Below, piece by piece: positions 1 to 64,000 of a stretch of 64,000 nucleotides of DNA. How positions within the stretch are numbered: position 1 is the first letter of the stretch; every line of letters begins with the position of its first letter. The notes below the pieces were generated by a model. The model did no database searches. It was not told the DNA's origin and saw nothing but the letters and a program-made list of their open reading frames with translations. A program made the position numbers and the translations under genes. Origin of the DNA: an uncultured Dehalococcoidia bacterium (GTDB lineage: Bacteria > Chloroflexota > Dehalococcoidia > Lucifugimonadales > UBA3495); assembly GCA_951813535.1 (NCBI GenBank), contig OX638345.1, positions 4,084,608-4,148,607 of the forward strand, read 5' to 3'.

Positions 1-36
1 GAGTTGATCGATTGTGATCACCACGACGCATATTGC

Positions 37-75
37 CTCATCCCGTCTATCCTGTGTATCCATGCAAATTGCTTG
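37..75. repeat. Partial copy of palindromic repeat family B (copy B1)
   Basis: This stretch carries the right arm of the repeat seen complete at 3506-3700: the shared core is ATCCTGTGTATCCATGCAA. The left arm, if present, lies outside the window. It is AT-richer than the genes around it and contains no ORF. Identification rests on comparison of the two copies within this window. Confidence 0.6.
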
Positions 76-137
76 ATTTAGGTGTGCCAGTAAATACGTG
101 TGAGGCCGATGCGTGCATCGACGGAGGAACGTAAGCC

Positions 138-602
138 ATGAGCCTGGAAGACATCGAACGCCGGCTGCGCGCCCTGGAGGACGTTGAGGAGATCAAGCGC
201 CTCAAGGCCCGCTACTGCGCCTACTGCGACGACAACTACGACGCCGACGCAATCGCCAGCCTGTTCGTTGAGGACGCGGTCTGGGACGGCGGGATAAGGG
301 GCAAGGCCGAAGGGCGCGATGGCATCCGCGAGTTCTTCATTAACGCACCCAACCGTCTGCCCTTCGCCGTCCACATGGTGACGAACCCCATCATCGAGGT
401 GAATGGAGATACCGCCACCGGCATCTGGTACCTGTTTCAGCCGTGTACCTACGCTGACGGCAACCGGGCAGTCTGGGGTTCGGCCAGATACGACGAGGAA
501 TACGTCAGGGTCGACGGTGTATGGATGTTCAAGAACCTGAAGCTGACGTCAAACTTCTGGACGCCCTTCGACCGGGGATGGGTCGAAGCGCAATTCGTGT
601 AG
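138..602 (+). CDS. SnoaL-like / NTF2-fold protein
   Basis: A 154-residue protein with the size and pattern of the SnoaL-like branch of the NTF2 superfamily. The N-terminal helix (about 3-30) has the recurring DVEEIKRLKARYC pattern, followed by the strand-rich cone: DAVWDGG near 47, G-R-D-G-I near 59 and HMVTNPIIEV near 78. Family members are small-molecule isomerases, dehydratases, or ring-hydroxylase beta-subunit-like partners. It starts with ATG after GGAGGAACG, a good Shine-Dalgarno sequence. It precedes an HpaB-type monooxygenase on the same strand, so a role in the same catabolic pathway is likely. The substrate is unknown and no single catalytic residue can be assigned. Confidence 0.8.
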   Translation: MSLEDIERRLRALEDVEEIKRLKARYCAYCDDNYDADAIASLFVEDAVWDGGIRGKAEGRDGIREFFINAPNRLPFAVHMVTNPIIEVNGDTATGIWYLFQPCTYADGNRAVWGSARYDEEYVRVDGVWMFKNLKLTSNFWTPFDRGWVEAQFV

Positions 603-695
603 TCAGGTTCACATCCAACCGCAGACATAGAGCAGTTGCAACGATCCAGGGCGAAAGCCGCCGATTGGATTTGCGCCATCGGGAGAAGGTGAGAT

Positions 696-2186
696 ATGCG
701 GACCGGGGCTGATTACAAAGAGAGCCTGCGCGACGGGCGCGACGTCTGGGTGCTGGGCGAGGGTCGCGTCGAGGACGTCACCACCCACCCGGCCACGGCG
801 GCCATGGTGGACGAGTACGTGGCCTGGTACGACCGCCACTTCGACCCCAACTGGCAGGACATCCTGCTGACTCCGCCGGATGCCAACGGCCAGCGACGTT
901 CGGTCGCGATGACCCCGCCGCAGACTCCCGAGGATTTGAAGCGCCTCGGAAGGGAGATCAGCGCCGTCCATTTCATCACCGGCGGAAACATGACCCACAC
1001 GCCCGGCTACGGCGAGCTCATCTCCCTGGGCTTGCAGAACGTGATGAAGCGGCTGGACAACTCCTCTGAGGATATTGCCAAGGCGGAGGAGTACCTGGAG
1101 TACGTGTCCGACAGCGGCAGGTTCGTCACCTACGCCGGCGGTGGGCCGCTGATCGGCACCCGGCTCCGTCCTGATGAAAGCGAACGCGCGGCGCTCAAGC
1201 TGGTCAGCGAAACCGCCGACGGCATCGTGGTCAGCGGCAAAATCCAGATGCACACCAGCACGCCCTTCGCCGAGGACTTGCTGATCTCCACCCGGAACGA
1301 CATGCCAGCGGGCAGCGGGCGGCACCTCTGGTTCATCGTGCCGGTCAACGCGCCCGGCCTGCGGGTGGTGTCGCGCCGCGCCGCCGCCAGGCACAAGAAC
1401 CTGTTCATGTCGCCGCTCAGCGGCCGGTTTGACGAGCTGGACTCAATGGTCTGGATGGAGGACGTTTTCATCCCCCGCAACCGAGTATTCACGGGCGAGG
1501 CGTCGGACCGCAACCGGAAGCAATCGCTGGTGTGCTGGATGCTTTGGCACCACAGCTACGGGTGGCTGGCCAAGGCGGAGCTGACCCTTGGCCTCGGCCT
1601 GGCCCTGGCTGAGATCATGGGCCTCAAGGACAGTCCGCAGACCATCGAGCAACTCGTCGAGATGACCGTCAACGTCCAGACCTCTCGCACCTGCATGAGG
1701 GCGGCGGAATTGGATCAGGAAACGTCGGTCAGCGGGCATCCCCTGGCAAACCAGATCCATGTGGCCGCTGCCGGCGTCAACACCCTCAAAGTCCGCCAGC
1801 GCATGGGCGAAATCCTGCGCGGCCTGCCCGGTTCGTCGCTGATCAACGCGCCGGCCGACACCGACTTCGCGGACCCAGCAATGGCCGCTGAGTTGGAGGA
1901 CGCCTTCGGCGGCGGCGGCTACAACGCCATGCAACGGGCGGCGCTGCTGCAGTTGGCCTGGGACCAGGTGTCATCCGGCCTGGACGGACGCGAGGCGGCT
2001 TTCGAGCTCCACGCCAGCGGTGGCCTGGAGTCCTGGCGCCGCCAGTTGGCGGCCTGGTTCGACGACTACAACGAGCTGGCCAACGGCGTCCACGATCTGG
2101 TCCAGGTGGACCTGCCAACCATGGACCTGTCCAGCCTCCAGGCGGTGCCGGCTATACCGCGTCGCATGCCCCAGGTAAACACCTGA
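696..2186 (+). CDS. 4-hydroxyphenylacetate 3-hydroxylase family (HpaB-like) FADH2-dependent monooxygenase or dehydratase
   Basis: 496 residues, the usual length for the HpaB/PvcC/4-hydroxybutyryl-CoA dehydratase family. It opens with the typical R-T-G-A-D-Y-K-E-S-L-R-D-G-R and V-x-G-E-G-R-V-E-D-V-T-T-H-P segment (2-34), and a central acyl-CoA-dehydrogenase-like helical domain follows. HpaB members hydroxylate phenols with FADH2 supplied by a separate reductase (HpaC), which is not present here. The related 4-hydroxybutyryl-CoA dehydratases need three Cys and a His for an iron-sulfur cluster. That pattern is not evident, so the monooxygenase reading is preferred. The neighbours (SnoaL-like protein, SDRs, Rieske oxygenase) fit catabolism of an aromatic or terpenoid compound. 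The exact substrate is unknown. Confidence 0.85.
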   Translation: MRTGADYKESLRDGRDVWVLGEGRVEDVTTHPATAAMVDEYVAWYDRHFDPNWQDILLTPPDANGQRRSVAMTPPQTPEDLKRLGREISAVHFITGGNMTHTPGYGELISLGLQNVMKRLDNSSEDIAKAEEYLEYVSDSGRFVTYAGGGPLIGTRLRPDESERAALKLVSETADGIVVSGKIQMHTSTPFAEDLLISTRNDMPAGSGRHLWFIVPVNAPGLRVVSRRAAARHKNLFMSPLSGRFDELDSMVWMEDVFIPRNRVFTGEASDRNRKQSLVCWMLWHHSYGWLAKAELTLGLGLALAEIMGLKDSPQTIEQLVEMTVNVQTSRTCMRAAELDQETSVSGHPLANQIHVAAAGVNTLKVRQRMGEILRGLPGSSLINAPADTDFADPAMAAELEDAFGGGGYNAMQRAALLQLAWDQVSSGLDGREAAFELHASGGLESWRRQLAAWFDDYNELANGVHDLVQVDLPTMDLSSLQAVPAIPRRMPQVNT

Positions 2187-2333
2187 TCTTTACGTTCCTG
2201 ATCGACAGCAGAGCCAATTGTTCCAGGCGGTTCCGATGGCGTTTTGCCAACCACGGTGGGACGGAGACATCATTTGATTTCTTTGACTACACTCGACTGG
2301 TAACATGGATCTGCGCTAATACAGGAGCCGCAT

Positions 2334-2720
2334 GTGACCAGCACGTCAACCCGTGACCGCATCGTAGAACTCTTTGCCGACGCCCGACAGGTCCACTCCC
2401 AGGCCATCGCGCGTCTTGAAGCCGGCGATGTTCGGGATGCTGCCGAGAAGGCGTGGTGCGCCACCAAGCGCGCCACCGACGCTCTCATCCTCGCCCTCGC
2501 GGGAGAAGAGCCCGTCACCACGGCGAGGACTACTGACGAATTGGATGCCCTGGCGGACCGGGATCCGCAAGCTCGTACGCTCCTGGGGCGCTACTTCAGC
2601 CGCCTTGGGCAACTCCACGGCGCCTGCTTCTACGACGCGCGTTGCAATCCTCAGACCGAACGTCGCATAAGGGAAACCGCGGCGTACATCGACGACGCCC
2701 AGAACCTGGCGGGAGCATAG
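2334..2720 (+). CDS. HEPN-like (PaREP1/DUF5618-type) small helical protein
   Basis: 128 residues, all helical, with the A-G-D-x-x-x-A-A-E-K-A-W pattern (30-42) seen in HEPN-type proteins of the PaREP1/DUF5618 group. It starts with GTG (the overlapping ATG is followed at once by TGA) after AGGAG at 2323-2327. HEPN proteins are often RNases or partners of minimal nucleotidyltransferases. No clear R-x4-H catalytic motif is visible and no nucleotidyltransferase gene is adjacent. It ends 23 bases before an SDR gene and so sits inside a catabolic cluster, where its role is unexplained. The family call is from pattern only. Confidence 0.6.
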   Translation: MTSTSTRDRIVELFADARQVHSQAIARLEAGDVRDAAEKAWCATKRATDALILALAGEEPVTTARTTDELDALADRDPQARTLLGRYFSRLGQLHGACFYDARCNPQTERRIRETAAYIDDAQNLAGA

Positions 2721-2743
2721 GGCGAGCAGGACGAAGGTACACC

Positions 2744-3505
2744 ATGGGTCAGATGGATGGAATGGTCGCAATCGTCACCGGCGCCAGCCGGGGCCTCGGG
2801 CGGGCCATAGCCAAAGCGTACGCGGAGGAAGGCGCCAGCGTGGTCATCTCGGCCCGCAGTCAATCCCCAACGGGCCTGACCGGCACCCTTGAGGAGACCG
2901 CCAATGACATCCGGACCGCCGGCGGCGATGTCCTCGCCGTGGACTGCGACGTCACCGACGAGGCGCAGGTCAACGATATGGTCCAGCAGGCGGTGGACCG
3001 CTATGGCAGGATCGACGTGCTGTTCAACAACGCCGGCGCCATGGTGCTGGGCGAGACGATCTTGGACATCGACGCCCCACGCTGGGAGCAACTCATGCGG
3101 GTCAACGTGAACGGCCCGTACCTGTGCAGCCGGGCCGTGCTTCCAACCATGATTGAGCAACGGCGGGGCAGCATCATCAACATCGGTTCCAGGATGGCCA
3201 CCGACCCGAACCAGGGCGGCGGCGTGCTCTACAGCGCCAGCAAGGCGGCGGTCCACATGTTCAGCTACTGCCTGGCCGACGAGGTGCGGGACCACAACAT
3301 CGCGGTCAACATCCTCAGCCCCGGCGGCCTGCGCAGCGAAGGCTCGGCGGCGATTCCGTGGACGCAGCGCGACTGGCACGAGCGGGTCGACCCCAGCGCG
3401 ATTGGCCCGCTCGCCGTGTACCTGGCCCTGCAGGACGCCAGCACCTTCACCGGACAACTGGCATCGCGGTTCGACTTCGGCACGACCTGGGGACCAGGCG
3501 TTTAG
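2744..3505 (+). CDS. Short-chain dehydrogenase/reductase (SDR)
   Basis: 253 residues with a classical SDR Rossmann fold: the nucleotide motif TGASRGLG (12-19), NNAG near 95, and the catalytic Y-S-A-S-K pair near 157-161. The start is the ATG in ACCATGGGTCAG, because the TGASRGLG motif then lies at its normal distance from the N-terminus; an upstream in-frame extension would add a basic, non-homologous stretch. It probably oxidises or reduces an alcohol/ketone with NAD(P)(H) in the same pathway as the HpaB-like and Rieske enzymes. The C-terminal segment lacks the common V-D-G-G ending and instead has SRFDFGTTW, so the substrate pocket is likely unusual. Confidence 0.9.
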   Translation: MGQMDGMVAIVTGASRGLGRAIAKAYAEEGASVVISARSQSPTGLTGTLEETANDIRTAGGDVLAVDCDVTDEAQVNDMVQQAVDRYGRIDVLFNNAGAMVLGETILDIDAPRWEQLMRVNVNGPYLCSRAVLPTMIEQRRGSIINIGSRMATDPNQGGGVLYSASKAAVHMFSYCLADEVRDHNIAVNILSPGGLRSEGSAAIPWTQRDWHERVDPSAIGPLAVYLALQDASTFTGQLASRFDFGTTWGPGV

Positions 3506-3700
3506 GGAAGTTTGCATGGATGCACAGGATGGACATGATCGCATTGATGAGATGCTCTACATCAGCCCGGGACGAAAGTGAATAGAAGGAGCGAACAATA
3601 GGGTCAAATGGGATGCTCAATCAGCTAACGAGTCCCTCTCATTGGCCCTATTCCATCCCATTCATCCTGTGTATCCATGCAAGTTTCCCTCTTCGGTAAA
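3506..3700. repeat. Palindromic intergenic repeat family B (copy B2)
   Basis: A left arm near 3507-3535 (GGGAAGTTTGCATGGATGC, then ACAGGATGG) is the imperfect reverse complement of a right arm near 3655-3695 (ATCCTGTGTATCCATGCAAG, then TTTCCC). About 120 bases separate the arms. The same right-arm core occurs at 37-75. There is no ORF. The arrangement resembles a small non-autonomous palindromic element of unknown function. Confidence 0.65.
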
Positions 3701-3786
3701 ATGGGCACGCGCGAGCCTGAACCGCTTGTTGACAGGCCCGGGCAACGACTCTAGGCTTGCACCACCTTCGAAGCGACGCTGGGGAT

Positions 3787-5124
3787 ATGGGTGAACCTAT
3801 GGAGATTAAAGACCTGATCATCGACGACCGGCAGCGTGGCATCTTCAGAGTCCACCGGTCATCCATGACCTCCGACGACTTGTTCCAGCGGGAACGGGAG
3901 TTGATCTTCAGCCGTTGCTGGATCTACCTCGGGCACGAGTCGGAGGTGGAAAACCCCGGGGACTACCGGCGCCGCACGGTAGCCGGTCGGCCGCTGTTCT
4001 TTGCCCGCGGCCGGGACGGTCAGGTGCGCGTGTTCCTCAATTCCTGCCCCCACCGGGGCGCGCTGATCTGCCGGCGCGACTCGGGGAACACCGATGTCCT
4101 GCAGTGCTTCTATCACGCGTGGTCCTTCAACACCAACGGCGAACTGATCGGCGTGCCCGACCAGGAAGCGTACGGCCCAAACTTCGACCGGGACGAGCTT
4201 GGCCTGAAGGAACCGCCACAGGTGGAAAGCTATCGCGGCTTCTACTTCGTTAATTTCAACCCCTACGCCGAAGACCTGGTCACCTATCTGGCCGGCGCCC
4301 GCGAGTACCTCGACCTGATCGTGGATCAAGCCGAAGAAGGAATGCGGATGGTCGCGGGCTCCAACAAGTACACCATGAAGGCCAACTGGAAGCTCCTGGT
4401 CGAAAACAGCCTCGATGGCTACCACCTCGTCCCCACGCACCAGACCTACCTGGACTACATCAGCGGCCTGGGCTCCGACGACAGCGGCCAGACGGCGTCA
4501 TCCCGCATCGTCGGCAAGGCGAGAGCCTTGGGCAACGGCCACTGCGTGATCGAGTCGCCGGTGCGCAACGGCCGGCCCATCGCCCACTGGCACCCGTTGT
4601 TCGGCGAGGAGGCCCGGGAGCCCATCGCGCAGGTCCGCCAGCGGCTGGTGGAGAAGTACGGCGAAGAGCGCACCTTCCGCATGGCCGATACCTCCCGCAA
4701 CCTGATCATCTACCCCAACCTGGTCATCAACGACATCATGGCCATCACGGTCAGGTACTTTGAGCCCCTGGCCCCCGACAACATGGAGGTCACCGCCTGG
4801 CATCTGGTGCCGCACGAAGAATCGGAGACAATGCTGGCCACCCGCCTGGACAGCTTCCTGACCTTCCTGGGCCCAGGCGGCTTCGCCACCCCTGACGACG
4901 TGGAAGCGCTGGAATCGTGCCAGATCGGGTTCCGCGCCACCGAAACCGAGTGGTCCGACATCTCCCGGGGCATGCTCCGGCCCGCCAAGTCCACCGACGA
5001 ACTCCAGATGCGCGGGTTCTGGCGGCAGTGGCACGCCAACATGCAGGGCCTCAGCCACACCAACGTCCAGGACGCGCCCGTCGAGGAAGCCGAGGCCGCG
5101 CTGGCCCTGGCTGACGACGACTGA
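3787..5124 (+). CDS. Aromatic-ring-hydroxylating (Rieske) dioxygenase, alpha subunit
   Basis: 445 residues from the ATG at 3787 (another ATG at 3799 is possible). The N-terminal Rieske [2Fe-2S] domain shows C-P-H at 87-89 and C-F-Y-H at 107-110. The catalytic domain has the mononuclear-iron ligands in DGYHLVPTH (His213 and His218). This is the standard layout of oxygenase alpha subunits that dihydroxylate or hydroxylate aromatic rings with electrons from a ferredoxin/reductase. Neither electron-transfer protein is encoded nearby. The beta-subunit gene follows 22 bases downstream, so the two should form an alpha-beta oxygenase. The substrate cannot be read from the sequence. Confidence 0.95.
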   Translation: MGEPMEIKDLIIDDRQRGIFRVHRSSMTSDDLFQRERELIFSRCWIYLGHESEVENPGDYRRRTVAGRPLFFARGRDGQVRVFLNSCPHRGALICRRDSGNTDVLQCFYHAWSFNTNGELIGVPDQEAYGPNFDRDELGLKEPPQVESYRGFYFVNFNPYAEDLVTYLAGAREYLDLIVDQAEEGMRMVAGSNKYTMKANWKLLVENSLDGYHLVPTHQTYLDYISGLGSDDSGQTASSRIVGKARALGNGHCVIESPVRNGRPIAHWHPLFGEEAREPIAQVRQRLVEKYGEERTFRMADTSRNLIIYPNLVINDIMAITVRYFEPLAPDNMEVTAWHLVPHEESETMLATRLDSFLTFLGPGGFATPDDVEALESCQIGFRATETEWSDISRGMLRPAKSTDELQMRGFWRQWHANMQGLSHTNVQDAPVEEAEAALALADDD

Positions 5125-5146
5125 CCCTCGGCCCATCAGGTGAACC

Positions 5147-5641
5147 ATGACCACCGCCAACCAACCCACCTTGCGCGAGCAGGTGGAGGACTTCCTTTTC
5201 CGGGAAGCCGCGCTCCTTGATGACTGGCATTTGGACGACTGGGTCGACCTTTTCACCCAGGACGCCCGCTACGTGGTTCCAACCACCGACCTGCCGGATG
5301 GCGACCCCAAGCGCGACCTGGTGTTCATCGACGACGACATCACCCGCCTGCGCGCCCGGGCCGTGCGGCTGAACAGCCGCCATGCTCACCGCGAGTACCC
5401 GTGGTCCCGCACCCGCCGGTTCATTTCCAACGTGCGGGTCGCGGAAACCGGCGACGGCGAGCTCTCGGTGAACTCCAATGTCCTGGTGTACCGGTTTCGC
5501 GCCGGCGAGGGCGCGCCCTACGTGGGCAGCATCGACTACGTCCTGCGGCGAGATGGCAGGGATTTCAAAATCGCGTACCGCCGGGCGGTGCTGGACTTGG
5601 AAGCCCTCTCCTGGCACGGCGCGGTCAGCATCATCTTCTGA
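5147..5641 (+). CDS. Aromatic-ring-hydroxylating dioxygenase, beta subunit
   Basis: 164 residues, the normal size for the small structural subunit of Rieske oxygenases, an NTF2-like fold without catalytic metal. Features include V-E-D-F-L-F-R-E-A-A-L-L-D-D (10-23), D-A-R-Y near 41, S-R-x-A-H-R-E-Y-P-W-S-R-T-R-R-F-I-S-N-V near 78-97 and the closing Y-R-R-A-V-L-D-L. It starts with ATG after a CAGGTGAACC leader, directly downstream of the alpha subunit. Pairing with that subunit is strongly implied by order and spacing. Confidence 0.93.
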   Translation: MTTANQPTLREQVEDFLFREAALLDDWHLDDWVDLFTQDARYVVPTTDLPDGDPKRDLVFIDDDITRLRARAVRLNSRHAHREYPWSRTRRFISNVRVAETGDGELSVNSNVLVYRFRAGEGAPYVGSIDYVLRRDGRDFKIAYRRAVLDLEALSWHGAVSIIF

Positions 5642-5651
5642 ACCTACGGGC

Positions 5652-5736
5652 AATATCGTCAGCATCAGGATTTGCCGGATTGGGTTTCCGCAATCTTGCC
5701 AATCCTATAATCTTGAAAATCCTGATTCTGACAGCT
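5652..5736. repeat. Palindromic intergenic repeat family A (copy A1)
   Basis: Two arms in inverted orientation: CGTCAGCATCAGGATTTGCC on the left and TTGAAAATCCTGATTCTGAC on the right. The same arms recur at 15512-15629 and around the IS110 element near 31.6 and 32.8 kb. The 11-base string AATCCTGATTC at 5718-5728 is identical to the target deduced for the IS110 bridge RNA in this window. It lies between a Rieske beta-subunit gene and an SDR gene. Confidence 0.75.
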
Positions 5737-5776
5737 GCCCGCAGCCGTCTTCATCCCACGCGGTAGAGGTTGACGT

Positions 5777-6598
5777 TTGAAACTCGAAGGCAAAACGGCG
5801 CTGGTGACCGGCACAAGCCCGAACATTATGGGCGGCATCGCCGAGGAGTTGGCTCGGGAAGGCGCCAACCTCGTCTGCATCGACATCCGCGAGGAAATGG
5901 CCCAGAAGTGCGCCGCGGCCATTGCCGCCGAGGGCCACGATGCCATTGGCGTGGCCTGCGACGTGACCGACGAACAGCAGGCGCTCGCCGCCATAGCCCG
6001 GGCCACGGAACGGTTCGGCGGAGTGGACATTCTGGTGAACGGCGCGGCCCAGTTCAACTTCAAGGGCGTGCTGAACATGCCGCTGGACGAGTGGCGCCGC
6101 CAGACCGACATCATCCTCACCGGCGCCTTCCTCTTCACCAAGCACATCGCCCACCAGATGATCCAGCAGGAACGCAAGGGCAACATCATCAACATCATTT
6201 CCACCGCCGGACACCAGGGCGAGCCGGGCAACGTGGGCTATGGCACGGCCAAGGGCGGCATGCTCAACTTCACCCGGTCCGTGGCCATGGAGTTGTCCGC
6301 ATACGGCATCCGGGTCAACAGCCTGACGCCAACCGCCACCGACTCGTCGGAAGGAAGGGAGCGGGCCGAAAGATGGGGAGTGGACTGGCCGGGTCCCCGC
6401 CTGGGGCAGCGCGCGGCGGGATTGCTACCCGACGCCAGCCGGGGCGCGCCCCTGCTCAAACTCCCCGGCCCGTCTCACTACGGAAAGGCTGCGGTGTTCC
6501 TGGCATCCGACGACGCGGAAATGATCACCGGATTCGACCTGCGCGTGGACGCCGGCGCGGTCTCCCGGTACTGGATCTGGTCCCCAGGGGACGCTTAA
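5777..6598 (+). CDS. Short-chain dehydrogenase/reductase (SDR)
   Basis: 273 residues. The start is TTG, supported by GAGGT seven bases upstream and by the immediate SDR N-terminus L-E-G-K-T-A-L-V-T-G. The nucleotide-binding motif is divergent, TGTSPNIMGG (10-19), in place of TGxxxGIG. The central N-G-A-A replaces the usual N-N-A-G, and the catalytic Y-G-T-A-K is present near 155-159. It ends with the usual F-D-L-R-V-D-A-G-A type strand. The gene follows the Rieske oxygenase pair across a family A repeat and may act on the diol or alcohol product of that oxygenase; this is inference. Confidence 0.88.
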   Translation: MKLEGKTALVTGTSPNIMGGIAEELAREGANLVCIDIREEMAQKCAAAIAAEGHDAIGVACDVTDEQQALAAIARATERFGGVDILVNGAAQFNFKGVLNMPLDEWRRQTDIILTGAFLFTKHIAHQMIQQERKGNIINIISTAGHQGEPGNVGYGTAKGGMLNFTRSVAMELSAYGIRVNSLTPTATDSSEGRERAERWGVDWPGPRLGQRAAGLLPDASRGAPLLKLPGPSHYGKAAVFLASDDAEMITGFDLRVDAGAVSRYWIWSPGDA

Positions 6599-6686
6599 CC
6601 CCGCCTTTGCCCGTCACGTCACGCCCGAGGTCAAGAACACAACGGGCCGTGCACCGACGGTTTGGCTCTCGGCTATAACCCTGCCG

Positions 6687-8669
6687 TTAGCTGCCTTTGA
6701 GGGCAACCAGCGTCCGGTCCACGTCCTCAGCTTCCAGAGACAGTCGCTCCCATTCGTCCCACAGCGACTGCTCCTCTTCCTTGAGCATCTGGTACCGCTG
6801 ACCGGTATCTTCCAACTGGCTCCGGTCGTCGAATTGCTCGGGGTTGGCGAACATGGATTCCAGCTCCGACGTCACGGCTTCGCGCTCGGTGATGGCGGCG
6901 CCGATCTCGTCGATGCGCGTTGCCAATTGACGGGCCTTGCGGCTCAGGGCTCGCTCCTCTTCTTCCCTGGCGCTGAGGGGCCGGCGCGACCTTCCCCTGG
7001 TTGAGGCTTTTTCCGGAGCGATGCCAGGAATTGCGTCGGCAGCCGAGGCGGCGGGTTGCGCCTCCGCCTCCTGCTGCTTACGGTACAGATAGCCGTCGTA
7101 GTCACCGGGATACACCCGGGGCAGTCCCCCGTCGATCTCTATGATCTTGTTGGCGACCTGCCGGATCAGGGTGCGGTCGTGAGTTACCAGGCAGATGGAG
7201 CCGTGGTAGTCGCCCAGGGCGTCGGCCAGGATCTCGCGGGAAGTTATGTCCAGGTGGTTGGTCGGCTCGTCCATCAGCAGGAAGTTGCTGGGCTGCAGGA
7301 GCAGCTTGGCCAGCGCCACCCGCGCCTTTTCCCCGCCGGACAGCACGGAAATCGGCTTGAGAATATCGTCGCCGCTGAACAAAAAGCCGCCCAGGATGGT
7401 GCGCAGGCTCTGCTCCGACTCGGCTGGCGCGACCTCCTGCAATTCTTCCAGGGCGGTATTGTCGGCGTGCAGCAGGTCTAGGACGTGCTGCGCGTAGTAG
7501 GCGGAGATCACGTTGTGGCCAAGCTTGCGCTGGCCTTGATCGATGGGCAGCACGCCGGCGAGGATTTTCAGCAGCGTCGACTTGCCGGCGCCGTTTGGGC
7601 CGACCAGTGCGACGCGGTCCCCCCGCTCCAGCGTCAGGTTCAACCCGCGATACACCACGTTTTCGCCATAGGATTTGTCTACGTGTTCCAGCCGGATGAT
7701 GTCGGAGCCGCTGCGCGGAGGTTCCGGGAACGCGTAGTTGACCTTGCGGGTGGCCCGAGGCAGTTCGATGATCTCTATCTTTTCCAACTGCTTCAGGCGG
7801 CTTTGCACCTGCCGCGCCTTGGTCGCCTTGTACCGGAAACGTTCGACAAAGCGCATCTGCCTCTGGATCTCGCGCTCCTGGCGGGCGGCTGCGGCCTGCC
7901 TGACTTCCAGCGCGCGCTCCCGGGCGACCAGGTAATCATCGTAGTTGCCGTGATGATGCACCGCCTCGCCCGGCTCGATGGCCAGGATCCGGGTGGCGAC
8001 CTGGTTCAGGAAGGCGCGGTCGTGGGAAGTTATGACCACTCCGCCGGGAAACGACGACAGGTACTTCTCGAACCACAGGTTGGCCTCAAGGTCCAAGTGG
8101 TTCGTGGGCTCGTCCAGCAGGAGGACGTCCGGGTTTCGGAACAGCAGACGCGCCAGTTCGGCCCGCATGATCCAGCCCCCGCTGAATTCCCGCATGCCGC
8201 GCGAGAAGTCGCTCTCCTTGAAGCCCAGGCCGGACAGGATCGCTTTTGCCTCGTGGTCACGGTCGGCTCCGCCGGCTGCTTCCAATTCCCCGTCCAGCCG
8301 ACCGAGGCGGTCCATCAGTTCCTGCTGCTCCGCCGGATCGGTGGCCGAGGACAGAGCGTTCCTCGCCGCGGCTATCCGGCCGGACAGATCGACCACTTCC
8401 CAGTCGGCGTTCAGAACCTCCTCGAGCAACGACCGGCCCGCGAATGAGCCGGGCTCCTGCTTGAGGTATCCCACCGTGGTGTTGCGGCGTCCGGAAATCG
8501 AACCGGAGTCCGGCAGAGTCTCGCCGGCAAGGATGTCAAGGAGCGTCGTCTTGCCCGAACCGTTGGCCCCGATCAGCGCGATCCGGTCGCCGGCCGCCAT
8601 GGAGAGGTTCAACCCGCCGAACAGGGTGCGCTCGGAATAGGCTTTGCTGATGTCGGATGCGTAGAGCAT
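6687..8669 (-). CDS. ABC-F family ATPase (Uup/EttA-like ribosome-associated)
   Basis: 660 residues with two ABC ATPase domains and no membrane segments, the ABC-F layout. Domain 1 has Walker A GANGSGKT (34-41), signature FSGGW and Walker [12 protein letters not shown]. Domain 2 has [13 protein letters not shown] and [11 protein letters not shown]. The linker between domains is rich in Arg/Gln/Lys, as in family members that reach the peptidyl-transferase region. A C-terminal coiled coil (about 575-655) resembles Uup/ABCF3-type tails. ABC-F proteins act on stalled or initiating ribosomes, and some give antibiotic protection. The gene stands alone on the minus strand, facing the forward catabolic genes. 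Confidence 0.93.
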
Positions 8670-8807
8670 GGGTGTGTGCCAGGGGAGAGATCAGCCGTCA
8701 GTTGTCGACGCTACGGTCCGCGTCGCGTCGATTCGCTTCAGACACGCCAAAATCACGCCCACCACCACCGGTGGCGGGCGCTGTTTCCAAAAGGAATTGC
8801 GGAGGGT

Positions 8808-9041
8808 TCAGTCTTCGCGGATGTCTTCACCGCCATCCACGCGGAACCCAACGCCCACCTTGACCTGGTACCAGTTGGCGCGCCCATCGGAGATGGTGCC
8901 ACGGATTTCCTTCACCTCGAACCAGTCCAGGTTGCGAATAGTTTGGGCCGCCCGCGCGATCGCGCCGTCAATGGCCTCCTGCAGGTTTGTGCTGGAGGAT
9001 CCCACCAGCTCGACTACTTTGTAAGTGCTGCCAACTGCCAT
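8808..9041 (-). CDS. Dodecin-family flavin-binding protein
   Basis: 77 residues matching dodecin: Y-K-V-V-E-L-V-G-S-S (7-16), a single helix with A-I-A-R-A-A-Q-T-I-R-N-L, then D-W-F-E-V-K-E-I-R-G and the final Y-Q-V-K-V-G-V-G-F strand. The Trp in NLDWFEV is the residue that stacks on the flavin in bacterial dodecins. Dodecins form dodecameric shells that store or buffer FMN/FAD, which fits the many flavoenzymes around it. The ATG has GGAG upstream on the minus strand. Confidence 0.92.
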   Translation of the reverse strand: MAVGSTYKVVELVGSSSTNLQEAIDGAIARAAQTIRNLDWFEVKEIRGTISDGRANWYQVKVGVGFRVDGGEDIRED

Positions 9042-9103
9042 TTCTCACTCCGTTATGTTTGAGAGAATCGTTGTTTCTGCGCTTTCACTATCTGCGCCAA
9101 AGT

Positions 9104-9132
9104 ATAATATTCGCCGTGGCCCGATTGGGCAA
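9104..9132 (-). promoter_or_regulatory. Candidate sigma-70 promoter for the dodecin gene
   Basis: Read on the minus strand: TTGCCC (9127-9132) then 17 bases then TATTAT (9104-9109), about 65 bases upstream of the dodecin ATG. Hexamers and spacing are consistent with a housekeeping promoter. No other evidence supports it. Confidence 0.35.
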
Positions 9133-9280
9133 CAGGGTTCGGGGTCCGTTTTCCCCACAAATCACCCCATCCGGCTGTTCCCGGTTGGCCGCGCCGACGC
9201 CAAACCCAACACTCGCCAGCCCGACGCCCGGCAGGATTCGAAACGCCAGCACGAACCGGCCCACCAAGGGGCAACCAACG

Positions 9281-10426
9281 ATGAAACGCAGCGAATCTCG
9301 CATTCTGACCACCCACACCGGCAGCCTGCCCCGGCCGGAAGGGCTAGTGGCAATGCTCGGGGCCGTGGCGCGCGGGGAACCGGCGGACGAGGAGGCTCTA
9401 TACGCCGCATCCCGCGAGGCCACCGCCGGAGTCGTCGCCGCGCAGATGGACGCCGGCGTCGATGTCATCAACAACGGCGAGCAGTCCCGCGTCAGCTTCT
9501 CCACCTACGTCACCCAGCGGATGTCCGGCTTCGGCGGTTCCTGGACCCGTCGCGGCCACCGCGACCAGAACGAGTTCCCCGGGTTGGCCCGACCTCGCGT
9601 GGTGCAGCTGATGCGCGACGTTCCCACCTGCGTGGGCCCGCTGTCCTACGAGCGGCTGGATCTGGTCGAACGGGAATGCCGGGAGTTTCTCGATGCGATG
9701 GGTTCCTCCGACAGCCAACCTGAAGACCTTTTCATGACCGCCGCGTCGCCGGGCATCGTCGCCCTGACCCTGGCCAATCGCTACTACGACAGCCACGAGG
9801 ACTACGTTTTCGCGCTGGCCGAGGAATTGCGGAAGGAATACGAGATCATCGTCGCCAATGGCCTGACCCTGCAGTTGGATTGCCCCGACCTGGCCATGGA
9901 ACGTCACATCTCCTACCAGGACGAACCCCTGTCGGCCTTTCGAGACGTGGTGGCATTGCACATCCGGGCCATCAACCACGCCCTGGCCAACATCCCCCGG
10001 GACCGGGTGCGGCTGCACGTCTGCTGGGGCAACAGCGAGGGGCCGCACCAGTACGACGTGCCGCTGGAGGACATCGTCGACCTGCTCTACGAGGCCAACG
10101 TCGGCGCCCTGGTGATGGAGATGGCCAACCCGCGCCACGCCCACGAGCATCGCGTATACCGCGATAAGCCGATGCCCGAGGGGATGATGCTCGTTGCCGG
10201 TGTCATCGACACCAAGACCAACTACGTGGAACATCCCCGGCTGGTGGCCGATCGCCTGCACCAGGCCGTGGCCGCCGCCGGTGGCGACCCCACGCGCGTC
10301 CTTGCCGGCACCGACTGCGGTTTCGACACCAGCGCCGGCTCCAACCGCGTGGAGGCCGGCATCGTCTGGCTCAAGCTGCGGGCCATGCGAGAGGGCGCGG
10401 ACATCGCCAGCCGGGAACTTTTCTGA
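9281..10426 (+). CDS. Cobalamin-independent methionine synthase-like (MetE C-terminal/UROD fold) protein
   Basis: 381 residues, a single MetE-type catalytic barrel without the N-terminal half found in true MetE. It opens with I-L-T-T-H-T-G-S-L-P-R-P (8-19). All four expected zinc ligands are visible: His246 and Cys248 (HVC), Glu280 (VMEMANP) and Cys346 (DCGF). Such short proteins are usually annotated as methionine synthase II family or epoxyalkane:coenzyme M transferase-like. They catalyse zinc-dependent thiol alkyl transfer. The ATG at 9281 was chosen because the conserved N-terminus begins there. It is followed by an amidohydrolase gene on the same strand. Confidence 0.85.
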   Translation: MKRSESRILTTHTGSLPRPEGLVAMLGAVARGEPADEEALYAASREATAGVVAAQMDAGVDVINNGEQSRVSFSTYVTQRMSGFGGSWTRRGHRDQNEFPGLARPRVVQLMRDVPTCVGPLSYERLDLVERECREFLDAMGSSDSQPEDLFMTAASPGIVALTLANRYYDSHEDYVFALAEELRKEYEIIVANGLTLQLDCPDLAMERHISYQDEPLSAFRDVVALHIRAINHALANIPRDRVRLHVCWGNSEGPHQYDVPLEDIVDLLYEANVGALVMEMANPRHAHEHRVYRDKPMPEGMMLVAGVIDTKTNYVEHPRLVADRLHQAVAAAGGDPTRVLAGTDCGFDTSAGSNRVEAGIVWLKLRAMREGADIASRELF

Positions 10427-10502
10427 AGGCCGCCCATCGCTCGAATGATGCCGTAAGATTGGCGTCGTCCCGTTGCGGACAATCTCACCAGGAGTTGCAC
10501 CC

Positions 10503-11327
10503 ATGATCATCGACACCCACACCCACGTGGTCAGCAGCGACCGGAACGCACACCCCCTGCATCCCGACGCCAGCGGCTGGTCCCTCGAGGTCAGCAACAA
10601 CGTTGAGGACCTGATCAAAGAGATGGACTCTGCCGGCGTGGAATGCGCCACCCTCGTCCAACCCAACGGCACCTACGGCCTCGACAACTCCTACCAGTGC
10701 GACAGCGCCCTCCAGTACGCTCCTCGCACCGTTGCCGTCGGCATCCTCGATCCGGCGGCGGATGACGCCGCGGACAAACTCTCCTACTGGACCAACGAGC
10801 GCGGCATGTGGGGCGTGCGCCTGCAGAGCCAGGCCGAGCCCGACGACCCCCGTTGCGACGCGCTGTGGGATCGCGCCGAATCCCTGGGCATTCCCATCTC
10901 CATCGGCGGCGGCGGGACGTCCGACCGGGTCAACCGCATGCGCAACATCGGCGCGCGACACCCCAACGTCCAGTTCGCACCCGACCACTTCGCCGGCTGG
11001 AGCGGTTCCGCCGACAAGGCGGGCATGACCGTCGCCCTGGAGGAACTGGCCAGTCTGCCCAACGCCCACCTGCGCTACTCCAGCACCAGCCTGGGCCCGT
11101 ATGCCGACCTGTCCGACGACGAGAAGGACCTGTTCCGCCGCGTGATCGAGGCGTTCAGCCCCCGCCGCATGATGTGGGGCTCCAACTTCCCGTCGTCCCG
11201 CGCCGGCGGCTTCATCGGCCAGGTTGAGCTGGGCAAGACTGCCCTGCCCTGGCTGTCGGCCGAAGACCTAGACTGGATGATGGGCGGAGCCGCAGCCACC
11301 TTCTGGCCCATGTTGCAAGCGCCGTAA
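10503..11327 (+). CDS. Amidohydrolase family 2 (TIM-barrel metal-dependent hydrolase/decarboxylase)
   Basis: 274 residues. The metal motif T-H-T-H is at 5-8 and begins right after the start ATG, as is typical, with CAGGAG upstream. Further motifs are F-A-P-D-H-F-A-G near 158 and M-W-G-S-N-F-P-S-S near 225, matching the amidohydrolase-2 group (ACMSD, 4-oxalomesaconate hydratase, lactonases). It likely hydrolyses or decarboxylates an acid or lactone intermediate. The gene follows the MetE-like gene by 76 bases and may share its transcript. Confidence 0.85.
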   Translation: MIIDTHTHVVSSDRNAHPLHPDASGWSLEVSNNVEDLIKEMDSAGVECATLVQPNGTYGLDNSYQCDSALQYAPRTVAVGILDPAADDAADKLSYWTNERGMWGVRLQSQAEPDDPRCDALWDRAESLGIPISIGGGGTSDRVNRMRNIGARHPNVQFAPDHFAGWSGSADKAGMTVALEELASLPNAHLRYSSTSLGPYADLSDDEKDLFRRVIEAFSPRRMMWGSNFPSSRAGGFIGQVELGKTALPWLSAEDLDWMMGGAAATFWPMLQAP

Positions 11328-11374
11328 GACAGCACAGCCGAACTCCGTTCTGGCGCCTCGTACGGAGCCGAGCC

Positions 11375-12658
11375 TTGACCCAGCATGAGCAGGAATTCGG
11401 CGCACGGCCGCCGGGCAGCCCTTCGCTCTGGGAGTTCGCCCACGCCCGGGGGATGGACCGTCGCCATTTCCTGCGCCTGCTGGTGGCCGGCGGCGCAACG
11501 GCAGTCCTGGCCGCCTGCGCCGACATGGCGCCATCCGATGCCACGGTGGGGTCCCAGGCGCTGCCCGCCGACGGTGCCCGGACGCAGGTTTCGCACTGGT
11601 TCAAGGACCCCGCTCCGTTCGTCGTGCACGGCGACAAGGGCCTGGAGGCGCGGCTGGAAAACATGCAGGGCACTCTCACGCCCAACCGCCTGTTCTTCGT
11701 GCGCAACAATTCAGTCAGCCTGGACCTCGACGCCAGCGACTGGCGTCTCGCCGTGGAAGGCGACGCGGTCTCGGAGCCGCTGGAGTTGACCTACGCGGAC
11801 GTCCGCAGCCTGCCCAGCCGCACCCTCACGTCCTACCTGGAATGCGCGGGCAATCACCGCGCCATGTTCCACGTGATGAACGGACAGGAAACGTCCGGCA
11901 CCCAGTGGATGACGGGGGCCGTCAGCAACGGCGAATGGGTCGGCGCGCAACTCCGCGACGTGCTGACGCTGGCGGGCGTCCAACCCGATGCCGCGTCCGT
12001 GCTGCTGGTCGGGTTGGACGTGGAGTCTCCCGAGGAGGGGTTTCGATACGTCCTGCCCGTGGACAAAGCCATGTACCCGGACACCCTGCTGGCCTACACC
12101 TTAAATGGAGAGACGCTGCCCAGGGACCACGGCTTTCCCGTGCGCGCCCTGGTTCCGGGTTGGGTGGGCAGCGCCAACGTCAAGTGGCTGGGCCGCATCG
12201 TCGTTTCCTCGGAACGGCTGTGGACCCGGAACAACACCACGTCCTACACGCTCATCGGCGACGATTACCCGCCGCAGGGCGAATCACTGGGCCAGCCGGT
12301 CACCGTGCAGGTGATCAAGAGCGCTCTGGCCCTGCCCTGGCCGGCGGAACTTCCGGCCGGACCCCAGCGGATTCACGGGTACGCGCATTCCCCTTCCGGC
12401 CCAATCTCACAGGTCGAATGGAGCGTCGACTCGGGCCAAACCTGGAACGGGGCCACGCTCTCCGGATCCCAGCCGGACCACGCATGGGCTCGGTTCGAGT
12501 TCGCGTGGAACCCCGAGCCGGGAGACCACACCGTCATGACCCGGGCCACCGACGCGGCCGGCAACACACAGCCCGAACGTGTGCCGTTCAACGAGAAGGG
12601 CTACCTCTTCAACCAACCCGTCGCCCACCCGGTGCGGGTAAGGGAGAGCACGGCTTGA
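11375..12658 (+). CDS. Molybdopterin-dependent sulfite oxidase-like oxidoreductase, exported
   Basis: 427 residues. The N-terminus carries a twin-arginine-type signal M-D-R-R-H-F-L-R-L-L (27-36) and a lipobox-like L-A-A-C, so an exported, possibly lipid-anchored enzyme is expected. The molybdenum-binding domain contains YLECAGNHRAMF with Cys157 as the expected Mo ligand. A C-terminal Mo-co dimerisation domain (about 300-415) follows. The TTG start has GGAG seven bases upstream; an internal ATG at 11453 would still keep the signal peptide. No heme domain is fused, so electrons must leave through a separate carrier. The substrate may be sulfite or another sulfur or nitrogen oxyanion. Confidence 0.88.
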   Translation: MTQHEQEFGARPPGSPSLWEFAHARGMDRRHFLRLLVAGGATAVLAACADMAPSDATVGSQALPADGARTQVSHWFKDPAPFVVHGDKGLEARLENMQGTLTPNRLFFVRNNSVSLDLDASDWRLAVEGDAVSEPLELTYADVRSLPSRTLTSYLECAGNHRAMFHVMNGQETSGTQWMTGAVSNGEWVGAQLRDVLTLAGVQPDAASVLLVGLDVESPEEGFRYVLPVDKAMYPDTLLAYTLNGETLPRDHGFPVRALVPGWVGSANVKWLGRIVVSSERLWTRNNTTSYTLIGDDYPPQGESLGQPVTVQVIKSALALPWPAELPAGPQRIHGYAHSPSGPISQVEWSVDSGQTWNGATLSGSQPDHAWARFEFAWNPEPGDHTVMTRATDAAGNTQPERVPFNEKGYLFNQPVAHPVRVRESTA

Positions 12659-12707
12659 GTTCGCCGTGCTCCTCCGTAAACCTGAAGAAATTGTCCGGGA
12701 AGCCTGC

Positions 12708-12724
12708 GTTCGGGCTACCCGAAC
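12708..12724. terminator. Short hairpin at the convergent gene ends
   Basis: GTTCGGG and CCCGAAC form a perfect 7-base-pair stem whose 3-base loop is the stop codon of the minus-strand DinB-like gene. It lies between two convergent genes and could serve as a weak terminator; there is no T-run. Confidence 0.3.
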
Positions 12725-13242
12725 CAGCCCATGCCTTCCAAATGGCCGCGCAGAAAGGCTATCTGGCCTCCGTGGACGATGTTGTCATAGACCAGGACAC
12801 CCATGATGGTCTCTTTCGGCTCGGGGTCCGCGCCGGGCCTCAGGCTCATGGTGGCGCTCAACTCCTCGTCGGTCGCGGAGGACATGTAATCCCGGCAGCA
12901 GGCCTTCATGGCCTCGTAGTACCCCACCAGGACGTCTTTGGCGGGAAGCGGCCACGCGGCCACGCGCGCTGCGTCCCAGCCTTGGCCGGTCGTCTCCGGG
13001 TCGTCGCTCAGGCCGAATTTCTCGCACCAACCGTCCGCTATCCAGATCTGAGGCTTGCCCTGGAACCTGGTGTTCATGAAAACGTCCGCCACCCGGCTCA
13101 TGTGGAAGAGGAGCCAACCGATGGAATTGTCGCTGTCGGATATCCGACGCGCCAGTGTCTCATCACTCAGTCCGTCTATGGCGCGATCCACCATACCCCA
13201 GTTACGTTCCAGCGCATTTGATATCCCGGCCGACATAGCCAT
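12715..13242 (-). CDS. DinB-like (DinB_2/YfiT) four-helix metal-binding protein
   Basis: 175 residues. The pattern is that of the DinB/YfiT superfamily: S-I-G-W-L-L-F-H-M-S-R near 40-50 with His47, and a C-terminal N-I-V-H-G-G-Q-I-A-F-L-R-G-H-L with two more His residues, forming the usual His triad for a divalent metal. Family members include mycothiol/bacillithiol-dependent transferases and isomerases. It stands alone on the minus strand, convergent with the sulfite-oxidase-like gene. The substrate cannot be assigned. Confidence 0.85.
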   Translation of the reverse strand: MAMSAGISNALERNWGMVDRAIDGLSDETLARRISDSDNSIGWLLFHMSRVADVFMNTRFQGKPQIWIADGWCEKFGLSDDPETTGQGWDAARVAAWPLPAKDVLVGYYEAMKACCRDYMSSATDEELSATMSLRPGADPEPKETIMGVLVYDNIVHGGQIAFLRGHLEGMGWFG

Positions 13243-13445
13243 GATTACTCTCCAAAAGTCTCGTTAATTCGGGGTTGCGGTGCGAATTGTAACAGCCCCA
13301 AAACTGGAATGGTAAATTAGCGCCGACGATCAAGAAGAGACCTGCTACTGATCTGCGGCTGTAGCATTGGGATCCTTTCGGTAGCCTTCAAGACCTTCAA
13401 AATGCACATCCCACCTTGTTATTGGTTGTAGTCTTCGTTATTGGT

Positions 13446-15392
13446 TTAGGTGTGGCACTCCTCCTCGCAGTGGTCGCTGGGCGGCACGTCCAGCACCGGG
13501 TTGGTGTCGAAGAACCCCACTGGCTTGAGGCTGAACCCGCAGTAGGCAACGGGTGAAATCGGCCAGTCCTCGGGTCGCGGCACGTGGTGGTAGCCCAGCG
13601 TGTACCAGAGCACCACGTCCGTGTCCGCCACGTTCCGGTTCTTCTTCGTGTACTCGGGCAAGCCCGCGCCGCCCGGATGCTGGTTGGGGTACGGACCCGT
13701 GGCGGCGATTTCGTCCCGGTGGTAGGGCGTGACCCACAGGTGCTTGGTCATGAACCCCGCGCGCTTGATGATGCTGGCGTCGGGATGCGCGAAGGGCAGG
13801 ATGTTCTCGCCCGGCATCAGCTTGTAGCTCACCGGCTGCCCCAGCGCGTTCTTCGCCGACGTGTTTGAGACCAGCCAGTATCGTCCGCTCATGGGGTCGA
13901 TCACCCGCTGCGCCTCGTGCTCGGTGCCCAGCAGGGTCTTCTCGGCGTAGAAGGCGTTGCCGTGGGGGTTGTCCGGACCCGGCGGCGCGGCCACCGTGTT
14001 CACCTCGAACACCGCGTTCTCCTCCCCGTCCACGCTCATGTCCATGCGGAAGTTGAAGAAGTGTTGGTGAATGTGCGCGTTCAACTGCGGCGCCACGATG
14101 GTGCCGTACTTGGGCGTTTCGCCCTCGGCGATGCCGGCGGTGTTGATGATGCCGGTCAGCTTGATCTCCATCTGTATCGTGCCGTCCTGGTAGAAGTACC
14201 AGAAGAAGCCGTACTCGTAGTTGCCCACGGTGGCGACGCTGGATATCACCAGCCGCCGCGAGCGCCGCACCTCCGTCTGCCCGGTGCGCCAGTCGGTGTG
14301 CTTCCACAGGATGCCATAGTCCTCCTCGTGCATGCACACCGCGTTGGGTATGGTGAACGCCTCGCCCTGCCCGCTGTTCAGCACCGCGTCGAAATAGTAG
14401 ATCTCCCCCAGGCAGTCGCATCCCAGGGTGAGCGAGTTGGTCAGGGAGCCGATGCCGTATTCGCCGGCGTCAAAGGCGTTCTTCCGGTAGTGGTCCTTGC
14501 CGGGGTCGCCGTAGGGCACCACCATATCGGACAAAGCCGCCCGGTGCAGGATCGGCCGAACGCGCCCCTGGTCCTCGTACCCCACGGTGTGGATCACCAG
14601 CCCCTCTCGAGGCGTGAACCCGACCCGCAGGTGCCACTTCTGCCACGTCACCTTCCAGCCGTCCACCTGGAAACTCGGCCCCTCGGGCTGGGTGATCTCC
14701 AGCGGTTTCAGGTCGTCGCGGAACTTGCCGACGAACTCCGCTCCGTAGTTGCCGGGCTCCGGCGGCAGCGGCACAAATCCGTAGTCGTCGACGCGGACCA
14801 CCTCCATGCTGTTCAGGTCCACCACGGCGGTGACGCCCTCGATGGGCCGAGCGTAGCCGTTGTCCGTGGGGCTGGTCCGGGCGAAGGGGCGGCACAGCAC
14901 CAGCCGCCGGCCTTCCTCGTCCTCGTACCCGTAGTTGCCCGCCGACCACGGGTCCACCATCACCAGGTTGGGATCGGTGACGCCGCGCTTCTTGATGGCC
15001 GCCAGAAACTTGGCATCGGCGCGCACCATCGCCTCGCACTCCACGAACTCGTCGAACATCACCCGGGGCTGCACGCCGGGGATGTGCTCCCACGAAACGA
15101 CACTCCGGTCGTCGAGTGACACCACCGCCTCGTAGGTGGCCGCGGCGTCATTGTCCAGCACCACCAGGAAAGCCTCGCGCCGTACTGTGTCGCCCGGCTG
15201 AAACCTCAGCACCGCCGCCTTGTCCGGTTCCCGCAGCACGACGGTTTCGAACCGGGTTCGCGGGCCCAGATCCCGTTGGGATTTCAAGATGGCCGACGCC
15301 TCGGCTATCTCGTCAGCGGTCAGCGGGTCCAGCGGATGTGAGACCGTGGTGCGGGGCGAAACTTGCGGTGTTGCCTTGGCGGTAATGGTCAT
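13446..15392 (-). CDS. Copper amine oxidase (primary-amine oxidase, topaquinone enzyme)
   Basis: 648 residues, the normal length. The cofactor site is TVGNYEY, with Tyr392 the residue that would self-oxidise to topaquinone. Copper-ligand histidines are expected in HIHQHFFNFRMDM (HxH) and in the C-terminal H-H-V-P-R region. The N-terminal residues 22-45 match the short N2-like start H-P-L-D-P-L-T. Copper amine oxidases deaminate primary amines to aldehydes, producing ammonium and hydrogen peroxide. No signal peptide is visible, so it is probably cytoplasmic. A family A repeat lies upstream. It would feed amine-derived aldehydes into the surrounding dehydrogenases. Confidence 0.95.
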   Translation of the reverse strand: MTITAKATPQVSPRTTVSHPLDPLTADEIAEASAILKSQRDLGPRTRFETVVLREPDKAAVLRFQPGDTVRREAFLVVLDNDAAATYEAVVSLDDRSVVSWEHIPGVQPRVMFDEFVECEAMVRADAKFLAAIKKRGVTDPNLVMVDPWSAGNYGYEDEEGRRLVLCRPFARTSPTDNGYARPIEGVTAVVDLNSMEVVRVDDYGFVPLPPEPGNYGAEFVGKFRDDLKPLEITQPEGPSFQVDGWKVTWQKWHLRVGFTPREGLVIHTVGYEDQGRVRPILHRAALSDMVVPYGDPGKDHYRKNAFDAGEYGIGSLTNSLTLGCDCLGEIYYFDAVLNSGQGEAFTIPNAVCMHEEDYGILWKHTDWRTGQTEVRRSRRLVISSVATVGNYEYGFFWYFYQDGTIQMEIKLTGIINTAGIAEGETPKYGTIVAPQLNAHIHQHFFNFRMDMSVDGEENAVFEVNTVAAPPGPDNPHGNAFYAEKTLLGTEHEAQRVIDPMSGRYWLVSNTSAKNALGQPVSYKLMPGENILPFAHPDASIIKRAGFMTKHLWVTPYHRDEIAATGPYPNQHPGGAGLPEYTKKNRNVADTDVVLWYTLGYHHVPRPEDWPISPVAYCGFSLKPVGFFDTNPVLDVPPSDHCEEECHT

Positions 15393-15511
15393 GATGTGCT
15401 CCTCTGTTATGGTCGCTCAAACTAAACAATTGCTATGACAGATACCGGACGCTAACAGCGCGGCGTTTCAGGGTCAAGACAGGCGGCGGCTCACGCGTAC
15501 CCAACTTGGCA

Positions 15512-15629
15512 AATCGTCAGAATCAAGATTTACGGGATTTTATGATTTGGCAGGATTGGGAAGTGTCCATCGCACGACGGTTCCAATCCTGACAATCCCT
15601 GAATCTTGAAAATCCTGATTCTCACGTTT
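15512..15629. repeat. Palindromic intergenic repeat family A (copy A2)
   Basis: The 362-base gap between the copper amine oxidase and the NHL gene (15393-15754) holds this element and nothing else I recognise. The left arm begins ATCGTCAGAATCAAGATTTA; the right arm contains CTTGAAAATCCTGATTCTCA and is its imperfect reverse complement. AATCCTGATTC at 15611-15621 is identical to the IS110 target deduced below, so this copy looks like an empty site. Confidence 0.78.
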
Positions 15630-15754
15630 CCCCGGCGCCAAACCGGGTACGCATGAGAGGCGGCGGCCACCGCTGATCAAAAACCGCGTGGGAGGCAACC
15701 CGCACGGTGCTAAAATCCACACAATCCTGAAGCGCCGGTCTGCGGAGGTGACGA

Positions 15755-16591
15755 ATGGCCATAACCATCGGTATGGGCGAGTACGTGTATGAATACCAAC
15801 CGGAGTGGCCCCGCCTCCCGGTGGGTCAGGGTTTCCAGGGGATCAGCGGCGTGGCCGTGGACAGCCAGGATCGGGTCTACGTGTTTCAGCGGCAGGGGCC
15901 GCCGGTCCTGGTGTTCGACCGGGACGGGAACCCGGTGGCCGCATGGTCGCGACCGGACGGCGTACCGGCGGACGCACACCACATTCACATCGGGCCGGAC
16001 GACTCCGTGTACCTCGTGGACCGGGACGCCCACCAGATCTTGAAATACTCTCCAAATGGGGAATTGCTGTCGTCCATCGGCAACCGAAACCGGCCGGCGC
16101 TCCAGGCCCCGTTCAACCATCCCGCCGACGTTTGCGTTGCCCCCTCCGGCGAACTGTTCGTGGCCGACGGCTACGGGAATTCCTCCGTCCACCGGCTCGC
16201 CGCCGACGGTTCCCTCATCAAGTCCTTCGGCAACCCCGGCCGCGGCCCAGGCGAGTTCATCGTGCCCCACAGCATCCGCGTTTCCGCCGACGGGCGCGTC
16301 TACGTGGCGGACCGGGAAAACAACCGGGTGCAGGTGTTCACCGTGGACGGCGAATTCGTCGACCAGTGGACCGATTTCAAATGCCCCATGGGCGTGCACA
16401 TCGACGCGGAGCAACGGGTCTACGTGACCGACCAGGTGCCTCGCCTGACCATTCTGACCCTGGACGGTGAGCTGCTGGCCCGGGGCCGCACCTTCGAGTA
16501 CGCGCATCAGGTGTACACCGACACGCAGGGCAACATTTACGGCGCCGACACTTCCAACCAGCGCGTTCAGAAGCTGGCCCGCGTCATGTGA
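15755..16591 (+). CDS. NHL-repeat six-bladed beta-propeller protein (peptidyl-hydroxyglycine lyase-like)
   Basis: 278 residues made almost entirely of NHL repeats: repeated V-D-S-Q-D-R-V-Y-V-F, D-V-C-V-A-P-S-G-E-L-F-V-A-D-G-Y-G-N and S-I-R-V-S-A-D-G-R-V-Y-V-A-D-R-E-N-N-R-V-Q. The D-G-Y-G-N-S and D-R-E-N-N-R segments are typical of peptidyl-alpha-hydroxyglycine alpha-amidating-lyase-like and related metal-dependent lyases. No signal peptide is seen. It lies 47 bases before an LLM flavin oxidoreductase and probably shares its transcript. A second protein of this type is at 52.9-53.9 kb. Confidence 0.85.
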   Translation: MAITIGMGEYVYEYQPEWPRLPVGQGFQGISGVAVDSQDRVYVFQRQGPPVLVFDRDGNPVAAWSRPDGVPADAHHIHIGPDDSVYLVDRDAHQILKYSPNGELLSSIGNRNRPALQAPFNHPADVCVAPSGELFVADGYGNSSVHRLAADGSLIKSFGNPGRGPGEFIVPHSIRVSADGRVYVADRENNRVQVFTVDGEFVDQWTDFKCPMGVHIDAEQRVYVTDQVPRLTILTLDGELLARGRTFEYAHQVYTDTQGNIYGADTSNQRVQKLARVM

Positions 16592-16638
16592 CCGGCGACG
16601 TCGGTCCCGACACGCAAACCCACAACAGGAGGCCTGCC

Positions 16639-17766
16639 ATGCGATTCGCAGCGTTCACCACGGTGGCGGCATCCGCCGGCGAGGCCACCAACGCGGCCGG
16701 CTTTCTGGACAACCTGCGCCAGCAGGCCGTCCTGGCGGAGGAACTCGGCTTCGAGGCCATCTGGCTGGGCGAGCACCACTTCACTCCGTTCGGTGTGGGT
16801 GATCTGCCCAATCCGATCCTGCTCGGCGCGGACCTCGCCGCCCGCACCTCCCGGATCCGCATCGGGCAGATGGCAAACATCGCCACCTGGTGGCATCCCA
16901 TCCGATTGGCCGAGGACTTGGCGATGCTGGACAACATGAGCGGCGGCCGCCTCGAGGTGGGTTTCGGCCGGGGCATCTGGCCCTACGAGGGGCCGCAGTT
17001 CCATCCCAACGCCGACCCTCGCAAGGACGCCGAGAACCGGGAGCTTTTCCAGGAAACCGTCGAGATAGTCCGCAAGATCTGGGGCGACGAATATTTCGAC
17101 CACCACGGGACCAACTACACATTCCCCGTTTCTGACACCGTCTTTTCCCACCCGTCGGTCGTTCCGGATCCGGCGTGGCACGATGGCGATCACGTCACCC
17201 GGCTGCGCGTGACCCCGCGCCCCTACCAGCAACCACACCCGCCGCTGTGGATGACGGTGTCCACCGACCGTTCGGTGACCACCGCCGCTCAGATGGGGCT
17301 GAAAGCCTGCTACTGGCAGCCGCCGCCGCTGAGAATTCGCCAACGCATGGAAATCTACGCCGAGGCACGCACCAACCGGGAGGGCCGCCCGTACGCACTG
17401 GGCGAAGACCAGGCGGTCATGCGCTCCACCTACGTCGCCCCGTCCATGGAAGAAGCCCGCCGGGATGCCGAGGCCGGAATCATGTCCGCCTTCATCTTCA
17501 ATGACCCCTTCCGTGGGCGGCAGGTGTTCACCAATCCCGACGAGGAACTGGATCCTGAGGTCAAGCTGGACTGGGACTTCCTGGAACCCCGCACGCTGCT
17601 GGTGGGCTCGCCGGACAACGTCGCCGAGAAGATCCACGAGCTGCGGGAGGTGTGCAACCTGGACTGCCTGCTCGTGGAGTTCGCCCACTCCGGACTGCCG
17701 CAGGCCAAGATCCTGCGGAATCTGGAGAACTTTGCCACCAGGGTGATGCCGCGTTTCGCCGATTAG
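16639..17766 (+). CDS. LLM-class (luciferase-like) flavin-dependent oxidoreductase
   Basis: 375 residues. The start ATG has AGGAGG five to six bases upstream, and the bacterial-luciferase-like barrel begins at once (M-R-F-A-A-F). Visible patterns are A-V-L-A-E-E-L-G-F-E-A-I-W-L-G-E-H-H-F (36-54), the I-R-I-G-Q-M region, and G-R-L-E-V-G-F-G-R-G near 110. These enzymes use FMNH2 or F420 to oxidise organic substrates, often ketones, alkanesulfonates or long-chain compounds. The preceding NHL gene is likely in the same operon. The choice between FMN and F420 cannot be made from the sequence. Confidence 0.9.
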   Translation: MRFAAFTTVAASAGEATNAAGFLDNLRQQAVLAEELGFEAIWLGEHHFTPFGVGDLPNPILLGADLAARTSRIRIGQMANIATWWHPIRLAEDLAMLDNMSGGRLEVGFGRGIWPYEGPQFHPNADPRKDAENRELFQETVEIVRKIWGDEYFDHHGTNYTFPVSDTVFSHPSVVPDPAWHDGDHVTRLRVTPRPYQQPHPPLWMTVSTDRSVTTAAQMGLKACYWQPPPLRIRQRMEIYAEARTNREGRPYALGEDQAVMRSTYVAPSMEEARRDAEAGIMSAFIFNDPFRGRQVFTNPDEELDPEVKLDWDFLEPRTLLVGSPDNVAEKIHELREVCNLDCLLVEFAHSGLPQAKILRNLENFATRVMPRFAD

Positions 17767-17796
17767 GGAGCCCAGGCGGCGGCACGTCGTGTGCGC

Positions 17797-19035
17797 CTAG
17801 CAGCAGATCATCCCTTGCTGCGGTGCGCCCCTGGCCTCCTTGTCCCGAACCAGCAGCGTGCCCACCGTCGCGACCACCGACAGGGCAAGCATGAGCGCGA
17901 ATGCCCGGTCGTAGCTGCCCCAGATGTCGAACGACAGGGCGCCGGCCAGCGCGCCGAGCCCGCCGCTGACCTGGTGCACGCCGGAAATGGTTCCGCTGAC
18001 CCTTCCCAATCGGGTGGTGCCGAAAATGTTGCCGGAGAACATGACCGTCAGCGGCGCCGTCATCAGGAAGGTGAAGCCGTACAGCAGCGCGAAGATCATT
18101 ACCGACGGTTTGTCCTGGTTCAGGATGACCAGAGCGAAAATCCCGATGCGCATCACGAAGCAGAGCAGCGTCGGCCGTCCGGGGCCCAGTCGGTCAGCGA
18201 GATAGCCCGAGGCGATGACGCCCAGCAGGCCCATCACGCCCATCAGCGCCAGCAAGTACCCCGAGACCACCGTGCTGATCCCCGTGTCCAGGGCGAACGC
18301 CACCACGTGAGTTTGCACGAAGAAGTCCTGGAAGCCGCAGATGGCGTAAACCACCAGGAGCAGCCAGAGCTGAACCGACGTGAGCAGCGGACCCTCCTTC
18401 GCCTGTTCATCATCCTGTCCCGCTGACGCGCTCGTGACCGGCGCTCCCGAACCCGCGGGCGTTGGTCGGGCGGATCGCACCGCCGCCATCACAATCGGCG
18501 CCAGGATCACCAGGTTGGCCAGCCCCAGCGCCGCGTAGGAAAGACGCCAGCCGAACCGCACCAGCGACTGGGCCAGCAGCCCGACGATCACCAGTTGGCC
18601 GATGGCATTGCCGGAGACGGCCACGCTGTTGGCAACGCCACGCCGGTTCGGGAACCACCGGACGATCATGACGCTCACGACGGGATTGGACATGCCGGCG
18701 TTCCCCAGCGCGAAGACCACCCCGTACACCAGGAACAGCTGCCACGGCGTGGATATGACGCTCATCAGGGCGAGGCCGACGGCGCCCACCACGGCTCCGA
18801 CACCCATGATCCAGCGCAGGTCGTAGCGGTCCGCAAGGCGGCCCACAAAGGGCATGGCCGCGGCGGAAACCAGCATGTAAGCGGTGACCCCAAGCGACAG
18901 CACCGAGCGCGACCACGTGAGGTCGTCGACCATCGGCTTCAGCATGAGCCCCAGGGCAGAGCGCGACCCGCCGTTGAAAAAGAGGATCGCGAACCCCGCG
19001 CCCAGGATGATCCAGCGGTAGTCAATCCGGCGCAT
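17797..19035 (-). CDS. Major facilitator superfamily transporter (OFA/oxalate-formate-like group)
   Basis: 412 residues with twelve predicted membrane segments. The loop after segment 2 holds G-R-L-A-D-R-Y-D-L-R, the MFS A-motif, and the second half repeats it as G-Y-L-A-D-R-L-G-P-G-R. A charged central loop separates the halves (about 195-225). It resembles monocarboxylate/oxalate-formate type permeases, but the substrate is unknown. It is convergent with the LLM oxidoreductase gene, 30 bases apart. Confidence 0.9.
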   Translation of the reverse strand: MRRIDYRWIILGAGFAILFFNGGSRSALGLMLKPMVDDLTWSRSVLSLGVTAYMLVSAAAMPFVGRLADRYDLRWIMGVGAVVGAVGLALMSVISTPWQLFLVYGVVFALGNAGMSNPVVSVMIVRWFPNRRGVANSVAVSGNAIGQLVIVGLLAQSLVRFGWRLSYAALGLANLVILAPIVMAAVRSARPTPAGSGAPVTSASAGQDDEQAKEGPLLTSVQLWLLLVVYAICGFQDFFVQTHVVAFALDTGISTVVSGYLLALMGVMGLLGVIASGYLADRLGPGRPTLLCFVMRIGIFALVILNQDKPSVMIFALLYGFTFLMTAPLTVMFSGNIFGTTRLGRVSGTISGVHQVSGGLGALAGALSFDIWGSYDRAFALMLALSVVATVGTLLVRDKEARGAPQQGMICC

Positions 19036-19253
19036 CGCGGCTCCGGTTGGTCAGGGTGGCCCACCGTAGCACCGCCGTTTTGCGGGAGTCAACGAACCGC
19101 GCGCGGGACGTTGCCCTGCCATTGACGGCATAGTACGGCACGCATAACATCCGCGCATTCCGGCGAAACCCGGAGCAAATCCCCCGCCATCCACCGACTT
19201 GCCAAACTTGCCGGCACAAGGGTTGATGGAATATCGCCGAAGAGCGACTGCGG

Positions 19254-22200
19254 ATGTTTGACACGGCGCTGAAAAAGAAGCGGGTCATCGGCATTGTGCT
19301 GTTGGCCGTGATTCTGGCCTTGTTCCTGGCCTTCAACCGGATCCCCAAGCTGGACACGGTCGAGGCCGACCTTGCCGGCGTCAGCGCTCCTCAGGCCGAG
19401 TGCTTCCAGGGGTTTTGCATCAACCGGGAACCGGAGACCGGGTTCTTCGAACGGTGGTGGGACTTCTCCACCAGCTACCTCAAGCTGGTGACGGTGGGAA
19501 TGATCTTCGCGTTCCTCGCCGCCGGCATAACGGAAGTGTTCCTTTTCCCCAATAGCGGCGGCTCCAGGTTCACCGGCGGCGGCATCAAGGGGGTCCTGCG
19601 CGGATTCGCCGTCGGCTCCTCCATGAACCTGTGCTCCGCGTGCATTGTCCCCATAGCATCGGCCTTTCGGAACCGCGGCGCCCCGGTGGAAACCGCCATC
19701 GCCATCACGCAGGGGTCGTCCACGCTGAACCTGCCGGCGCTGGTGATGGCCGCGCTGGTCTTCACCCCCATGCTGGCCAGCACGCGCATCGCGGTGAGCG
19801 TGGTCGGCGTCCTGTTGCTGGGGCCGCTGGTGGCTCTCCTGCTGCGGCGGCAACTGAGTTTCAGCGACGCCTTCAGGTTCGGTAGAGCGGAAGGACCGCT
19901 CCCGGAGCTTGCCACCTGGCGGGAGACCATCGGAACCGGCCTGAAGGACTGGTTGAAGTCCAGCCTGCGATACCTGTGGCGGCTGGGGCCCGCCATGATC
20001 CTCGCGGGGATCGCCGGCGGCCTGGTGATCCAGTGGATCACCCCTGAGACGGTGGCGGCCTACCTGGGCGACGATATTTCCGGCATCGCGGTCGCGGCCA
20101 CCCTGGGCATCCTCATCAACGTGCCTCTGCTTTTCGAGATCCCGCTGGTGGCGGTGCTCATGCTGGTGGGCATGGGCGCCGCGCCGGCGGCAGCGCTCCT
20201 GTTCGGCGCGGCGGCGGCCGGCCCCTTTACCCTCTGGGGCCTGGCGCGGGTCATGCCCAAGAGGGCCGTGGCCGCCTTTGCCGCCGGCACGTGGAGCCTC
20301 AGCATGGTCGGTGGCGTGGGCCTGCTGTTCGTCGGCCCATTTTTCCTCGACAACTCCGATTCCCGCATCGTTTTCAGCTCGGACCGGGACGGCGACTTCG
20401 AAGTCTACTCGATGCTTCCCGACGGCTCCGACCTGAAACGACTGACCAACAACTCCGGGTACGACGACATGCCGGCCTGGTCCCCCGACGGCAAGAAGAT
20501 CGCGTTCGTGTCCGACCGCCACGGCAGTCCTGAAATATACGTGATGCACGCCGACGGTTCCCGCGCGCGTCGCCTCACCGAGGACAACGGCCCGGACAAC
20601 GCGCTTCCCGCGTGGTCGCCCGACGGCAGCCGGATCGCCTATTCCTCCGAGCGCGACGGCAACCGAGAGATCTACGTGATGGACGCCGACGGATCCAACC
20701 CGGTCAACCTGACCACCCACCCGGGTTACGACTCGTCACCTGCCTGGTCCCCCGACGGGCGGCGCATCCTGTTCAACTCCCGCCGCGACGGCAACCTCGA
20801 AATCTACGTGATGGACGCCGACGGTTCCAACCAGGTCCGCCTCACCAGGAACGCAACCTCCGACGAATTCCCTGTCTGGTCGCCGGACGGTTCCAAAATT
20901 GCTTTCTCCTCCAGCAGGACGGGTTGGCGTGCCGTCTACGTGATGGACCCGGACGGCGCGAACCCGGTGCAGCTCACCGGAGACGCATTCAACGATTTCT
21001 GGCCTTCCTGGTCTCCCGACGGCGCCCGCATCGTCTTCACCAGCGACCGGTACGGAGCCCCGGAGATCATGGCGATGAACGCCGACGGGTCGCACCAGGC
21101 CAATCTCAGCGGGAGTACGGGCGGCGACCTGGGGCCAGCATGGGGACCTGGAGACCTCCCGCCGGCGAACTCTGGGGGACCTCGAATTGCGTCCCTGGAT
21201 CCTCCCGCCGCCGCCACGTCAGGCGGCAGCCTGGTTACCATCTCCGGCGCCGGCCTGGAGGATGGCAGCCATGTCACCATCGGCGGGCTGGAAGCGCCGG
21301 TTGTTGAATTCCTGGACTCCCACACAATGACGATCAAGGCACCTCCACGCCAGGCCGGCGTCGTCGACGTCGTGATAACCAATGCCGACGGCCGTTCCGG
21401 TACTTTGCCCGGGGGCTTCGCCTACCGCCCGCCCATCTTCACCGACGTTGCGCAAGAGGCCGGCGTCGCATTTCAGCACTACCGGGACCCGGTGGACCGG
21501 ATTCCGTTGGGCGCCGGCGTGGTTGTCTTTGATTTCAACAACGACGGCCGGCAGGACATCTACGTCGCGTCCAAGCCCTCCTGGAGCGAGTCGCCGGACC
21601 AGATCGACGGGGCCAACGCGCTGTACCGGAACGACGGCAACGGATCTTTCACCGATGTCGCAGGGGAGGCCGGGGTTGACGAGCTGATGGGCCTGTCCAA
21701 CGGCGGGTGCGCCGCCGACTACGACAACGACGGCGATCAGGACCTCTACGTCACCAACTGGGGCTCCAGCAAACTCTTTCGCAACAACGGATCCGGAGCC
21801 TTCGCAGATGTGACGGATCACGCCGGATTGGGCGACCCCGATCCCAGCTACCGGTCCATGGGCTGCGCCTGGGGCGACTATGACCGGGACGGACATCTCG
21901 ACTTCGTCGTCGTCCGGCACATGGAAGAATCGAACATGGAGGCCCTGGACCTGAGGTTGTTCAACCTTGCGGTGCGTCCGCTGGGCCTGTTCCACAACGA
22001 CGGCGACGGCACCTTCACCGAGGTCTCGCATCTGCTGGGCGACACCGGTTCGCCGCAAAAAATCCCCGGAGAGTACGGCAACCTGTGGGGGGCCGGGTTC
22101 CAGCCGAGCTGGCTCGACTTCGACAACGACGGCGACCCCGACCTGTACGTGGTGAACGACTTCGGGCACGACGCCCAACCCAACGTTCTGTGGCGCAACG

Positions 22201-23027
22201 ATGGTCCCGCTGCCGACGGACTCTGGCAATTTGAGGATATTTCCCGCGATTCCCGCGCGGACGTCGCAATGTTCGGAATGGGCCTCGCGGTGGGCGACTA
22301 CGATCTCGACGGACACTTCGACCTGTTCGTCACGAATATCGAAGACAACGTCCTGCTGAGAAACACCGGCGACGGGCTCACCTTCACCGAAACGGCCGCC
22401 GAGGCTGAGGCCGGGATGGGCGCTTTCCAGAGGCGGCAACGGGTGAGTTGGGGCACGGTGTTTTTCGACTATGACAACGACGGCTGGGAGGATCTCTACG
22501 TTGCCAGCGGCCACCTGGACAGCGATCGGTCCACCAACCATCGCCATCAACCCAACCTGCTGCTGCGCAACACCGGCCAGGCCACCTTTGAAGACGTGTC
22601 GTCCATCAGCGGCGCCGACGACCGGGGCGTCGGCCGGGGCGTGGCCTACGCCGACTTCAACAACGACGGCTGCCTGGACCTGTACGTGGCGAACCTGGGC
22701 CTGGCCGGCGATGAGGCCCAGAGCGCCCGCCTGTTCCAGAACAGCTGCGCGTGGGCCGCCAACTGGCTCCGTGTCGAAACCGTGGGCACGGTGAGCAACC
22801 GAGATGGCATCGGAGCCCGGATCACGGTGGTGGCCGACGGCCGCACCCAGATCCGGGAGATCACCGCCGGCTCCAGCAACAAGAGCCAGAACATGCTGCC
22901 GGCGCATTTCGGCCTCGGCCGGGCTACAGAGGTAGATACGCTTGAAATCCGTTGGCCCAGCGGCATCGTCCAAACCCTGTCCAACGTGCTGCCCAATCAA
23001 CGATTGACCGTTGTCGAGGCTCCGTAG
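19254..23027 (+). CDS. Giant fusion: permease (ArsP/DUF318-like) + TolB-type propeller + TIG + FG-GAP/VCBS + ASPIC/UnbV
   Basis: 1257 residues in one uninterrupted frame. Residues 1-365 form a membrane permease with about eight helices and a CSACIVPIASAFRNRGAP motif resembling the CSC(G)VVP motif of the ArsP/DUF318 permease family. Residues 368-635 hold about six PD40 (TolB-like) repeats with recurring I-Y-V-M-D-A-D-G-S and W-S-P-D-G. About 641-722 is an IPT/TIG domain; 728-1150 carries repeated FG-GAP/VCBS units with D-F-N-N-D-G-x-x-D-I-Y calcium-binding-like loops; 1165-1250 is an ASPIC/UnbV domain (N-R-D-G-I-G-A-R). The extracytoplasmic part probably displays a large propeller array tethered by the permease. 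The two parts are normally separate genes. The ligand is unknown. Confidence 0.82.
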   Translation: MFDTALKKKRVIGIVLLAVILALFLAFNRIPKLDTVEADLAGVSAPQAECFQGFCINREPETGFFERWWDFSTSYLKLVTVGMIFAFLAAGITEVFLFPNSGGSRFTGGGIKGVLRGFAVGSSMNLCSACIVPIASAFRNRGAPVETAIAITQGSSTLNLPALVMAALVFTPMLASTRIAVSVVGVLLLGPLVALLLRRQLSFSDAFRFGRAEGPLPELATWRETIGTGLKDWLKSSLRYLWRLGPAMILAGIAGGLVIQWITPETVAAYLGDDISGIAVAATLGILINVPLLFEIPLVAVLMLVGMGAAPAAALLFGAAAAGPFTLWGLARVMPKRAVAAFAAGTWSLSMVGGVGLLFVGPFFLDNSDSRIVFSSDRDGDFEVYSMLPDGSDLKRLTNNSGYDDMPAWSPDGKKIAFVSDRHGSPEIYVMHADGSRARRLTEDNGPDNALPAWSPDGSRIAYSSERDGNREIYVMDADGSNPVNLTTHPGYDSSPAWSPDGRRILFNSRRDGNLEIYVMDADGSNQVRLTRNATSDEFPVWSPDGSKIAFSSSRTGWRAVYVMDPDGANPVQLTGDAFNDFWPSWSPDGARIVFTSDRYGAPEIMAMNADGSHQANLSGSTGGDLGPAWGPGDLPPANSGGPRIASLDPPAAATSGGSLVTISGAGLEDGSHVTIGGLEAPVVEFLDSHTMTIKAPPRQAGVVDVVITNADGRSGTLPGGFAYRPPIFTDVAQEAGVAFQHYRDPVDRIPLGAGVVVFDFNNDGRQDIYVASKPSWSESPDQIDGANALYRNDGNGSFTDVAGEAGVDELMGLSNGGCAADYDNDGDQDLYVTNWGSSKLFRNNGSGAFADVTDHAGLGDPDPSYRSMGCAWGDYDRDGHLDFVVVRHMEESNMEALDLRLFNLAVRPLGLFHNDGDGTFTEVSHLLGDTGSPQKIPGEYGNLWGAGFQPSWLDFDNDGDPDLYVVNDFGHDAQPNVLWRNDGPAADGLWQFEDISRDSRADVAMFGMGLAVGDYDLDGHFDLFVTNIEDNVLLRNTGDGLTFTETAAEAEAGMGAFQRRQRVSWGTVFFDYDNDGWEDLYVASGHLDSDRSTNHRHQPNLLLRNTGQATFEDVSSISGADDRGVGRGVAYADFNNDGCLDLYVANLGLAGDEAQSARLFQNSCAWAANWLRVETVGTVSNRDGIGARITVVADGRTQIREITAGSSNKSQNMLPAHFGLGRATEVDTLEIRWPSGIVQTLSNVLPNQRLTVVEAP

Positions 23028-23122
23028 TCCGGGTTCCGGCCGTAACGGTTTCGGCCGCCTCACTGGCGGCGTGCAACGGACAACGTCGTGACCTGGCGGC
23101 CCCTTGCTTCTAGGGAAAACTA

Positions 23123-23150
23123 TTGACACCCATTACATTGCTGGTATAAA
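23123..23150 (+). promoter_or_regulatory. Sigma-70 promoter of the ABC importer operon
   Basis: TTGACA (23123-23128), 16-base spacer, TATAAA (23145-23150). This is the best promoter match in the window. Transcription would begin near 23157, leaving a leader of about 300 bases before the binding-protein start codon. Confidence 0.65.
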
Positions 23151-23277
23151 GTCCGCCCACTTTACGAATGGCTGTCAGACCGTTCAACACTATCTACGTT
23201 ACCCAACACCAAGAACAAAATGACAGCCGGATTTCGTCACCAATCTCGCGATTTCCAATACCAATAGACGCAATCGC

Positions 23278-23377
23278 CATACGATTTCGTATGCCTCGTG
23301 ACGAGGTGTAGCACTGATACTAGAACGGCCGACTGAATTCGCAACCAGATGAACGAGCCAGGATTATCATTGGCTCG
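23278..23377 (+). promoter_or_regulatory. Structured 5' leader with three hairpins
   Basis: Perfect stems: CATACG/CGTATG (23278-23293), immediately followed by CCTCG/CGAGG (23294-23306), and CGAGCCA/TGGCTCG (23354-23377, 10-base loop). They lie between the promoter and the ribosome-binding site of the substrate-binding protein. I do not recognise a known riboswitch class; a regulatory or mRNA-stabilising role is inference. Confidence 0.35.
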
Positions 23378-23454
23378 GGCTTCACGTAAACATGGAGGAC
23401 AAGCGTCTCGACCCGGGGTCATGGACGCGACAATCACAGTCTGGAGGTCTGGTA

Positions 23455-25263
23455 ATGAACCGCTACGGAACGAAGATCCCATCGGCGCTGATGCTTTTAC
23501 CAGCGCTGCTGCTCCTGACATTCGTCGCAGCATGCGGAGGCGCCGAGGCGCCGGCTGAAACCGCTCAGCCCGCTGCTGCCCAGCCGGCATCCGGGGGCGC
23601 TCCGGCCGCCGCTGCTCAGCCCACCGCGATGCCCGCGTCCCAGGACCAGCCTGCCGCCAATGTCGTGGACGAGGGCCAGTTGCCCGTACAGAAGGTCATC
23701 CTCGGCCTGATCACCCCGATCGACGACACCGTCGTGCCGTGGTTGGGCGGTGTTGACTTCGTGTACCAGCACAGCCCGTTCATGGAATACCTGGTGCAGT
23801 TGGACCCCTACGACAGCTCCTGGCAGCCCATGCTGGCGAAGACTTGGGAGATGAACGCCACCGGCGATGTTTGGACCTTCGAGCTTGAGCAGGGCGTTCA
23901 GTTCCACCGCGACTTTGGCGAGTTCACGGCCGATGACGTCGTGCACAGCTTCCAGGTGAACTGCCAAAAGGGTACCCGGGCCAGCTACAAGGGCGGCATC
24001 TGCAACGTTGACCGCGTTGAGATTCTGGATCCCTACAACATCCAGGTCCACATGGTGAAGCCCTCCGCCGAGTACCTGTTCTACGCTGCGGAGTCCGCAG
24101 GCAACATGATCTCCAGCAAGGCGCAGTGCGACGGGGCCGGCGGCTTCGACGTAGCTGAGAACGTCGCCAGCGAAGGCTGCACCAACGAGTATTACGAGCG
24201 CCTGGCCGGCACCGGTCCCTACCAGTATGACGGCCGGGTCGAGGAAGTCCACGTGGACTACTCCCTCGCCTTCCCGGACGGGCACTGGCGTCATGACCCG
24301 GTGTACCCCGAAATGCGGAACACCTGGGTGCTGGAAGAGTCCACCCGCCTCGCCCAATTCCGCGCCGGCGAGACCCACATGACGGAAGTCAACCGCGACC
24401 TGGGCGACAAGCTGGTCGAGGAAGGCTTCTTGATCATCCCGAGCAACGGCCCGGCCCAGCAGACAGCCTTCCGGTTCGGCGGCATGTTCTACGGCGACCC
24501 CGAGACCTATGACCCCGACTTCCCGGTAACCGCTCCGGGCGAGATCGGGATCAAGGTACGCAAAGCCCTCAACAAGGCCGTTGACCGCGAGACCTTCAAG
24601 GCAGAGCTGTACAAGGGCCGCGTCTGGGACTCCAAGGTCCACGCCTTCCATCCCACCCTGACCGCCTGGAATCCCAAGTGGGATGATGACTGGGAAGAAG
24701 AGTACGGCTACGACCTCGAAGCCTCCAAGCAGCTTCTCGCTGAAGCCGGCTACCCCGAAGGGTTCAAGATCACGGTTCCAATGTACCCCTTCCCCGGCGC
24801 GCCTGAGCTTCCCCAGATTGCCCAGTTCATGCAGCTGGCCTGGGCGGAGATCGGAGTGGAGTTGGAACTCCGCGACGAAGACCGCGCAGCCGTGGTTGCC
24901 CGGCGCAGGAACAAGGAAAACCACGAAACGGCGCTGGCGACCACACCTTCCTTCAAGGCTGTGGAAGCCCAGATCATGCTGTTCAACACCCCCAAGGAAG
25001 ATGGCGGCGTGGTCTTCATGTACGAGACCGCCGAGCTCCAGAACCTGTACCACGAGTTGCAGGTCACCGTGGATCCCGTCGCACGCGAAGATGTCATGCT
25101 CCGGATTGGGGACATCAAGTTCTACCATCATGAGTGGATACCCCTGTTCTGGGTGCCCATCGAGACCATCGTGGATCCGAAGATCATCTGCGCCTGGCCC
25201 TTCCCAGGTTGGGAAGGCGGTGACCTGGGCAGCAACGAGTTGATCGAAGCGCCCCCCTGCTGA
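23455..25263 (+). CDS. ABC transporter substrate-binding lipoprotein, family 5 (peptide/nickel type)
   Basis: 602 residues from the ATG that follows GGAGGT at 23443-23448. The N-terminus is a lipoprotein signal with lipobox V-A-A-C (cleavage before the Cys in FVAACGG). A low-complexity Ala/Pro/Gln linker (about 30-70) follows, then the SBP family-5 domain with F-E-L-E-Q-G-V-Q-F-H and T-A-D-D-V-V-H-S-F near 140-160. Family 5 proteins bind oligopeptides, dipeptides, nickel, glutathione or opines. Two permease genes follow; no ATPase gene is in the operon, so it must use ATPases encoded elsewhere. Confidence 0.93.
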   Translation: MNRYGTKIPSALMLLPALLLLTFVAACGGAEAPAETAQPAAAQPASGGAPAAAAQPTAMPASQDQPAANVVDEGQLPVQKVILGLITPIDDTVVPWLGGVDFVYQHSPFMEYLVQLDPYDSSWQPMLAKTWEMNATGDVWTFELEQGVQFHRDFGEFTADDVVHSFQVNCQKGTRASYKGGICNVDRVEILDPYNIQVHMVKPSAEYLFYAAESAGNMISSKAQCDGAGGFDVAENVASEGCTNEYYERLAGTGPYQYDGRVEEVHVDYSLAFPDGHWRHDPVYPEMRNTWVLEESTRLAQFRAGETHMTEVNRDLGDKLVEEGFLIIPSNGPAQQTAFRFGGMFYGDPETYDPDFPVTAPGEIGIKVRKALNKAVDRETFKAELYKGRVWDSKVHAFHPTLTAWNPKWDDDWEEEYGYDLEASKQLLAEAGYPEGFKITVPMYPFPGAPELPQIAQFMQLAWAEIGVELELRDEDRAAVVARRRNKENHETALATTPSFKAVEAQIMLFNTPKEDGGVVFMYETAELQNLYHELQVTVDPVAREDVMLRIGDIKFYHHEWIPLFWVPIETIVDPKIICAWPFPGWEGGDLGSNELIEAPPC

Positions 25264-25297
25264 TCCTCACCCAACCCCAACGTAGTCTGGTCTCAAC

Positions 25298-25333
25298 GCA
25301 TCGCGATTGCTGGGCAACCAACGATCGCGATGC
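25298..25333 (+). promoter_or_regulatory. Intra-operon hairpin between binding protein and permeases
   Basis: GCATCGCGAT (25298-25307) and ATCGCGATGC (25324-25333) are a perfect 10-base-pair inverted repeat with a 16-base loop, placed 34 bases after the binding-protein stop. Such structures commonly protect the upstream mRNA and lower permease output; that role is inferred from position. Confidence 0.55.
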
Positions 25334-25376
25334 GCACTGCCAATCTCAACCACGTGAACTCGGCTAGGAGTTAAGG

Positions 25377-26297
25377 ATGCAACGGTACATCATTATGCGC
25401 CTCCTCCAGGCATTCCTGGTCCTGGCGGTGGTGAGCGTGATTGCCTTCGCCCTGGGCCACGCCGGCGGCAATCCTCTGGACGCCATATTGCCTGACGATG
25501 CTGATGCCACGGTCAGGGCCGACCTGGAGGAATTCTGGGGCATCAACGAACCGTTGCACGTCCAGTATTTCACCTACGTAGGTAACGCCGTTCGGGGAGA
25601 CTTCGGCCACTCGTTCAAATACCCCAGGTTCACCGTGTCAGAACTCATCCGGAACCGCTTCATGGCCACGATCCAGTTGGCTGGCGCCGGCATCTTGGTG
25701 GCCGTGGCCCTGGGTCTGCCCATTGGGGTCCTCACGGCAACCTACCGGGACACCGTCTTCGACTGGACGGGCAAGGTGGTGGCCCTGCTGGGCCAATCTC
25801 TGCCCGTGTTTTGGCTGGGCATCGTCCTCATGTGGATCTTTGCCGTGCAGTTGGACTGGTTCCCAACCTCGGGCAAGGGCGGAATCAGGCACCTGATCCT
25901 GCCGGCCATCGCCATCGGATGGTTCCAGGTGGCCGCCATGCTTCGGCTGGTCCGTTCGTCCATGCTGGACGTGCTGGACAGCGAGTACGTGAAGCTGGCC
26001 CGCATCAAGGGGCTCCCCGAGCGCAAGATCATCTGGAAGCACTGCTTGCGGAACGCCGCCATCGCCCCCCTGACCTACTTCGCCATCACATTGGGATCGC
26101 TGATGGTGGGCTCCGTTTCCATCGAAACGGTCTTCCAGTGGCCCGGTTTGGGGTTCCTGCTGTTCAACGCGGCCCGGTCCAGCGATTACGCTCTGTTGCA
26201 GGGCATAATGCTCACCTTCACCACCATCTACGTCATCGCCAATCTGTTGGTGGACATATCTTATGCCTACCTCGACCCGCGCATACGGTACAACTGA
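25377..26297 (+). CDS. ABC transporter permease (DppB/OppB type)
   Basis: 306 residues with six predicted membrane segments. It begins M-Q-R-Y-I-I-M-R-L-L-Q-A-F, typical of DppB-like permeases, and has the Y-V-K-L-A-R-I-K-G-L-P-E-R-K-I-I-W-K-H EAA-type loop (about 202-220) that contacts the ATPase. The C-terminal L-V-D-I-S-Y-A-Y-L-D-P-R-I-R-Y is diagnostic of this group. It lies 113 bases after the binding-protein gene, with a hairpin between them. Confidence 0.95.
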   Translation: MQRYIIMRLLQAFLVLAVVSVIAFALGHAGGNPLDAILPDDADATVRADLEEFWGINEPLHVQYFTYVGNAVRGDFGHSFKYPRFTVSELIRNRFMATIQLAGAGILVAVALGLPIGVLTATYRDTVFDWTGKVVALLGQSLPVFWLGIVLMWIFAVQLDWFPTSGKGGIRHLILPAIAIGWFQVAAMLRLVRSSMLDVLDSEYVKLARIKGLPERKIIWKHCLRNAAIAPLTYFAITLGSLMVGSVSIETVFQWPGLGFLLFNAARSSDYALLQGIMLTFTTIYVIANLLVDISYAYLDPRIRYN

Positions 26298-26327
26298 CGC
26301 CACCAAGTCTAAGCGAGGACAACAGCT

Positions 26328-27206
26328 ATGGCCATAGCACTGCCAGAACTTAGCAGCCCACGTCCGCCATCCCGAATAGGCCATTACGCGAGGGAAGCCT
26401 TCCGCTACCCGATCATTCCAGTGGCTGTCCTGGTGATAGTCCTGCTCATCCCTGCCCTCGGCGCCCATTGGATTGCTCCGTACGACCCACTGAAAGGCGA
26501 CATGAAAAATCGCTTCGCGGAACCCTCGGCGCAGCACTGGTTCGGCACGGACGACATTGGGCGGGACGTGCTCAGTCGGGTCATGCATGGAGCCCGCGTG
26601 TCGCTGTTGGTGGCCAGCGTGGCGATACTGATATCGGGGATAATCGGCACTTCTTTCGGTATTGTGTCCGCCTTTTACGGCGGCTGGGTGGACAACCTCA
26701 TGATGCGCCTGGTGGACATCTCGCTGTCCCTGCCCATCATCGTGGTGGCAATTGTGGTTGCCGCGATGGCGGGACCCAGCATGAAGATACTGATCGCGGT
26801 GCTGGTGTTGAGCCAATGGTCTCGTTATGCTCGGCTGGTCCGCGGCGAAGCGCTGACCATACGGGCGCAGGACTACATCTCCCGGGCCCGGGTGTCCGGA
26901 GCGTCCAATAAGCGGATCATGCTCCGGTACATCTTCCCCAACATCGTGAACACCATAGTGGTGCTGGCCACCCTCCAAGTGGGTTTCGTCATCGTGCTGG
27001 AAGCGACCCTCAGCTTCCTGGGCGCCGGCATCTCCCGGCCCACGGCGGCATGGGGCGTGATGGTGGCCGACGGACGGTCGTTCGTGACCGACGCCTGGTG
27101 GCTGTCCTTCTTCCCCGGGCTGGCCATCCTGCTCACGGTCCTGTCCATGAATCTGCTGGGAGACTGGCTGCGGGACAAGCTGGACCCGAAGCAACGGAAC
27201 CTGTAG
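26328..27206 (+). CDS. ABC transporter permease (DppC/OppC type)
   Basis: 292 residues, six predicted membrane segments. Key patterns are H-W-F-G-T-D-D-I-G-R-D-V-L-S-R-V-M-H-G-A-R (about 64-84), the EAA loop Q-D-Y-I-S-R-A-R-V-S-G-A-S (about 182-194) and a C-terminal N-L-L-G-D-W-L-R-D-K-L-D-P. It forms the membrane pore with the preceding DppB-type subunit. The operon ends here, before a strong hairpin. Confidence 0.95.
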   Translation: MAIALPELSSPRPPSRIGHYAREAFRYPIIPVAVLVIVLLIPALGAHWIAPYDPLKGDMKNRFAEPSAQHWFGTDDIGRDVLSRVMHGARVSLLVASVAILISGIIGTSFGIVSAFYGGWVDNLMMRLVDISLSLPIIVVAIVVAAMAGPSMKILIAVLVLSQWSRYARLVRGEALTIRAQDYISRARVSGASNKRIMLRYIFPNIVNTIVVLATLQVGFVIVLEATLSFLGAGISRPTAAWGVMVADGRSFVTDAWWLSFFPGLAILLTVLSMNLLGDWLRDKLDPKQRNL

Positions 27207-27264
27207 CCATTCCGGCGTTGTCACCAGTGAGCCCACAATCTATCGAGGCAGCCAGACGATCGAC

Positions 27265-27295
27265 CGGCGCGGATGCGGTATATGCATCCGCGCCG
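27265..27295 (+). terminator. Terminator hairpin of the ABC importer operon
   Basis: CGGCGCGGATGC and GCATCCGCGCCG form a perfect 12-base-pair GC-rich stem with the 7-base loop GGTATAT. It is followed by TCGTTTG, a short T-rich tract. It sits 59 bases after the DppC-type stop codon, the expected place for an intrinsic terminator. Confidence 0.6.
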
Positions 27296-27380
27296 TCGTT
27301 TGCCTTGCGCGCCACCGCACCGGCCGGACTGGCAACTACGTTGTTGCCGTAACGCCCGCTGACACGCTAATCTGTCCTCG

Positions 27381-28832
27381 ATGAACGAAGCCACTCGACC
27401 CGATGCCGGGTCAAACAGCTCCGCGGTCTGCGGCTGGTGCGGTGCCGAAGGCCAGGAACCAGGGCAACCGTGCCGGGAGTGCGACCGTCCTGTCGCCAAC
27501 CTCCCCGAATGGGCGCAGGCTGATCCTCGCGGACGCCGTTGGTTCTCCCGGCGCCGCTTGATCCGCACCGCGGTGGTCGTGGTCGTCCTGTTCTTCCTGG
27601 CGTGGCTGTACTATCCCTTCTTCCCGAACCCGATCAAACTGCTGTTCAACTCGCCCAGCACCAAGCTCAGCTCGGCTTCACTGCCGGACCAATGGTCCAT
27701 GGTCGGACGGGACCTCCAGCTCACTCGTCACATCCCCACCGTGGACGCTCAGCCGCAAGGCAGGATTGTCTGGTCCCACGACTTAGGCACTCCGACCCGG
27801 GCCGCACCCATTGTGCACGAAGGCGTGCTGTACGTCGGCGCGTTTTTCAAGATCAGCGCCCTGGACGCATCGACGGGCGAGCAACTCTGGGAAGTGACCG
27901 TCCCCAGCCCGCTGGACCATTCGATAGCCATCGCCGGCGACCTGCTCTACGTGGGCCTGACCGACCACCGGGTCGTGGCCATTGATCTGAACACCAGGGA
28001 GTTTCGGTGGACCTACAAGACCGGAGGTCCGATCGCGTCGTCGCCGATTGTGGCAGACGGCATTGTCTACGTGGGATCGGGGGACAATGCGCTCAATGCG
28101 CTGGACGCAGCCAGCGGCGAGGCTTTGTGGCGGGAGGAGATAGTGGGCGAGGTCCGCTCGGCCCCAGCCGTCAGCGACGGGCACGTTTATGCCGCCGACA
28201 ACCTCGGCAACCTGTACGTATTCGAGGCCAGAACCGGGCAAAGCAAGTTGCGCTTCCGCACCGAGGGGACCACCAAAGCGTCCCCGGTGATCGCCAACGG
28301 GTTGGCGTATTTCCCGTCCGGAGGACAGGTGCACGCCGTGGATGCTGACGCCCGGGAGATCGCCGGCGAATACCAGTTCAAGCTGGTCTGGAAGCAGTTC
28401 TGGGACTGGAAGCTGCCGGGCGTGCCGCAGCCGCCGGCGCAAAAGGGCAGGATGTGGCTGTTCGATCCCGATTTCGCGTTCGATCGCGCCACCGGGCGCT
28501 GGTCCACGACGGGCCTCGTATCAACGCCATCGGTCGCGCCCGATGCGATGTATGCGGGGAGTTTTAAAGGCGGCTTCTACGGGGCTGACGCGATCTCCGG
28601 CACGGAGACGTGGCGGTTCGAGGCCGACGGCGCCGTATTCGGGTCGCCGGTGGTGGTCGGAGACCGGGTCTACTTCGGGACCGACGCCGGCAGCCTCTAC
28701 GCGCTGCGTCGATCCGACGGTGAGTTTATCTGGAACCTCCCCTTTGGAGCCCCCATCGAGATATCCCCGGTATTCGCCGGTGATCGGCTCTACGTCAGGA
28801 CCAACGACGGCGTGCTGCACGCCATCGAGTGA
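27381..28832 (+). CDS. Membrane-anchored PQQ-like beta-propeller protein with N-terminal zinc ribbon
   Basis: 483 residues. The N-terminus has a zinc-ribbon-like CGWC...CREC (Cys17, 20, 31, 34), then a basic stretch R-R-R-L and one membrane helix (about 63-80). The rest is a PQQ-like propeller: repeated G-x-V-Y-V-G-S-x-D-x-x-x-x-A-L-D-A units, e.g. V-L-Y-V-G-A-F-F-K-I-S-A-L-D-A and I-V-Y-V-G-S-G-D-N-A-L-N-A-L-D-A. No enzyme active site is evident. These proteins resemble outer-membrane-assembly-factor-like propellers (BamB/YncE type), but a specific partner is unknown. The zinc ribbon on the cytoplasmic side is an uncommon addition. Confidence 0.78.
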   Translation: MNEATRPDAGSNSSAVCGWCGAEGQEPGQPCRECDRPVANLPEWAQADPRGRRWFSRRRLIRTAVVVVVLFFLAWLYYPFFPNPIKLLFNSPSTKLSSASLPDQWSMVGRDLQLTRHIPTVDAQPQGRIVWSHDLGTPTRAAPIVHEGVLYVGAFFKISALDASTGEQLWEVTVPSPLDHSIAIAGDLLYVGLTDHRVVAIDLNTREFRWTYKTGGPIASSPIVADGIVYVGSGDNALNALDAASGEALWREEIVGEVRSAPAVSDGHVYAADNLGNLYVFEARTGQSKLRFRTEGTTKASPVIANGLAYFPSGGQVHAVDADAREIAGEYQFKLVWKQFWDWKLPGVPQPPAQKGRMWLFDPDFAFDRATGRWSTTGLVSTPSVAPDAMYAGSFKGGFYGADAISGTETWRFEADGAVFGSPVVVGDRVYFGTDAGSLYALRRSDGEFIWNLPFGAPIEISPVFAGDRLYVRTNDGVLHAIE

Positions 28833-28904
28833 CGGGCGCCAACGCACCCACTCAACCCCGACGCAGCCTTCGCTTCTGGTGTCAGCCACGCTGGCGACGG
28901 GTGG

Positions 28905-28936
28905 TTAATTGCCCTGTTTGTTAATTGCCCTCTTTG
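28905..28936. repeat. 16-base tandem duplication at the end of a GMC oxidoreductase gene
   Basis: TTAATTGCCCTGTTTG (28905-28920) is followed directly by TTAATTGCCCTCTTTG (28921-28936), one mismatch apart. The second unit contains the stop codon and last codons of the minus-strand GMC gene, so the first is a downstream duplicate of the gene end, most simply from replication slippage. Confidence 0.7.
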
Positions 28937-30450
28937 ATGAAGTCGGCCGCGCGCTCGGCCATCATGATGATGGTGGCGTTGGTGTTGGCCCGGACGATGT
29001 CCGGCATGATGGAGGCGTCCACCACCCGCAGGTTCTGCAATCCGTGCACTTTGCAATACTGGTCCACCACAGCCGTTGCATCCCCCTCGGGACCCATCTT
29101 GCAGGTGACTGAAGTGTGTCCGGCGATTCCCGCGTTCTGTTGCAGCCAGGAGTCCAGGGAAGCGTCGTCGGCCAGGTCCGCTTCGGTGGGCGACAGGCGC
29201 TCCGCCAGCAGATTCTTGAAAGCAGGATGCTCGAAAATCGCCACGGTACGGCGCACCGCATCGCGGAACCGATCCGTGTCCCGGGGATCAGAGAGGAACC
29301 GGAAGTCCAGGTCCGGCTGCACCGACACGTCAGCGGAGGTGAGGCTCAGCAGACCCTCGCTGTAGGGGTATTCCAGCCGGCATCCGACCCGGATGTTGGG
29401 CGCTTCCCGGCTCTCCGGATACGATGTCGTCGGCTGGACCTGGATGTCATTGCGGGCAGACGATCCCTCGGCGGTGAACCGCAGCCCCACCTGGTTGCGC
29501 GGCGCGTCGGGCGCAAGGTGATGTTCGGGTTGGGAGCGGAACACGATGGACACCGACGGGTGGTTTTTCATGCTCCGGCCCACGCCGGGCAGGTCGTGGA
29601 CCGGCTCGATGCCCAACGGGCGTAACTGTTCGGACGCGCCAACTCCCGACAGCAGCAGCAATTGCGGCGAGGCAATCGCTCCGGCGCTGAGAATGATCTC
29701 GTCCCCTTCGACGACGAACACGTCACCACCGCTCTCGACCTCCACTCCGGTGGCCTGCTTGCCATCAAACACGATGCGCCGCACCGTCACGTTGGCGCGG
29801 ATGGTCAGGTTGAGGCGGTGGCGGCAGGCGTCCAGGTAGGTGATGGCGGTGCTCATCCGGACGCCGCCGGGGTTGTTCAGCGGCACCTGGCCCACGCCGG
29901 TAGTATCGGGGTGGTTCATGTCGGGGTCGTCGGGGAATCCGAGGTCCCGGCAAGCCTGGTAGAAGGCGGCGTGCAGGGGCAGCCAGTCCTCGCGGGCGTG
30001 CCGCCACACGGGTATCGGGCCGTCGGTTCCGTGGAAATCATCGTGGATGTCGGCGTCGGTTTCCAGCCTGCGGAAGTAGGGCAGCGTTTTCCGGTAGGCC
30101 CACTCGTCGTTGCCCGCCGTAGCCCAGCCGTCGAAGTCCTCGGGGGCTCCCCGCAGCAGGATCTGGTGGTTGATGGCGCTGCTCCCGCCGGTGACCTTGC
30201 CGCGGGCCACGTGCAACGACCGCGCTTGCTGAGCGGTGGACCTGCCGACCAACGACCAGTTGTGCGCTGCGCCCTCCTCGGACGCCGCCTGGTTCATGTC
30301 GTATTTCAACTGGTCGGGCAGTTGGTCCGGGCCGGGGTAATCGGGCCCGGCTTCCAGCAGCAGCACTGCTCGGCTGGGGTCTTCCGACAGCCGGTTGGCG
30401 AGGACGCAGCCGGCGGAGCCGGCGCCGATGATGATGACGTCGTATTTCAT
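28921..30450 (-). CDS. GMC-family FAD-dependent oxidoreductase (choline dehydrogenase-like)
   Basis: 509 residues. The N-terminal dinucleotide motif is IIIGAGSAGCVLANRL (6-21), followed by LLLEAGP. GMC signature regions are G-K-V-T-G-G-S-S-A-I-N near 83 and S-A-G-A-I-A-S-P-Q-L-L-L-L-S-G near 250. The active-site His is in NAGIAGHTSVTCKMG, and the ending is V-R-A-N-T-N-A-T-I-I-M-M-A-E-R-A. GMC enzymes oxidise alcohols such as choline, glucose or aryl alcohols. It lies 17 bases downstream of an amidohydrolase gene on the same strand, suggesting a two-gene transcript. Confidence 0.92.
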   Translation of the reverse strand: MKYDVIIIGAGSAGCVLANRLSEDPSRAVLLLEAGPDYPGPDQLPDQLKYDMNQAASEEGAAHNWSLVGRSTAQQARSLHVARGKVTGGSSAINHQILLRGAPEDFDGWATAGNDEWAYRKTLPYFRRLETDADIHDDFHGTDGPIPVWRHAREDWLPLHAAFYQACRDLGFPDDPDMNHPDTTGVGQVPLNNPGGVRMSTAITYLDACRHRLNLTIRANVTVRRIVFDGKQATGVEVESGGDVFVVEGDEIILSAGAIASPQLLLLSGVGASEQLRPLGIEPVHDLPGVGRSMKNHPSVSIVFRSQPEHHLAPDAPRNQVGLRFTAEGSSARNDIQVQPTTSYPESREAPNIRVGCRLEYPYSEGLLSLTSADVSVQPDLDFRFLSDPRDTDRFRDAVRRTVAIFEHPAFKNLLAERLSPTEADLADDASLDSWLQQNAGIAGHTSVTCKMGPEGDATAVVDQYCKVHGLQNLRVVDASIMPDIVRANTNATIIMMAERAADFIKEGN

Positions 30451-30467
30451 GCCGTTTCCCCCGCCCG

Positions 30468-31484
30468 TTACGTGTCGATGCGGTACACGCGAACCGCCGT
30501 GTCGTGAAGCAGGTTCGCCCGCTCGCTCGCGCTGTAGCTCCGGGAAAGCCGCTTGAAGGCGTTGTACATCACGTTGTACGAGAAGGAGACCTTGTCCGGC
30601 GGGAAGTTGCTCTCGAACATGCAGCGATCCGGGCCGAACTGCTCAATGCAATGACTCATCCACGGGGTCATGGCCTCGGCCAATTCCTCCGACCCGATGG
30701 GCACGGTCCGTGCGGGCCAGCCGAATCCCCAGCGCGGCATGCCCAACCCGCCCAGCTTGCACGTGACGTTGGGGCACTCCGCCACCGCGCGGATGCCGTC
30801 CCGCCAGGCCGGTATGACTTCGTCATCCTTGCCGGCGTAGATACCAGTGCGGCTGACTCCGCCCACGTGGTTGAGGATGATGGACACCTCGGGCACGGCC
30901 CGCGCGAACTCGGCAAGTTCGTGCAACTGGGGGAAGGACAGCATCACGTCCAGCGACAGACCCATGCGAGCCAGAACCCGGGCTCCGGTCCGGAAGGTCT
31001 CGTTGGCCATGATCCCCTGGGTTTCACGGTTTTCCAATGAGGGGTCCGGGCTCCACGTGACGTTGTGTCGGATGCCCCGGAACCGGTTTGGGCTCGCCGC
31101 CTGCAATGCTTCCAGCACGGCGGCCACGTTTTCCCCAAGCTTGAGGTCAGCGTGGCCCACGATTGCGGCCGCCGCTCTGGCCTCGCCGTAGGTGCCGCTG
31201 GCGCTGGCCGCCGCCAGCCCCTGCACGAATTCCACCTCGCCCACCGGCTGCATCTCCGCCGGTCCGTCGGCGCGATACATGGACCGCGCCTCGACGAAAA
31301 CGGTGGACCGGACGTTGTGCCCGGAATCGAGGTCGGCCATCAGCTCGTGGAGCAGGTAGCGCTGGTATGGGACGCTCTGCAAACGCCCGTCCCAGAAGTG
31401 GTGGTGCGGGTCTGACAACGGGATGTCGGGCTCGATCGGGTCTTCCTGGGTCAGGGCCAACCAATCTTCATTTCCAAAAGGCAC
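30468..31484 (-). CDS. Amidohydrolase family 2 (TIM-barrel hydrolase)
   Basis: 338 residues. The metal site H-H-H-F-W-D lies near 27-32, preceded by I-P-L-S-D-P. Later motifs are G-I-R-H-N-V, I-I-L-N-H-V-G-G near 200 and M-F-E-S-N-F-P-P-D near 290. This fits the amidohydrolase-2 group of lactonases and decarboxylases. A strong Shine-Dalgarno sequence (GGAGGGATCG) precedes the ATG on the minus strand. It is transcribed toward the GMC gene. The paralogue at 10.5-11.3 kb is shorter. Confidence 0.88.
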   Translation of the reverse strand: MPFGNEDWLALTQEDPIEPDIPLSDPHHHFWDGRLQSVPYQRYLLHELMADLDSGHNVRSTVFVEARSMYRADGPAEMQPVGEVEFVQGLAAASASGTYGEARAAAAIVGHADLKLGENVAAVLEALQAASPNRFRGIRHNVTWSPDPSLENRETQGIMANETFRTGARVLARMGLSLDVMLSFPQLHELAEFARAVPEVSIILNHVGGVSRTGIYAGKDDEVIPAWRDGIRAVAECPNVTCKLGGLGMPRWGFGWPARTVPIGSEELAEAMTPWMSHCIEQFGPDRCMFESNFPPDKVSFSYNVMYNAFKRLSRSYSASERANLLHDTAVRVYRIDT

Positions 31485-31558
31485 GTCGATCCCTCCAATT
31501 CCGGGTGATTCGGGCCAATGATACCACCGACGCGGAACGGCTCGGCGGCGCCCGTGCG

Positions 31559-31575
31559 TAAATCGTCAGAATCAG
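31559..31575. repeat. Left fragment of repeat family A interrupted by IS110 (copy A3, 5' part)
   Basis: The sequence ends in CGTCAGAATCAG, the outer part of the family A left arm, and then abruptly becomes the IS110 end CAACTGTCTG. Joined to 32827 onward it restores the arm as ...AGAATCAG then GATTTTCAAGAT, matching the reverse complement of the right arms of copies A1 and A2. Confidence 0.8.
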
Positions 31576-31598
31576 CAACTGTCTGTAAGGTCAAGGGG

Positions 31599-32540
31599 TT
31601 AGGCGGCAGCGGCAATAGGGTTTTGCCAGGGGGTGTGGGATTTGATGATGGCGTTGCAGATGGCGAGCAACTTGCGCATACACGCGGTGAGGGCGACCTT
31701 CTGGGCCTTGCCCGCGGCCAGCAGACGCTCATAACAGGCTCGGATGGCTGGGTTGCATCGGGTGGCCGCCAGGGTTGCCATGTACAAGGAGGCGCGCAAC
31801 TGGCGTCGGCCGCCCCACACGGAGCGTTTGCCACGCCATTGCCCGCTGTCCCGGTTGTAGGGGGCAACGCCAGCCAGGGCGGCGATTGCCTTGGGGCTGG
31901 CGTGTCCCAGTTCGGGCAGCTGGGCGATCAGTGTGGAGACCAGTACTGGTCCCACGCCGGGGATGGAGCGCAGCAGTTTGGCTCGGGCTTGCCAGACGGC
32001 GTGGTCTTGCAGCAGTGCGGCGATGTCCTGGTCCAGTTGGGCCACTTGCCTTCCCAACAGCGCCAGGTGGTCGTCAATCTGGGCGACCACCAGTTCCGAC
32101 GACACCTGCCGCCGCCGGTTGCGTTCCTGGGTCTGCATGGCGACCAACTGACGGCGCCGGGACACCCGGGACTGCAACTCCCGCTGGGCCGCGTCGGGCA
32201 GGGGACGTACCGGCGGACGCAGCGCGGCCCCGAACTGGGCCAGTGCCTGGGCGTCCAGCCGGTCGGTCTTGGCCAGACGTCCCGTAGCCCGGGCGAACTC
32301 CCGCACCTGACGGGGATTGACCACCACTGCGGGCAGTCCGGCGGCGCCCAACTCCGCCACCAGCCGGGTTTCCAATCCCCCGGTGGCCTCTACGATGACC
32401 CGATGGGGCCGCAGCGGGACCAACTCCGCCACCAGCTCGCTCAGGCTGGCATCGGTGTACTCCACACGCCAGGCCCGGTCTGCCGGAAACGCCCAACAAT
32501 CCAGGCAAGCTTTGGACACGTCAATGCCGATGATTGTCAT
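31599..32540 (-). CDS. IS110-family transposase (DEDD N-terminal, serine-recombinase-like C-terminal)
   Basis: 313 residues from the ATG at 32540 (M-T-I-I-G-I-D-V-S-K). The N-terminal RuvC-like DEDD domain (DEDD_Tnp_IS110) shows G-I-D-V-S-K, V-I-V-E-A-T-G-G-L-E and K-T-D-R-L-D-A. The C-terminal Transposase_20 domain has S-I-P-G-V-G-P-V and the G-V-A-P-Y-N-R-D-S-G-Q segment with the catalytic Ser, then K-R-S-V-W-G-G-R. It is full length, so likely active. An in-frame upstream extension adds five M-T-T-G-T-type repeats encoded by tandem 15-base units, each carrying an ATG; the true start may be any of them. Confidence 0.93.
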   Translation of the reverse strand: MTIIGIDVSKACLDCWAFPADRAWRVEYTDASLSELVAELVPLRPHRVIVEATGGLETRLVAELGAAGLPAVVVNPRQVREFARATGRLAKTDRLDAQALAQFGAALRPPVRPLPDAAQRELQSRVSRRRQLVAMQTQERNRRRQVSSELVVAQIDDHLALLGRQVAQLDQDIAALLQDHAVWQARAKLLRSIPGVGPVLVSTLIAQLPELGHASPKAIAALAGVAPYNRDSGQWRGKRSVWGGRRQLRASLYMATLAATRCNPAIRACYERLLAAGKAQKVALTACMRKLLAICNAIIKSHTPWQNPIAAAA

Positions 32541-32612
32541 TGTCCCAGTGATCATTGTCCCAGTGGTCATTGTCCCAGTGGTCATTGTCCCAGTGGTCAT
32601 TGTCCCAGTGGT
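32538..32612. repeat. Five tandem 15-base repeats at the start of the IS110 transposase
   Basis: The unit CATTGTCCCAGTGGT repeats five times (the first has GAT for GGT at its end). Read on the transposase strand each unit is ATG-ACC-ACT-GGG-ACA, giving five consecutive in-frame start codons. The array sits between the bridge RNA and the conserved transposase start. Confidence 0.9.
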
Positions 32613-32659
32613 CATGATGTTTTACACTCCCCGTACCTTTGGTTTGGCGTAGCCGGCCA

Positions 32660-32810
32660 TTCCCGGACTACCCTGCCTTGCAATACGGGGTCTGGTCAGT
32701 CAGCCCCTCACAACTGTTCGGGTTAGCCAAGGGTGAACGACGCGGCGACCTTGCTGATTCACGGCTTCGCACAGCGAGCCCCAGGATTAACGGTCTGCCG
32801 CGTCGTTGGC
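32660..32810 (-). ncRNA. IS110 bridge RNA with target-binding and donor-binding loops
   Basis: On the minus strand two stem-loops with internal loops can be folded. Target-binding loop (32738-32805): a 13-base-pair outer stem with one bulged A, then a left guide AATCCTG (32782-32788), an apical hairpin GGCTCGC/GCGAAGCC and a right guide GAATCAG (32754-32760). The guides match the interrupted target AATC-CT-GATTC over 11 bases. Donor-binding loop (32668-32726): stem CTAACCC/GGGTAG with one bulge, left guide ACAGTTG (32711-32717) identical to the element's 3' end, apical hairpin GGGGCTG/CAGACCCC, and right guide TGCAAG (32677-32682), pairing with the 5' end CTTGTA with one G-T wobble. The exact RNA ends are not determined. 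Confidence 0.8.
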
Positions 32811-32826
32811 TTCTTCAAGATACAAG

Positions 32827-32943
32827 GATTTTCAAGATCGGGGGATTTTGGGGATTATCAGGATTGGGACCGTTCGGTGACGGAGCTCTCCCACTCCTGC
32901 CCAATCATAAAATCCCGCAAATCCTGATTCTGACGTTCCCCCG
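32827..32943. repeat. Right part of repeat family A interrupted by IS110 (copy A3, 3' part)
   Basis: GATTTTCAAGATCGGGGGAT continues the left arm broken at 31575, and the right arm ending ATCCTGATTCTGACGTTCCC (near 32921-32940) is its inverted partner. AATCCTGATTC at 32920-32930 is another intact match to the bridge-RNA target. No ORF is present. Confidence 0.8.
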
Positions 32944-32975
32944 TCGCAAACCCGGTTCGTGCGAGCACGACGACG

Positions 32976-33806
32976 CTAGCGACGGTCCTCTTCCTCGGCG
33001 TCGTCCGCGTTCAACCGCTCTTCCAGTCGCTTCAGCGTCTCCTGCGTCGCCCGCAATTCGCGCACCAGGTCCTGGCGGGAGACCGGCTCGAGCCCTTCTT
33101 GCAGATTGCCTCGCTTCGTCTCGTCCAAACTGTTGATGATGATCGCGATGAACAGATTGATCACCACGAACGTTCCCACCACCACGAAGCTGACGAAATA
33201 AACCCACGCGAGGGGATGCTTCTGCATCGCTGTGTCCATCACCTCGGTCCATCCGTCCAGCGTGATGATGTTGAACAGGGTGAGGAGCGAAATCGCCAGG
33301 CTCCCCCAGTGTTCCGGATCGTGAGCGTGGAAGAGATGGAAACCCATGATGGCATAGATGTAAACCACGATGCTCATCAGCATGATCACGTGGCCCACAC
33401 TGGGTATGGAACGCACCAGAGCGGCCACGATGAGCCGCAGATCCCGAATGGCCGAGATCAGGCGCACCACGCGGAGCAGGCGCGCCAACCGGGCGATCAT
33501 CGCAAATTGGCCGGTGGCCGGTATCAGCGCAAAGACGATCACCAGGAAGTCGAAGATGTTCCAGCCGTCCCGGAAATACCCCTGCATGCGCGGCCACAGC
33601 GCCAGCATCTTGAGGAGCGCTTCCACGATGAACACCCCAAGGGCGATCTGATTGCCCAGTTCCAGCAAGTGACCGTATGGCCCGGCGATGGCGGCCAGGG
33701 TCTCCAACCCCAGCAGGATACCGTTGGCGATGATGACGGCGATGATGAAATATTCGAACCAGTCGGCGTTGACCAGGCCGGCGGAGAGTTTGACCAATTG
33801 TTTCAT
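32976..33806 (-). CDS. Single-domain voltage-gated cation channel (NaChBac/BacNav-like)
   Basis: 276 residues, one six-helix ion-channel domain. S4 has regularly spaced arginines in RLARLLRVVRLISAIRDLRL (about 106-125). The pore loop is F-N-I-I-T-L-D-G-W-T-E (178-188). The filter TLDGW differs from TLESW of bacterial sodium channels; the acidic Asp184 replaces the key Glu. A C-terminal coiled coil (about 245-270) follows S6, as in BacNav tetramers. The ATG at 33806 gives the usual short N-terminus; an upstream GTG at 33836 would add ten residues. It is monocistronic. Confidence 0.9.
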   Translation of the reverse strand: MKQLVKLSAGLVNADWFEYFIIAVIIANGILLGLETLAAIAGPYGHLLELGNQIALGVFIVEALLKMLALWPRMQGYFRDGWNIFDFLVIVFALIPATGQFAMIARLARLLRVVRLISAIRDLRLIVAALVRSIPSVGHVIMLMSIVVYIYAIMGFHLFHAHDPEHWGSLAISLLTLFNIITLDGWTEVMDTAMQKHPLAWVYFVSFVVVGTFVVINLFIAIIINSLDETKRGNLQEGLEPVSRQDLVRELRATQETLKRLEERLNADDAEEEDRR

Positions 33807-34072
33807 GGAACCGCGCTGCAGCGTTGAAAGTCGCACACATTTTACGGCAGTTCACCCCCCGCTCCCCGTCTGGAACGGGAGATCATTTAACGCAGACTGC
33901 CAGCGAGAGCCACACGGATCCGCTGCGGATGGGCGACCGGACCAATGCTCGTGCGTGCCGGCCCGGTCAGGAGTCGAAACGACCTTCCGCCGGGCATCGG
34001 TTGGCAGCAGAACGCAAGATGCGGGTATGGCGCAAAGACGCCAGGATAGTCCCAGGCGAACGCTCAAACACG

Positions 34073-34603
34073 TCAGCCGGCCGGCAATTGCGGCTCTCCG
34101 TCTTCGATCCTCAGCACGTACCGGTAGTCGTAGCCCAATGCGCGAACGCGCTCGCCGCCGTCTCCCCGGTCGAACACGGCAATAACCTGCCTGACCACGG
34201 ACCCGGCGTCCTCAACGGCCCGAATGCACTTGATGAGCGAATCGCCCGTGTAGCACGTGTCGTCCACAATGGCCACCTGGGGTTCGAGGTTCCCTTCGAT
34301 CCGGTTGAGCATCCCGTAGCTTTTGGCTTCGGGTCGCACGTAGAACCCGGCGCGCGGCACGCCGGACTGGTGCACCACCGCCGTCACCACGGGGATCGCC
34401 GCCGTGGCCGGCCCGCCCACGCAGCGGATGTCATCGGCAAGCATGTCGCCAATGATGCGGCCAGCCAGGATGCTGCCCTCTGGGCTGAGCATGAATGCGC
34501 GCCCGTTGACGTACCAATCTGTGGTCTGATCGTCCTCCAGGATAAAGCGCCCATGATGTATGTGCGGGCGCACCAGTTCGGCCATGGCTTGCAGGTTATC
34601 CAT
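34073..34603 (-). CDS. pyrE: Orotate phosphoribosyltransferase-like protein
   Basis: 176 residues. The PRPP-binding signature V-A-I-V-D-D-T-C-Y-T-G-D-S-L lies near 114-127, and the phosphoribosyltransferase core has D-D-I-R-C-V-G-G-P-A-T-A-A-I-P-V near 58-73. The G-R-F-I-L-E-D-D-Q-T-T-D-W-Y-V-N segment is like the OPRTase N-terminus (G-x-F-x-L-x-S-G), although Ser-Gly is changed. It catalyses orotate plus PRPP to OMP in pyrimidine synthesis. The ATG at 34603 was preferred to the TTG at 34609. No other pyr gene is adjacent. The divergent N-terminal motif leaves a small chance of another orotate-like substrate. Confidence 0.82.
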   Translation of the reverse strand: MDNLQAMAELVRPHIHHGRFILEDDQTTDWYVNGRAFMLSPEGSILAGRIIGDMLADDIRCVGGPATAAIPVVTAVVHQSGVPRAGFYVRPEAKSYGMLNRIEGNLEPQVAIVDDTCYTGDSLIKCIRAVEDAGSVVRQVIAVFDRGDGGERVRALGYDYRYVLRIEDGEPQLPAG

Positions 34604-35167
34604 AATCAAGAAAGAACACGCGAACTATGTCTCGTTATCCCCATCGCAGCCCCGGGTTGGCGACGCCGGACCAGGACTACTCCGTCTCCCATGAGGACGC
34701 GACCGGTTTATTGTAAACGATCCGAAACGGATCCGGGAGCCGAGTGTCGCGTTGGGCGGATACACAGAGTTTCGTAAATTCGTCATATACCGATTTTATT
34801 ATAGTTACATAACCGATTTTTGTGAGATACTCGCCGCGCGTATAGCTCACGCTAGGCTCACCCTCTCCCCGCAGCGCAGCAGCCCCGGACGGACACTGGT
34901 CGCAGCGTCGACGATCGCGTCACGAACTGGTGCCGTAGTGTCATCGGGTTGCGTTACCCGCGCGTAGCGTCAACGCAATATGTCCGTAACGATCATTTGA
35001 TTTTCATAAATTATGTGGTACGATGCGGCGTCGCAAGCGGTTACTCCGCGACACACTAATCACCAACCAAGTACAGACACCCGTTCTCTGATCCAGCGAT
35101 TTGTGTGGTGTCGGGCCGTCCGTGTACCCGGCGAAACCCGTCCGCACAATAACCCCATGGGACCATC
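34604..35167. other. 564-base AT-richer intergenic region upstream of the sensor-regulator gene
   Basis: No convincing ORF. The part from about 34760 to 35030 is clearly richer in A and T than its surroundings. It contains a short perfect inverted repeat GATCCG-AAA-CGGATC near 34719-34733, two copies of ACCGATTTT near 34790 and 34812, and a promoter candidate at 34997-35024. It separates pyrE (minus) from the divergent sensor gene (plus). Confidence 0.5.
34997..35024 (+). promoter_or_regulatory. Candidate sigma-70 promoter of the sensor-regulator gene
   Basis: TTGATT (34997-35002), 16-base spacer, TACGAT (35019-35024), in an AT-rich setting 144 bases before the start codon. Reasonable match; unsupported otherwise. 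Confidence 0.45.
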
Positions 35168-37564
35168 ATGCCTGTAGAAATATCGACCGATACCTCGACG
35201 GGAACGGACCGGTCACAGCGAGACGAACAGGTGTCTCAAGACAGGCTCGCCAACTTGGTTGAAGCGTGTCTGCGCGTCTCGGAAAGTTTGGAAACCGAAA
35301 CTGTCCTGCAAAATGTCATCGACAACGCTCGCAGGCTGACCGCCGCTCGATATGGGGTACTTCTCGCGTACAGCGCATCCGGGGAAGTCGAGAACATAAT
35401 CACGTCTGGTGGGACCGCGGGGGAATTTCACGGCGTCACAACCCTGCCCGAGGGCAAGGGACTGCTGGGTTATCTCAATGAGGTCCAGGGCCCGTTGCGG
35501 GTGGCCGATATTGCAAGCCATCCCAGGTCGGTTGGCCTTCCCGACGGACACCCACCGATGCGGACGTTCCTGGGGATGCCGATCCGCCGTGACGGGCTGC
35601 ACATCGGCAACATATACCTGGCGGAAGCGGAACGCGCAGAAGAATTTACACCGGTCGACGAAGACATCATCGCACGATTCGCCTCTCACGCCGGAGCGGC
35701 CATTTCCAACGCACGCAAATTCGAAGCCGAACGGCGCATCAAAACCGACCTGAAGACGTTGGTCGACATAGCTCCGTTCGGAGTGGTCGTGTTCGACGCC
35801 AACACGGGCGCGGTGATCACCGCCAATCGCGAGTGTCAACGCATCTGCGACGATCTGCACCTGCCAGCAGGCTCCTTTGAGTGGATGCGGGGACTGGTTA
35901 CGTTCCGGCGGGCCGACGGCCGCGAACTTTCTTTCAGCGAGTTGCCGTCCAGCCGGGCTATGCAGAGCGGCGAGACGGTCCGGGCCGAAGAAATCGTCAT
36001 CTGTTTGCCCAACGGCCGGTCCGTTACCACGCTCGTCAACGCCGCGCCCATTTACTCCGAGCGCGGCGAAATCGTGTCGGTAGTCGTGGCGATGCAGGAC
36101 ATGACGCCACACCTGGACGACGAAAAGATGAGGTCGGAACTCCTGGGGATGGTCAGCCAGGAGATGCGTACGCCTTTGAGCGCGATCAAAGGTTCAATCG
36201 TAGCCTTGACCGATGCCGTCAGTTCAGTGCACTCAACAGAGCCCTTGCAACTGCTGCAGATCATCGACCATCAGGCAGAGTTGATGCGAGGACAAATCAA
36301 CAGTTTGATTGACCTGTCTCATATCGATGCCGGCACGTTCCAGCTTTCCCTGGAAACCTCGGACGTGCAATCGTTGGTAACCGGGGCGATCAATGAATTC
36401 CGGCGCCACCATGCCGGTCAGACGATTGAGGCGCGAATTCCGACCGACTTGGTCAACATCATTGCCGACCGACAGCGCGTCGACCAGGTCCTGCGAGACC
36501 TGTTCGCACACGGCTCCAGGTATTTCGCCGAAGCCGCCACCATCACGGTCAACGCCGAACTGCAGGACTCCCAGGTTGCGATCTCGGTGTCTACCGTCGG
36601 GGATTGCGACCATGACACCCAACCTCCGCAATTGTTTGAAAGACTCCGGATGGCGCGATCAGGAGAAGCACAGGAGCACACCCTGGAAAACGGCCTGGCC
36701 CTGGCAATTGCCAAAGGAATCGTCGATGCTCACGGAGGTCGGTTCCGCACCATTCGCAGCGAGCACGAACACGGGGTGACGTTCAACTTGACCTTCCCCA
36801 TCGCCGACCCCGGGGACGGATCCGCAACATCGGACCCCAGTCGGTGGACGGGATCTGACCCCCTGCCCGTAAGTGAGAAACCGCGAATCCTGTTGGTCGC
36901 GGAAGACCCGCATATTCTCAGCACGATGCGTCGGACGCTGACACGCGCAGATTTTATCCCACTGGCGGTTTTCGACCTGAGTGACCTGGATCGGCTGGTG
37001 GAGGAACAGAAACCGGAAATCGCCGTCATTGACTTGTCGAAGTCGGACGAGAAAGGGTTCGAGCTGGTGGAATGGCTCGTGGCGTCACATCAGACCTCGG
37101 TGATCGGCATTCTGGACCAGGGAGACGAAGCCAGCGCGATCCGAGCGTATGACAACGGCGCCGACGGCTACATCGTAAAGCCGTTCTCGCCCACGGAATT
37201 GGTCGCGAGGATCAGGGCCTCGCTTCGCAGAAAAGCGACTTCCCGCCCTGAGGAAACAACCGATGGGTACGCTGTGGGGAGCGTGAGCATTGACTACTCG
37301 TCCCACCGCGTAACCGTTGCCGGCCAACCGGTGCAGTTGACCGCGACCGAGTACAAGCTGATGCACGAACTCTCAAACAGCGCCGGGCGCGTCATGACCC
37401 AGGACGAACTGCTGCACCGGGTCTGGGGACCCGAGTACGCCGGAGAATCGCAACTGCTCCGGGCTTACGTGAAGACACTGCGTCAAAAGCTGGGTGACAA
37501 CGCCCGAAAACCGTCGTATATCTTCACCGAGCACGGCATCGGCTACCGCATGGCCAAGGCCTAG
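35168..37564 (+). CDS. GAF-PAS-degenerate histidine kinase-receiver-winged helix fusion (one-piece sensor regulator)
   Basis: 798 residues: GAF (about 28-190), PAS (196-315), HisKA-like helix pair (320-385), HATPase-like (430-545), receiver (577-690), OmpR/PhoB-type winged helix (705-798). The dimerisation motif reads S-Q-E-M-R-T-P-L with Gln331 where the phospho-acceptor His should be. The ATPase boxes are also eroded: His448 in the N-box position, S-T-V-G for S-D-T-G (Thr476), and G-L-A-L for G-L-G-L (509-512). The receiver keeps Asp622 and Lys671, but has Asp650 in the usual Thr/Ser place. So the kinase is predicted inactive, and sensing is probably passed directly to the DNA-binding domain. 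A strong bidirectional terminator follows. The regulated genes are unknown. Confidence 0.88.
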   Translation: MPVEISTDTSTGTDRSQRDEQVSQDRLANLVEACLRVSESLETETVLQNVIDNARRLTAARYGVLLAYSASGEVENIITSGGTAGEFHGVTTLPEGKGLLGYLNEVQGPLRVADIASHPRSVGLPDGHPPMRTFLGMPIRRDGLHIGNIYLAEAERAEEFTPVDEDIIARFASHAGAAISNARKFEAERRIKTDLKTLVDIAPFGVVVFDANTGAVITANRECQRICDDLHLPAGSFEWMRGLVTFRRADGRELSFSELPSSRAMQSGETVRAEEIVICLPNGRSVTTLVNAAPIYSERGEIVSVVVAMQDMTPHLDDEKMRSELLGMVSQEMRTPLSAIKGSIVALTDAVSSVHSTEPLQLLQIIDHQAELMRGQINSLIDLSHIDAGTFQLSLETSDVQSLVTGAINEFRRHHAGQTIEARIPTDLVNIIADRQRVDQVLRDLFAHGSRYFAEAATITVNAELQDSQVAISVSTVGDCDHDTQPPQLFERLRMARSGEAQEHTLENGLALAIAKGIVDAHGGRFRTIRSEHEHGVTFNLTFPIADPGDGSATSDPSRWTGSDPLPVSEKPRILLVAEDPHILSTMRRTLTRADFIPLAVFDLSDLDRLVEEQKPEIAVIDLSKSDEKGFELVEWLVASHQTSVIGILDQGDEASAIRAYDNGADGYIVKPFSPTELVARIRASLRRKATSRPEETTDGYAVGSVSIDYSSHRVTVAGQPVQLTATEYKLMHELSNSAGRVMTQDELLHRVWGPEYAGESQLLRAYVKTLRQKLGDNARKPSYIFTEHGIGYRMAKA

Positions 37565-37627
37565 CACGGGTTCGAACGAAGAGGACAAGCGCTCCAACCG
37601 GCCACCCCAGACGCATGGTGGCAAACT

Positions 37628-37666
37628 ACAGGGCGGCGCCGGAAGACTTTTCCGGCGCCGCCCTGT
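37628..37666. terminator. Strong hairpin terminator between convergent genes
   Basis: CAGGGCGGCGCCGGAA and TTCCGGCGCCGCCCTG form a perfect stem of at least 16 base pairs with the loop GACTT, followed by TGTTT on the plus strand. It lies between the end of the sensor-regulator gene (plus) and the end of the gamma-glutamyltransferase gene (minus) and could stop both. Confidence 0.75.
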
Positions 37667-37687
37667 GTTTGCGAGACGGATCGTAGA

Positions 37688-39454
37688 TTACCGACCCATG
37701 GCATAGCCGTCCCGGCGCAGATCGGCGCCGCCAAACAGGCTGCCGCGCTCCCGATCGACCTCGATGGCGCACAGCGAACCCATGCGCGGTGTCCACTCGT
37801 TCCACACGTCCACATCGTGGCCGCGTTTGCGGAGTTCGTCCACCACGGACGGTTCGATACGGGATTCAACGCCGACCAGGCCAGGACGGTAGGCGTGCGG
37901 CCAGAAGGAGTTGGGGAAGCTCCAGGTGGACGCGCGAGGCGCTTCGATGGCCTGCTGCACGTCCATGCCAAACTCGGCAACGTTCAAGAATAGTTGGACC
38001 ATGGACTGGGGCTGGACGTCGCCGCCCGGCGTTCCGAAGGGCATCCAAGGCTTGCCATCCTTGAACGCCATCGCCGGATTCGGCGTGAGGCGTGGCCGTT
38101 TGCCGGGGGCAAGGCTTGCGGGATGGTCCTCGTCCAGCCAGTTCTGCGCGCCGCGCGCCGACACCATGAACCCAAGACCGGCCGCGATGGGCGCGCCGCC
38201 GAACCCGTCGCTGGGCGTGGCCGAGAAAGCATTGCCCCAGCGATCCACCGCGCAGATATACGAGGTGTCCGCCGACAGCGGGCCGGCCACCGGTTCCGGT
38301 TTGCGGGCCGCATTGCCGCTGCCGGCCTGGAACGCCCAGGGATCCCCGGCATCGGGCATTTCGGGGTGAGCCCTGCCGGAGTCTATCTCCCGCCGCCGGA
38401 TGTCCGCGTACTCCCGCGAGAGCAGACCGGCCATGGGAACGTCCACGAAGTCGGGGTCGCCATAATAGGCGTGACGGTCGGCGAATGCCAGTTTCAACGC
38501 CTCCAGAACGGTGTGGATGTACTCGGCGGAGTTGTGGCCCATGCCCCGCAGGTCACAGCCTTCGAGGATGCGCAGCGCGTGGAGGTTCATCGGTCCCTGG
38601 CACCACGGGCCGCAGGCGTACACCTGGATTTCTGCGGAGTTCGGGCTCTTGTAGTCGATCATGGGTGGCGTGTCCACGCCCACGGAGAAATCTGCCAGGT
38701 CGTTCATGGATAGCCATCCGCCCTGGCTCCGGATGAACGCGACCATTTCCTCGGCGATATCGCCCTTGTAAAACAGGTCGCGCGCGGCCTGGATGGCGGC
38801 CTCTCGTCCTTGGCCGGACGCGGTGCGCTCGGCGTCGATCATGCGCCGGAAGGTACGGGCCAGGTCCGACTGCACGAGCAGATCTCCGATGCCCAGGGCC
38901 TTGCCTCCGGGATAGAAGATCTCCATGGTGCTGGTCCACTGGCTGGTGTCCCCTTCGTCGAGGATGATGTTGTCGCCGCTGCTGACCAGGGCTCGGTGCA
39001 GCGTAGCGGGAATGGGGAAGCCGCCAGCCGCGATCTCCAACGCCGGGGTGACCACCTGCTCAAAGGTCATGGTCCCGTAACGGCTGAGGGTGGTGAGCCA
39101 GGCGTCCGGGGCCGCCGGCGTCACGGTGCGCATCACGCCGTGGGGCATGTCGCCGCCGTGTTCGCGCCGGAAATAGTCGATCGACGCCTCAGCCGGCCAG
39201 CGACCCAGGCCGCTGATCTCCTTGGTGTCGCCGGATTCAGCGTGATGGATGATGATCGGAGCCACGCCACCGAAACTGGTGTACTGGGGCAGCGTCACAT
39301 TGATAACCATCCCCGCGGCCACTCCGGCGTCCATAGCGTTGCCGCCCTGCTCGAGGATCCGGTAACCGGCGGCCGTGGCCAGGTAGTGACCGGTGCTGAC
39401 CATGTGGGTGGCGCCGCCCACCAGCGGACGATAGCTTCTCAATCCCAATGCCAT
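37688..39454 (-). CDS. Gamma-glutamyltransferase family protein (Ntn hydrolase)
   Basis: 588 residues from an ATG preceded by GGAGGT on the minus strand. It begins in the manner of family members: S-T-G-H-Y-L-A-T-A-A-G-Y-R-I-L-E-Q-G-G-N-A-M-D-A. The autocatalytic Thr is Thr397 in A-D-T-S-Y-I-C-A-V-D, and the G-G-x-x-I motif region F-G-T-P-G-G-D-V-Q-P-Q-S-M follows. These proenzymes cleave themselves at Thr and transfer or hydrolyse gamma-glutamyl groups; cephalosporin acylases are close relatives. No signal peptide is visible, unlike secreted GGTs, so a cytoplasmic amidohydrolase role is possible. Confidence 0.9.
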   Translation of the reverse strand: MALGLRSYRPLVGGATHMVSTGHYLATAAGYRILEQGGNAMDAGVAAGMVINVTLPQYTSFGGVAPIIIHHAESGDTKEISGLGRWPAEASIDYFRREHGGDMPHGVMRTVTPAAPDAWLTTLSRYGTMTFEQVVTPALEIAAGGFPIPATLHRALVSSGDNIILDEGDTSQWTSTMEIFYPGGKALGIGDLLVQSDLARTFRRMIDAERTASGQGREAAIQAARDLFYKGDIAEEMVAFIRSQGGWLSMNDLADFSVGVDTPPMIDYKSPNSAEIQVYACGPWCQGPMNLHALRILEGCDLRGMGHNSAEYIHTVLEALKLAFADRHAYYGDPDFVDVPMAGLLSREYADIRRREIDSGRAHPEMPDAGDPWAFQAGSGNAARKPEPVAGPLSADTSYICAVDRWGNAFSATPSDGFGGAPIAAGLGFMVSARGAQNWLDEDHPASLAPGKRPRLTPNPAMAFKDGKPWMPFGTPGGDVQPQSMVQLFLNVAEFGMDVQQAIEAPRASTWSFPNSFWPHAYRPGLVGVESRIEPSVVDELRKRGHDVDVWNEWTPRMGSLCAIEVDRERGSLFGGADLRRDGYAMGR

Positions 39455-39598
39455 AGTGACCTCCGCGGCGGGGGCCGCGCTCGAATTCGGTGGCGATTTG
39501 CCTGGCCGCAGTATAGGGCATCGGCGTGAGGGCCGCCAGTTTGAGCTCAACCCGGGCCGTTTCCCGTGCGGAAACACCTCCAACGATTCCGACAAATG

Positions 39599-39629
39599 TT
39601 GCCACAAGTCGATGCAAACGGGATACAAT
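39599..39629 (+). promoter_or_regulatory. Candidate promoter of the membrane HTH gene
   Basis: TTGCCA (39599-39604), 19-base spacer, TACAAT (39624-39629), 72 bases upstream of the start codon. The spacer is longer than ideal. Confidence 0.28.
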
Positions 39630-39700
39630 GCAGGCACATCTGGGAAACTTGACGCTACACATTTGGCGGGTCACAAGATGAACAACCGCCGGTCACTGTG

Positions 39701-41074
39701 ATGCCAGACCGTGACACACAACGCTCCCGCTCAACCCAGGTTGGCATCCTGATGAAAGCCTACCGGGAGGCATTTTCGACCGGCAATGGAACCCGGGGCC
39801 TGACGCAAGAGGAATTGCTGCGGCGCATGGCGATGGTGGACAGTCAATACGCTGACCGTTCCAGCCATACGATGGTTTCTCGCTGGGAATCGGGAGCCAC
39901 TCGACCCAATAAGCAGCGGATCGAAGTATTCGGCAAAGCGCTCGACCTCGCGCCCACCGAAGTGGCAGGACTGGTGACCTTGGCGGGATTCGATGCCGGT
40001 GTCGAGGCTGAGCCGGGACATCCTGGCGCCGAGCGGGACAACCCAGTGTTCCAGTCGGAAAATCCGTCCATGCCGGGACCGGCGGTTCCATCCCAGCCTC
40101 CGGCAAGGATCATTGCCGCCCAGGGCATTTTGGAAGAGCTCCGGTTTAGCGTGATGAGCTGTCTCCTGCCCGGTCTGTGCATTGTGGGCAGTGGATACCT
40201 GCTGTCCGCGGCCGGCCTGATGGATCCATGGCTGCCTATCGTCTATGTTGTCTGCATCGTGGGCCTGATGCTGGCGTACAAATTCATGAGGATGCGCGGG
40301 CCCTATGCTCTTCGGGAATTCCTGTCAATTTCGTTGTTCTTCCTCCTGAGCACGCAACTGCTGCAATCGGCTATGACCCGCATGGACAACTACGGATTCT
40401 ACACCCTGGGCGAATTCGCGGTGAAACCCTTACCGTACATGCTGGCGCTTACGGTGAATCTGGTGATTGCGTCGGTTGCTGCGCTGTTGTTTCAATTGCT
40501 TTACAACTGGCATTACGTCTCCGGCCGAGGCGCCGCCGACCCCTTGCGACGGGCGATAACCGTGGTGGTGCCCCCGGCTTTCCTGGCATACATGAGCATC
40601 CTCGTACTCTCGAATATCGCAGTGTGGATACAGTTCGGGATGCAAGTATCCGCCGTGTCGGCAGTATTCATCATTTTGCTGCTGCTGCAGGACCCGACCA
40701 CAGATCCCCCGGAGCGCGACCGTAGGTTCTTATTCTACGCGACCGTGGCGGTGACCATTACCCTGACCACTGTCGGCGCCGCCACAATGCTCGCTGTGTA
40801 CCTGGTCCCGGGACTGCCCTCTGTCCTGCCCGACCATAACCTCCTTTATTCGTGGGAAATTGACTACAACGCTCTCGGCTATCCACCCGAAGAGGCAATG
40901 GAGAGGCTGAATGTGGGATACCTCTGGCAGGCCATGTGCACGTTCGTGTACATGGTGTTGGTGGTCGGCGGAAGCCTGATCGTGGCAATGTTCAGGCTGA
41001 ACAGCCGACCGGCGTCCATCACCGAGCCGGAGGTCATGAGTGCGTCGACCGGGACGGCGGCGAACCCACCATAG
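39701..41074 (+). CDS. Membrane protein with N-terminal Xre-type helix-turn-helix
   Basis: 457 residues. The N-terminal part (about 10-85) reads as a lambda-repressor-like HTH: L-T-Q-E-E-L-L-R-R-M, H-T-M-V-S-R-W-E-S-G-A-T-R-P-N, R-I-E-V-F-G-K-A-L-D-L. After a Pro-rich linker (95-135) come about eight predicted membrane helices (150-425). GTG at 39698 directly precedes the ATG used here; no clear Shine-Dalgarno sequence is present. Such proteins are candidate membrane-tethered regulators that read an envelope signal. The target genes and stimulus are unknown; a dihydroorotase-like gene follows 285 bases downstream (that gap shows nothing else). Confidence 0.75.
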   Translation: MPDRDTQRSRSTQVGILMKAYREAFSTGNGTRGLTQEELLRRMAMVDSQYADRSSHTMVSRWESGATRPNKQRIEVFGKALDLAPTEVAGLVTLAGFDAGVEAEPGHPGAERDNPVFQSENPSMPGPAVPSQPPARIIAAQGILEELRFSVMSCLLPGLCIVGSGYLLSAAGLMDPWLPIVYVVCIVGLMLAYKFMRMRGPYALREFLSISLFFLLSTQLLQSAMTRMDNYGFYTLGEFAVKPLPYMLALTVNLVIASVAALLFQLLYNWHYVSGRGAADPLRRAITVVVPPAFLAYMSILVLSNIAVWIQFGMQVSAVSAVFIILLLLQDPTTDPPERDRRFLFYATVAVTITLTTVGAATMLAVYLVPGLPSVLPDHNLLYSWEIDYNALGYPPEEAMERLNVGYLWQAMCTFVYMVLVVGGSLIVAMFRLNSRPASITEPEVMSASTGTAANPP

Positions 41075-41359
41075 GCAGCACAGCGGGTTTCGTTTCTCTC
41101 GGGTCCGGCCACCGACCCGTTGCTTGGTCAATACAGGTGTCCGGCGCCGGCCGGCTTCGGGAGGATCGCCAGCTTTTGAGCCCGGGCCCGTCGCGGGTGC
41201 TGTTCGGTTGCCGTAGCAGGCCCGACCCGGGTCAGCCTCCGCCGGCCGCATTCCCTTGACTCCGTTGATGGCCCTGACTACGCTGGCATTGGCATCCCCG
41301 GATCCGTCCTCTCACGCCCTTTTCAATTCACCGACCCCACGTCCTGGAGGGACCCGCCC

Positions 41360-42535
41360 ATGTACGACCTGCTCATCAAAGGCGGCACCGTAATCGACCC
41401 AACGCAGAACCTGAACGGCGCGTACGATGTGGCAATATCCGATGGCAAAATCGCAGCCGTCGCCGCCGACATCTCGGCCGATGAAGCCTCGCGCGTCGTG
41501 GAGGTGCGCGGCAGATACGTCACCCCCGGACTGATCGACCTGCACACCCACGTGTACGAAGGCGTCAACGGCAATGGCGTCAACGCCGATGTGGGCGGCG
41601 TCCGCGCCGGCGTCACAACCATGGTGGATGCTGGCAGCAGTGGCTGCGACACCTACGGCGGCTTTCCCGCGCACATCATTCCCAACAACGCCACCGAGGT
41701 GATCCCCTTCCTGCACATCTGCCGCACCGGCCTGGCCACCACGCCGGACATCTTCTCGCCCAGCAGCATCGACCTGGAGCGGACGATTCAGGTGGTGGAG
41801 GAAAGCAACGGCACCATCCGCGGCATCAAGGCCCGCATGGTCTCTCCGGCACTGGAGATCATGGGCATGGAGATGCCCCGCCTGGCCAAGCAGGCAGCCC
41901 GGGAGGCCGGCGTGCGCCTCATGGTCCACATCGGCGATACCGAGAAGCGCTATCCCGCCGAGGTGATCCGGGAATTGCTGCCGATCATGGAGCCGGGAGA
42001 CATCGTCACTCACTTCTTCACCGCCAACCCGGGCGGGGTGCTGGACAGCGACGGCAACCTGGTGCCCGAGGCTCGGGAAGCCCACGAGCGCGGCGTCTGG
42101 CTGGACACCGCCCACGGGCGCGCCAACTTCAGCTTTGACATCGGCGAACGCGTGCTCGACCAGGGCGTGGAACCCCACTGCATCAGCACCGATCTCACCG
42201 TGCCGGGACGCGTCCGCACCGTCCACAGCATGACCGAGATGATGACGCGCTTCCTGGCCATGGGCTTCACCCTGGATCGGGTGGTGGAGATGTGCACCAT
42301 CAACCCCGCGCGAGCCATCGGCGAAGAGGAGCGGCTCGGCAGCCTGGAGGTCGGCAAGCAGGCCGACGTTTCGGTGCTGGACATCCAGGACGGCGACTGG
42401 GTGGTCTACGACGTGCTGGGCAACGGCCGGCAATCGGAACGCGCCGTTACCCCCGTGCTGTCGGTGAAGCGGGGCGAGGTATTCGAAGCCGGCTGGGGAC
42501 CCCGACCCTGGGGATGGGAGCCGGACAACGCCTAG
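41360..42535 (+). CDS. Dihydroorotase-like amidohydrolase (amidohydrolase/deacetylase family)
   Basis: 391 residues. It begins M-Y-D-L-L-I-K-G-G-T-V-I-D-P (1-14), then the metal motif G-L-I-D-L-H-T-H-V near 56-64. The likely carboxylated Lys lies in R-G-I-K-A-R, further metal His in M-V-H-I-G-D and T-H-F-F, and the catalytic Asp in C-I-S-T-D. It fits the EF_0837/AHA-type amidohydrolase/deacetylase group of the urease-like superfamily rather than PyrC itself. The start ATG follows GGAGGG. It lies 106 bases upstream of the chosen ispH start, and both may be co-transcribed. Confidence 0.87.
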   Translation: MYDLLIKGGTVIDPTQNLNGAYDVAISDGKIAAVAADISADEASRVVEVRGRYVTPGLIDLHTHVYEGVNGNGVNADVGGVRAGVTTMVDAGSSGCDTYGGFPAHIIPNNATEVIPFLHICRTGLATTPDIFSPSSIDLERTIQVVEESNGTIRGIKARMVSPALEIMGMEMPRLAKQAAREAGVRLMVHIGDTEKRYPAEVIRELLPIMEPGDIVTHFFTANPGGVLDSDGNLVPEAREAHERGVWLDTAHGRANFSFDIGERVLDQGVEPHCISTDLTVPGRVRTVHSMTEMMTRFLAMGFTLDRVVEMCTINPARAIGEEERLGSLEVGKQADVSVLDIQDGDWVVYDVLGNGRQSERAVTPVLSVKRGEVFEAGWGPRPWGWEPDNA

Positions 42536-42641
42536 GGGCGATATCGAACGTACGCGAGCAAAGATAAGCAGGATTTACTGAATGAGCATTCAAGGAACCT
42601 TGGGCCGCAGGGGCGACGATGCGCTGCGAGAGGATTACAAG

Positions 42642-43562
42642 ATGGTTGAAGTGATATTGAGTTCCCCAAGGGGGTTCTGCGCCGGTGTGGTGCGCGCCAT
42701 CGACGTCGTGGAGGAATGCCTGGAGCGGTTCGGTCCTCCCGTTTATGTCAAGCACCAGATCGTGCACAACCCGTACGTCGTCGCCGAGTTGGAGCAGAAG
42801 GGCGCCATCACGGTGGAAGAGGTTGACGAGGTCCCCGACGGCTCCCTGGTGGTGTTCTCGGCGCACGGCTCGCCGCCGGAAGATTTCGAAAAAGCGGCCG
42901 AGCGCAACCTCAGGGTTATCGACGCGGTGTGCCCGCTGGTGACTCGGGTGCACAACGAGGCCAAGAAGTACCACCGCGAAGGCAAGAGAGTGCTGCTGGT
43001 GGGGCATCAGGGCCACCAGGAAGTCCGCGGGACCATGGGCCAGGCCCCCATGACGCTGATCAACGATTCCGCGCCCCTGTCCGAACAGGAAGTCAGCGCC
43101 GACATGGACTGGTCCGACGACACCGCGGTGGCCGTCATAACCCAGACGACCCTGTCCGTGGGCGACACCGCCAACGCCATCGGCGCCATCCAGGAACGGT
43201 TCCCCGGCGCGGTGGTCCGGAATGACATCTGCTACGCGACCACCAACCGCCAGGACGCGGTCACCCAGATGGCCGGACTGGTCGATGTGGTATTGGTGAT
43301 CGGCGCTCAGAACTCGTCGAACTGCAACCGGCTGCGGGAGGTCGCCGAGGCCAACGGTACGCCGGCCTACCTGATCAACGGCCCGGACGAAATTGACCCG
43401 GAATGGTTGGTGGGATGCCAGCGAGCGGGCATAACCTCCGGCGCATCCACGCCGGAGGTGCTGGTGGAGGCAGTGATAGCCGAGCTCAAGCCGGAAAAAG
43501 TCACCCTCCTGGAAGGCGCCGAGGAGGACATCACCTTCACGCTGCCCCGGGAACTCCGCTGA
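42642..43562 (+). CDS. ispH: 4-hydroxy-3-methylbut-2-enyl diphosphate reductase
   Basis: 306 residues from the ATG at 42642, which follows GAGAGG and gives the textbook N-terminus V-I-L-S-S-P-R-G-F-C-A-G-V. An in-frame ATG at 42582 would add 20 residues. Cluster cysteines are Cys13, Cys97 and Cys197; His42, His75 and Glu127 are the conserved active-site residues. The enzyme makes IPP and DMAPP from HMBPP, the last step of the MEP pathway. The usual G-H-P-E-V stretch reads G-H-Q-E-V, a minor variation. No other MEP genes are in the window. Confidence 0.95.
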   Translation: MVEVILSSPRGFCAGVVRAIDVVEECLERFGPPVYVKHQIVHNPYVVAELEQKGAITVEEVDEVPDGSLVVFSAHGSPPEDFEKAAERNLRVIDAVCPLVTRVHNEAKKYHREGKRVLLVGHQGHQEVRGTMGQAPMTLINDSAPLSEQEVSADMDWSDDTAVAVITQTTLSVGDTANAIGAIQERFPGAVVRNDICYATTNRQDAVTQMAGLVDVVLVIGAQNSSNCNRLREVAEANGTPAYLINGPDEIDPEWLVGCQRAGITSGASTPEVLVEAVIAELKPEKVTLLEGAEEDITFTLPRELR

Positions 43563-43616
43563 ACGTCACGCCTCCGAATTGCGCGCCACACGGATTGGCT
43601 GCCGTACCCTGAACGT

Positions 43617-44486
43617 TTAGCCCAGGACCGGCGGCCAGTGCGACTGCCTGCGCTGGGCCGCGCTCAGCACCCGGCAGGTGCTCAATTCGATCCGCCCCGC
43701 GCTTTCCCGCACCTGCTGGTACGCCTCCATGAAATTGGAGGTCAGGATGCCGGCCGGCAGCGCGAACAGCCCGATGCCCAGAAGGGCGATGAAGCCGGCG
43801 ATCACCCGCCCAACCAGAGTGCCCGGCACCACCTCCAGCGACGGCAGTGTGGTCAGGATCACCACCGAGGCCCACAACGAGTCCCCGATGGACCCGAACT
43901 GTTCGTGGTTCCCGTTGGGCAGATTGGTTTCCGCCGAGTGCATCAGGTAGCCCGCCGCCAGCCAGAACACGCTCAGGGTCACCAGCACGCTGACCAGCTG
44001 CGACGCCGACCGCAGCATCACCCGTCCCATCAGTCGCATCGCCGGGAAGCGCCGGCCGGTCATGATCAGCCGGGACACCAGGCGGAAGATGGGCAGCACC
44101 TCAACCTCGCCAAAGACAATCATCACCACCAACGTGGGCCAGATGGCGATAAAGTCGATAATCGCCGCCGCGTTGGTGGTGGCATATCGCAGCCGGCTCT
44201 TCCATCCCGCTTGCCGGTAGTTGCGGTGCCAGACGATGCACCACAACCGGATGAGGTACTCGGCGGCGAACACGCTGATGAAGAAGAACTCCAGCTTGGT
44301 GTTGCCGATGGCCAGGTTGACCGCGCTGAACATCACCAGCCCGAAGATGGTGAAATCCACGATCCGCGCCGCGCCGCCGCTGTCCGCCTCCAGCACGTGA
44401 AACACTGCATGCTGGAGCCGCACGTAGGGGTGGGCGTCGGGCAGCCGGCATTGCAGCAGGGAAGACCCGCTGGAAAATATCCCCAT
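43617..44486 (-). CDS. Kv-like six-helix ion channel with an altered selectivity filter
   Basis: 289 residues, six predicted helices plus pore loop, with the overall Kv/ion-transport layout: S1 near 43-60, S2 near 66-85, S3 near 106-124, S4-like near 130-155 and S6 F-A-L-P-A-G-I-L-T-S-N-F (241-252). The pore helix S-L-W-A-S-V-V-I-L-T-T leads into L-P-S-L-E (214-218) where potassium channels have V-G-Y-G-D. The GYG filter is therefore lost although the rest aligns. S4 has fewer arginines than usual. Ion selectivity cannot be predicted; it may be a nonselective or non-conducting channel. It is convergent with ispH. Confidence 0.82.
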   Translation of the reverse strand: MGIFSSGSSLLQCRLPDAHPYVRLQHAVFHVLEADSGGAARIVDFTIFGLVMFSAVNLAIGNTKLEFFFISVFAAEYLIRLWCIVWHRNYRQAGWKSRLRYATTNAAAIIDFIAIWPTLVVMIVFGEVEVLPIFRLVSRLIMTGRRFPAMRLMGRVMLRSASQLVSVLVTLSVFWLAAGYLMHSAETNLPNGNHEQFGSIGDSLWASVVILTTLPSLEVVPGTLVGRVIAGFIALLGIGLFALPAGILTSNFMEAYQQVRESAGRIELSTCRVLSAAQRRQSHWPPVLG

Positions 44487-44545
44487 GGATTATCGCGGAC
44501 CGATTTCGGGTGTCGTCACGACGCGGCGTCGTGATGACTGTGGCG

Positions 44546-45292
44546 CTACATGGCGGTCCGCCCGCCGTCGATCACCAACTCGCTCCCGGTCATGAAAGAC
44601 GCCTCGTCCGACGCCAGGAACAGCACGCCGTAGGCGATGTCCTCAGCCTGACCCAGCCGGCCCAGCGGGGTCCGGTTCAGCCGGTCCTCGCGGCCGCCGG
44701 CGGCCAGCAGGTCGGCGGTCATGTCGGTCTCGATGGTGCCCGGATGCACGCTGTTGCAGCGGATGCCGTCGCCGGCGTGCTGGATGGCCGTGGATTTGGT
44801 GAACAGGCGCACCGCGCCCTTGGAGGCGGTGTAGGCCGAGGAGATGTGGTTGCCCACCAGTCCGGCCACGCTGGAGATGTTCACGATGGAGCCGCCGCCG
44901 TTGCGCCGCATTTCGGGAATGGCCGTCTTGGTGCCCAGGAACACGCCCTTGGCGTTGACGCTCATCGTGACGTCCCAGTTCTCCATCGTGGTGTTTTCAA
45001 CCCGCTCCGGCATGTATACGCCGGCGTTGTTCACCAGGATGTCCAGCTTGCCGAACCGTTCCACCGCGGCCGCGATGCCGTCCTTCCAGGACTGCTCGTC
45101 GGTGACGTCCAGATGGACGAACAGACACTCGCCGCCCAGCTCGTTGATCTCGGCCTCAACCTGCCGGCCCAGCTCATCCCGCAGGTCGCCGATAACCACC
45201 TTGCAACCCTCGCGGGAGAACATTCGCGCCTCGGTGGCGCCCATGCCCCGGGCGCCGCCACTGATGAAAGCTACCTTATTTTCCAGTCTCAT
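44546..45292 (-). CDS. Short-chain dehydrogenase (3-alpha-hydroxysteroid dehydrogenase-like)
   Basis: 248 residues. M-R-L-E-N-K-V-A-F-I-S-G-G-A-R-G-M-G (1-18) is the nucleotide-binding start; N-N-A-G lies near 87 and Y-T-A-S-K near 150. The ending L-V-I-D-G-G-R-T-A-M is standard. It is closely related to the SDRs at 46.8 and 53.9 kb, forming a paralogous group in the window. The start ATG at 45292 was chosen because the conserved N-terminus begins there; upstream sequence is not conserved. Likely NAD-dependent oxidation of secondary alcohols, possibly terpenoid or steroid-like. Confidence 0.9.
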   Translation of the reverse strand: MRLENKVAFISGGARGMGATEARMFSREGCKVVIGDLRDELGRQVEAEINELGGECLFVHLDVTDEQSWKDGIAAAVERFGKLDILVNNAGVYMPERVENTTMENWDVTMSVNAKGVFLGTKTAIPEMRRNGGGSIVNISSVAGLVGNHISSAYTASKGAVRLFTKSTAIQHAGDGIRCNSVHPGTIETDMTADLLAAGGREDRLNRTPLGRLGQAEDIAYGVLFLASDEASFMTGSELVIDGGRTAM

Positions 45293-45308
45293 TTTTGATC
45301 CCTCGCTG

Positions 45309-46016
45309 TCATGATTGCTGTCGCAGTTGATCCAGTTGCTCCCGGAGCCGTGTGATTTCGGCTTCGGCGGCACGGTGGGCGTTCTCAGTCTCCTGGTGCG
45401 TCCGCAGCCATTCTCCTGCCGTTGGATCGTACAGCCGCAACTTCAAGTCAGGCGTAACGCAGATTTCCAGCTCCAGCCCCGCACTGTATCCACGTAGGAT
45501 TCCCGCGTCGTCCGTGGTGAGCGGCTGCTCCCGGTATTCAGTGCCTTCCAGGGTTTCCAATACGAGAGCCGGCGTAAAGTAGGCTCCGGTCGGGTCGAAA
45601 CGCGCATATTCCGTGACGCCCATGTCGGCGTAGATGCGGCGCTTTTCCGTGGCATCCCGCCGCCAGGTGGAGGAAGAAGCGATCTCCATGACAAAGTCCG
45701 GAGCCCTTCCCTCGCGCCAGACCAGCCACGAATCCCGGGGATGGCTGCCGGTGGCGCCAAACACCACGAAGACATCGGGCGCAACCCTGACGTCATTGCG
45801 GTTCATCCGATAATAGATCAGCATGTCACCGGCGACGTAGACTTCGTCACGCTCGTGGTACCGGACCCGCAGCGTGGACACGGTATCGGTAAGCGGTGTG
45901 TACTGCCATTCGGATTCGGCCATCGGTTCACCATCGGAAGACGGGTAGTCGATGGTGAGATCATCGACCTCATTCTCGTCGTGAGGAAGCTGTTGTCTTG
46001 CAGTTTTGCTGACCAT
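45309..46016 (-). CDS. Uma2-family (DUF820) putative PD-(D/E)XK nuclease
   Basis: 235 residues. The core has V-R-V-A-P-D-V-F-V-V (74-85), P-D-F-V-M-E-I-A-S-S-S-T near 107-118 and K-R-R-I-Y-A-D-M-G-V-T-E-Y near 127-139, the Uma2 pattern with a PD-(D/E)XK fold. A C-terminal coiled coil (about 205-233) is rich in Arg/Glu/Leu. Uma2 proteins are abundant in cyanobacteria and Chloroflexi; their role is unknown, although a nuclease of mobile or selfish origin is suspected. It lies 17 bases upstream of the SDR gene on the same strand. Confidence 0.85.
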   Translation of the reverse strand: MVSKTARQQLPHDENEVDDLTIDYPSSDGEPMAESEWQYTPLTDTVSTLRVRYHERDEVYVAGDMLIYYRMNRNDVRVAPDVFVVFGATGSHPRDSWLVWREGRAPDFVMEIASSSTWRRDATEKRRIYADMGVTEYARFDPTGAYFTPALVLETLEGTEYREQPLTTDDAGILRGYSAGLELEICVTPDLKLRLYDPTAGEWLRTHQETENAHRAAEAEITRLREQLDQLRQQS

Positions 46017-46125
46017 CGACTTCGCTCCTAATTTGTGATGCCAGGCGGTGCGACGGCTGATCGGCTACGGCAATGGATGATGCGGAAGTGAATTGCCGTT
46101 AAACGCGGTTTCACACTGACATTCA

Positions 46126-46725
46126 TTATAGGCGAGGCCGGCGGCGTATGCCCAAGGCGATAACGCCGGCCAGCAGGATCACGCTGGCGATGTCCAACGG
46201 TCGTTCGCTCGAACCTGTCGCCGCTCCGCAGGCGCCACCGCCGGCCATTTCAGCCCCCGGTAAAACCTCGGGACTGTGCCCCGGACCCAGCGCCACAAAA
46301 TCGGCAAACGCCATCCACGCCGGGGCGGTGCGGGTGCACAGCCCGGTTCGCGTGCCGTCCCAGGTGTACACGATGTACTTCCGCCCCTTCTTGAACTCGT
46401 AGCCGCAGGATATTCCGCTGGACTCCGTTTCGACTATCAGCGTTTCCCGGCGCGGGCCCTTCCAGACCCGGCTGACCTTGAACTCCACTGCCACCGGATC
46501 GGCCGTCGACATCCGGAACGGAGGATGGCCCAGGGGTCTGACGGCGACGACTTCTCCGGCGAAGACGGCATCGGCTTCGGCCAGGGCTTCTGCCGGCGAC
46601 CCGGAAGACGCGCACGAACAGGCGTGGGCGGGCCTCGGGAACGACAACGCGGCCAGCAGGTAAATGGCCAGGCAGAGCGCGACGGCCACGCCTACCAGAT
46701 AACCGCGCTTCGCTGGCGATGACAT
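46126..46725 (-). CDS. Secreted TIMP/NTR-like domain protein with C-terminal anchor
   Basis: 199 residues. An N-terminal signal peptide (about 8-35) ends near A-H-A-C-S-C. Then comes the A-C-S-C...A-L-A-E-A-D-A-V-F-A-G-E-V-V pattern of bacterial netrin/TIMP-like domains, with the fold running to about 130 (V-W-K-G-P near 88). After a Gly-rich linker a single membrane helix with a basic tail R-R-R-P-R-L (about 175-199) resembles a sorting anchor. The role of such domains in bacteria is unknown. It lies next to, and upstream on the minus strand of, the Uma2 gene. Confidence 0.7.
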   Translation of the reverse strand: MSSPAKRGYLVGVAVALCLAIYLLAALSFPRPAHACSCASSGSPAEALAEADAVFAGEVVAVRPLGHPPFRMSTADPVAVEFKVSRVWKGPRRETLIVETESSGISCGYEFKKGRKYIVYTWDGTRTGLCTRTAPAWMAFADFVALGPGHSPEVLPGAEMAGGGACGAATGSSERPLDIASVILLAGVIALGIRRRPRL

Positions 46726-46750
46726 CGCCCGAGGTCGGCCGACGGCGATG

Positions 46751-47503
46751 CTACTGCGCGAACAACCCGCCGTCGATCACCAGTTCGCTGCCCGTCATGA
46801 AGGACGACTCGTCCGACGCCAGGAACAGCACGCCCCAGGCCACGTCCTCGGCTTGCCCGACCCGGCCGATGGGCGTGCGGTCCAGCGACGCCTGCCGCGC
46901 CGCGTCGTCCCGCAGCAGGGTCGGCGTGGTCATCGGCGTCTCGATGATGCCCGGGTGCACCGAGTTGCAGCGGATGCCCTCGGCGGCGTACTGGATGGCG
47001 GTGGATTTGGTGAACAGCCGCACCGCGCCCTTGGTGGCCCCGTATGCCGGCGCCCGCCAGCTGCCGATCAGGCCGGCCACGCTGGAAATATTGATGATGG
47101 AACCGCCGCCGGCCTTGCGCATTTCAGGAATCGCGGCCTTGGTGCCCAGGAACACGCCCTTGGCGTTGATGTCGAAGATGTTGTCCCAAAGCTCTTCGCT
47201 GGTGTCCTCAATGCCCACCTGCCGGTAGATGCCGGCATTGTTCACCAGGATGTCCAGCTTGCCGAACCGCTCCACCGCGGTGTTGACCGCGGCGTTCCAC
47301 TCGTCCTCGCTGGTGACGTCCAGCTTCACGAAGACGCACTCGCCGCCGGTCTCGTTGATTTCGGCCTCCAGTTGCCGGCCCTCATCCTCCAGTACGTCGG
47401 CGATGACCACCTTGCACCCCTCGCCGGCGAACAGGCGGGCCTCAGCGGCCCCTTGCCCCCGCGAGCCGCCGCTGATCAGGGCAACCTTGTTTTCCAGACG
47501 CAT
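46751..47503 (-). CDS. Short-chain dehydrogenase (3-alpha-hydroxysteroid dehydrogenase-like)
   Basis: 250 residues. M-R-L-E-N-K-V-A-L-I-S-G-G-S-R-G-Q-G (1-18), N-N-A-G near 87 and Y-G-A-T-K near 150 are visible; the ending is L-V-I-D-G-G-L-F-A-Q. It is highly similar to the SDR at 44.5 kb, pointing to a recent duplication around the Uma2 and TIMP-like genes. It is separated from the TIMP-like gene by only 25 bases and could be transcribed with it. The substrate is unknown. Confidence 0.9.
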   Translation of the reverse strand: MRLENKVALISGGSRGQGAAEARLFAGEGCKVVIADVLEDEGRQLEAEINETGGECVFVKLDVTSEDEWNAAVNTAVERFGKLDILVNNAGIYRQVGIEDTSEELWDNIFDINAKGVFLGTKAAIPEMRKAGGGSIINISSVAGLIGSWRAPAYGATKGAVRLFTKSTAIQYAAEGIRCNSVHPGIIETPMTTPTLLRDDAARQASLDRTPIGRVGQAEDVAWGVLFLASDESSFMTGSELVIDGGLFAQ

Positions 47504-47823
47504 ACAAACACCTCCAGGATGACCGCCCGTTTGACGGCTGACGTTGGCTCCGGGATAAGGCTTCTACTCGACGCTAAGATTGTAGCCGAGCATGATAGGC
47601 AGTCAAGCGCGGCACTACGAGGTCTTGCCACCGAATGGCCTGGAGCAATGCGCGGGGATGGCGCTCCGGGTGGGCGTATACGCGCTATGGGCTATAATCA
47701 TGGGCGGATATTATTATCCGTACGTTGACAATCGCCAGGCAAACCGCCTGCCCCGTCAGGCGTATCAGGTGCAAACCTTGAGGACGGCCGGTCGTAAACG
47801 ACTCAGACCTGCCGGCTCCAGTT
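47504..47823. other. 320-base divergent intergenic region
   Basis: Lies between the SDR (minus) and an MFS transporter (plus). It holds a TATAAT at 47693-47698 and two short palindromes, listed separately. No ORF is convincing. Confidence 0.5.
47674..47720 (+). promoter_or_regulatory. Putative promoter with two operator-like palindromes before an MFS gene
   Basis: The 10-base palindrome GCGTATACGC (47674-47683), then TATAAT (47693-47698), then CGGATA-TTAT-TATCCG (47705-47720). The palindromes flank the -10 box, where a repressor would act; the -35 element is weak. The downstream gene is a putative efflux transporter. Confidence 0.4.
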
Positions 47824-49068
47824 TTGTCGCCACCCAGAATAGGTACCAACGACATCAGAACGCAAACGGCACAAGCAGGGCAGAGAGAGATTAACAAAGC
47901 ATGGTTCATGGCCGTGCTGGCGCTCACCGTTTTTGCGACGATAAGCGCGATCCTGATCGTCCCGCCGTTGCTGGTGGAAATCGCGACCGACCTGGACATA
48001 TCGGTGGCCGTGGCCGGCCAGCTGGCGACCGCAACCTTTGCGGCCTGGGCGGTCACGGGAGTCTCGGCCGCTCCCCTGTCCGACTCCTTCGGACGCCGGC
48101 CAGTGGCCCTGGTGAGTCTGGCAGTGCTCTCGTTATCCACCCTGGGTTGCGCATTCGCGCCCAACCTCGAGACGCTGCTGGCGTTGCGGGTCCTGACCGG
48201 CCTGGGTGGGGGAGTGATTCCTCCCAACATCGTGGGGTCGGTGGCCGACGTCATTTCCCCCGCCAGGCGGGCGCGGGCGGTGAGCGCCCTGCTGTCGATC
48301 CAGGGGTTGGCCGCAGCCATCAGTGTACCGCTGGTTGCGGTGCTGGCCGAAGTGGGCGGCTGGCAATTTGCGTTCGTCTTGTACGGAAGCGTGCTGGTGG
48401 CCGCGCTGGTGGCGAACTTCCTGTGGCTCCCCAAACAGCAGGGAGAGCGGGTCCGGAATTTCGCATACTTTTCCAGATACAAGGCCCTGGTGTCGATACG
48501 GTACTTCCGCGTGGCGGTGCCGGTGAACGTGACGCAGCGTATCGCCTTTTGGGGGAGCATCAGCTTCTTCGCCGCTTACCTGATAAATACTTTCGGCCTG
48601 AGCGTGGGGTTCGTGGCCCTGCCGTTGGCGATAACCTCGATTGGGCAGATGGTCGGCACCTACAGCGCATCCTACGGGGCAAACCTGAGGTATCGCGCGC
48701 TGATCATCGCCGCCTGTGGCATCGTCGGCGGGGCGTTGGGGTTCGTGGTGTTTTCCGTGGAGATGGGGCTGTGGGCAACAGTGGCAGTTGCGACGGCCAG
48801 CACCGGCCTGCTGAGCGTGACCTTCCCAATCCTGATCTCCGCCAGCACCGAGTACTCCGGCGAGTCCAAGGCCACCGGTGTGGGCCTCATGGGGTTCAGC
48901 AACCAGGGCGGCGGGATGCTGGGCGCTGCCATAGCGGGGGCGCTGTTGGCGAACGTTGGCTACGGCGGAATCGGCTACATGTGCGTCGGCGCAACCGTCG
49001 TCAGCGCGCTGCTCACCAGCCTCTTTGGCCGCCAATTCGGGGAAACGGCCGGCCAGAGCAAAGGGTAG
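47824..49068 (+). CDS. Major facilitator superfamily transporter (drug:H+ antiporter-like)
   Basis: 414 residues with twelve predicted helices. The A-motif variant is P-L-S-D-S-F-G-R-R-P near 80-89, and a V-G-S-V-A-D-V-I-S-P-A-R-R-A-R motif lies near 138-152. It resembles AraJ-type sugar/drug efflux proteins. The start is uncertain: TTG at 47824 gives the longest product, and the first ATG is at 47908, inside helix 1; the GAGAGAGAT tract near 47881 may serve an intermediate start. Substrate unknown. Confidence 0.85.
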   Translation: MSPPRIGTNDIRTQTAQAGQREINKAWFMAVLALTVFATISAILIVPPLLVEIATDLDISVAVAGQLATATFAAWAVTGVSAAPLSDSFGRRPVALVSLAVLSLSTLGCAFAPNLETLLALRVLTGLGGGVIPPNIVGSVADVISPARRARAVSALLSIQGLAAAISVPLVAVLAEVGGWQFAFVLYGSVLVAALVANFLWLPKQQGERVRNFAYFSRYKALVSIRYFRVAVPVNVTQRIAFWGSISFFAAYLINTFGLSVGFVALPLAITSIGQMVGTYSASYGANLRYRALIIAACGIVGGALGFVVFSVEMGLWATVAVATASTGLLSVTFPILISASTEYSGESKATGVGLMGFSNQGGGMLGAAIAGALLANVGYGGIGYMCVGATVVSALLTSLFGRQFGETAGQSKG

Positions 49069-49161
49069 ATGCGCCGGACTGGCCCGTATGCGCCGGTTTC
49101 GAGCCGAGGCTGGCCGCGTGGCATGAGCCATCCGCGAGGCGCCCTCCGGTAAAATAGATCC

Positions 49162-49698
49162 ATGCTGGCAATGCTGCGCGTCCCCGGCCGCCCGTTCCGG
49201 TTACTTTCTTTTCCGCGACCCAATCTGGCCACGATGCTGTTGGTCCTCGCTTTCTCGATCTCACTGGCCGCCTGCTCCACCGGGCACCCTGCCGCCGACT
49301 TCACCCTGAAGACCTTCGCCGGCGAGGAATTTCGCCTGTCTGAGCAGCAGGGCAAGGCGGTGGTCATCAACTTCTGGTACCCGTCCTGCCCGCCCTGCCG
49401 GGACGAGATGCCCGCCTTCCAGGAGGTCTGGGAGGAGTACCAGGGCCGGGACGTGCGCTTCATCGGGCTGTTTGTGCCCCAGGGTTTCGACACCGAGGTT
49501 GAAGCGAGGCAGTTCGTGGACGAGTTCGGCCTGACCTTCGACTTCGCCACCGACGTGCGGGCGCGAGTCGCCCAGGAATACGCGGTGCAGTTCTTTCCCA
49601 CCACTTATTTCATCGACCAGGGCGGCCGGATCCACAAGATGGAGATCAGCCGCATGGACGTCGACACGCTGACCGAAATACTGGACGACCTGCTCTGA
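49162..49698 (+). CDS. TlpA-like thioredoxin-family lipoprotein
   Basis: 178 residues. A signal anchor with lipobox L-A-A-C (Cys38) is followed by an AhpC/TSA-Redoxin fold with the active site Y-P-S-C-P-P-C-R (Cys76, Cys79) and the cis-Pro region F-F-P-T-T-Y-F-I-D near 146-154. It probably acts in the envelope as a disulfide reductase, possibly in cytochrome c maturation or copper insertion. It overlaps the next gene (TGATG), which is a small membrane protein, so the two are translationally coupled. CPPC is a less common redox centre than CGPC. Confidence 0.88.
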   Translation: MLAMLRVPGRPFRLLSFPRPNLATMLLVLAFSISLAACSTGHPAADFTLKTFAGEEFRLSEQQGKAVVINFWYPSCPPCRDEMPAFQEVWEEYQGRDVRFIGLFVPQGFDTEVEARQFVDEFGLTFDFATDVRARVAQEYAVQFFPTTYFIDQGGRIHKMEISRMDVDTLTEILDDLL

Positions 49699-50159
49699 TG
49701 GTCGACGTGCTGGGCATAATCCTGCTCATCATCCGCTGGGCGCACGCCCTGGCCGCGGTGGTGTGGATCGGCGGCAGCCTGTTCATGCTGCTGGCCGGCC
49801 GGCCCGCGCTGCGCACCGCTGACCCGGGCGGGCTGGTGGGTCGCGCTTTGGCGGCGGAGTTCCGGCCCATGGTCCTCACCGCCATCGCCGTGCTCATCGT
49901 GTCCGGCGTGATCCTGACGGTAGACCGGCTGACCTCTGATGCCGCCGGCACGGCCTATACGGTGGCGCTGGTCGCCAAAATTCTGCTGGCGGTGTACGCT
50001 TTCGTTGTCGCCTGGCTGATGCCTCGCCGCCGGGATCGACCCACCGGCGGGATCGGCGGCGCGATGACCGGGCCGGTAGCCTTGACCATCGCCGGTGTGT
50101 TGGTGATCGGCCTGGCCGACGTACTCACCTGGCTGTTCGAAAAAGGGCTGGCGGGCTGA
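49698..50159 (+). CDS. Small four-helix membrane protein (CopD-like)
   Basis: 153 residues with four predicted helices. The first carries R-W-A-H-A-L-A-A-V-V-W-I-G-G (13-26), a His-containing signature like that in CopD/DUF2269-type proteins that may bind heme or copper. The start codon overlaps the stop of the TlpA-like gene in TGATG, and the Trm112-like gene begins 11 bases after its end. With the TlpA-like thioredoxin it might form an envelope redox or copper-handling pair; this is inference. Confidence 0.7.
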   Translation: MVDVLGIILLIIRWAHALAAVVWIGGSLFMLLAGRPALRTADPGGLVGRALAAEFRPMVLTAIAVLIVSGVILTVDRLTSDAAGTAYTVALVAKILLAVYAFVVAWLMPRRRDRPTGGIGGAMTGPVALTIAGVLVIGLADVLTWLFEKGLAG

Positions 50160-50170
50160 CATTAGCAAAG

Positions 50171-50401
50171 GTGAACGAATTGCGAACTGACCTGCTGGAC
50201 ATTCTCGCGTGCCCGGTCTGCAAGGGTGCGCTTACCCTGCACGCGGAGGCTATTGCGCCCGACGACGCCCCGGACGCCGGCGAAGTCCTCACCGGCGTTT
50301 TGATCTGCTCCCCGTGCAACGAGGTCTATCCCATCCGCGACGGCATCCCCAACCTGCTGCCGCCCGACCTGCGGGACGCCGAAACGGCGGCAGGCAGGTA
50401 G
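50171..50401 (+). CDS. Trm112-family (UPF0434-like) zinc-binding protein
   Basis: 76 residues with GTG start. D-L-L-D-I-L-A-C-P-V-C-K-G (7-19) and L-I-C-S-P-C-N-E-V-Y-P-I-R-D-G-I-P-N-L-L (44-63) form the characteristic zinc-ribbon of Trm112-like proteins. Eukaryotic Trm112 activates methyltransferases; the bacterial form's role is less clear. It follows the CopD-like gene by 11 bases. Confidence 0.9.
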   Translation: MNELRTDLLDILACPVCKGALTLHAEAIAPDDAPDAGEVLTGVLICSPCNEVYPIRDGIPNLLPPDLRDAETAAGR

Positions 50402-50417
50402 GCGGAAGACGAATCCT

Positions 50418-50816
50418 ATGGAATACAAGGGCCGAAAGTACCGAAAGCTGTACGCTCACTTGCTCAGCCTGTCGTCTCAGGAATGGGAGACTACATTCGC
50501 TGACGTTGAGGCCATCATCGGTGACAAGTTGCCTCCGGCGGCACGTACTCACCGGGCTTGGTGGGCGAATGACGTCAGCCACACCCATGGCAAGGCTTGG
50601 CTCGCCGCCGGCTGGAAGACGGCGGAGGTGGATATGGACGCCCAGACGCTCCTGTTCCGGCGCGAGGACTTTTATTCGCCGGACGGGCAATCGGTGTCCA
50701 CCAACGACGCCCTGGACGCGCTGGATCAATTGCAGACAGCGCTGGGGGTTCGCGGTGTAGACCTCGCTGGGTGGGCGCGAAACCTGCGAGCGGAACGGCG
50801 CGCCAATGGACAGTGA
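50418..50816 (+). CDS. Conserved small protein (DUF7662-like), putative antitoxin of a PIN pair
   Basis: 132 residues. The core is Y-R-K-L-Y-A-H-L-L-S, E-W-E-T-T-F-A-D-V-E-A-I-I-G-D-K-L-P near 22-39, then A-R-T-H-R-A-W-W-A-N-D near 42-52 and A-W-L-A-A-G-W near 60-66. I recall this pattern as DUF7662, but cannot confirm the number. The stop codon overlaps the GTG start of a PIN-domain gene (GTGA), implying translational coupling. The pairing suggests a toxin-antitoxin unit, with this protein as antitoxin or DNA-binding partner. Confidence 0.65.
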   Translation: MEYKGRKYRKLYAHLLSLSSQEWETTFADVEAIIGDKLPPAARTHRAWWANDVSHTHGKAWLAAGWKTAEVDMDAQTLLFRREDFYSPDGQSVSTNDALDALDQLQTALGVRGVDLAGWARNLRAERRANGQ

Positions 50817-51187
50817 CGATTCATCTGGACACCAGTTTTCTCATCCGGGCGTTGATACCGGATTCGCCGGAGAACCATAGATTGCGGGAATGGATCCGCG
50901 CCGGCGACACCATAGTTGTCAGCGCAGTGGCTTGGGCTGAATTCCTGTGCGGCCCGTTGACTGCTGACGAACTGCAACTAGCCGCCCGGGTAGTTGGACT
51001 GCCGCAAGATTTCACGTCCCGACATGCAATGATCTCCGCTCGTCTGTTCAACGCATCGGGCCGACGGCGAGGCACGATGGTGGACAGCATGATCGCGGCG
51101 GTCGCGCTGGGAGCGGGCTCCCAATTCGCGACCGCCAATGAGGACGACTTTACCAGATTTACGGAACAGGGCTTGCGATTGGTGTAG
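50813..51187 (+). CDS. PIN-domain ribonuclease (VapC-like toxin)
   Basis: 124 residues from a GTG start that overlaps the previous stop. The PIN acidic residues are D in I-H-L-D-T-S-F-L (Asp6), E in A-W-A-E-F-L, D in M-V-D-S-M-I-A-A and N/D in F-A-T-A-N-E-D-D-F. PIN toxins of VapC type cleave tRNA or rRNA, with metal ions bound by the acidic cluster. The partner is the upstream 132-residue protein, not a classical VapB. Good conservation of catalytic residues implies activity. Confidence 0.88.
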   Translation: MTIHLDTSFLIRALIPDSPENHRLREWIRAGDTIVVSAVAWAEFLCGPLTADELQLAARVVGLPQDFTSRHAMISARLFNASGRRRGTMVDSMIAAVALGAGSQFATANEDDFTRFTEQGLRLV

Positions 51188-51190
51188 ACC

Positions 51191-51727
51191 TCAGCCGCTC
51201 GTCAGGATCGCTGCCACCTCGGTGGCCAGGCCCTCGGCCCGTTCCCGCAGGGCGGGGCGGTCCAGGTTCTCGATGGGGTGCTGGGTGAAGATCGTCGGAT
51301 AGTCTTCCGCGCCCCACATCTTGGCCATGGCGTTGGCCGTGGGAATGAACCGGTCGGTGCAAATGGTCGCGGAGGGGAGGCCGGCCTTTTCAACGTGAAT
51401 TCCGTCGTGCACACTGCACGCGCTGCAACTCCCTCAATCGCCGATGGCCACCACCACCGCATCGACGCTGGCCACCAATTCCTCCAATTCCGCAGGATCG
51501 GCCGGCCGCGATGCGCTCGGCTTGCGCAGCCAGCGCACCTCTCGGATCTCATAGCGATTGCGCAGCACCTCGGCCAACTCCTCGAGCAGTACGTCCGCGT
51601 TGCGCTTGCTGTCGTCGATCAGACCGACCCGGGTGCCCGCCAAGGTGGGGAGGCGCGGCGCGCCGTCGAACGGCGCAATGACCGGCTCGGTGACCGGGTT
51701 GACCAGTTGGTAGGTTTGGGTAGCCAT
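51191..51727 (-). CDS. UGSC-family selenoprotein (in-frame UGA read as selenocysteine)
   Basis: 178 residues if UGA at 51434-51436 is decoded as selenocysteine (residue 98). The motif is then G-D-U-G-S-C-S-A-C-S, U98-G-S-C101-S-A-C104, which is the UGSC signature and also resembles the U-G-T-C-T-R-C of glycine reductase selenoprotein B. The frame continues for 80 codons with V-E-K-A-G-L-P-S-A-T-I-C-T-D-R-F and matching codon use. The N-terminus has G-L-I-D-D-S-K-R-N-A-D-V-L-L-E-E-L (35-51). The ATG has AGGAGG upstream. It lies 31 bases after a conserved partner gene. A reductase-type thiol/selenol chemistry is likely; the substrate is unknown. Without Sec insertion the product stops at 97 residues. 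Confidence 0.88.
51406..51420 (-). promoter_or_regulatory. Candidate bacterial SECIS stem-loop downstream of the UGA codon
   Basis: CGTGCA-GTG-TGCACG, a perfect 6-base-pair hairpin beginning 13 bases after the UGA. Its loop begins with G about 20 bases from the UGA, as expected for bacterial SECIS elements. It is shorter than the E. coli fdhF element, and no SelB-binding test is possible from sequence. Confidence 0.5.
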
Positions 51728-51758
51728 GTTAGCCCTCCTGGGACGGTTCCTGAAGCCG

Positions 51759-52823
51759 CTAAGGTATTTGTACTTTCTTGGTGACTGCGGTTGAGCCGAC
51801 TTTCGGCCCCCAACTCGGTATCACCGACGAAGAGTTGGACTCTTCTCCGCCGGCGAATACTACCAGAATATCGTCCGGTTCGGGAATAAGGGACACCATT
51901 GTGGCCTCGTCGCCCGGTTCCACGTCGCCCCGCAGCACCAGCCCACGCTTCAGGTCGGCTACCGAGCGCTGGATGTTGGCGTGCAGGTACTCTCGTACTT
52001 GTCGCTTCGTCCAGTCTCGCCACAGGTTGCTGTTGCCTGCGATGGTGACCGCCACCTGCCCCTGCCGGATGCCCACCGATACGTCGCCCACTGATCCCGA
52101 GGTGGACATCGACGTTCCCAAAGAGGATGCCACGTCCGCGATGGCGTACAGGATGGGCTCGGGCCGTCCGATGGACCGCACTTGTCGGGGCGCCTCGCTG
52201 GCAAACACCGTGACCGTGCTGTCGTCGGCGTGAAAGCCGCGCTCTACGTGCAGGGGCGTCCAGTGGGTCTCGCTCTCCGCCTCGGCGATGCAGTAGGTGT
52301 ACTTGCCCGGGTGTCCGATAACGCTCCGGTCAAACAACCCGGGGATGGCGGCGCAGGCATTCATCAGGATGAGCCGGATGGAGCGCCCGATGGTGCCGTT
52401 GGCCCGGTTGCCCGGTCCGAACAGGTTGTTGCGGCTGTTCAGCCCGATCTGCTCTCGGATGGGCCCGTTGACGATGCACAGCACTGCCGCGCCGCCCATG
52501 CTGGAGGAAGGCCCGACGAGGTTGAACACCGGATCCAGCATTGCCTCGGTGGCCGCCAGCACCACCGGGAAGTATTCGGGTACGCAGCCGGCCATCACTG
52601 CGTTGGCCGCCGCTTTCTCCACCGTGATCACTCGCCGCCGCTCCGGCAATTCCCCGATAACGTCTTCGGGCCCGCGCCCGGAGTAGCCGATGAACTCTGC
52701 CACGCGGGCCGTCGTGGGCGGCACCACGGGCAAGCCGTCGCTCCAACCCAGTTCATAGCCTTTCTCTATAGCGGAGAGTGCGTCATCCCAGGTGGTGGTG
52801 GTTATGTCGGTGAACGTGGTCAA
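51759..52823 (-). CDS. Conserved protein of unknown function, partner of the UGSC selenoprotein
   Basis: 354 residues. The TTG start at 52823 has AGAGG about eight bases upstream. Distinct segments are E-L-G-W-S-D-G-L-P-V-V-P-P-T near 19-32, A-A-N-A-V-M-A-G-C-V-P-E-Y near 66-78 and N-G-T-I-G-R-S-I-R-L near 134-143, so it is a conserved compact protein with a possible Cys in M-A-G-C. I do not recognise its family. Its gene ends 31 bases before the UGSC gene start and both are on the minus strand. The stable neighbourhood suggests they form one enzyme system. Confidence 0.7.
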   Translation of the reverse strand: MTTFTDITTTTWDDALSAIEKGYELGWSDGLPVVPPTTARVAEFIGYSGRGPEDVIGELPERRRVITVEKAAANAVMAGCVPEYFPVVLAATEAMLDPVFNLVGPSSSMGGAAVLCIVNGPIREQIGLNSRNNLFGPGNRANGTIGRSIRLILMNACAAIPGLFDRSVIGHPGKYTYCIAEAESETHWTPLHVERGFHADDSTVTVFASEAPRQVRSIGRPEPILYAIADVASSLGTSMSTSGSVGDVSVGIRQGQVAVTIAGNSNLWRDWTKRQVREYLHANIQRSVADLKRGLVLRGDVEPGDEATMVSLIPEPDDILVVFAGGEESNSSSVIPSWGPKVGSTAVTKKVQIP

Positions 52824-52911
52824 ATTGATTGCCTCTGAATGATGTGGGTTGGTTGCAACGGTGGGGGCGAATGGGCATTCGCCCCCAAACGGTCGCACTT
52901 CGGGTGTATGT

Positions 52912-53859
52912 CTATGCCTTGGCGTACTTGGAGAAGCTGCGCAACTCGCGCGGCGGGTCCATGTGGCTGCCGCGTATGGTGAAGGACACCTCGGAAACGT
53001 ACACCGCGCCGGTGCTGTCCACAGCGATCCCGTGCGGCGCGATGAACTGCCCGGCGCCCTCACCCTCTTCCGGAGCGCCGAATACGCAGACGCGGTTGCC
53101 TTCCCGGTCGTAGATGGTGACGCGGTGACCCAGGCCCGGCGCATCGTCCACGCCGCCCATGCCGTTCAGCTCACCAACATAGATGTGGCCGCCCCAGTAG
53201 ACCATGGCGTCCGGCCGGTGGATGTTGCTCCACATCTCCGTGAAGTTGCCGTCGGTGTCGAACAACTGGATGCGGTGGCATTCCCGGTCCACCACGTACA
53301 CCCGCTCATCCTCGTCGAAGGCGATGTTGTGCGGGCGGATGAACTGGCCGGCGTCGATGCCCGGCTCGCCCCACGAGAACTTGTACCCGCCCTCGGCGGT
53401 GTAGACGTGGATGCGGGAGTTTCCGTACCCGTCGGAGACATAGATGTCGCCGTTGCTGGGGCGAATGGCCGCGGAGGTGGGACGGTTGAAGGGCTGCCCG
53501 CTCCAGCGCGGCGCCGGGTGGTTCTTCTCGCCGATCTCCATCAGCTTTTCGCCGGTGACGCTGAACTTCTGGATGGTGTGGATGCCGTCGTCGGCGGCCA
53601 GCAGGGTGTCGTCGGCGGCGCTGTAATACAGGCCGTGGGTCCGGTTGTCGCTGAAGTGGCCCTGTCCGAAGGAACGCTCAAAGTTGCCGTCCTTGTCGAA
53701 GACCATGATGGGATGCTCGCCACGGGTCAGGATGAACACGCGGTCATCGCCGTCCACGGCCACGCCGGGGCACTCCAGCAGGCGCATGCCATCCGGCAGC
53801 TTCAGCCAGTCCTCGACGAAGGTGTACTGGAAATCTCCTTGCCCAAAAGTTCCAGGCAT
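52912..53859 (-). CDS. NHL-repeat six-bladed beta-propeller protein (peptidyl-hydroxyglycine lyase-like)
   Basis: 315 residues. NHL units recur: D-G-D-D-R-V-F-I-L-T-R-G-E-H, N-G-D-I-Y-V-S-D-G-Y-G-N-S-R-I, D-E-D-E-R-V-Y-V-V-D-R-E-C-H-R-I and G-I-A-V-D-S-T-G-A-V-Y-V-S-E. It resembles the propeller at 15.8 kb in its D-G-Y-G-N-S and V-V-D-R-E segments, and is likely a paralogue. No signal peptide is visible. It lies upstream on the same strand as the UGSC partner gene, 88 bases away, so a shared transcript is possible. The activity may be lyase-like or a sensory propeller. Confidence 0.85.
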   Translation of the reverse strand: MPGTFGQGDFQYTFVEDWLKLPDGMRLLECPGVAVDGDDRVFILTRGEHPIMVFDKDGNFERSFGQGHFSDNRTHGLYYSAADDTLLAADDGIHTIQKFSVTGEKLMEIGEKNHPAPRWSGQPFNRPTSAAIRPSNGDIYVSDGYGNSRIHVYTAEGGYKFSWGEPGIDAGQFIRPHNIAFDEDERVYVVDRECHRIQLFDTDGNFTEMWSNIHRPDAMVYWGGHIYVGELNGMGGVDDAPGLGHRVTIYDREGNRVCVFGAPEEGEGAGQFIAPHGIAVDSTGAVYVSEVSFTIRGSHMDPPRELRSFSKYAKA

Positions 53860-53924
53860 AATCTTCTCCCTTGCAGACAGTGTGTCGGTTTGAATGGTTC
53901 GGGGCTATCTTACTTGCCGCCGCA

Positions 53925-54701
53925 CTACTGGGCAATACACCCGCCGTCGATGACCAGCTCAGCGCCCGTCACGAAGGACGCTTCATCGGATGCCAGGTAC
54001 AGCACGCCGTAGGCAACCTCGATGGGATGCGCGCGCCGGCCCAGGGGAACCTGCGCCAGCCGCTGCGCCGCGACCTCCGGATCGGCGTAGGTCGACGCGC
54101 TCATGGGCGTCATGATCGGCCCCGGGTGCACGGAGTTCGCGCGGATGCCCTCGCGGGCATGCTGCACCGCCGTGGCCTTGGTGAACAGGCGCACCGCTCC
54201 CTTGGATGCGTTGTACGGATGCGACCGCGACCACGCTCCGGTCATCCCCGCGATGGACGAGATATTGATGATCGACCCACCGCCGGCGCGGCGCATGGCG
54301 GGGATGGCGGCCCTGGTGCCCAGAAAGACTCCCTTGGAGTTGATGTCCATCACCCGGTCCCACTGCTCGACGCTGGTGTCTTCCAGCGAGATATTCCGCG
54401 CGCCGCCCTCCACGGAGATGCTGATGCCGGCGTTGTTCACCAGCGCGTCCAGCTTCCCGTAACGTTCTTCCGCCAACGCGACAATGGCCTGCCAATCATC
54501 CTCGCTGGTCACGTCCAAATGCGCGTAGGCCACGTCCAGGCCTTCAGCACTGCAGTCCGCCTCCACCTGCTGCCCGAGGTCGTCCAGGATGTCGCCGAAA
54601 ACGACGTTCGCGCCTTCCCTGGCAAACAACCGGACTTCCTCTGCGCCCATGCCGCGGGCGCCCCCGCTGATGATCGCAACCTTCCCGTCCATTCGGCCCA
54701 T
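53925..54701 (-). CDS. Short-chain dehydrogenase (3-alpha-hydroxysteroid dehydrogenase-like)
   Basis: 258 residues. M-G-R-M-D-G-K-V-A-I-I-S-G-G-A-R-G-M-G (1-19) opens it; N-N-A-G lies near 88 and Y-N-A-S-K near 156; the ending is E-L-V-I-D-G-G-C-I-A-Q. It is the third close SDR paralogue in the window. It lies upstream of the NHL, partner and UGSC genes on the minus strand with a 65-base gap, and downstream of HepT by 27 bases. Likely role in alcohol oxidation. GGGAGAAC precedes the ATG on the minus strand. Confidence 0.9.
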   Translation of the reverse strand: MGRMDGKVAIISGGARGMGAEEVRLFAREGANVVFGDILDDLGQQVEADCSAEGLDVAYAHLDVTSEDDWQAIVALAEERYGKLDALVNNAGISISVEGGARNISLEDTSVEQWDRVMDINSKGVFLGTRAAIPAMRRAGGGSIINISSIAGMTGAWSRSHPYNASKGAVRLFTKATAVQHAREGIRANSVHPGPIMTPMSASTYADPEVAAQRLAQVPLGRRAHPIEVAYGVLYLASDEASFVTGAELVIDGGCIAQ

Positions 54702-54728
54702 GATGTTCTCCCTTTCAGCACCGGCGAG

Positions 54729-55082
54729 TTACTTCGCCGGAAGATTTTCGTCGATGATGGCTTGCAGTTGCTGCACGAGCGGTGGGAGATGCACCTGAAT
54801 AACCAACCATAGTTCGTCCAGGTCAACCGTGTCGTAGTCGTGAATCAGCACGTTGCGAAGGTCGGTCGTGTCCTGCCACGGGACATGTGGATAGTGGGCG
54901 CGAAACTCCTGCGGGGTCCGCCGCGCGGCCTCGCCGATTACTTCCATCCATCTGATAAGCGCCGCTTCCAGCATCTCATCAGCATCAAGGTCAGCCCGGA
55001 GGCGACCCCTCATCGTGGTCAAAACGCGCTGCGCATTGTCACGCATCTGCTGCACGGCCACCATTGGGTCACGGCGCGACAT
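54729..55082 (-). CDS. HepT-like toxin (HEPN, DUF86)
   Basis: 117 residues, all helical. The catalytic R-x4-H-x-Y motif is R-N-V-L-I-H-D-Y (Arg76, His81, Tyr83), the site of MntA-mediated AMPylation of HepT toxins. The ATG at 55082 lies within the end of the MntA gene (14-base overlap). HepT proteins act as RNases or tRNA-directed toxins neutralised by nucleotidyltransferase partners. Confidence 0.88.
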   Translation of the reverse strand: MSRRDPMVAVQQMRDNAQRVLTTMRGRLRADLDADEMLEAALIRWMEVIGEAARRTPQEFRAHYPHVPWQDTTDLRNVLIHDYDTVDLDELWLVIQVHLPPLVQQLQAIIDENLPAK

Positions 55083-55368
55083 AGACTTCCTCCGCCTCAT
55101 CCAGCACTTCCTGGCGGAAGTACGGGCTGAGGGATGCGGCGGTATGCATGTCCACTTCCCGGCCCAACATTGCCGTCAACTCCCGCCGCATCTGGAAGAA
55201 GACGAAGCCCGCCGCGTAGCCGGGCTCAAATTCCACCAGCACGTCCACATCGCTCCGCGGCGTGAAGTCGTCGCGTATCACGGAGCCGAACAGCGCCAGC
55301 CTGCGGACGCGGTGGCGCCGGCAGAACTCGGCGATCCGCTCGCGGGGTATGTCGATGCGGGCTGGCAC
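55069..55368 (-). CDS. MntA-like minimal nucleotidyltransferase antitoxin
   Basis: 99 residues. The nucleotidyltransferase signature G-S-x10-D-x-D is F-G-S-V-I-R-D-D-F-T-P-R-S-D-V-D-V-L-V (27-45, Gly28, Ser29, Asp40, Asp42), with a third acidic residue in E-V-D near 71-73. It directly precedes and overlaps HepT. Known MntA proteins add AMP to the HepT tyrosine and so switch the toxin off. It is the first gene in the minus-strand run towards the SDR and UGSC genes. Confidence 0.9.
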   Translation of the reverse strand: MPARIDIPRERIAEFCRRHRVRRLALFGSVIRDDFTPRSDVDVLVEFEPGYAAGFVFFQMRRELTAMLGREVDMHTAASLSPYFRQEVLDEAEEVYVAP

Positions 55369-55469
55369 CGTATTTCTTTCTGACGCTGGAGAAGGAGCGG
55401 TTAGTCACATATGCGGCGTTGACAGTAGTTGCCGCACCGCCGGATAATCCTACCAGCAGGGAGGCAAAT

Positions 55470-55883
55470 GTGGAAAGCGCTCTCGCCCGCAACGCGCTCG
55501 AAATCGCCATCATAGGCGGCTTGATTGCGATCATCGTGGCGTTCATCACGATTGGGGCTATATTCGTTTTCCGGCTGTTCAACCGGGTTGACCAGCTTGC
55601 CGACAAGCTGGGGGAAACCAACGACAGAATCGGCGAAACCCGTAATGAACTGATCGAGAAAATCGACCAGAGACACCGGGAACTGATCGAGAAAATTGAC
55701 CAGAGACACCGGGAACTGACGCAAGAGATGGCACAGATGAAAGCCGAAATCATCAGCGCGCTGGTGAACCATACCCATCCCGAGCCCGGTGGCCCTCCCG
55801 TGTTCACCGCGCCGCCTCCGGTAATCCCACCCGACCAGTCGGCCCGGGATCCGGAACCGACACCGGCGCCCGCCGATAACTAA
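55470..55883 (+). CDS. Membrane-anchored coiled-coil protein of unknown function
   Basis: 137 residues. The GTG start at 55470 follows AGGGAGG five bases upstream, an excellent ribosome-binding site. One membrane helix (about 11-36), then a coiled coil (about 37-93) with two exact 11-residue repeats E-L-I-E-K-I-D-Q-R-H-R, then a Pro-rich C-terminal tail. I do not recognise a family. The tail and repeat suggest a flexible tether or scaffold. It lies divergently from MntA. Confidence 0.6.
   Translation: MESALARNALEIAIIGGLIAIIVAFITIGAIFVFRLFNRVDQLADKLGETNDRIGETRNELIEKIDQRHRELIEKIDQRHRELTQEMAQMKAEIISALVNHTHPEPGGPPVFTAPPPVIPPDQSARDPEPTPAPADN
55647..55712 (+). repeat. Tandem 33-base repeat inside the coiled-coil gene
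   Basis: Two units of 33 bases (55647-55679 and 55680-55712) differ by one base and encode the repeated 11 residues of the coiled coil. A third unit is partly recognisable just after (GAACTGAC). Slippage-type expansion. Confidence 0.9.
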
Positions 55884-55884
55884 C

Positions 55885-56262
55885 CTACGCCGCAGTGTTG
55901 TCGTCCATGAACATGCCCACCACATTTCCCTCCGTGTCGCGGAAGTTGGCGAACCAGCCGACACCGGGTATGACCGTGCGCTCCGTCACGATTTCACATC
56001 CCGCCGCCGTCACCTTGGCAACGTAGGCGTCCAGGTCGTCCACGTTGATCACCACCAGGGTCCCGCCGAAATTGACCGCAGACGCGCGGGCGATCAGCGC
56101 GCCGCCGATGCCATATGGCTCGTCATCGCCGCCGGTGTCCTGCAGGTAGTATTCTTCGGGTCCGTCCCACGTGCTGGACTTCCAGCCGAAAACATCAGCG
56201 TAGAACTTGTTGGCCCGTTCAGCATCGTCAAAGGGCAGTTCAAAGTGCACGATCTTGGGCAT
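55885..56262 (-). CDS. VOC-family (glyoxalase/bleomycin-resistance-like) protein
   Basis: 125 residues. The N-terminal strand-helix unit I-V-H-F-E-L-P-F-D-D-A-E-R-A-N-K-F-Y-A-D-V-F-G-W (4-27) and the C-terminal F-R-D-T-E-G-N-V-V-G-M-F (107-118) are typical for VOC proteins; likely metal ligands are His6 and a Glu in T-E-G-N. Many such proteins are dioxygenases, isomerases or resistance factors, and the specific reaction cannot be inferred. It is convergent with the coiled-coil gene and overlaps no other. Confidence 0.85.
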   Translation of the reverse strand: MPKIVHFELPFDDAERANKFYADVFGWKSSTWDGPEEYYLQDTGGDDEPYGIGGALIARASAVNFGGTLVVINVDDLDAYVAKVTAAGCEIVTERTVIPGVGWFANFRDTEGNVVGMFMDDNTAA

Positions 56263-56283
56263 TGTTCCTCCGTAGGCGAATTA

Positions 56284-56843
56284 TCATTTTCCACCGCCAG
56301 CGGGTTCAGAGACTGTCTGCCAATCCTCCGCCAGCAACGCATACAATAGTGTATCCCACCATCGGCCCTTGAAAAATTCGTTGCTGCGCAACCTCCCTTC
56401 TTTCTGGAACCCGAGCCGTTCCAGCACCCGGGCAGATGCCACATTGTCGGCGATGCACCAGGATGAGATCCGCTGCAAGCCCAGCTCACGGAACCCGAAA
56501 TCGACCATTGCCCGGGCCGCCTCCGTAGCATAACCGTGCCCCCAATATTGCGGAGACAGTTCGTATCCGATATCGGCCTCCCACTCGTCGTCCGGCGCCG
56601 CAGGCCACAGTTGCCGATCAGGCCCCCGCTCTCCTGATGGACGATGGCAAGTTGAAACCTCCGCCTCGGCAGTTCCGATTGCCAGTCCCGGAACATCTCC
56701 ACGAAGATCCGAACCGCAGTTTCGTCACGGTCTTCCCATGGATAGTAGCGAAGATAAAGCGGGTCGCGCTGGTATTCCAGCACGGCCCGCCAGTCGCCTT
56801 CTCCGAACTCCCGCAGGACCAGTCGCTCGGTCGTGATCTGCAT
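56284..56843 (-). pseudogene. GNAT acetyltransferase (RimJ/RimL-like), disrupted by a frameshift
   Basis: The N-terminal half (from the ATG at 56843) reads M-Q-I-T-T-E-R-L-V-L-R-E-F and reaches G-L-I-G-N-C-G-L. The C-terminal half continues in another frame with D-I-G-Y-E-L-S-P-Q-Y-W-G-H-G-Y-A-T-E-A, then the acetyl-CoA site, M-V-D-F-G-F-R-E-L-G-L and A-S-A-R-V-L-E-R-L-G-F. The shift lies near 56596-56602, most simply one missing G in a GC-rich run (CTGCGGCGCCGG). The rest of the gene looks intact, so a very recent loss or a sequencing error are both possible. Confidence 0.82.
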
Positions 56844-56854
56844 TTGCGATACCG

Positions 56855-58450
56855 CTAGGAGATCGCGGAAGAGCCCTCCCCCTTCAGGTAATCGGCGGTG
56901 CGCAGCGCCAGCGCCTGTATCGTCGTCGTCGGGTTGATGCAGGCTCCGGTGGTGAAGATGCTTCCGTCGATGATGAACAGGTTGGGCACGTCGTGGGCGC
57001 GACCCCAACGGTCCACCACCGAGCGATCGGGGTCGGATCCCATACGCGCCGTGCCCAGCAGGTGCCAGCCGGCGTTGCGCCGCAGCCTGGAGGAGACGAC
57101 CTTCTTCGCGCCGGCGGCCTCCAGCGCTTCGCTGGCGCGGGCGATGCCGTGGTCTAGCATGGCCCAGGTGTTGTCGCTGACCGTGTAGTCGATCTTGGGC
57201 GCAGGTATGCCGTGGCTGTCGGTCAGCGTCGGGTCCAGCGTGACCGTGTTGTGCTCTTCGGGCAGGTCCTCGGTCATGATGACGATGCCCATCTGGTGTC
57301 GGAACCGCTCCGCGAAATCACGGTGGTGTCCCTCGCCCCATTCGACCTGCTGGCCAACCAGGCCGCCCAGCGCGACTTGCAGCGGAGCGCCGCCCACGTT
57401 GGAAATCTGCATGTCGTAGCCGCGCACAAACCCGCGCCGCACATCGGTCTCGTAGAATTCCTGGCTGAGCATGGACGAACCGCGCGGCCCGTCGTCCGGA
57501 CCCAGGTCCTCGTCGAACAGGCCCATAACGTAGCCGCAGGGGTGATGCATCAGGTTGCGTCCCACCTGCCCGCTGCTGTTGGCCAGCCCGTGGGGGAACA
57601 AAGCGCTCTTGGAGTTGAGCAACAACCGCGACGTGCCGATGCCGTTGCAGGCCAGCACCACGACCTTCGCATACTGCGCCTGCAGGTTGCCGTTGTGGTC
57701 GTAGTAGGCGGCTCCGGTGGCCCGTCCGGCCTCGTCCACCAGGATCTCCCGCACCCGCGCATGGGTGATCAGGCGTGCGCCCTGCTTGAGCGCGCTGGGC
57801 CAGAAGACGATGTCGCTGCTGGACGGTGAGCGCAGGTATTCGCCCACGTCCGCCGGCCGGCCGTCGTAAGCGGCGGAGGCAACGGCATTGTCCGACGACC
57901 ACCAGTGCCAACCCAGTTGGTTGAACGCCCGGGCCAGTTTCTCGCCGCCCGGGCCGATGGGCAGCGGCGGGGTGGGCCGGGCCGGCTTGGGCGGGTAGGC
58001 GGTGTCACCCTGTAGTCCGCTGACGCCGTGGGCGCGGTCATTCTGGTCGTAGTACGGCTCCAGCTCGAAGTAGTCCATGGGCCAGTCGTCGGCCACGCCA
58101 TCCAGCGACTTCAGCCGGAAGTCCGAGGGGTGGAACCGGGGGAAGTGGGAGCCCCAGTGGATGGTGCTGCCGCCCACCGCGTTGTACATATACGGCGCGA
58201 TGGGGGTGTCATCCTCGTTGACCGGATAGTCCTCCGCCAACCCGCGGAAGTTGGGGTTGGGATGGAAATCGGTCTGCCAGTGCAGCTGCGCCTGCGGTTC
58301 GCTGACCGGAAAGGCGTTCGGCGGCACCCAGCCACCCTGCTCCAGGCACACCACCTTGACGCCGGCCTGGGTCAGGCTCCAGGTGAAAGCTCCGCCGGAA
58401 GCGCCGGCCCCGATGACGAGAACGTCGGCAATGTCGTGTTTGCTGGCCAT
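56855..58450 (-). CDS. GMC-family FAD-dependent oxidoreductase
   Basis: 531 residues from the ATG at 58450, which has CAGGAG upstream. The FAD motif is V-L-V-I-G-A-G-A-S-G-G-A-F-T-W-S-L (10-26). The active-site pair occurs in N-A-G-W-H-L-L-G-T-A-R-M-G, and the C-terminus has I-N-P-T-T-T-I-Q-A-L-A-L-R-T-A-D. It resembles glucose-methanol-choline enzymes of the gluconate 2-dehydrogenase/sugar dehydrogenase subgroup; an electron-transfer partner is not adjacent. It ends 12 bases before the frameshifted GNAT gene start on the same strand. Confidence 0.92.
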   Translation of the reverse strand: MASKHDIADVLVIGAGASGGAFTWSLTQAGVKVVCLEQGGWVPPNAFPVSEPQAQLHWQTDFHPNPNFRGLAEDYPVNEDDTPIAPYMYNAVGGSTIHWGSHFPRFHPSDFRLKSLDGVADDWPMDYFELEPYYDQNDRAHGVSGLQGDTAYPPKPARPTPPLPIGPGGEKLARAFNQLGWHWWSSDNAVASAAYDGRPADVGEYLRSPSSSDIVFWPSALKQGARLITHARVREILVDEAGRATGAAYYDHNGNLQAQYAKVVVLACNGIGTSRLLLNSKSALFPHGLANSSGQVGRNLMHHPCGYVMGLFDEDLGPDDGPRGSSMLSQEFYETDVRRGFVRGYDMQISNVGGAPLQVALGGLVGQQVEWGEGHHRDFAERFRHQMGIVIMTEDLPEEHNTVTLDPTLTDSHGIPAPKIDYTVSDNTWAMLDHGIARASEALEAAGAKKVVSSRLRRNAGWHLLGTARMGSDPDRSVVDRWGRAHDVPNLFIIDGSIFTTGACINPTTTIQALALRTADYLKGEGSSAIS

Positions 58451-58507
58451 GGGTTGTCGCTCCTGTGTATGGAGGTTGCGGCGCATTATAACGCGTGGGA
58501 GGAGCGG

Positions 58508-58537
58508 TTGGGTGACGGTTCATCTGTCGGCTATAAT
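58508..58537 (+). promoter_or_regulatory. Candidate promoter of the GHKL-Vsr-Dcm cassette
   Basis: TTGGGT (58508-58513), 18-base spacer, TATAAT (58532-58537). It lies 55 bases upstream of the first small gene of the cassette. The -10 is a perfect match; the -35 is partial. Confidence 0.5.
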
Positions 58538-58592
58538 GGCACGAGTTCCACTGCAACCAGTCTAACGTGAAGTACATAAGGAATTGACTACC

Positions 58593-58784
58593 ATGCCAGA
58601 AGCCCACGCAGCCCTACAACGGTTCGCCGACGCTCTGGAAGCGAAAGCCAACGCTTCGAACCAGGACGAGGACGACATAGCCAGCGACGACCTGGTGGAG
58701 GCCATGGGCGACGTAGAACAAAATGCGGCCGAAGTGGTTGATCTGTTGCGACGGTTGCCGTTGTTTGGTTCGACGAATATCTGA
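58593..58784 (+). CDS. Small acidic protein of unknown function upstream of the GHKL ATPase
   Basis: 63 residues, strongly acidic in the middle (Q-D-E-D-D-I-A-S-D-D). It is helical and starts with ATG after AAGGA. I do not recognise a family. It lies 75 bases before the GHKL ATPase gene on the same strand and may be part of the cassette as a regulator or inhibitor; this is inference from position. Confidence 0.5.
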   Translation: MPEAHAALQRFADALEAKANASNQDEDDIASDDLVEAMGDVEQNAAEVVDLLRRLPLFGSTNI

Positions 58785-58859
58785 CGAATGGGAGGGGCGA
58801 CTGATTTAGCCTTCACACGCGACCACGGCATGGAATATCCGCGTGCGTGAGGTGAAACT

Positions 58860-60845
58860 ATGTGTAACGCTAACGAAAGCACGCCAGGCCGCGAACCGCT
58901 GACGCTGAAGTTCGTAGGGGCGTTGGTGGAACAGCTAGGGGCGCAAATGTACCCAAGCGCCACCGCGACAGTCGCGGAGCTGATTTCCAACGCATGGGAC
59001 GCGGATGCGCGGAACGTGTGGGTGTCCATCCCTCTAGGCACGTCATGGGAGCCTGATCATGAGATCCTGGTCCTAGACGATGGTCACGGCATGACCAGAA
59101 AGCAAGCTCAGAATCGCTACTTGGTGGTCGGGCGAAAAAGGCGATTGCAAGACAACGGCAAAACCGATGGTGGTCGCTTGGTGCATGGCCGTAAAGGCAT
59201 CGGCAAGCTGGCCGCGTTTGGCACTGCCAGAGTGCTCGATTGCTACTCCGTCCGGGACGGGGAAGTTACTTCGTTCCAACTCAATTACGACGAAATCCGA
59301 AAATCCCCTCCGGGGTCTGACTGTCTCTTAGACGAGAACATCGACTTGGAGCCTCTCCGCACGCCAAATGGGTCCAGCCTTGCCTCAGGTACCAGGATAC
59401 GACTATCTAACCTCCGTCTGAAGAGGGCAATCCCTGAAGACCAGTTCATGCGGTCAATGTCCCGTCGTTTCTCGATTGACCAAACGGAGATGCGAGTTTT
59501 CATCAACGGCGAGCAGCTGCAACGGTTCGATATACCGGTGGCATTTCGATTTCCAAACCGGGATCACACCCCCGGGGACGCAGTGGTCATTGGGGACGAC
59601 GGTTGGGGAACCGAAACTTTGCCGGATGGAAATGAAGTGCGTTGGTGGATAGGGTTTACCGAAAAACCTTTGGAAGCTGAGTACCTCCGGGGAATCTCGA
59701 TATTGGGACGTAAGAAAATGCTGCAAAGACCCTTTATGTTCCAGAGAGCTGGTGGAGCACAGGGGCAGCTTGGGCAAGAGTACATCGTGGGAGAAGTAGT
59801 TGCCGAATGGATTGACCAAGGGACTGATATTGAGGACGATTTAATTCAGACCAATCGTGATCAACTGCAACTCGAAGACGATAGGCTTGATGCACTGATG
59901 ACGTGGGGACAGCGCAGAATAAGATGGGCTTTGTCTCAGCGGCTTAGCGCACGAAATCGAAAAGCCACGGAATTGCTGAATATGCCGGACATCCAAGACC
60001 TGTTGAGCGACTTCACGCCTAGCGAGCAGCGGGTGTTAAAAGACATTGCGGAAAATGTCTTCGAAATCGGCGAGCTAGATGATGCACAGCTTCGGGAGTT
60101 TGTGCTGGAGCTTACCAACGGCTACAAGGACAAAGCGGTCCGGGCACTCATTGAACGGGTACAAGTTGAAGATGAGGATTTCCAAAGTAGTTTTTGGGGG
60201 CTCGTCAGGGAATTTTCCTTAATAGACGCTAGGAAAAACTTGAGCATCATTCAGGCCAGGCTCGAGACCATCGAACGCGTGGACGCAGCGGTCAAGGCGG
60301 GTGCTACAGAGGTGCCAGAGTTGCACAACGTCATTAAAGAATTCCCATGGTTGCTTGACCCTAGGTGGAGTTTGATGGGAGACGAAGTCGATATCGGTAC
60401 ACTAGGCGAGCCGTACGAACCGATGAGAGATGAAACGGGCAACCGTATCGACTTCTTGTTTGCACTACAACCTACAGCCCCGGCTAATCTCGACGAACTG
60501 CTCGTCGTTGAAATCAAAAGAGGCCGCAAAAGCGACGGTACAATACACCGAGCCTCAGAGAATGAGGTGAATAAATTTCACTCATACGTAGTAAATGTGC
60601 AGCGACACCTCACCGACACTCGGACAACCGTGCCAAGGGTAAGTGGACTAATGATAGCAGATCGCTACAGTCAGAGGGCAACCAACATTAAAAGTAGTTT
60701 TGAGGAGCTCCGAAGTGTTAAATTAGAATTCAAGACATGGGGCGACGTCATTGAGAACACACGGCGGCTGCATACTGGCTGGCTCAAGGTAACCCGGGGC
60801 ACTACCGACACGTATGCAAGTGAGGAGGAAACGCCTGGTCCGTGA
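58860..60845 (+). CDS. GHKL (Hsp90/MutL/MORC-like) ATPase with C-terminal PD-(D/E)XK-like domain
   Basis: 661 residues. ATPase motifs: E-L-I-S-N-A-W-D-A-D-A (40-50), D-D-G-H-G-M (73-78), G-R-K-G-I-G-K-L-A (110-118). A transducer-like middle region follows. The C-terminus, after I-K-E-F-P-W-L-L (about 491), has D-F-L-F-A-L (about 530) and L-L-V-V-E-I-K-R-G (about 548), the D...E-x-K pattern of PD-(D/E)XK nucleases and similar in style to the DUF4263 (Shedu) nuclease. It overlaps or abuts a Vsr endonuclease and precedes a cytosine methyltransferase; MORC-like ATPases in such operons are known from comparative genomics. Predicted to act in DNA defence. Confidence 0.85.
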   Translation: MCNANESTPGREPLTLKFVGALVEQLGAQMYPSATATVAELISNAWDADARNVWVSIPLGTSWEPDHEILVLDDGHGMTRKQAQNRYLVVGRKRRLQDNGKTDGGRLVHGRKGIGKLAAFGTARVLDCYSVRDGEVTSFQLNYDEIRKSPPGSDCLLDENIDLEPLRTPNGSSLASGTRIRLSNLRLKRAIPEDQFMRSMSRRFSIDQTEMRVFINGEQLQRFDIPVAFRFPNRDHTPGDAVVIGDDGWGTETLPDGNEVRWWIGFTEKPLEAEYLRGISILGRKKMLQRPFMFQRAGGAQGQLGQEYIVGEVVAEWIDQGTDIEDDLIQTNRDQLQLEDDRLDALMTWGQRRIRWALSQRLSARNRKATELLNMPDIQDLLSDFTPSEQRVLKDIAENVFEIGELDDAQLREFVLELTNGYKDKAVRALIERVQVEDEDFQSSFWGLVREFSLIDARKNLSIIQARLETIERVDAAVKAGATEVPELHNVIKEFPWLLDPRWSLMGDEVDIGTLGEPYEPMRDETGNRIDFLFALQPTAPANLDELLVVEIKRGRKSDGTIHRASENEVNKFHSYVVNVQRHLTDTRTTVPRVSGLMIADRYSQRATNIKSSFEELRSVKLEFKTWGDVIENTRRLHTGWLKVTRGTTDTYASEEETPGP

Positions 60846-60862
60846 TTGGGGGAGTAGCGACG

Positions 60863-61366
60863 GTGGATGCTTTGAATCCACAACAAAGATACAAAGCCAT
60901 GGCCCACAACCGTGGTCGCACGGGCCCCGAGCGCGCGTTGGCGTCCGGGCTGTGGCGTCGTGGCTTGCGCTATTTCACTCACGATGGATACCGAGCGGTC
61001 AGCGGGAAACGATTGATGGGCAAGCCCGATATGGTCTTTCCGCGAAAGCGTGTCGTTATCTTCGTTGACGGTTGCTTTTGGCACGGATGCGCTGACTGCA
61101 ACAAGGCCTCCAAATTAAGCGGCCAGTTCTGGACCGAAAAAATCGCCACCAACCAGGAAAGGGACCAGCGGGTAACGGTAATTCTGCAAGCCGAAGGCTG
61201 GACGGTGTTGAGAATTCCCGAGCATGACGTTCGCGCCAAGGCCGCGCTGGAGCAGACGATTGAACGTCTGATACCGCTATTGCTGCTGAACTCGCAGCGG
61301 GATGACCCATTGGCAACGCTTGCAACGTCTGTCGTAGAGACTGACCATGTCACTAACAGCGATTGA
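60863..61366 (+). CDS. vsr: Very short patch repair (Vsr) endonuclease
   Basis: 167 residues from the GTG at 60863 (M-D-A-L-N-P-Q-Q-R-Y); a GTG at 60842, overlapping the ATPase stop, is also possible. The Vsr signature is G-K-P-D-M-V-F (53-59), with the catalytic Asp56, then V-I-F-V-D-G-C-F-W-H-G-C (65-76). Vsr nicks DNA next to T:G mismatches that arise from deamination of 5-methylcytosine. It overlaps the following cytosine methyltransferase by 20 bases, as in Dcm-Vsr pairs. The GGGGGAG tract upstream supports this start. Confidence 0.9.
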   Translation: MDALNPQQRYKAMAHNRGRTGPERALASGLWRRGLRYFTHDGYRAVSGKRLMGKPDMVFPRKRVVIFVDGCFWHGCADCNKASKLSGQFWTEKIATNQERDQRVTVILQAEGWTVLRIPEHDVRAKAALEQTIERLIPLLLLNSQRDDPLATLATSVVETDHVTNSD

Positions 61367-62444
61367 CCTGTTCGCGGGCGGGGGTGGTCTAACCGTCGGA
61401 CTAAAGCGGGCTGGATTCCAAGTCAAAGCTGCGGTTGAGTTGGAAACGCACGCTTGTGCAACGTACCGAGCCAACCATCCGGAGGTACGTTTGCTGGAAC
61501 AGGACATCACCGGCGTATCCGGGGAAGAATTACTGGATATAGTCGGCCCCGGAGGGGTTGATTTGTTGGCCGGCTGCCCGCCCTGTCAGGGGTACACTAG
61601 CCTCAACAAATACGGCGATGGCGACCCGCGCAACAGGTTGGTGCTCCAGATCGCACGTTTAGCCCAAGAAATCAAGCCCAAGGCCATCATGATGGAAAAC
61701 GTGCCCGGTCTAACCACGAGGGGAAAAAGCCAGTACAAGGTGCTGAAGGCCGTCCTAAAGACCCTCGGCTACAAGCTGGACGACAGCGCGAGAGTCCTCC
61801 AGGTCGCTGACTACGGAGTACCTCAGGAGCGCCGCCGTCTGGTGATTTTAGCCGGGCGAGGTCTCGAAATTGAGCTGCCGAGCCCTACTCATTCCAAAGA
61901 TGGGCAGAATGGCTTGCCTCGTTGGAAGTCAGTGGCGGATGCTATCGGCGGCGAGAGATACATCGGCGATCCGGCCTCGTTGTCGCAAGCAAAGAAACGG
62001 GGAAACCTTCGGCTTTCGGACTGGCACGTGGTCAGAGACCTGTCTGAGCAAAATGAGCGGCGCATCACAGCGGCAGTGCCCGGAGAGAGTTGGGCTAGTA
62101 TTCCCGAGGACCTGCGCCCCGACTGCCATCAAGGGGCATATGTAGGATTTACCAACGTGTACGGACGCATGGAATGGCATCAACCATCGCCAACGATCAC
62201 TGCAGGCTGCACGACATTCAGTAAAGGCCGGTTTGGCCATCCGGTAATGAACCGTACGATTTCAGTTAGAGAGGCGGCATTGCTTCAAACGTTCCCTCGA
62301 ACGTATAAGTTCGATGTCCCTTACATGGAACACGTTTGCAACATGATTGGCAACGCCTTGCCGTGCGACTTCGCCGAAGCATTGGCCAAGCAATGTTATG
62401 ATACGATGTCACGCTTCATAGTTGATGAAAACGGCAGAGGCTGA
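61347..62444 (+). CDS. dcm: DNA (cytosine-5-)-methyltransferase (Dcm-type)
   Basis: 365 residues. Motif I D-L-F-A-G-G-G-G (7-14), motif IV G-C-P-P-C-Q-G with catalytic Cys80, motif VI E-N-V (117-119), motif VIII Q-E-R-R-R-L (near 158) and motif X G-N-A-L-P near the end. It would methylate C5 of cytosine in a specific sequence; the target-recognition region between VIII and IX does not reveal the site. The start ATG overlaps the vsr gene. An 11-base-pair terminator-like hairpin closes the cassette. Confidence 0.95.
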   Translation: MSLTAIDLFAGGGGLTVGLKRAGFQVKAAVELETHACATYRANHPEVRLLEQDITGVSGEELLDIVGPGGVDLLAGCPPCQGYTSLNKYGDGDPRNRLVLQIARLAQEIKPKAIMMENVPGLTTRGKSQYKVLKAVLKTLGYKLDDSARVLQVADYGVPQERRRLVILAGRGLEIELPSPTHSKDGQNGLPRWKSVADAIGGERYIGDPASLSQAKKRGNLRLSDWHVVRDLSEQNERRITAAVPGESWASIPEDLRPDCHQGAYVGFTNVYGRMEWHQPSPTITAGCTTFSKGRFGHPVMNRTISVREAALLQTFPRTYKFDVPYMEHVCNMIGNALPCDFAEALAKQCYDTMSRFIVDENGRG

Positions 62445-62460
62445 TCTCGCCTCTGCCGTT
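62430..62460. terminator. Hairpin terminator between dcm and thiolase genes
   Basis: AACGGCAGAGG (62430-62440) and CCTCTGCCGTT (62450-62460) form a perfect 11-base-pair stem with a 9-base loop that includes the dcm stop codon. It lies at the convergence of dcm (plus) and thiolase (minus) and could end both transcripts. Confidence 0.6.
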
Positions 62461-62480
62461 CGTCGCATCGTAGCTGCGTC

Positions 62481-63680
62481 CTACTTCCGCTCGAAAACCG
62501 CCGCCACACCCTGGCCGCCGCCCACGCACATGGTCTCGAGACCCCACTGGGCATCCTGACGCTGCATCTCGTGGAGCATGGTGGTGAGGATGCGGGCGCC
62601 GGTGGCGGCAATGGGATGGCCCAGGGAGATGCCGGAGCCGTTGACGTTCAGGTTGTCCTCGTGGGGCAACTGCCACTCGCGCAGCACCGCCAGAACCTGC
62701 GCCGCAAAGGCCTCGTTCAGCTCGATGATGTCCATGTCGCCCAGCGTCATGCCGATCTTGTCCATGACCTTGTTCACCGCCGGCACGGGCCCGATGCCCA
62801 TGGTGGCGGGATGGCAACCGGTGACGGCCCAGCCGCGCAGGAAGGCCATGGGCTCCAGACCCAACTCTTCCAGCTTGTCCTCGGCAACCACCAGGCAGAC
62901 GGAAGCCGCATCGTTCTGGCTGCTGGCGTTGCCCGCCGTGACCACGCCGTCGCGCATCACCGGGCGCAACCGGCCCAGCACTTCCATGGTGGTGTCGGCG
63001 CGAGGGCCCTCGTCGGCGTCGAAGATCTTGGGGTCGCCGCGACGCTGCGGAATGCTCACCGGCACGATCTCGTCGGCGAACTTGCCCGAGTCTCGGGCCG
63101 CCACGGCGCGCTGGTGGCTGCGCAGCGAGTACTCGTCCTGTTCCTCGCGAGGAATTTCGTACTCGCGGGCCAGGTTCTCCGCCGTCTCGACCATGCCGCC
63201 GGGGATGGGGCCGAACCGCTCGTCCGGCGCGATGGTGACGCGGGCGCGAGCCAGACGGTCGTGGAAGGTCACCGAGCCGAACCGCGCGCCCCAGCGGGAC
63301 TCGTTGCTGTAGAACTCCGCGCTGCTCATGCTCTCCGCGCCACCGGCGATGACCACGTCGGCGTTCTCCGTCTGGATCAGCATGGAGGCGTTGAGGATGG
63401 CCTGGAGACCCGAGGAACAGCGGCGGTCCAACTGGTAGCCGGGGACCTCGATGGGCAGGCCCGCCTTGAGGCTGGCGAGCCGTCCGATGGCGGGGTTTTC
63501 GCCGGACGGGTAGCCGTGACCCAGGATCACGTCATCGACCCTGGCCGGGTCCACGCCGCTGCGTTCCAGCGCGGCCTGGATCACCGTGGATGCCAGCTCG
63601 GCGGCGGGAATGTCGCGGAGCGCTCCGCCGAAATTGCCGACGGCGGTGCGGACCGGGGAAACGATGGCTACTCCTCTCAT
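62481..63680 (-). CDS. Thiolase (acetyl-CoA acetyltransferase family)
   Basis: 399 residues. The catalytic Cys88 lies in L-D-R-R-C-S-S-G-L-Q (84-93), the His in N-G-S-G-I-S-L-G-H-P-I-A-A-T-G near 345-359 and the second Cys in C-V-G-G-G-Q-G near 387. It makes or cleaves acetoacetyl-CoA or 3-ketoacyl-CoA. The D-R-R-C-S-S-G active site is common for degradative thiolases. It is a likely end of the pathways that degrade fatty or ring-derived acyl-CoA. It is the sole such enzyme in the window. Confidence 0.93.
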   Translation of the reverse strand: MRGVAIVSPVRTAVGNFGGALRDIPAAELASTVIQAALERSGVDPARVDDVILGHGYPSGENPAIGRLASLKAGLPIEVPGYQLDRRCSSGLQAILNASMLIQTENADVVIAGGAESMSSAEFYSNESRWGARFGSVTFHDRLARARVTIAPDERFGPIPGGMVETAENLAREYEIPREEQDEYSLRSHQRAVAARDSGKFADEIVPVSIPQRRGDPKIFDADEGPRADTTMEVLGRLRPVMRDGVVTAGNASSQNDAASVCLVVAEDKLEELGLEPMAFLRGWAVTGCHPATMGIGPVPAVNKVMDKIGMTLGDMDIIELNEAFAAQVLAVLREWQLPHEDNLNVNGSGISLGHPIAATGARILTTMLHEMQRQDAQWGLETMCVGGGQGVAAVFERK

Positions 63681-63837
63681 GACGGCCTCCTTGGGGCGCG
63701 GAAATTGCCGACATCAATGGGGCCGGCGTGAATGCTGGATGGTGCAGGCATGATACCCGCTGGGGGTCAGGGTGTAAAACCGGCGTGACCCACCAGAAGT
63801 CACGTTCCGAACACCGTCGAACGCTGGGGAATCGAAT

Positions 63838-64000
63838 TCAGAACCCGCAGGCATCCCATGCCCGGGCGAACACTGCGTCCAGCATCGGCTCGGTCAGTCG
63901 GCCCGTCTGGGTGTTCTGCTGGCTGGGGTGGTAGCAGGCGATCAGCAGGGGCCCGCCATCTGGTAATAGAGTCGCCACGTCGTGGCCGAAGGGCGGCTTG
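63838..64000 (-). CDS. Uracil-DNA glycosylase, family 5 (UDGb), C-terminal part
   Basis: Only the last 53 residues are in the window; the gene continues past its right edge. They contain [19 protein letters not shown] near the middle, the C-terminal catalytic motif of UDGb-type glycosylases (H-P-S and N-T-x-T-G-R-L), which remove uracil and similar damaged bases from DNA. It ends [10 protein letters not shown], stop at 63838-63840. The 157-base gap before it (63681-63837) shows nothing recognisable. Confidence 0.8.

Follow-up and report, generated by a model that had tools for sequence, protein, structure and literature searches.

A UGSC-family selenoprotein gene and its partner gene in a Dehalococcoidia genome, and the relationship of UGSC to the selenocysteine subunits GrdB and PrdB

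Among the described systems closest to the locus reported here are the selenocysteine (Sec)-containing amino-acid reductases. GrdB, a protein of about 435 aa, belongs with GrdF and GrdH to the subunits of glycine, sarcosine and betaine reductase (PF07355, TIGR01917/01918) and bears its Sec in the C-terminal part. D-proline reductase has its Sec on PrdB (TIGR04483), which works beside the pyruvoyl-forming PrdA. We know of no experiment on any protein of a further group, the UGSC family (PF24696; NF041046, "UGSC family (seleno)protein"), whose members have a UGSC motif, a UGA-encoded Sec and a bacterial SECIS element. The family was first reported in 2008 as a "UGSC-containing protein" of the GOS ocean metagenomes (PMC2398784), and a 2026 review still listed its function as unknown (PMC13188914). 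Zhang and Gladyshev proposed in 2008 that UGSC has a thioredoxin (Trx)-like fold (PMC2398784), and the 2026 review continued to place it among the Trx-fold proteins (PMC13188914).

Here we describe a UGSC gene in a window of 64 kb (the whole stretch of DNA analyzed, from the 4.38 Mb, single-contig genome of an uncultured Dehalococcoidia bacterium). The gene itself belongs to the known family; what is new is its link to a partner gene, a corrected fold and a relationship to GrdB and PrdB. In the literature that we searched, we found no mention of an operonic partner of UGSC, of its relationship to GrdB or of a flavodoxin-like fold.

The UGSC gene and the decoding of its in-frame TGA

The UGSC gene is on the minus strand at 51191..51727, with an ATG start at 51727, a ribosome binding site (AGGAGGG) at 51733..51739 and a TGA stop at 51193..51191, and it encodes 178 aa. 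A plus-strand reading of the same region (open frame 51278-51784) was rejected, as it runs opposite to the profile match. An earlier, sequence-only reading had proposed that the frame crosses a TGA at 51434..51436 as D-U-G-S-C-S-A-C and then stays open with family-like sequence. Translation bore this out: the TGA is codon 98 (Sec98), the product around it reads GDUGSCSACSVHDG, and 80 sense codons follow before the stop. That reading had missed that the gene is on the minus strand and has a partner gene next to it, and had also overlooked the seven paralogues and the SECIS element.

The product matched PF24696 (E=1.2e-55, 188.8 bits against a cut-off of 25) and NF041046 (E=3.1e-45, 153.8 bits against a cut-off of 125), in both cases far beyond chance and through the TGA codon. 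In an alignment of 87 UGSC sequences, the U, G and first C of the [UC]-G-x-C motif were invariant, this C being the candidate resolving Cys101 (51425..51427, minus strand) of U-G-S-C in the window copy. The gene resembled the family over its full length, as well as in its motif, Sec codon and SECIS, and showed no difference from it. Judged from these matches, it is an ordinary member of the catalogued UGSC selenoprotein family, as had been claimed.

The host genome encodes the Sec machinery whose presence had been proposed as a check, with profile scores of 445 bits for SelA, 355 for SelB and 370 for SelD, and a tRNA-Sec (66 bits) with anticodon UCA. The SelD gene (1105770-1106690, locus L045) has an in-frame TGA of its own, and SelD is likely a selenoprotein itself. 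Eight UGSC genes were identified in this genome, the window copy and seven others, each with exactly one in-frame TGA. In other genomes, 81 of the 82 readable UGSC genes located beside homologues of the partner had TGA at the Sec column; the sole TGC was in a Geodermatophilaceae locus (L091). The UGSC family was found in 42 of 400 genomes of the phylum, nearly all matches having one TGA. SelB was present in 38 of these 42 carriers (Fisher p=0.048), and is a weak discriminator because 311 of the 400 genomes have it. Relative to the three closest orthologues, dN/dS 3' of the TGA was 0.045-0.08, as it was upstream.

Bacterial SECIS elements have been described as stem-loops directly 3' of the UGA with a small apical loop containing G (PMC1088965). 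The UGSC gene has such a hairpin, CGUGCA-GUG-UGCACG (6-bp stem, loop GUG), at 51406..51420 on the minus strand; its stem starts 16 nt past the first base of the UGA. In 61 non-redundant relatives a mean of 5.89 of the 6 pairs were formed, compared with 3.98 ± 0.12 (maximum 4.36) in 500 draws in which codons were redrawn synonymously. Compensatory changes on the two sides of the stem were seen at several positions (CGGGCA/TGCTCG, CGTGGA/TCCACG, CGCGCA/TGCGCG and CGGCCA/TGGCCG), and the first loop base was G in 60/61 and the second U in 61/61. The folding z-score against the synonymous null reached its minimum right after the TGA (mean -0.89); the rest of the gene gave values near zero. An Rfam scan of the 64-kb window gave zero matches. 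The U-G-x-C-x-x-C spacing to which the sequence-only reading had drawn attention is present in the window copy, but its last Cys occurs in only about half of the UGSC members. The codon for this third Cys sits in the SECIS stem, where C, G or W covaries with H or L further on, and the residue hence offers little support for a catalytic UxxCxxC.

If the TGA were instead a plain stop or a sequencing error, the product would be truncated at 97 aa. The same gene does end with TGA as a stop; however, the internal TGA is common to all eight paralogues and to 81/82 relatives, purifying selection persists past it, the SECIS covaries and the genome encodes Sec machinery, so that truncation can hardly be correct. 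A pseudogene was ruled out by the TGAs of paralogues and relatives and by the dN/dS values, and a stop followed by decayed sequence was not seen in the relatives. An alternative genetic code, in which TGA would specify another residue, was rejected because TGA also terminates the gene and Sec machinery is present. Together, these sequence data make it virtually certain that the window gene encodes a selenoprotein.

A few divergent UGSC-like members lack U, having GACWGT (L205), GDTRSG (L203:6379-8043) or ADMGV (L206) at the motif site, and the role of those copies must differ. Some of them are fused to the partner and are possibly non-redox derivatives.

Fold and relationship to the Sec-bearing part of GrdB

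An AlphaFold2 model of UGSC built with the 87 sequences (pLDDT 92, pTM 0.85) had five beta-alpha units forming a five-stranded, doubly wound alpha/beta sheet; Sec98 lies where the third helix begins, after strand beta-3. Its best structural matches were flavodoxin-like folds. The top match, 8s7v_H of the methyl-coenzyme M reductase activation complex, had a Z of 11.1 that was only 1-2 above unrelated entries. In contrast, a thioredoxin fold is built on a central mixed sheet of four strands, and its redox motif lies at the first helix. On the strength of the model, the UGSC domain is flavodoxin-like alpha/beta and not a thioredoxin fold. A PDB sequence search with UGSC and the partner returned nothing usable, and one with the GrdB alignment found no credible solved relative.

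The resemblance to GrdB, which the sequence-only reading had drawn from motif spacing alone, proved to be real homology. An hhalign comparison of UGSC with a profile of GrdB-family proteins collected in this analysis gave a probability of 92.8 and E=4e-7, with 30% identity over 81 columns and Sec aligned on Sec. The shared segment (strand - U-G-x-C-x-x - helix - E-x-x-G-[IL]-P) is the Sec-bearing C-terminal part of GrdB. UGSC members also matched the reductase models, weakly but repeatedly: TIGR01917 was matched by 27 of the 87 (best 5.8e-7), and there were matches to the GrdF, GrdH and PrdB models, with three members showing weak similarity to PrdB (TIGR04483). The full GrdB model (~431 aa, TIGR01917/01918) was not matched, the scores being 22.3 against 602.2 and 18.6 against 65.45 bits and covering positions 331-400 only. 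By these comparisons UGSC and the Sec-bearing part of GrdB/PrdB are homologous, but UGSC is not a GrdB, because the full model is unmatched and its partner differs.

Apart from UGSC, the host genome encodes a GrdB-like selenoprotein (PF07355; 4347088 onward, locus L166) whose Sec site is a TGA codon (LLTPTUPLC), and similar stand-alone selenoproteins of the GrdB C-terminal type were seen in other genomes of the phylum. Searches of the host genome for GrdE and GrdA (PF09338, PF04723), run without a positive control, gave no match.

The partner protein and the gene neighborhood

Immediately upstream of the UGSC gene, 31 nt from its start, is the end of the partner gene (51759..52823, minus strand; 354 aa). 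Its TTG start was judged by conservation, and the GAGGCA upstream is kept in close orthologues. A scan of 93 members of the partner family (~350 aa) against Pfam and NCBIfam yielded no match above noise. The host genome has eight partner copies, every one of which adjoins a UGSC gene or is fused to UGSC. Across many phyla, UGSC was found in the fetched flank of 75 of 80 partner loci; among the five without it, the partner was at the contig start in one and at the contig end in two. The 400 phylum genomes gave 42 with UGSC, 42 with the partner and 41 with both (41 of the 43 with either; hypergeometric p of about 1e-53). Distances between UGSC sequences and between their partners were correlated above all 500 shuffles, with r=0.72 for the eight pairs of the host genome and r=0.87 for 85 pairs, the latter partly mirroring species relatedness. 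In addition, about 30 natural UGSC-partner fusions were read. Together, these findings make it very probable that UGSC and the partner are an obligate functional pair. UGSC is one component of a two-protein system that is widespread in bacteria, and we expect the two proteins to form a physical complex.

Two of the fusions (L182:2204-4063 and L204:991-2823) have a lipoprotein-like N-terminus (LSGCGG and LSSCKE, respectively), which suggests export of the Sec protein. The 2008 report noted a fusion of UGSC to a domain termed "Unknown_1" (PMC2398784), and this domain may be the same partner.

The conserved polar residues of the partner are D, N, R, N, E and W, and no Cys is invariant. The Cys that is conserved best is replaced by Ala in a minority of members, many fusions among them, and a Cys-derived pyruvoyl group of the proline-reductase type is thus unsupported. 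A fold search with the partner within a fusion model gave no convincing match, almost all matches falling on the UGSC half, and a profile comparison of the partner with GrdB revealed no similarity. The partner's best PDB matches, short ones to designed TIM barrels (E about 0.02), were not credible.

Next upstream of the partner is an NHL-repeat beta-propeller gene (52912..53859, minus strand; PF01436), which is likely co-operonic with the pair and recurs near it in several relatives (cluster 1, 11 loci, mostly on the same strand). Upstream there are also an SDR-family dehydrogenase (53925..54701, minus strand; PF13561, 2.2e-64), SDRs being the commonest neighbors of UGSC-partner loci (21 loci), and, further away, a GMC-type oxidoreductase (56855..58486, minus strand) kept in six close loci. 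Other neighbors included luciferase-like monooxygenases, CoA-transferases, TctC receptors, acyl-CoA dehydrogenases and amidohydrolases, and in three loci NADH-dehydrogenase-type NuoE/NuoF genes were directly downstream of the pair. These neighbors suggest carbon degradation with varied substrates, although the survey is only suggestive because its ORFs were called mechanically and there was no background control. No single substrate is indicated, since the neighboring genes vary a lot.

The window also contains, adjoining the SDR gene, a HepT-like RNase and an MntA-like nucleotidyltransferase, a type VII toxin-antitoxin pair (54729-55368, minus strand). On the plus strand (50418-51187), a DUF7662 protein gene is followed by one for a PIN-domain, VapC-like toxin, whose end lies a few bases away from the UGSC stop. 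Elsewhere in the host genome, an AhpD/CMD-like ORF (L021:6416-6892; PF02627, 5e-9) with an in-frame TGA (C-R-Y-U) follows the UGSC paralogue at 2885879 at a distance of about 0.5 kb; it probably encodes a second selenoprotein of that operon. Such an ORF was not found beside the other UGSC loci.

Proposed function and comparison with known reductases

We consider it fairly likely that the pair is a two-subunit reductive selenoenzyme, with UGSC as the redox or catalytic subunit, acting through a Sec-Cys couple, and the partner as the substrate-binding one. That its chemistry is of the GrdB/PrdB type is an analogy to which we give an even chance. By analogy with the glycine and proline reductases (PMC13188914), the partner would hold a small organic substrate on which Sec98 would act as nucleophile or reductant, and Cys101 would release Sec98 through a selenenylsulfide. 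The outcome would be reductive bond cleavage or reduction, as in those enzymes, and the U-Cys pair might be re-reduced by a cellular dithiol or an NADH-linked donor. The paralogues, in some of which UGSC and the partner are one chain, could serve different substrates within carbon-degradation operons.

Two other functions were weighed. The UxxC of UGSC is the usual redox motif, and the Trx-like fold proposed in 2008 (PMC2398784) and still listed in 2026 (PMC13188914) would suit a general thiol/selenol redox protein, such as an electron carrier or a peroxide or disulfide reductase, with the partner as one client among several. We regard this as distinctly improbable, as the high-confidence model is flavodoxin-like and not thioredoxin, the homology points to GrdB/PrdB, and a general carrier does not go well with 1:1 pairing to one unrelated family of partners. 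Somewhat less improbable, but still unlikely in our view, is that Sec serves as a covalent nucleophile with no net redox change, in a Sec-dependent transferase, hydrolase or lyase whose substrates might be, for instance, acyl or carboxylated compounds of neighboring CoA-dependent pathways. The CoA-transferases, acyl-CoA dehydrogenases and amidohydrolases near the pair are consistent with such an enzyme, as are the conserved D, N, R, N, E and W of a partner without an invariant Cys. However, the Cys of U-x-x-C is invariant in 87/87 aligned members, which points to a redox couple, and the GrdB/PrdB relatives are reductases (PMC13188914).

Returning to the reductive two-subunit enzyme, we speculate, at odds that we judge to be balanced, that UGSC and its partner represent a widespread, uncharacterized class of selenoenzymes. 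In this class a GrdB/PrdB-type Sec domain would have been recruited to a different substrate-binding partner and multiplied into substrate-specific copies (eight here) that degrade organics outside amino-acid fermentation. If this speculation is correct, reductive Sec chemistry like that of the amino-acid reductases reaches far past Stickland fermentation, in multi-copy form, and into Chloroflexota, Rokubacteria, Proteobacteria and others. The partner link, the fold and the tie to GrdB/PrdB make the function of UGSC directly testable.

Compared with GrdB, UGSC is the Sec domain alone, its family does not conserve the last Cys found in the GrdB-type UxxCxxC, and its partner bears no likeness to the GrdE-type partners (Pfam scans of 93 members). 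PrdB is paired with the pyruvoyl-forming PrdA, whereas there is no evidence that the UGSC partner is PrdA-like, because it matches no known family. In overall arrangement, UGSC is nevertheless like PrdB of D-proline reductase: a small, separate Sec subunit with a UxxC motif and a larger partner.
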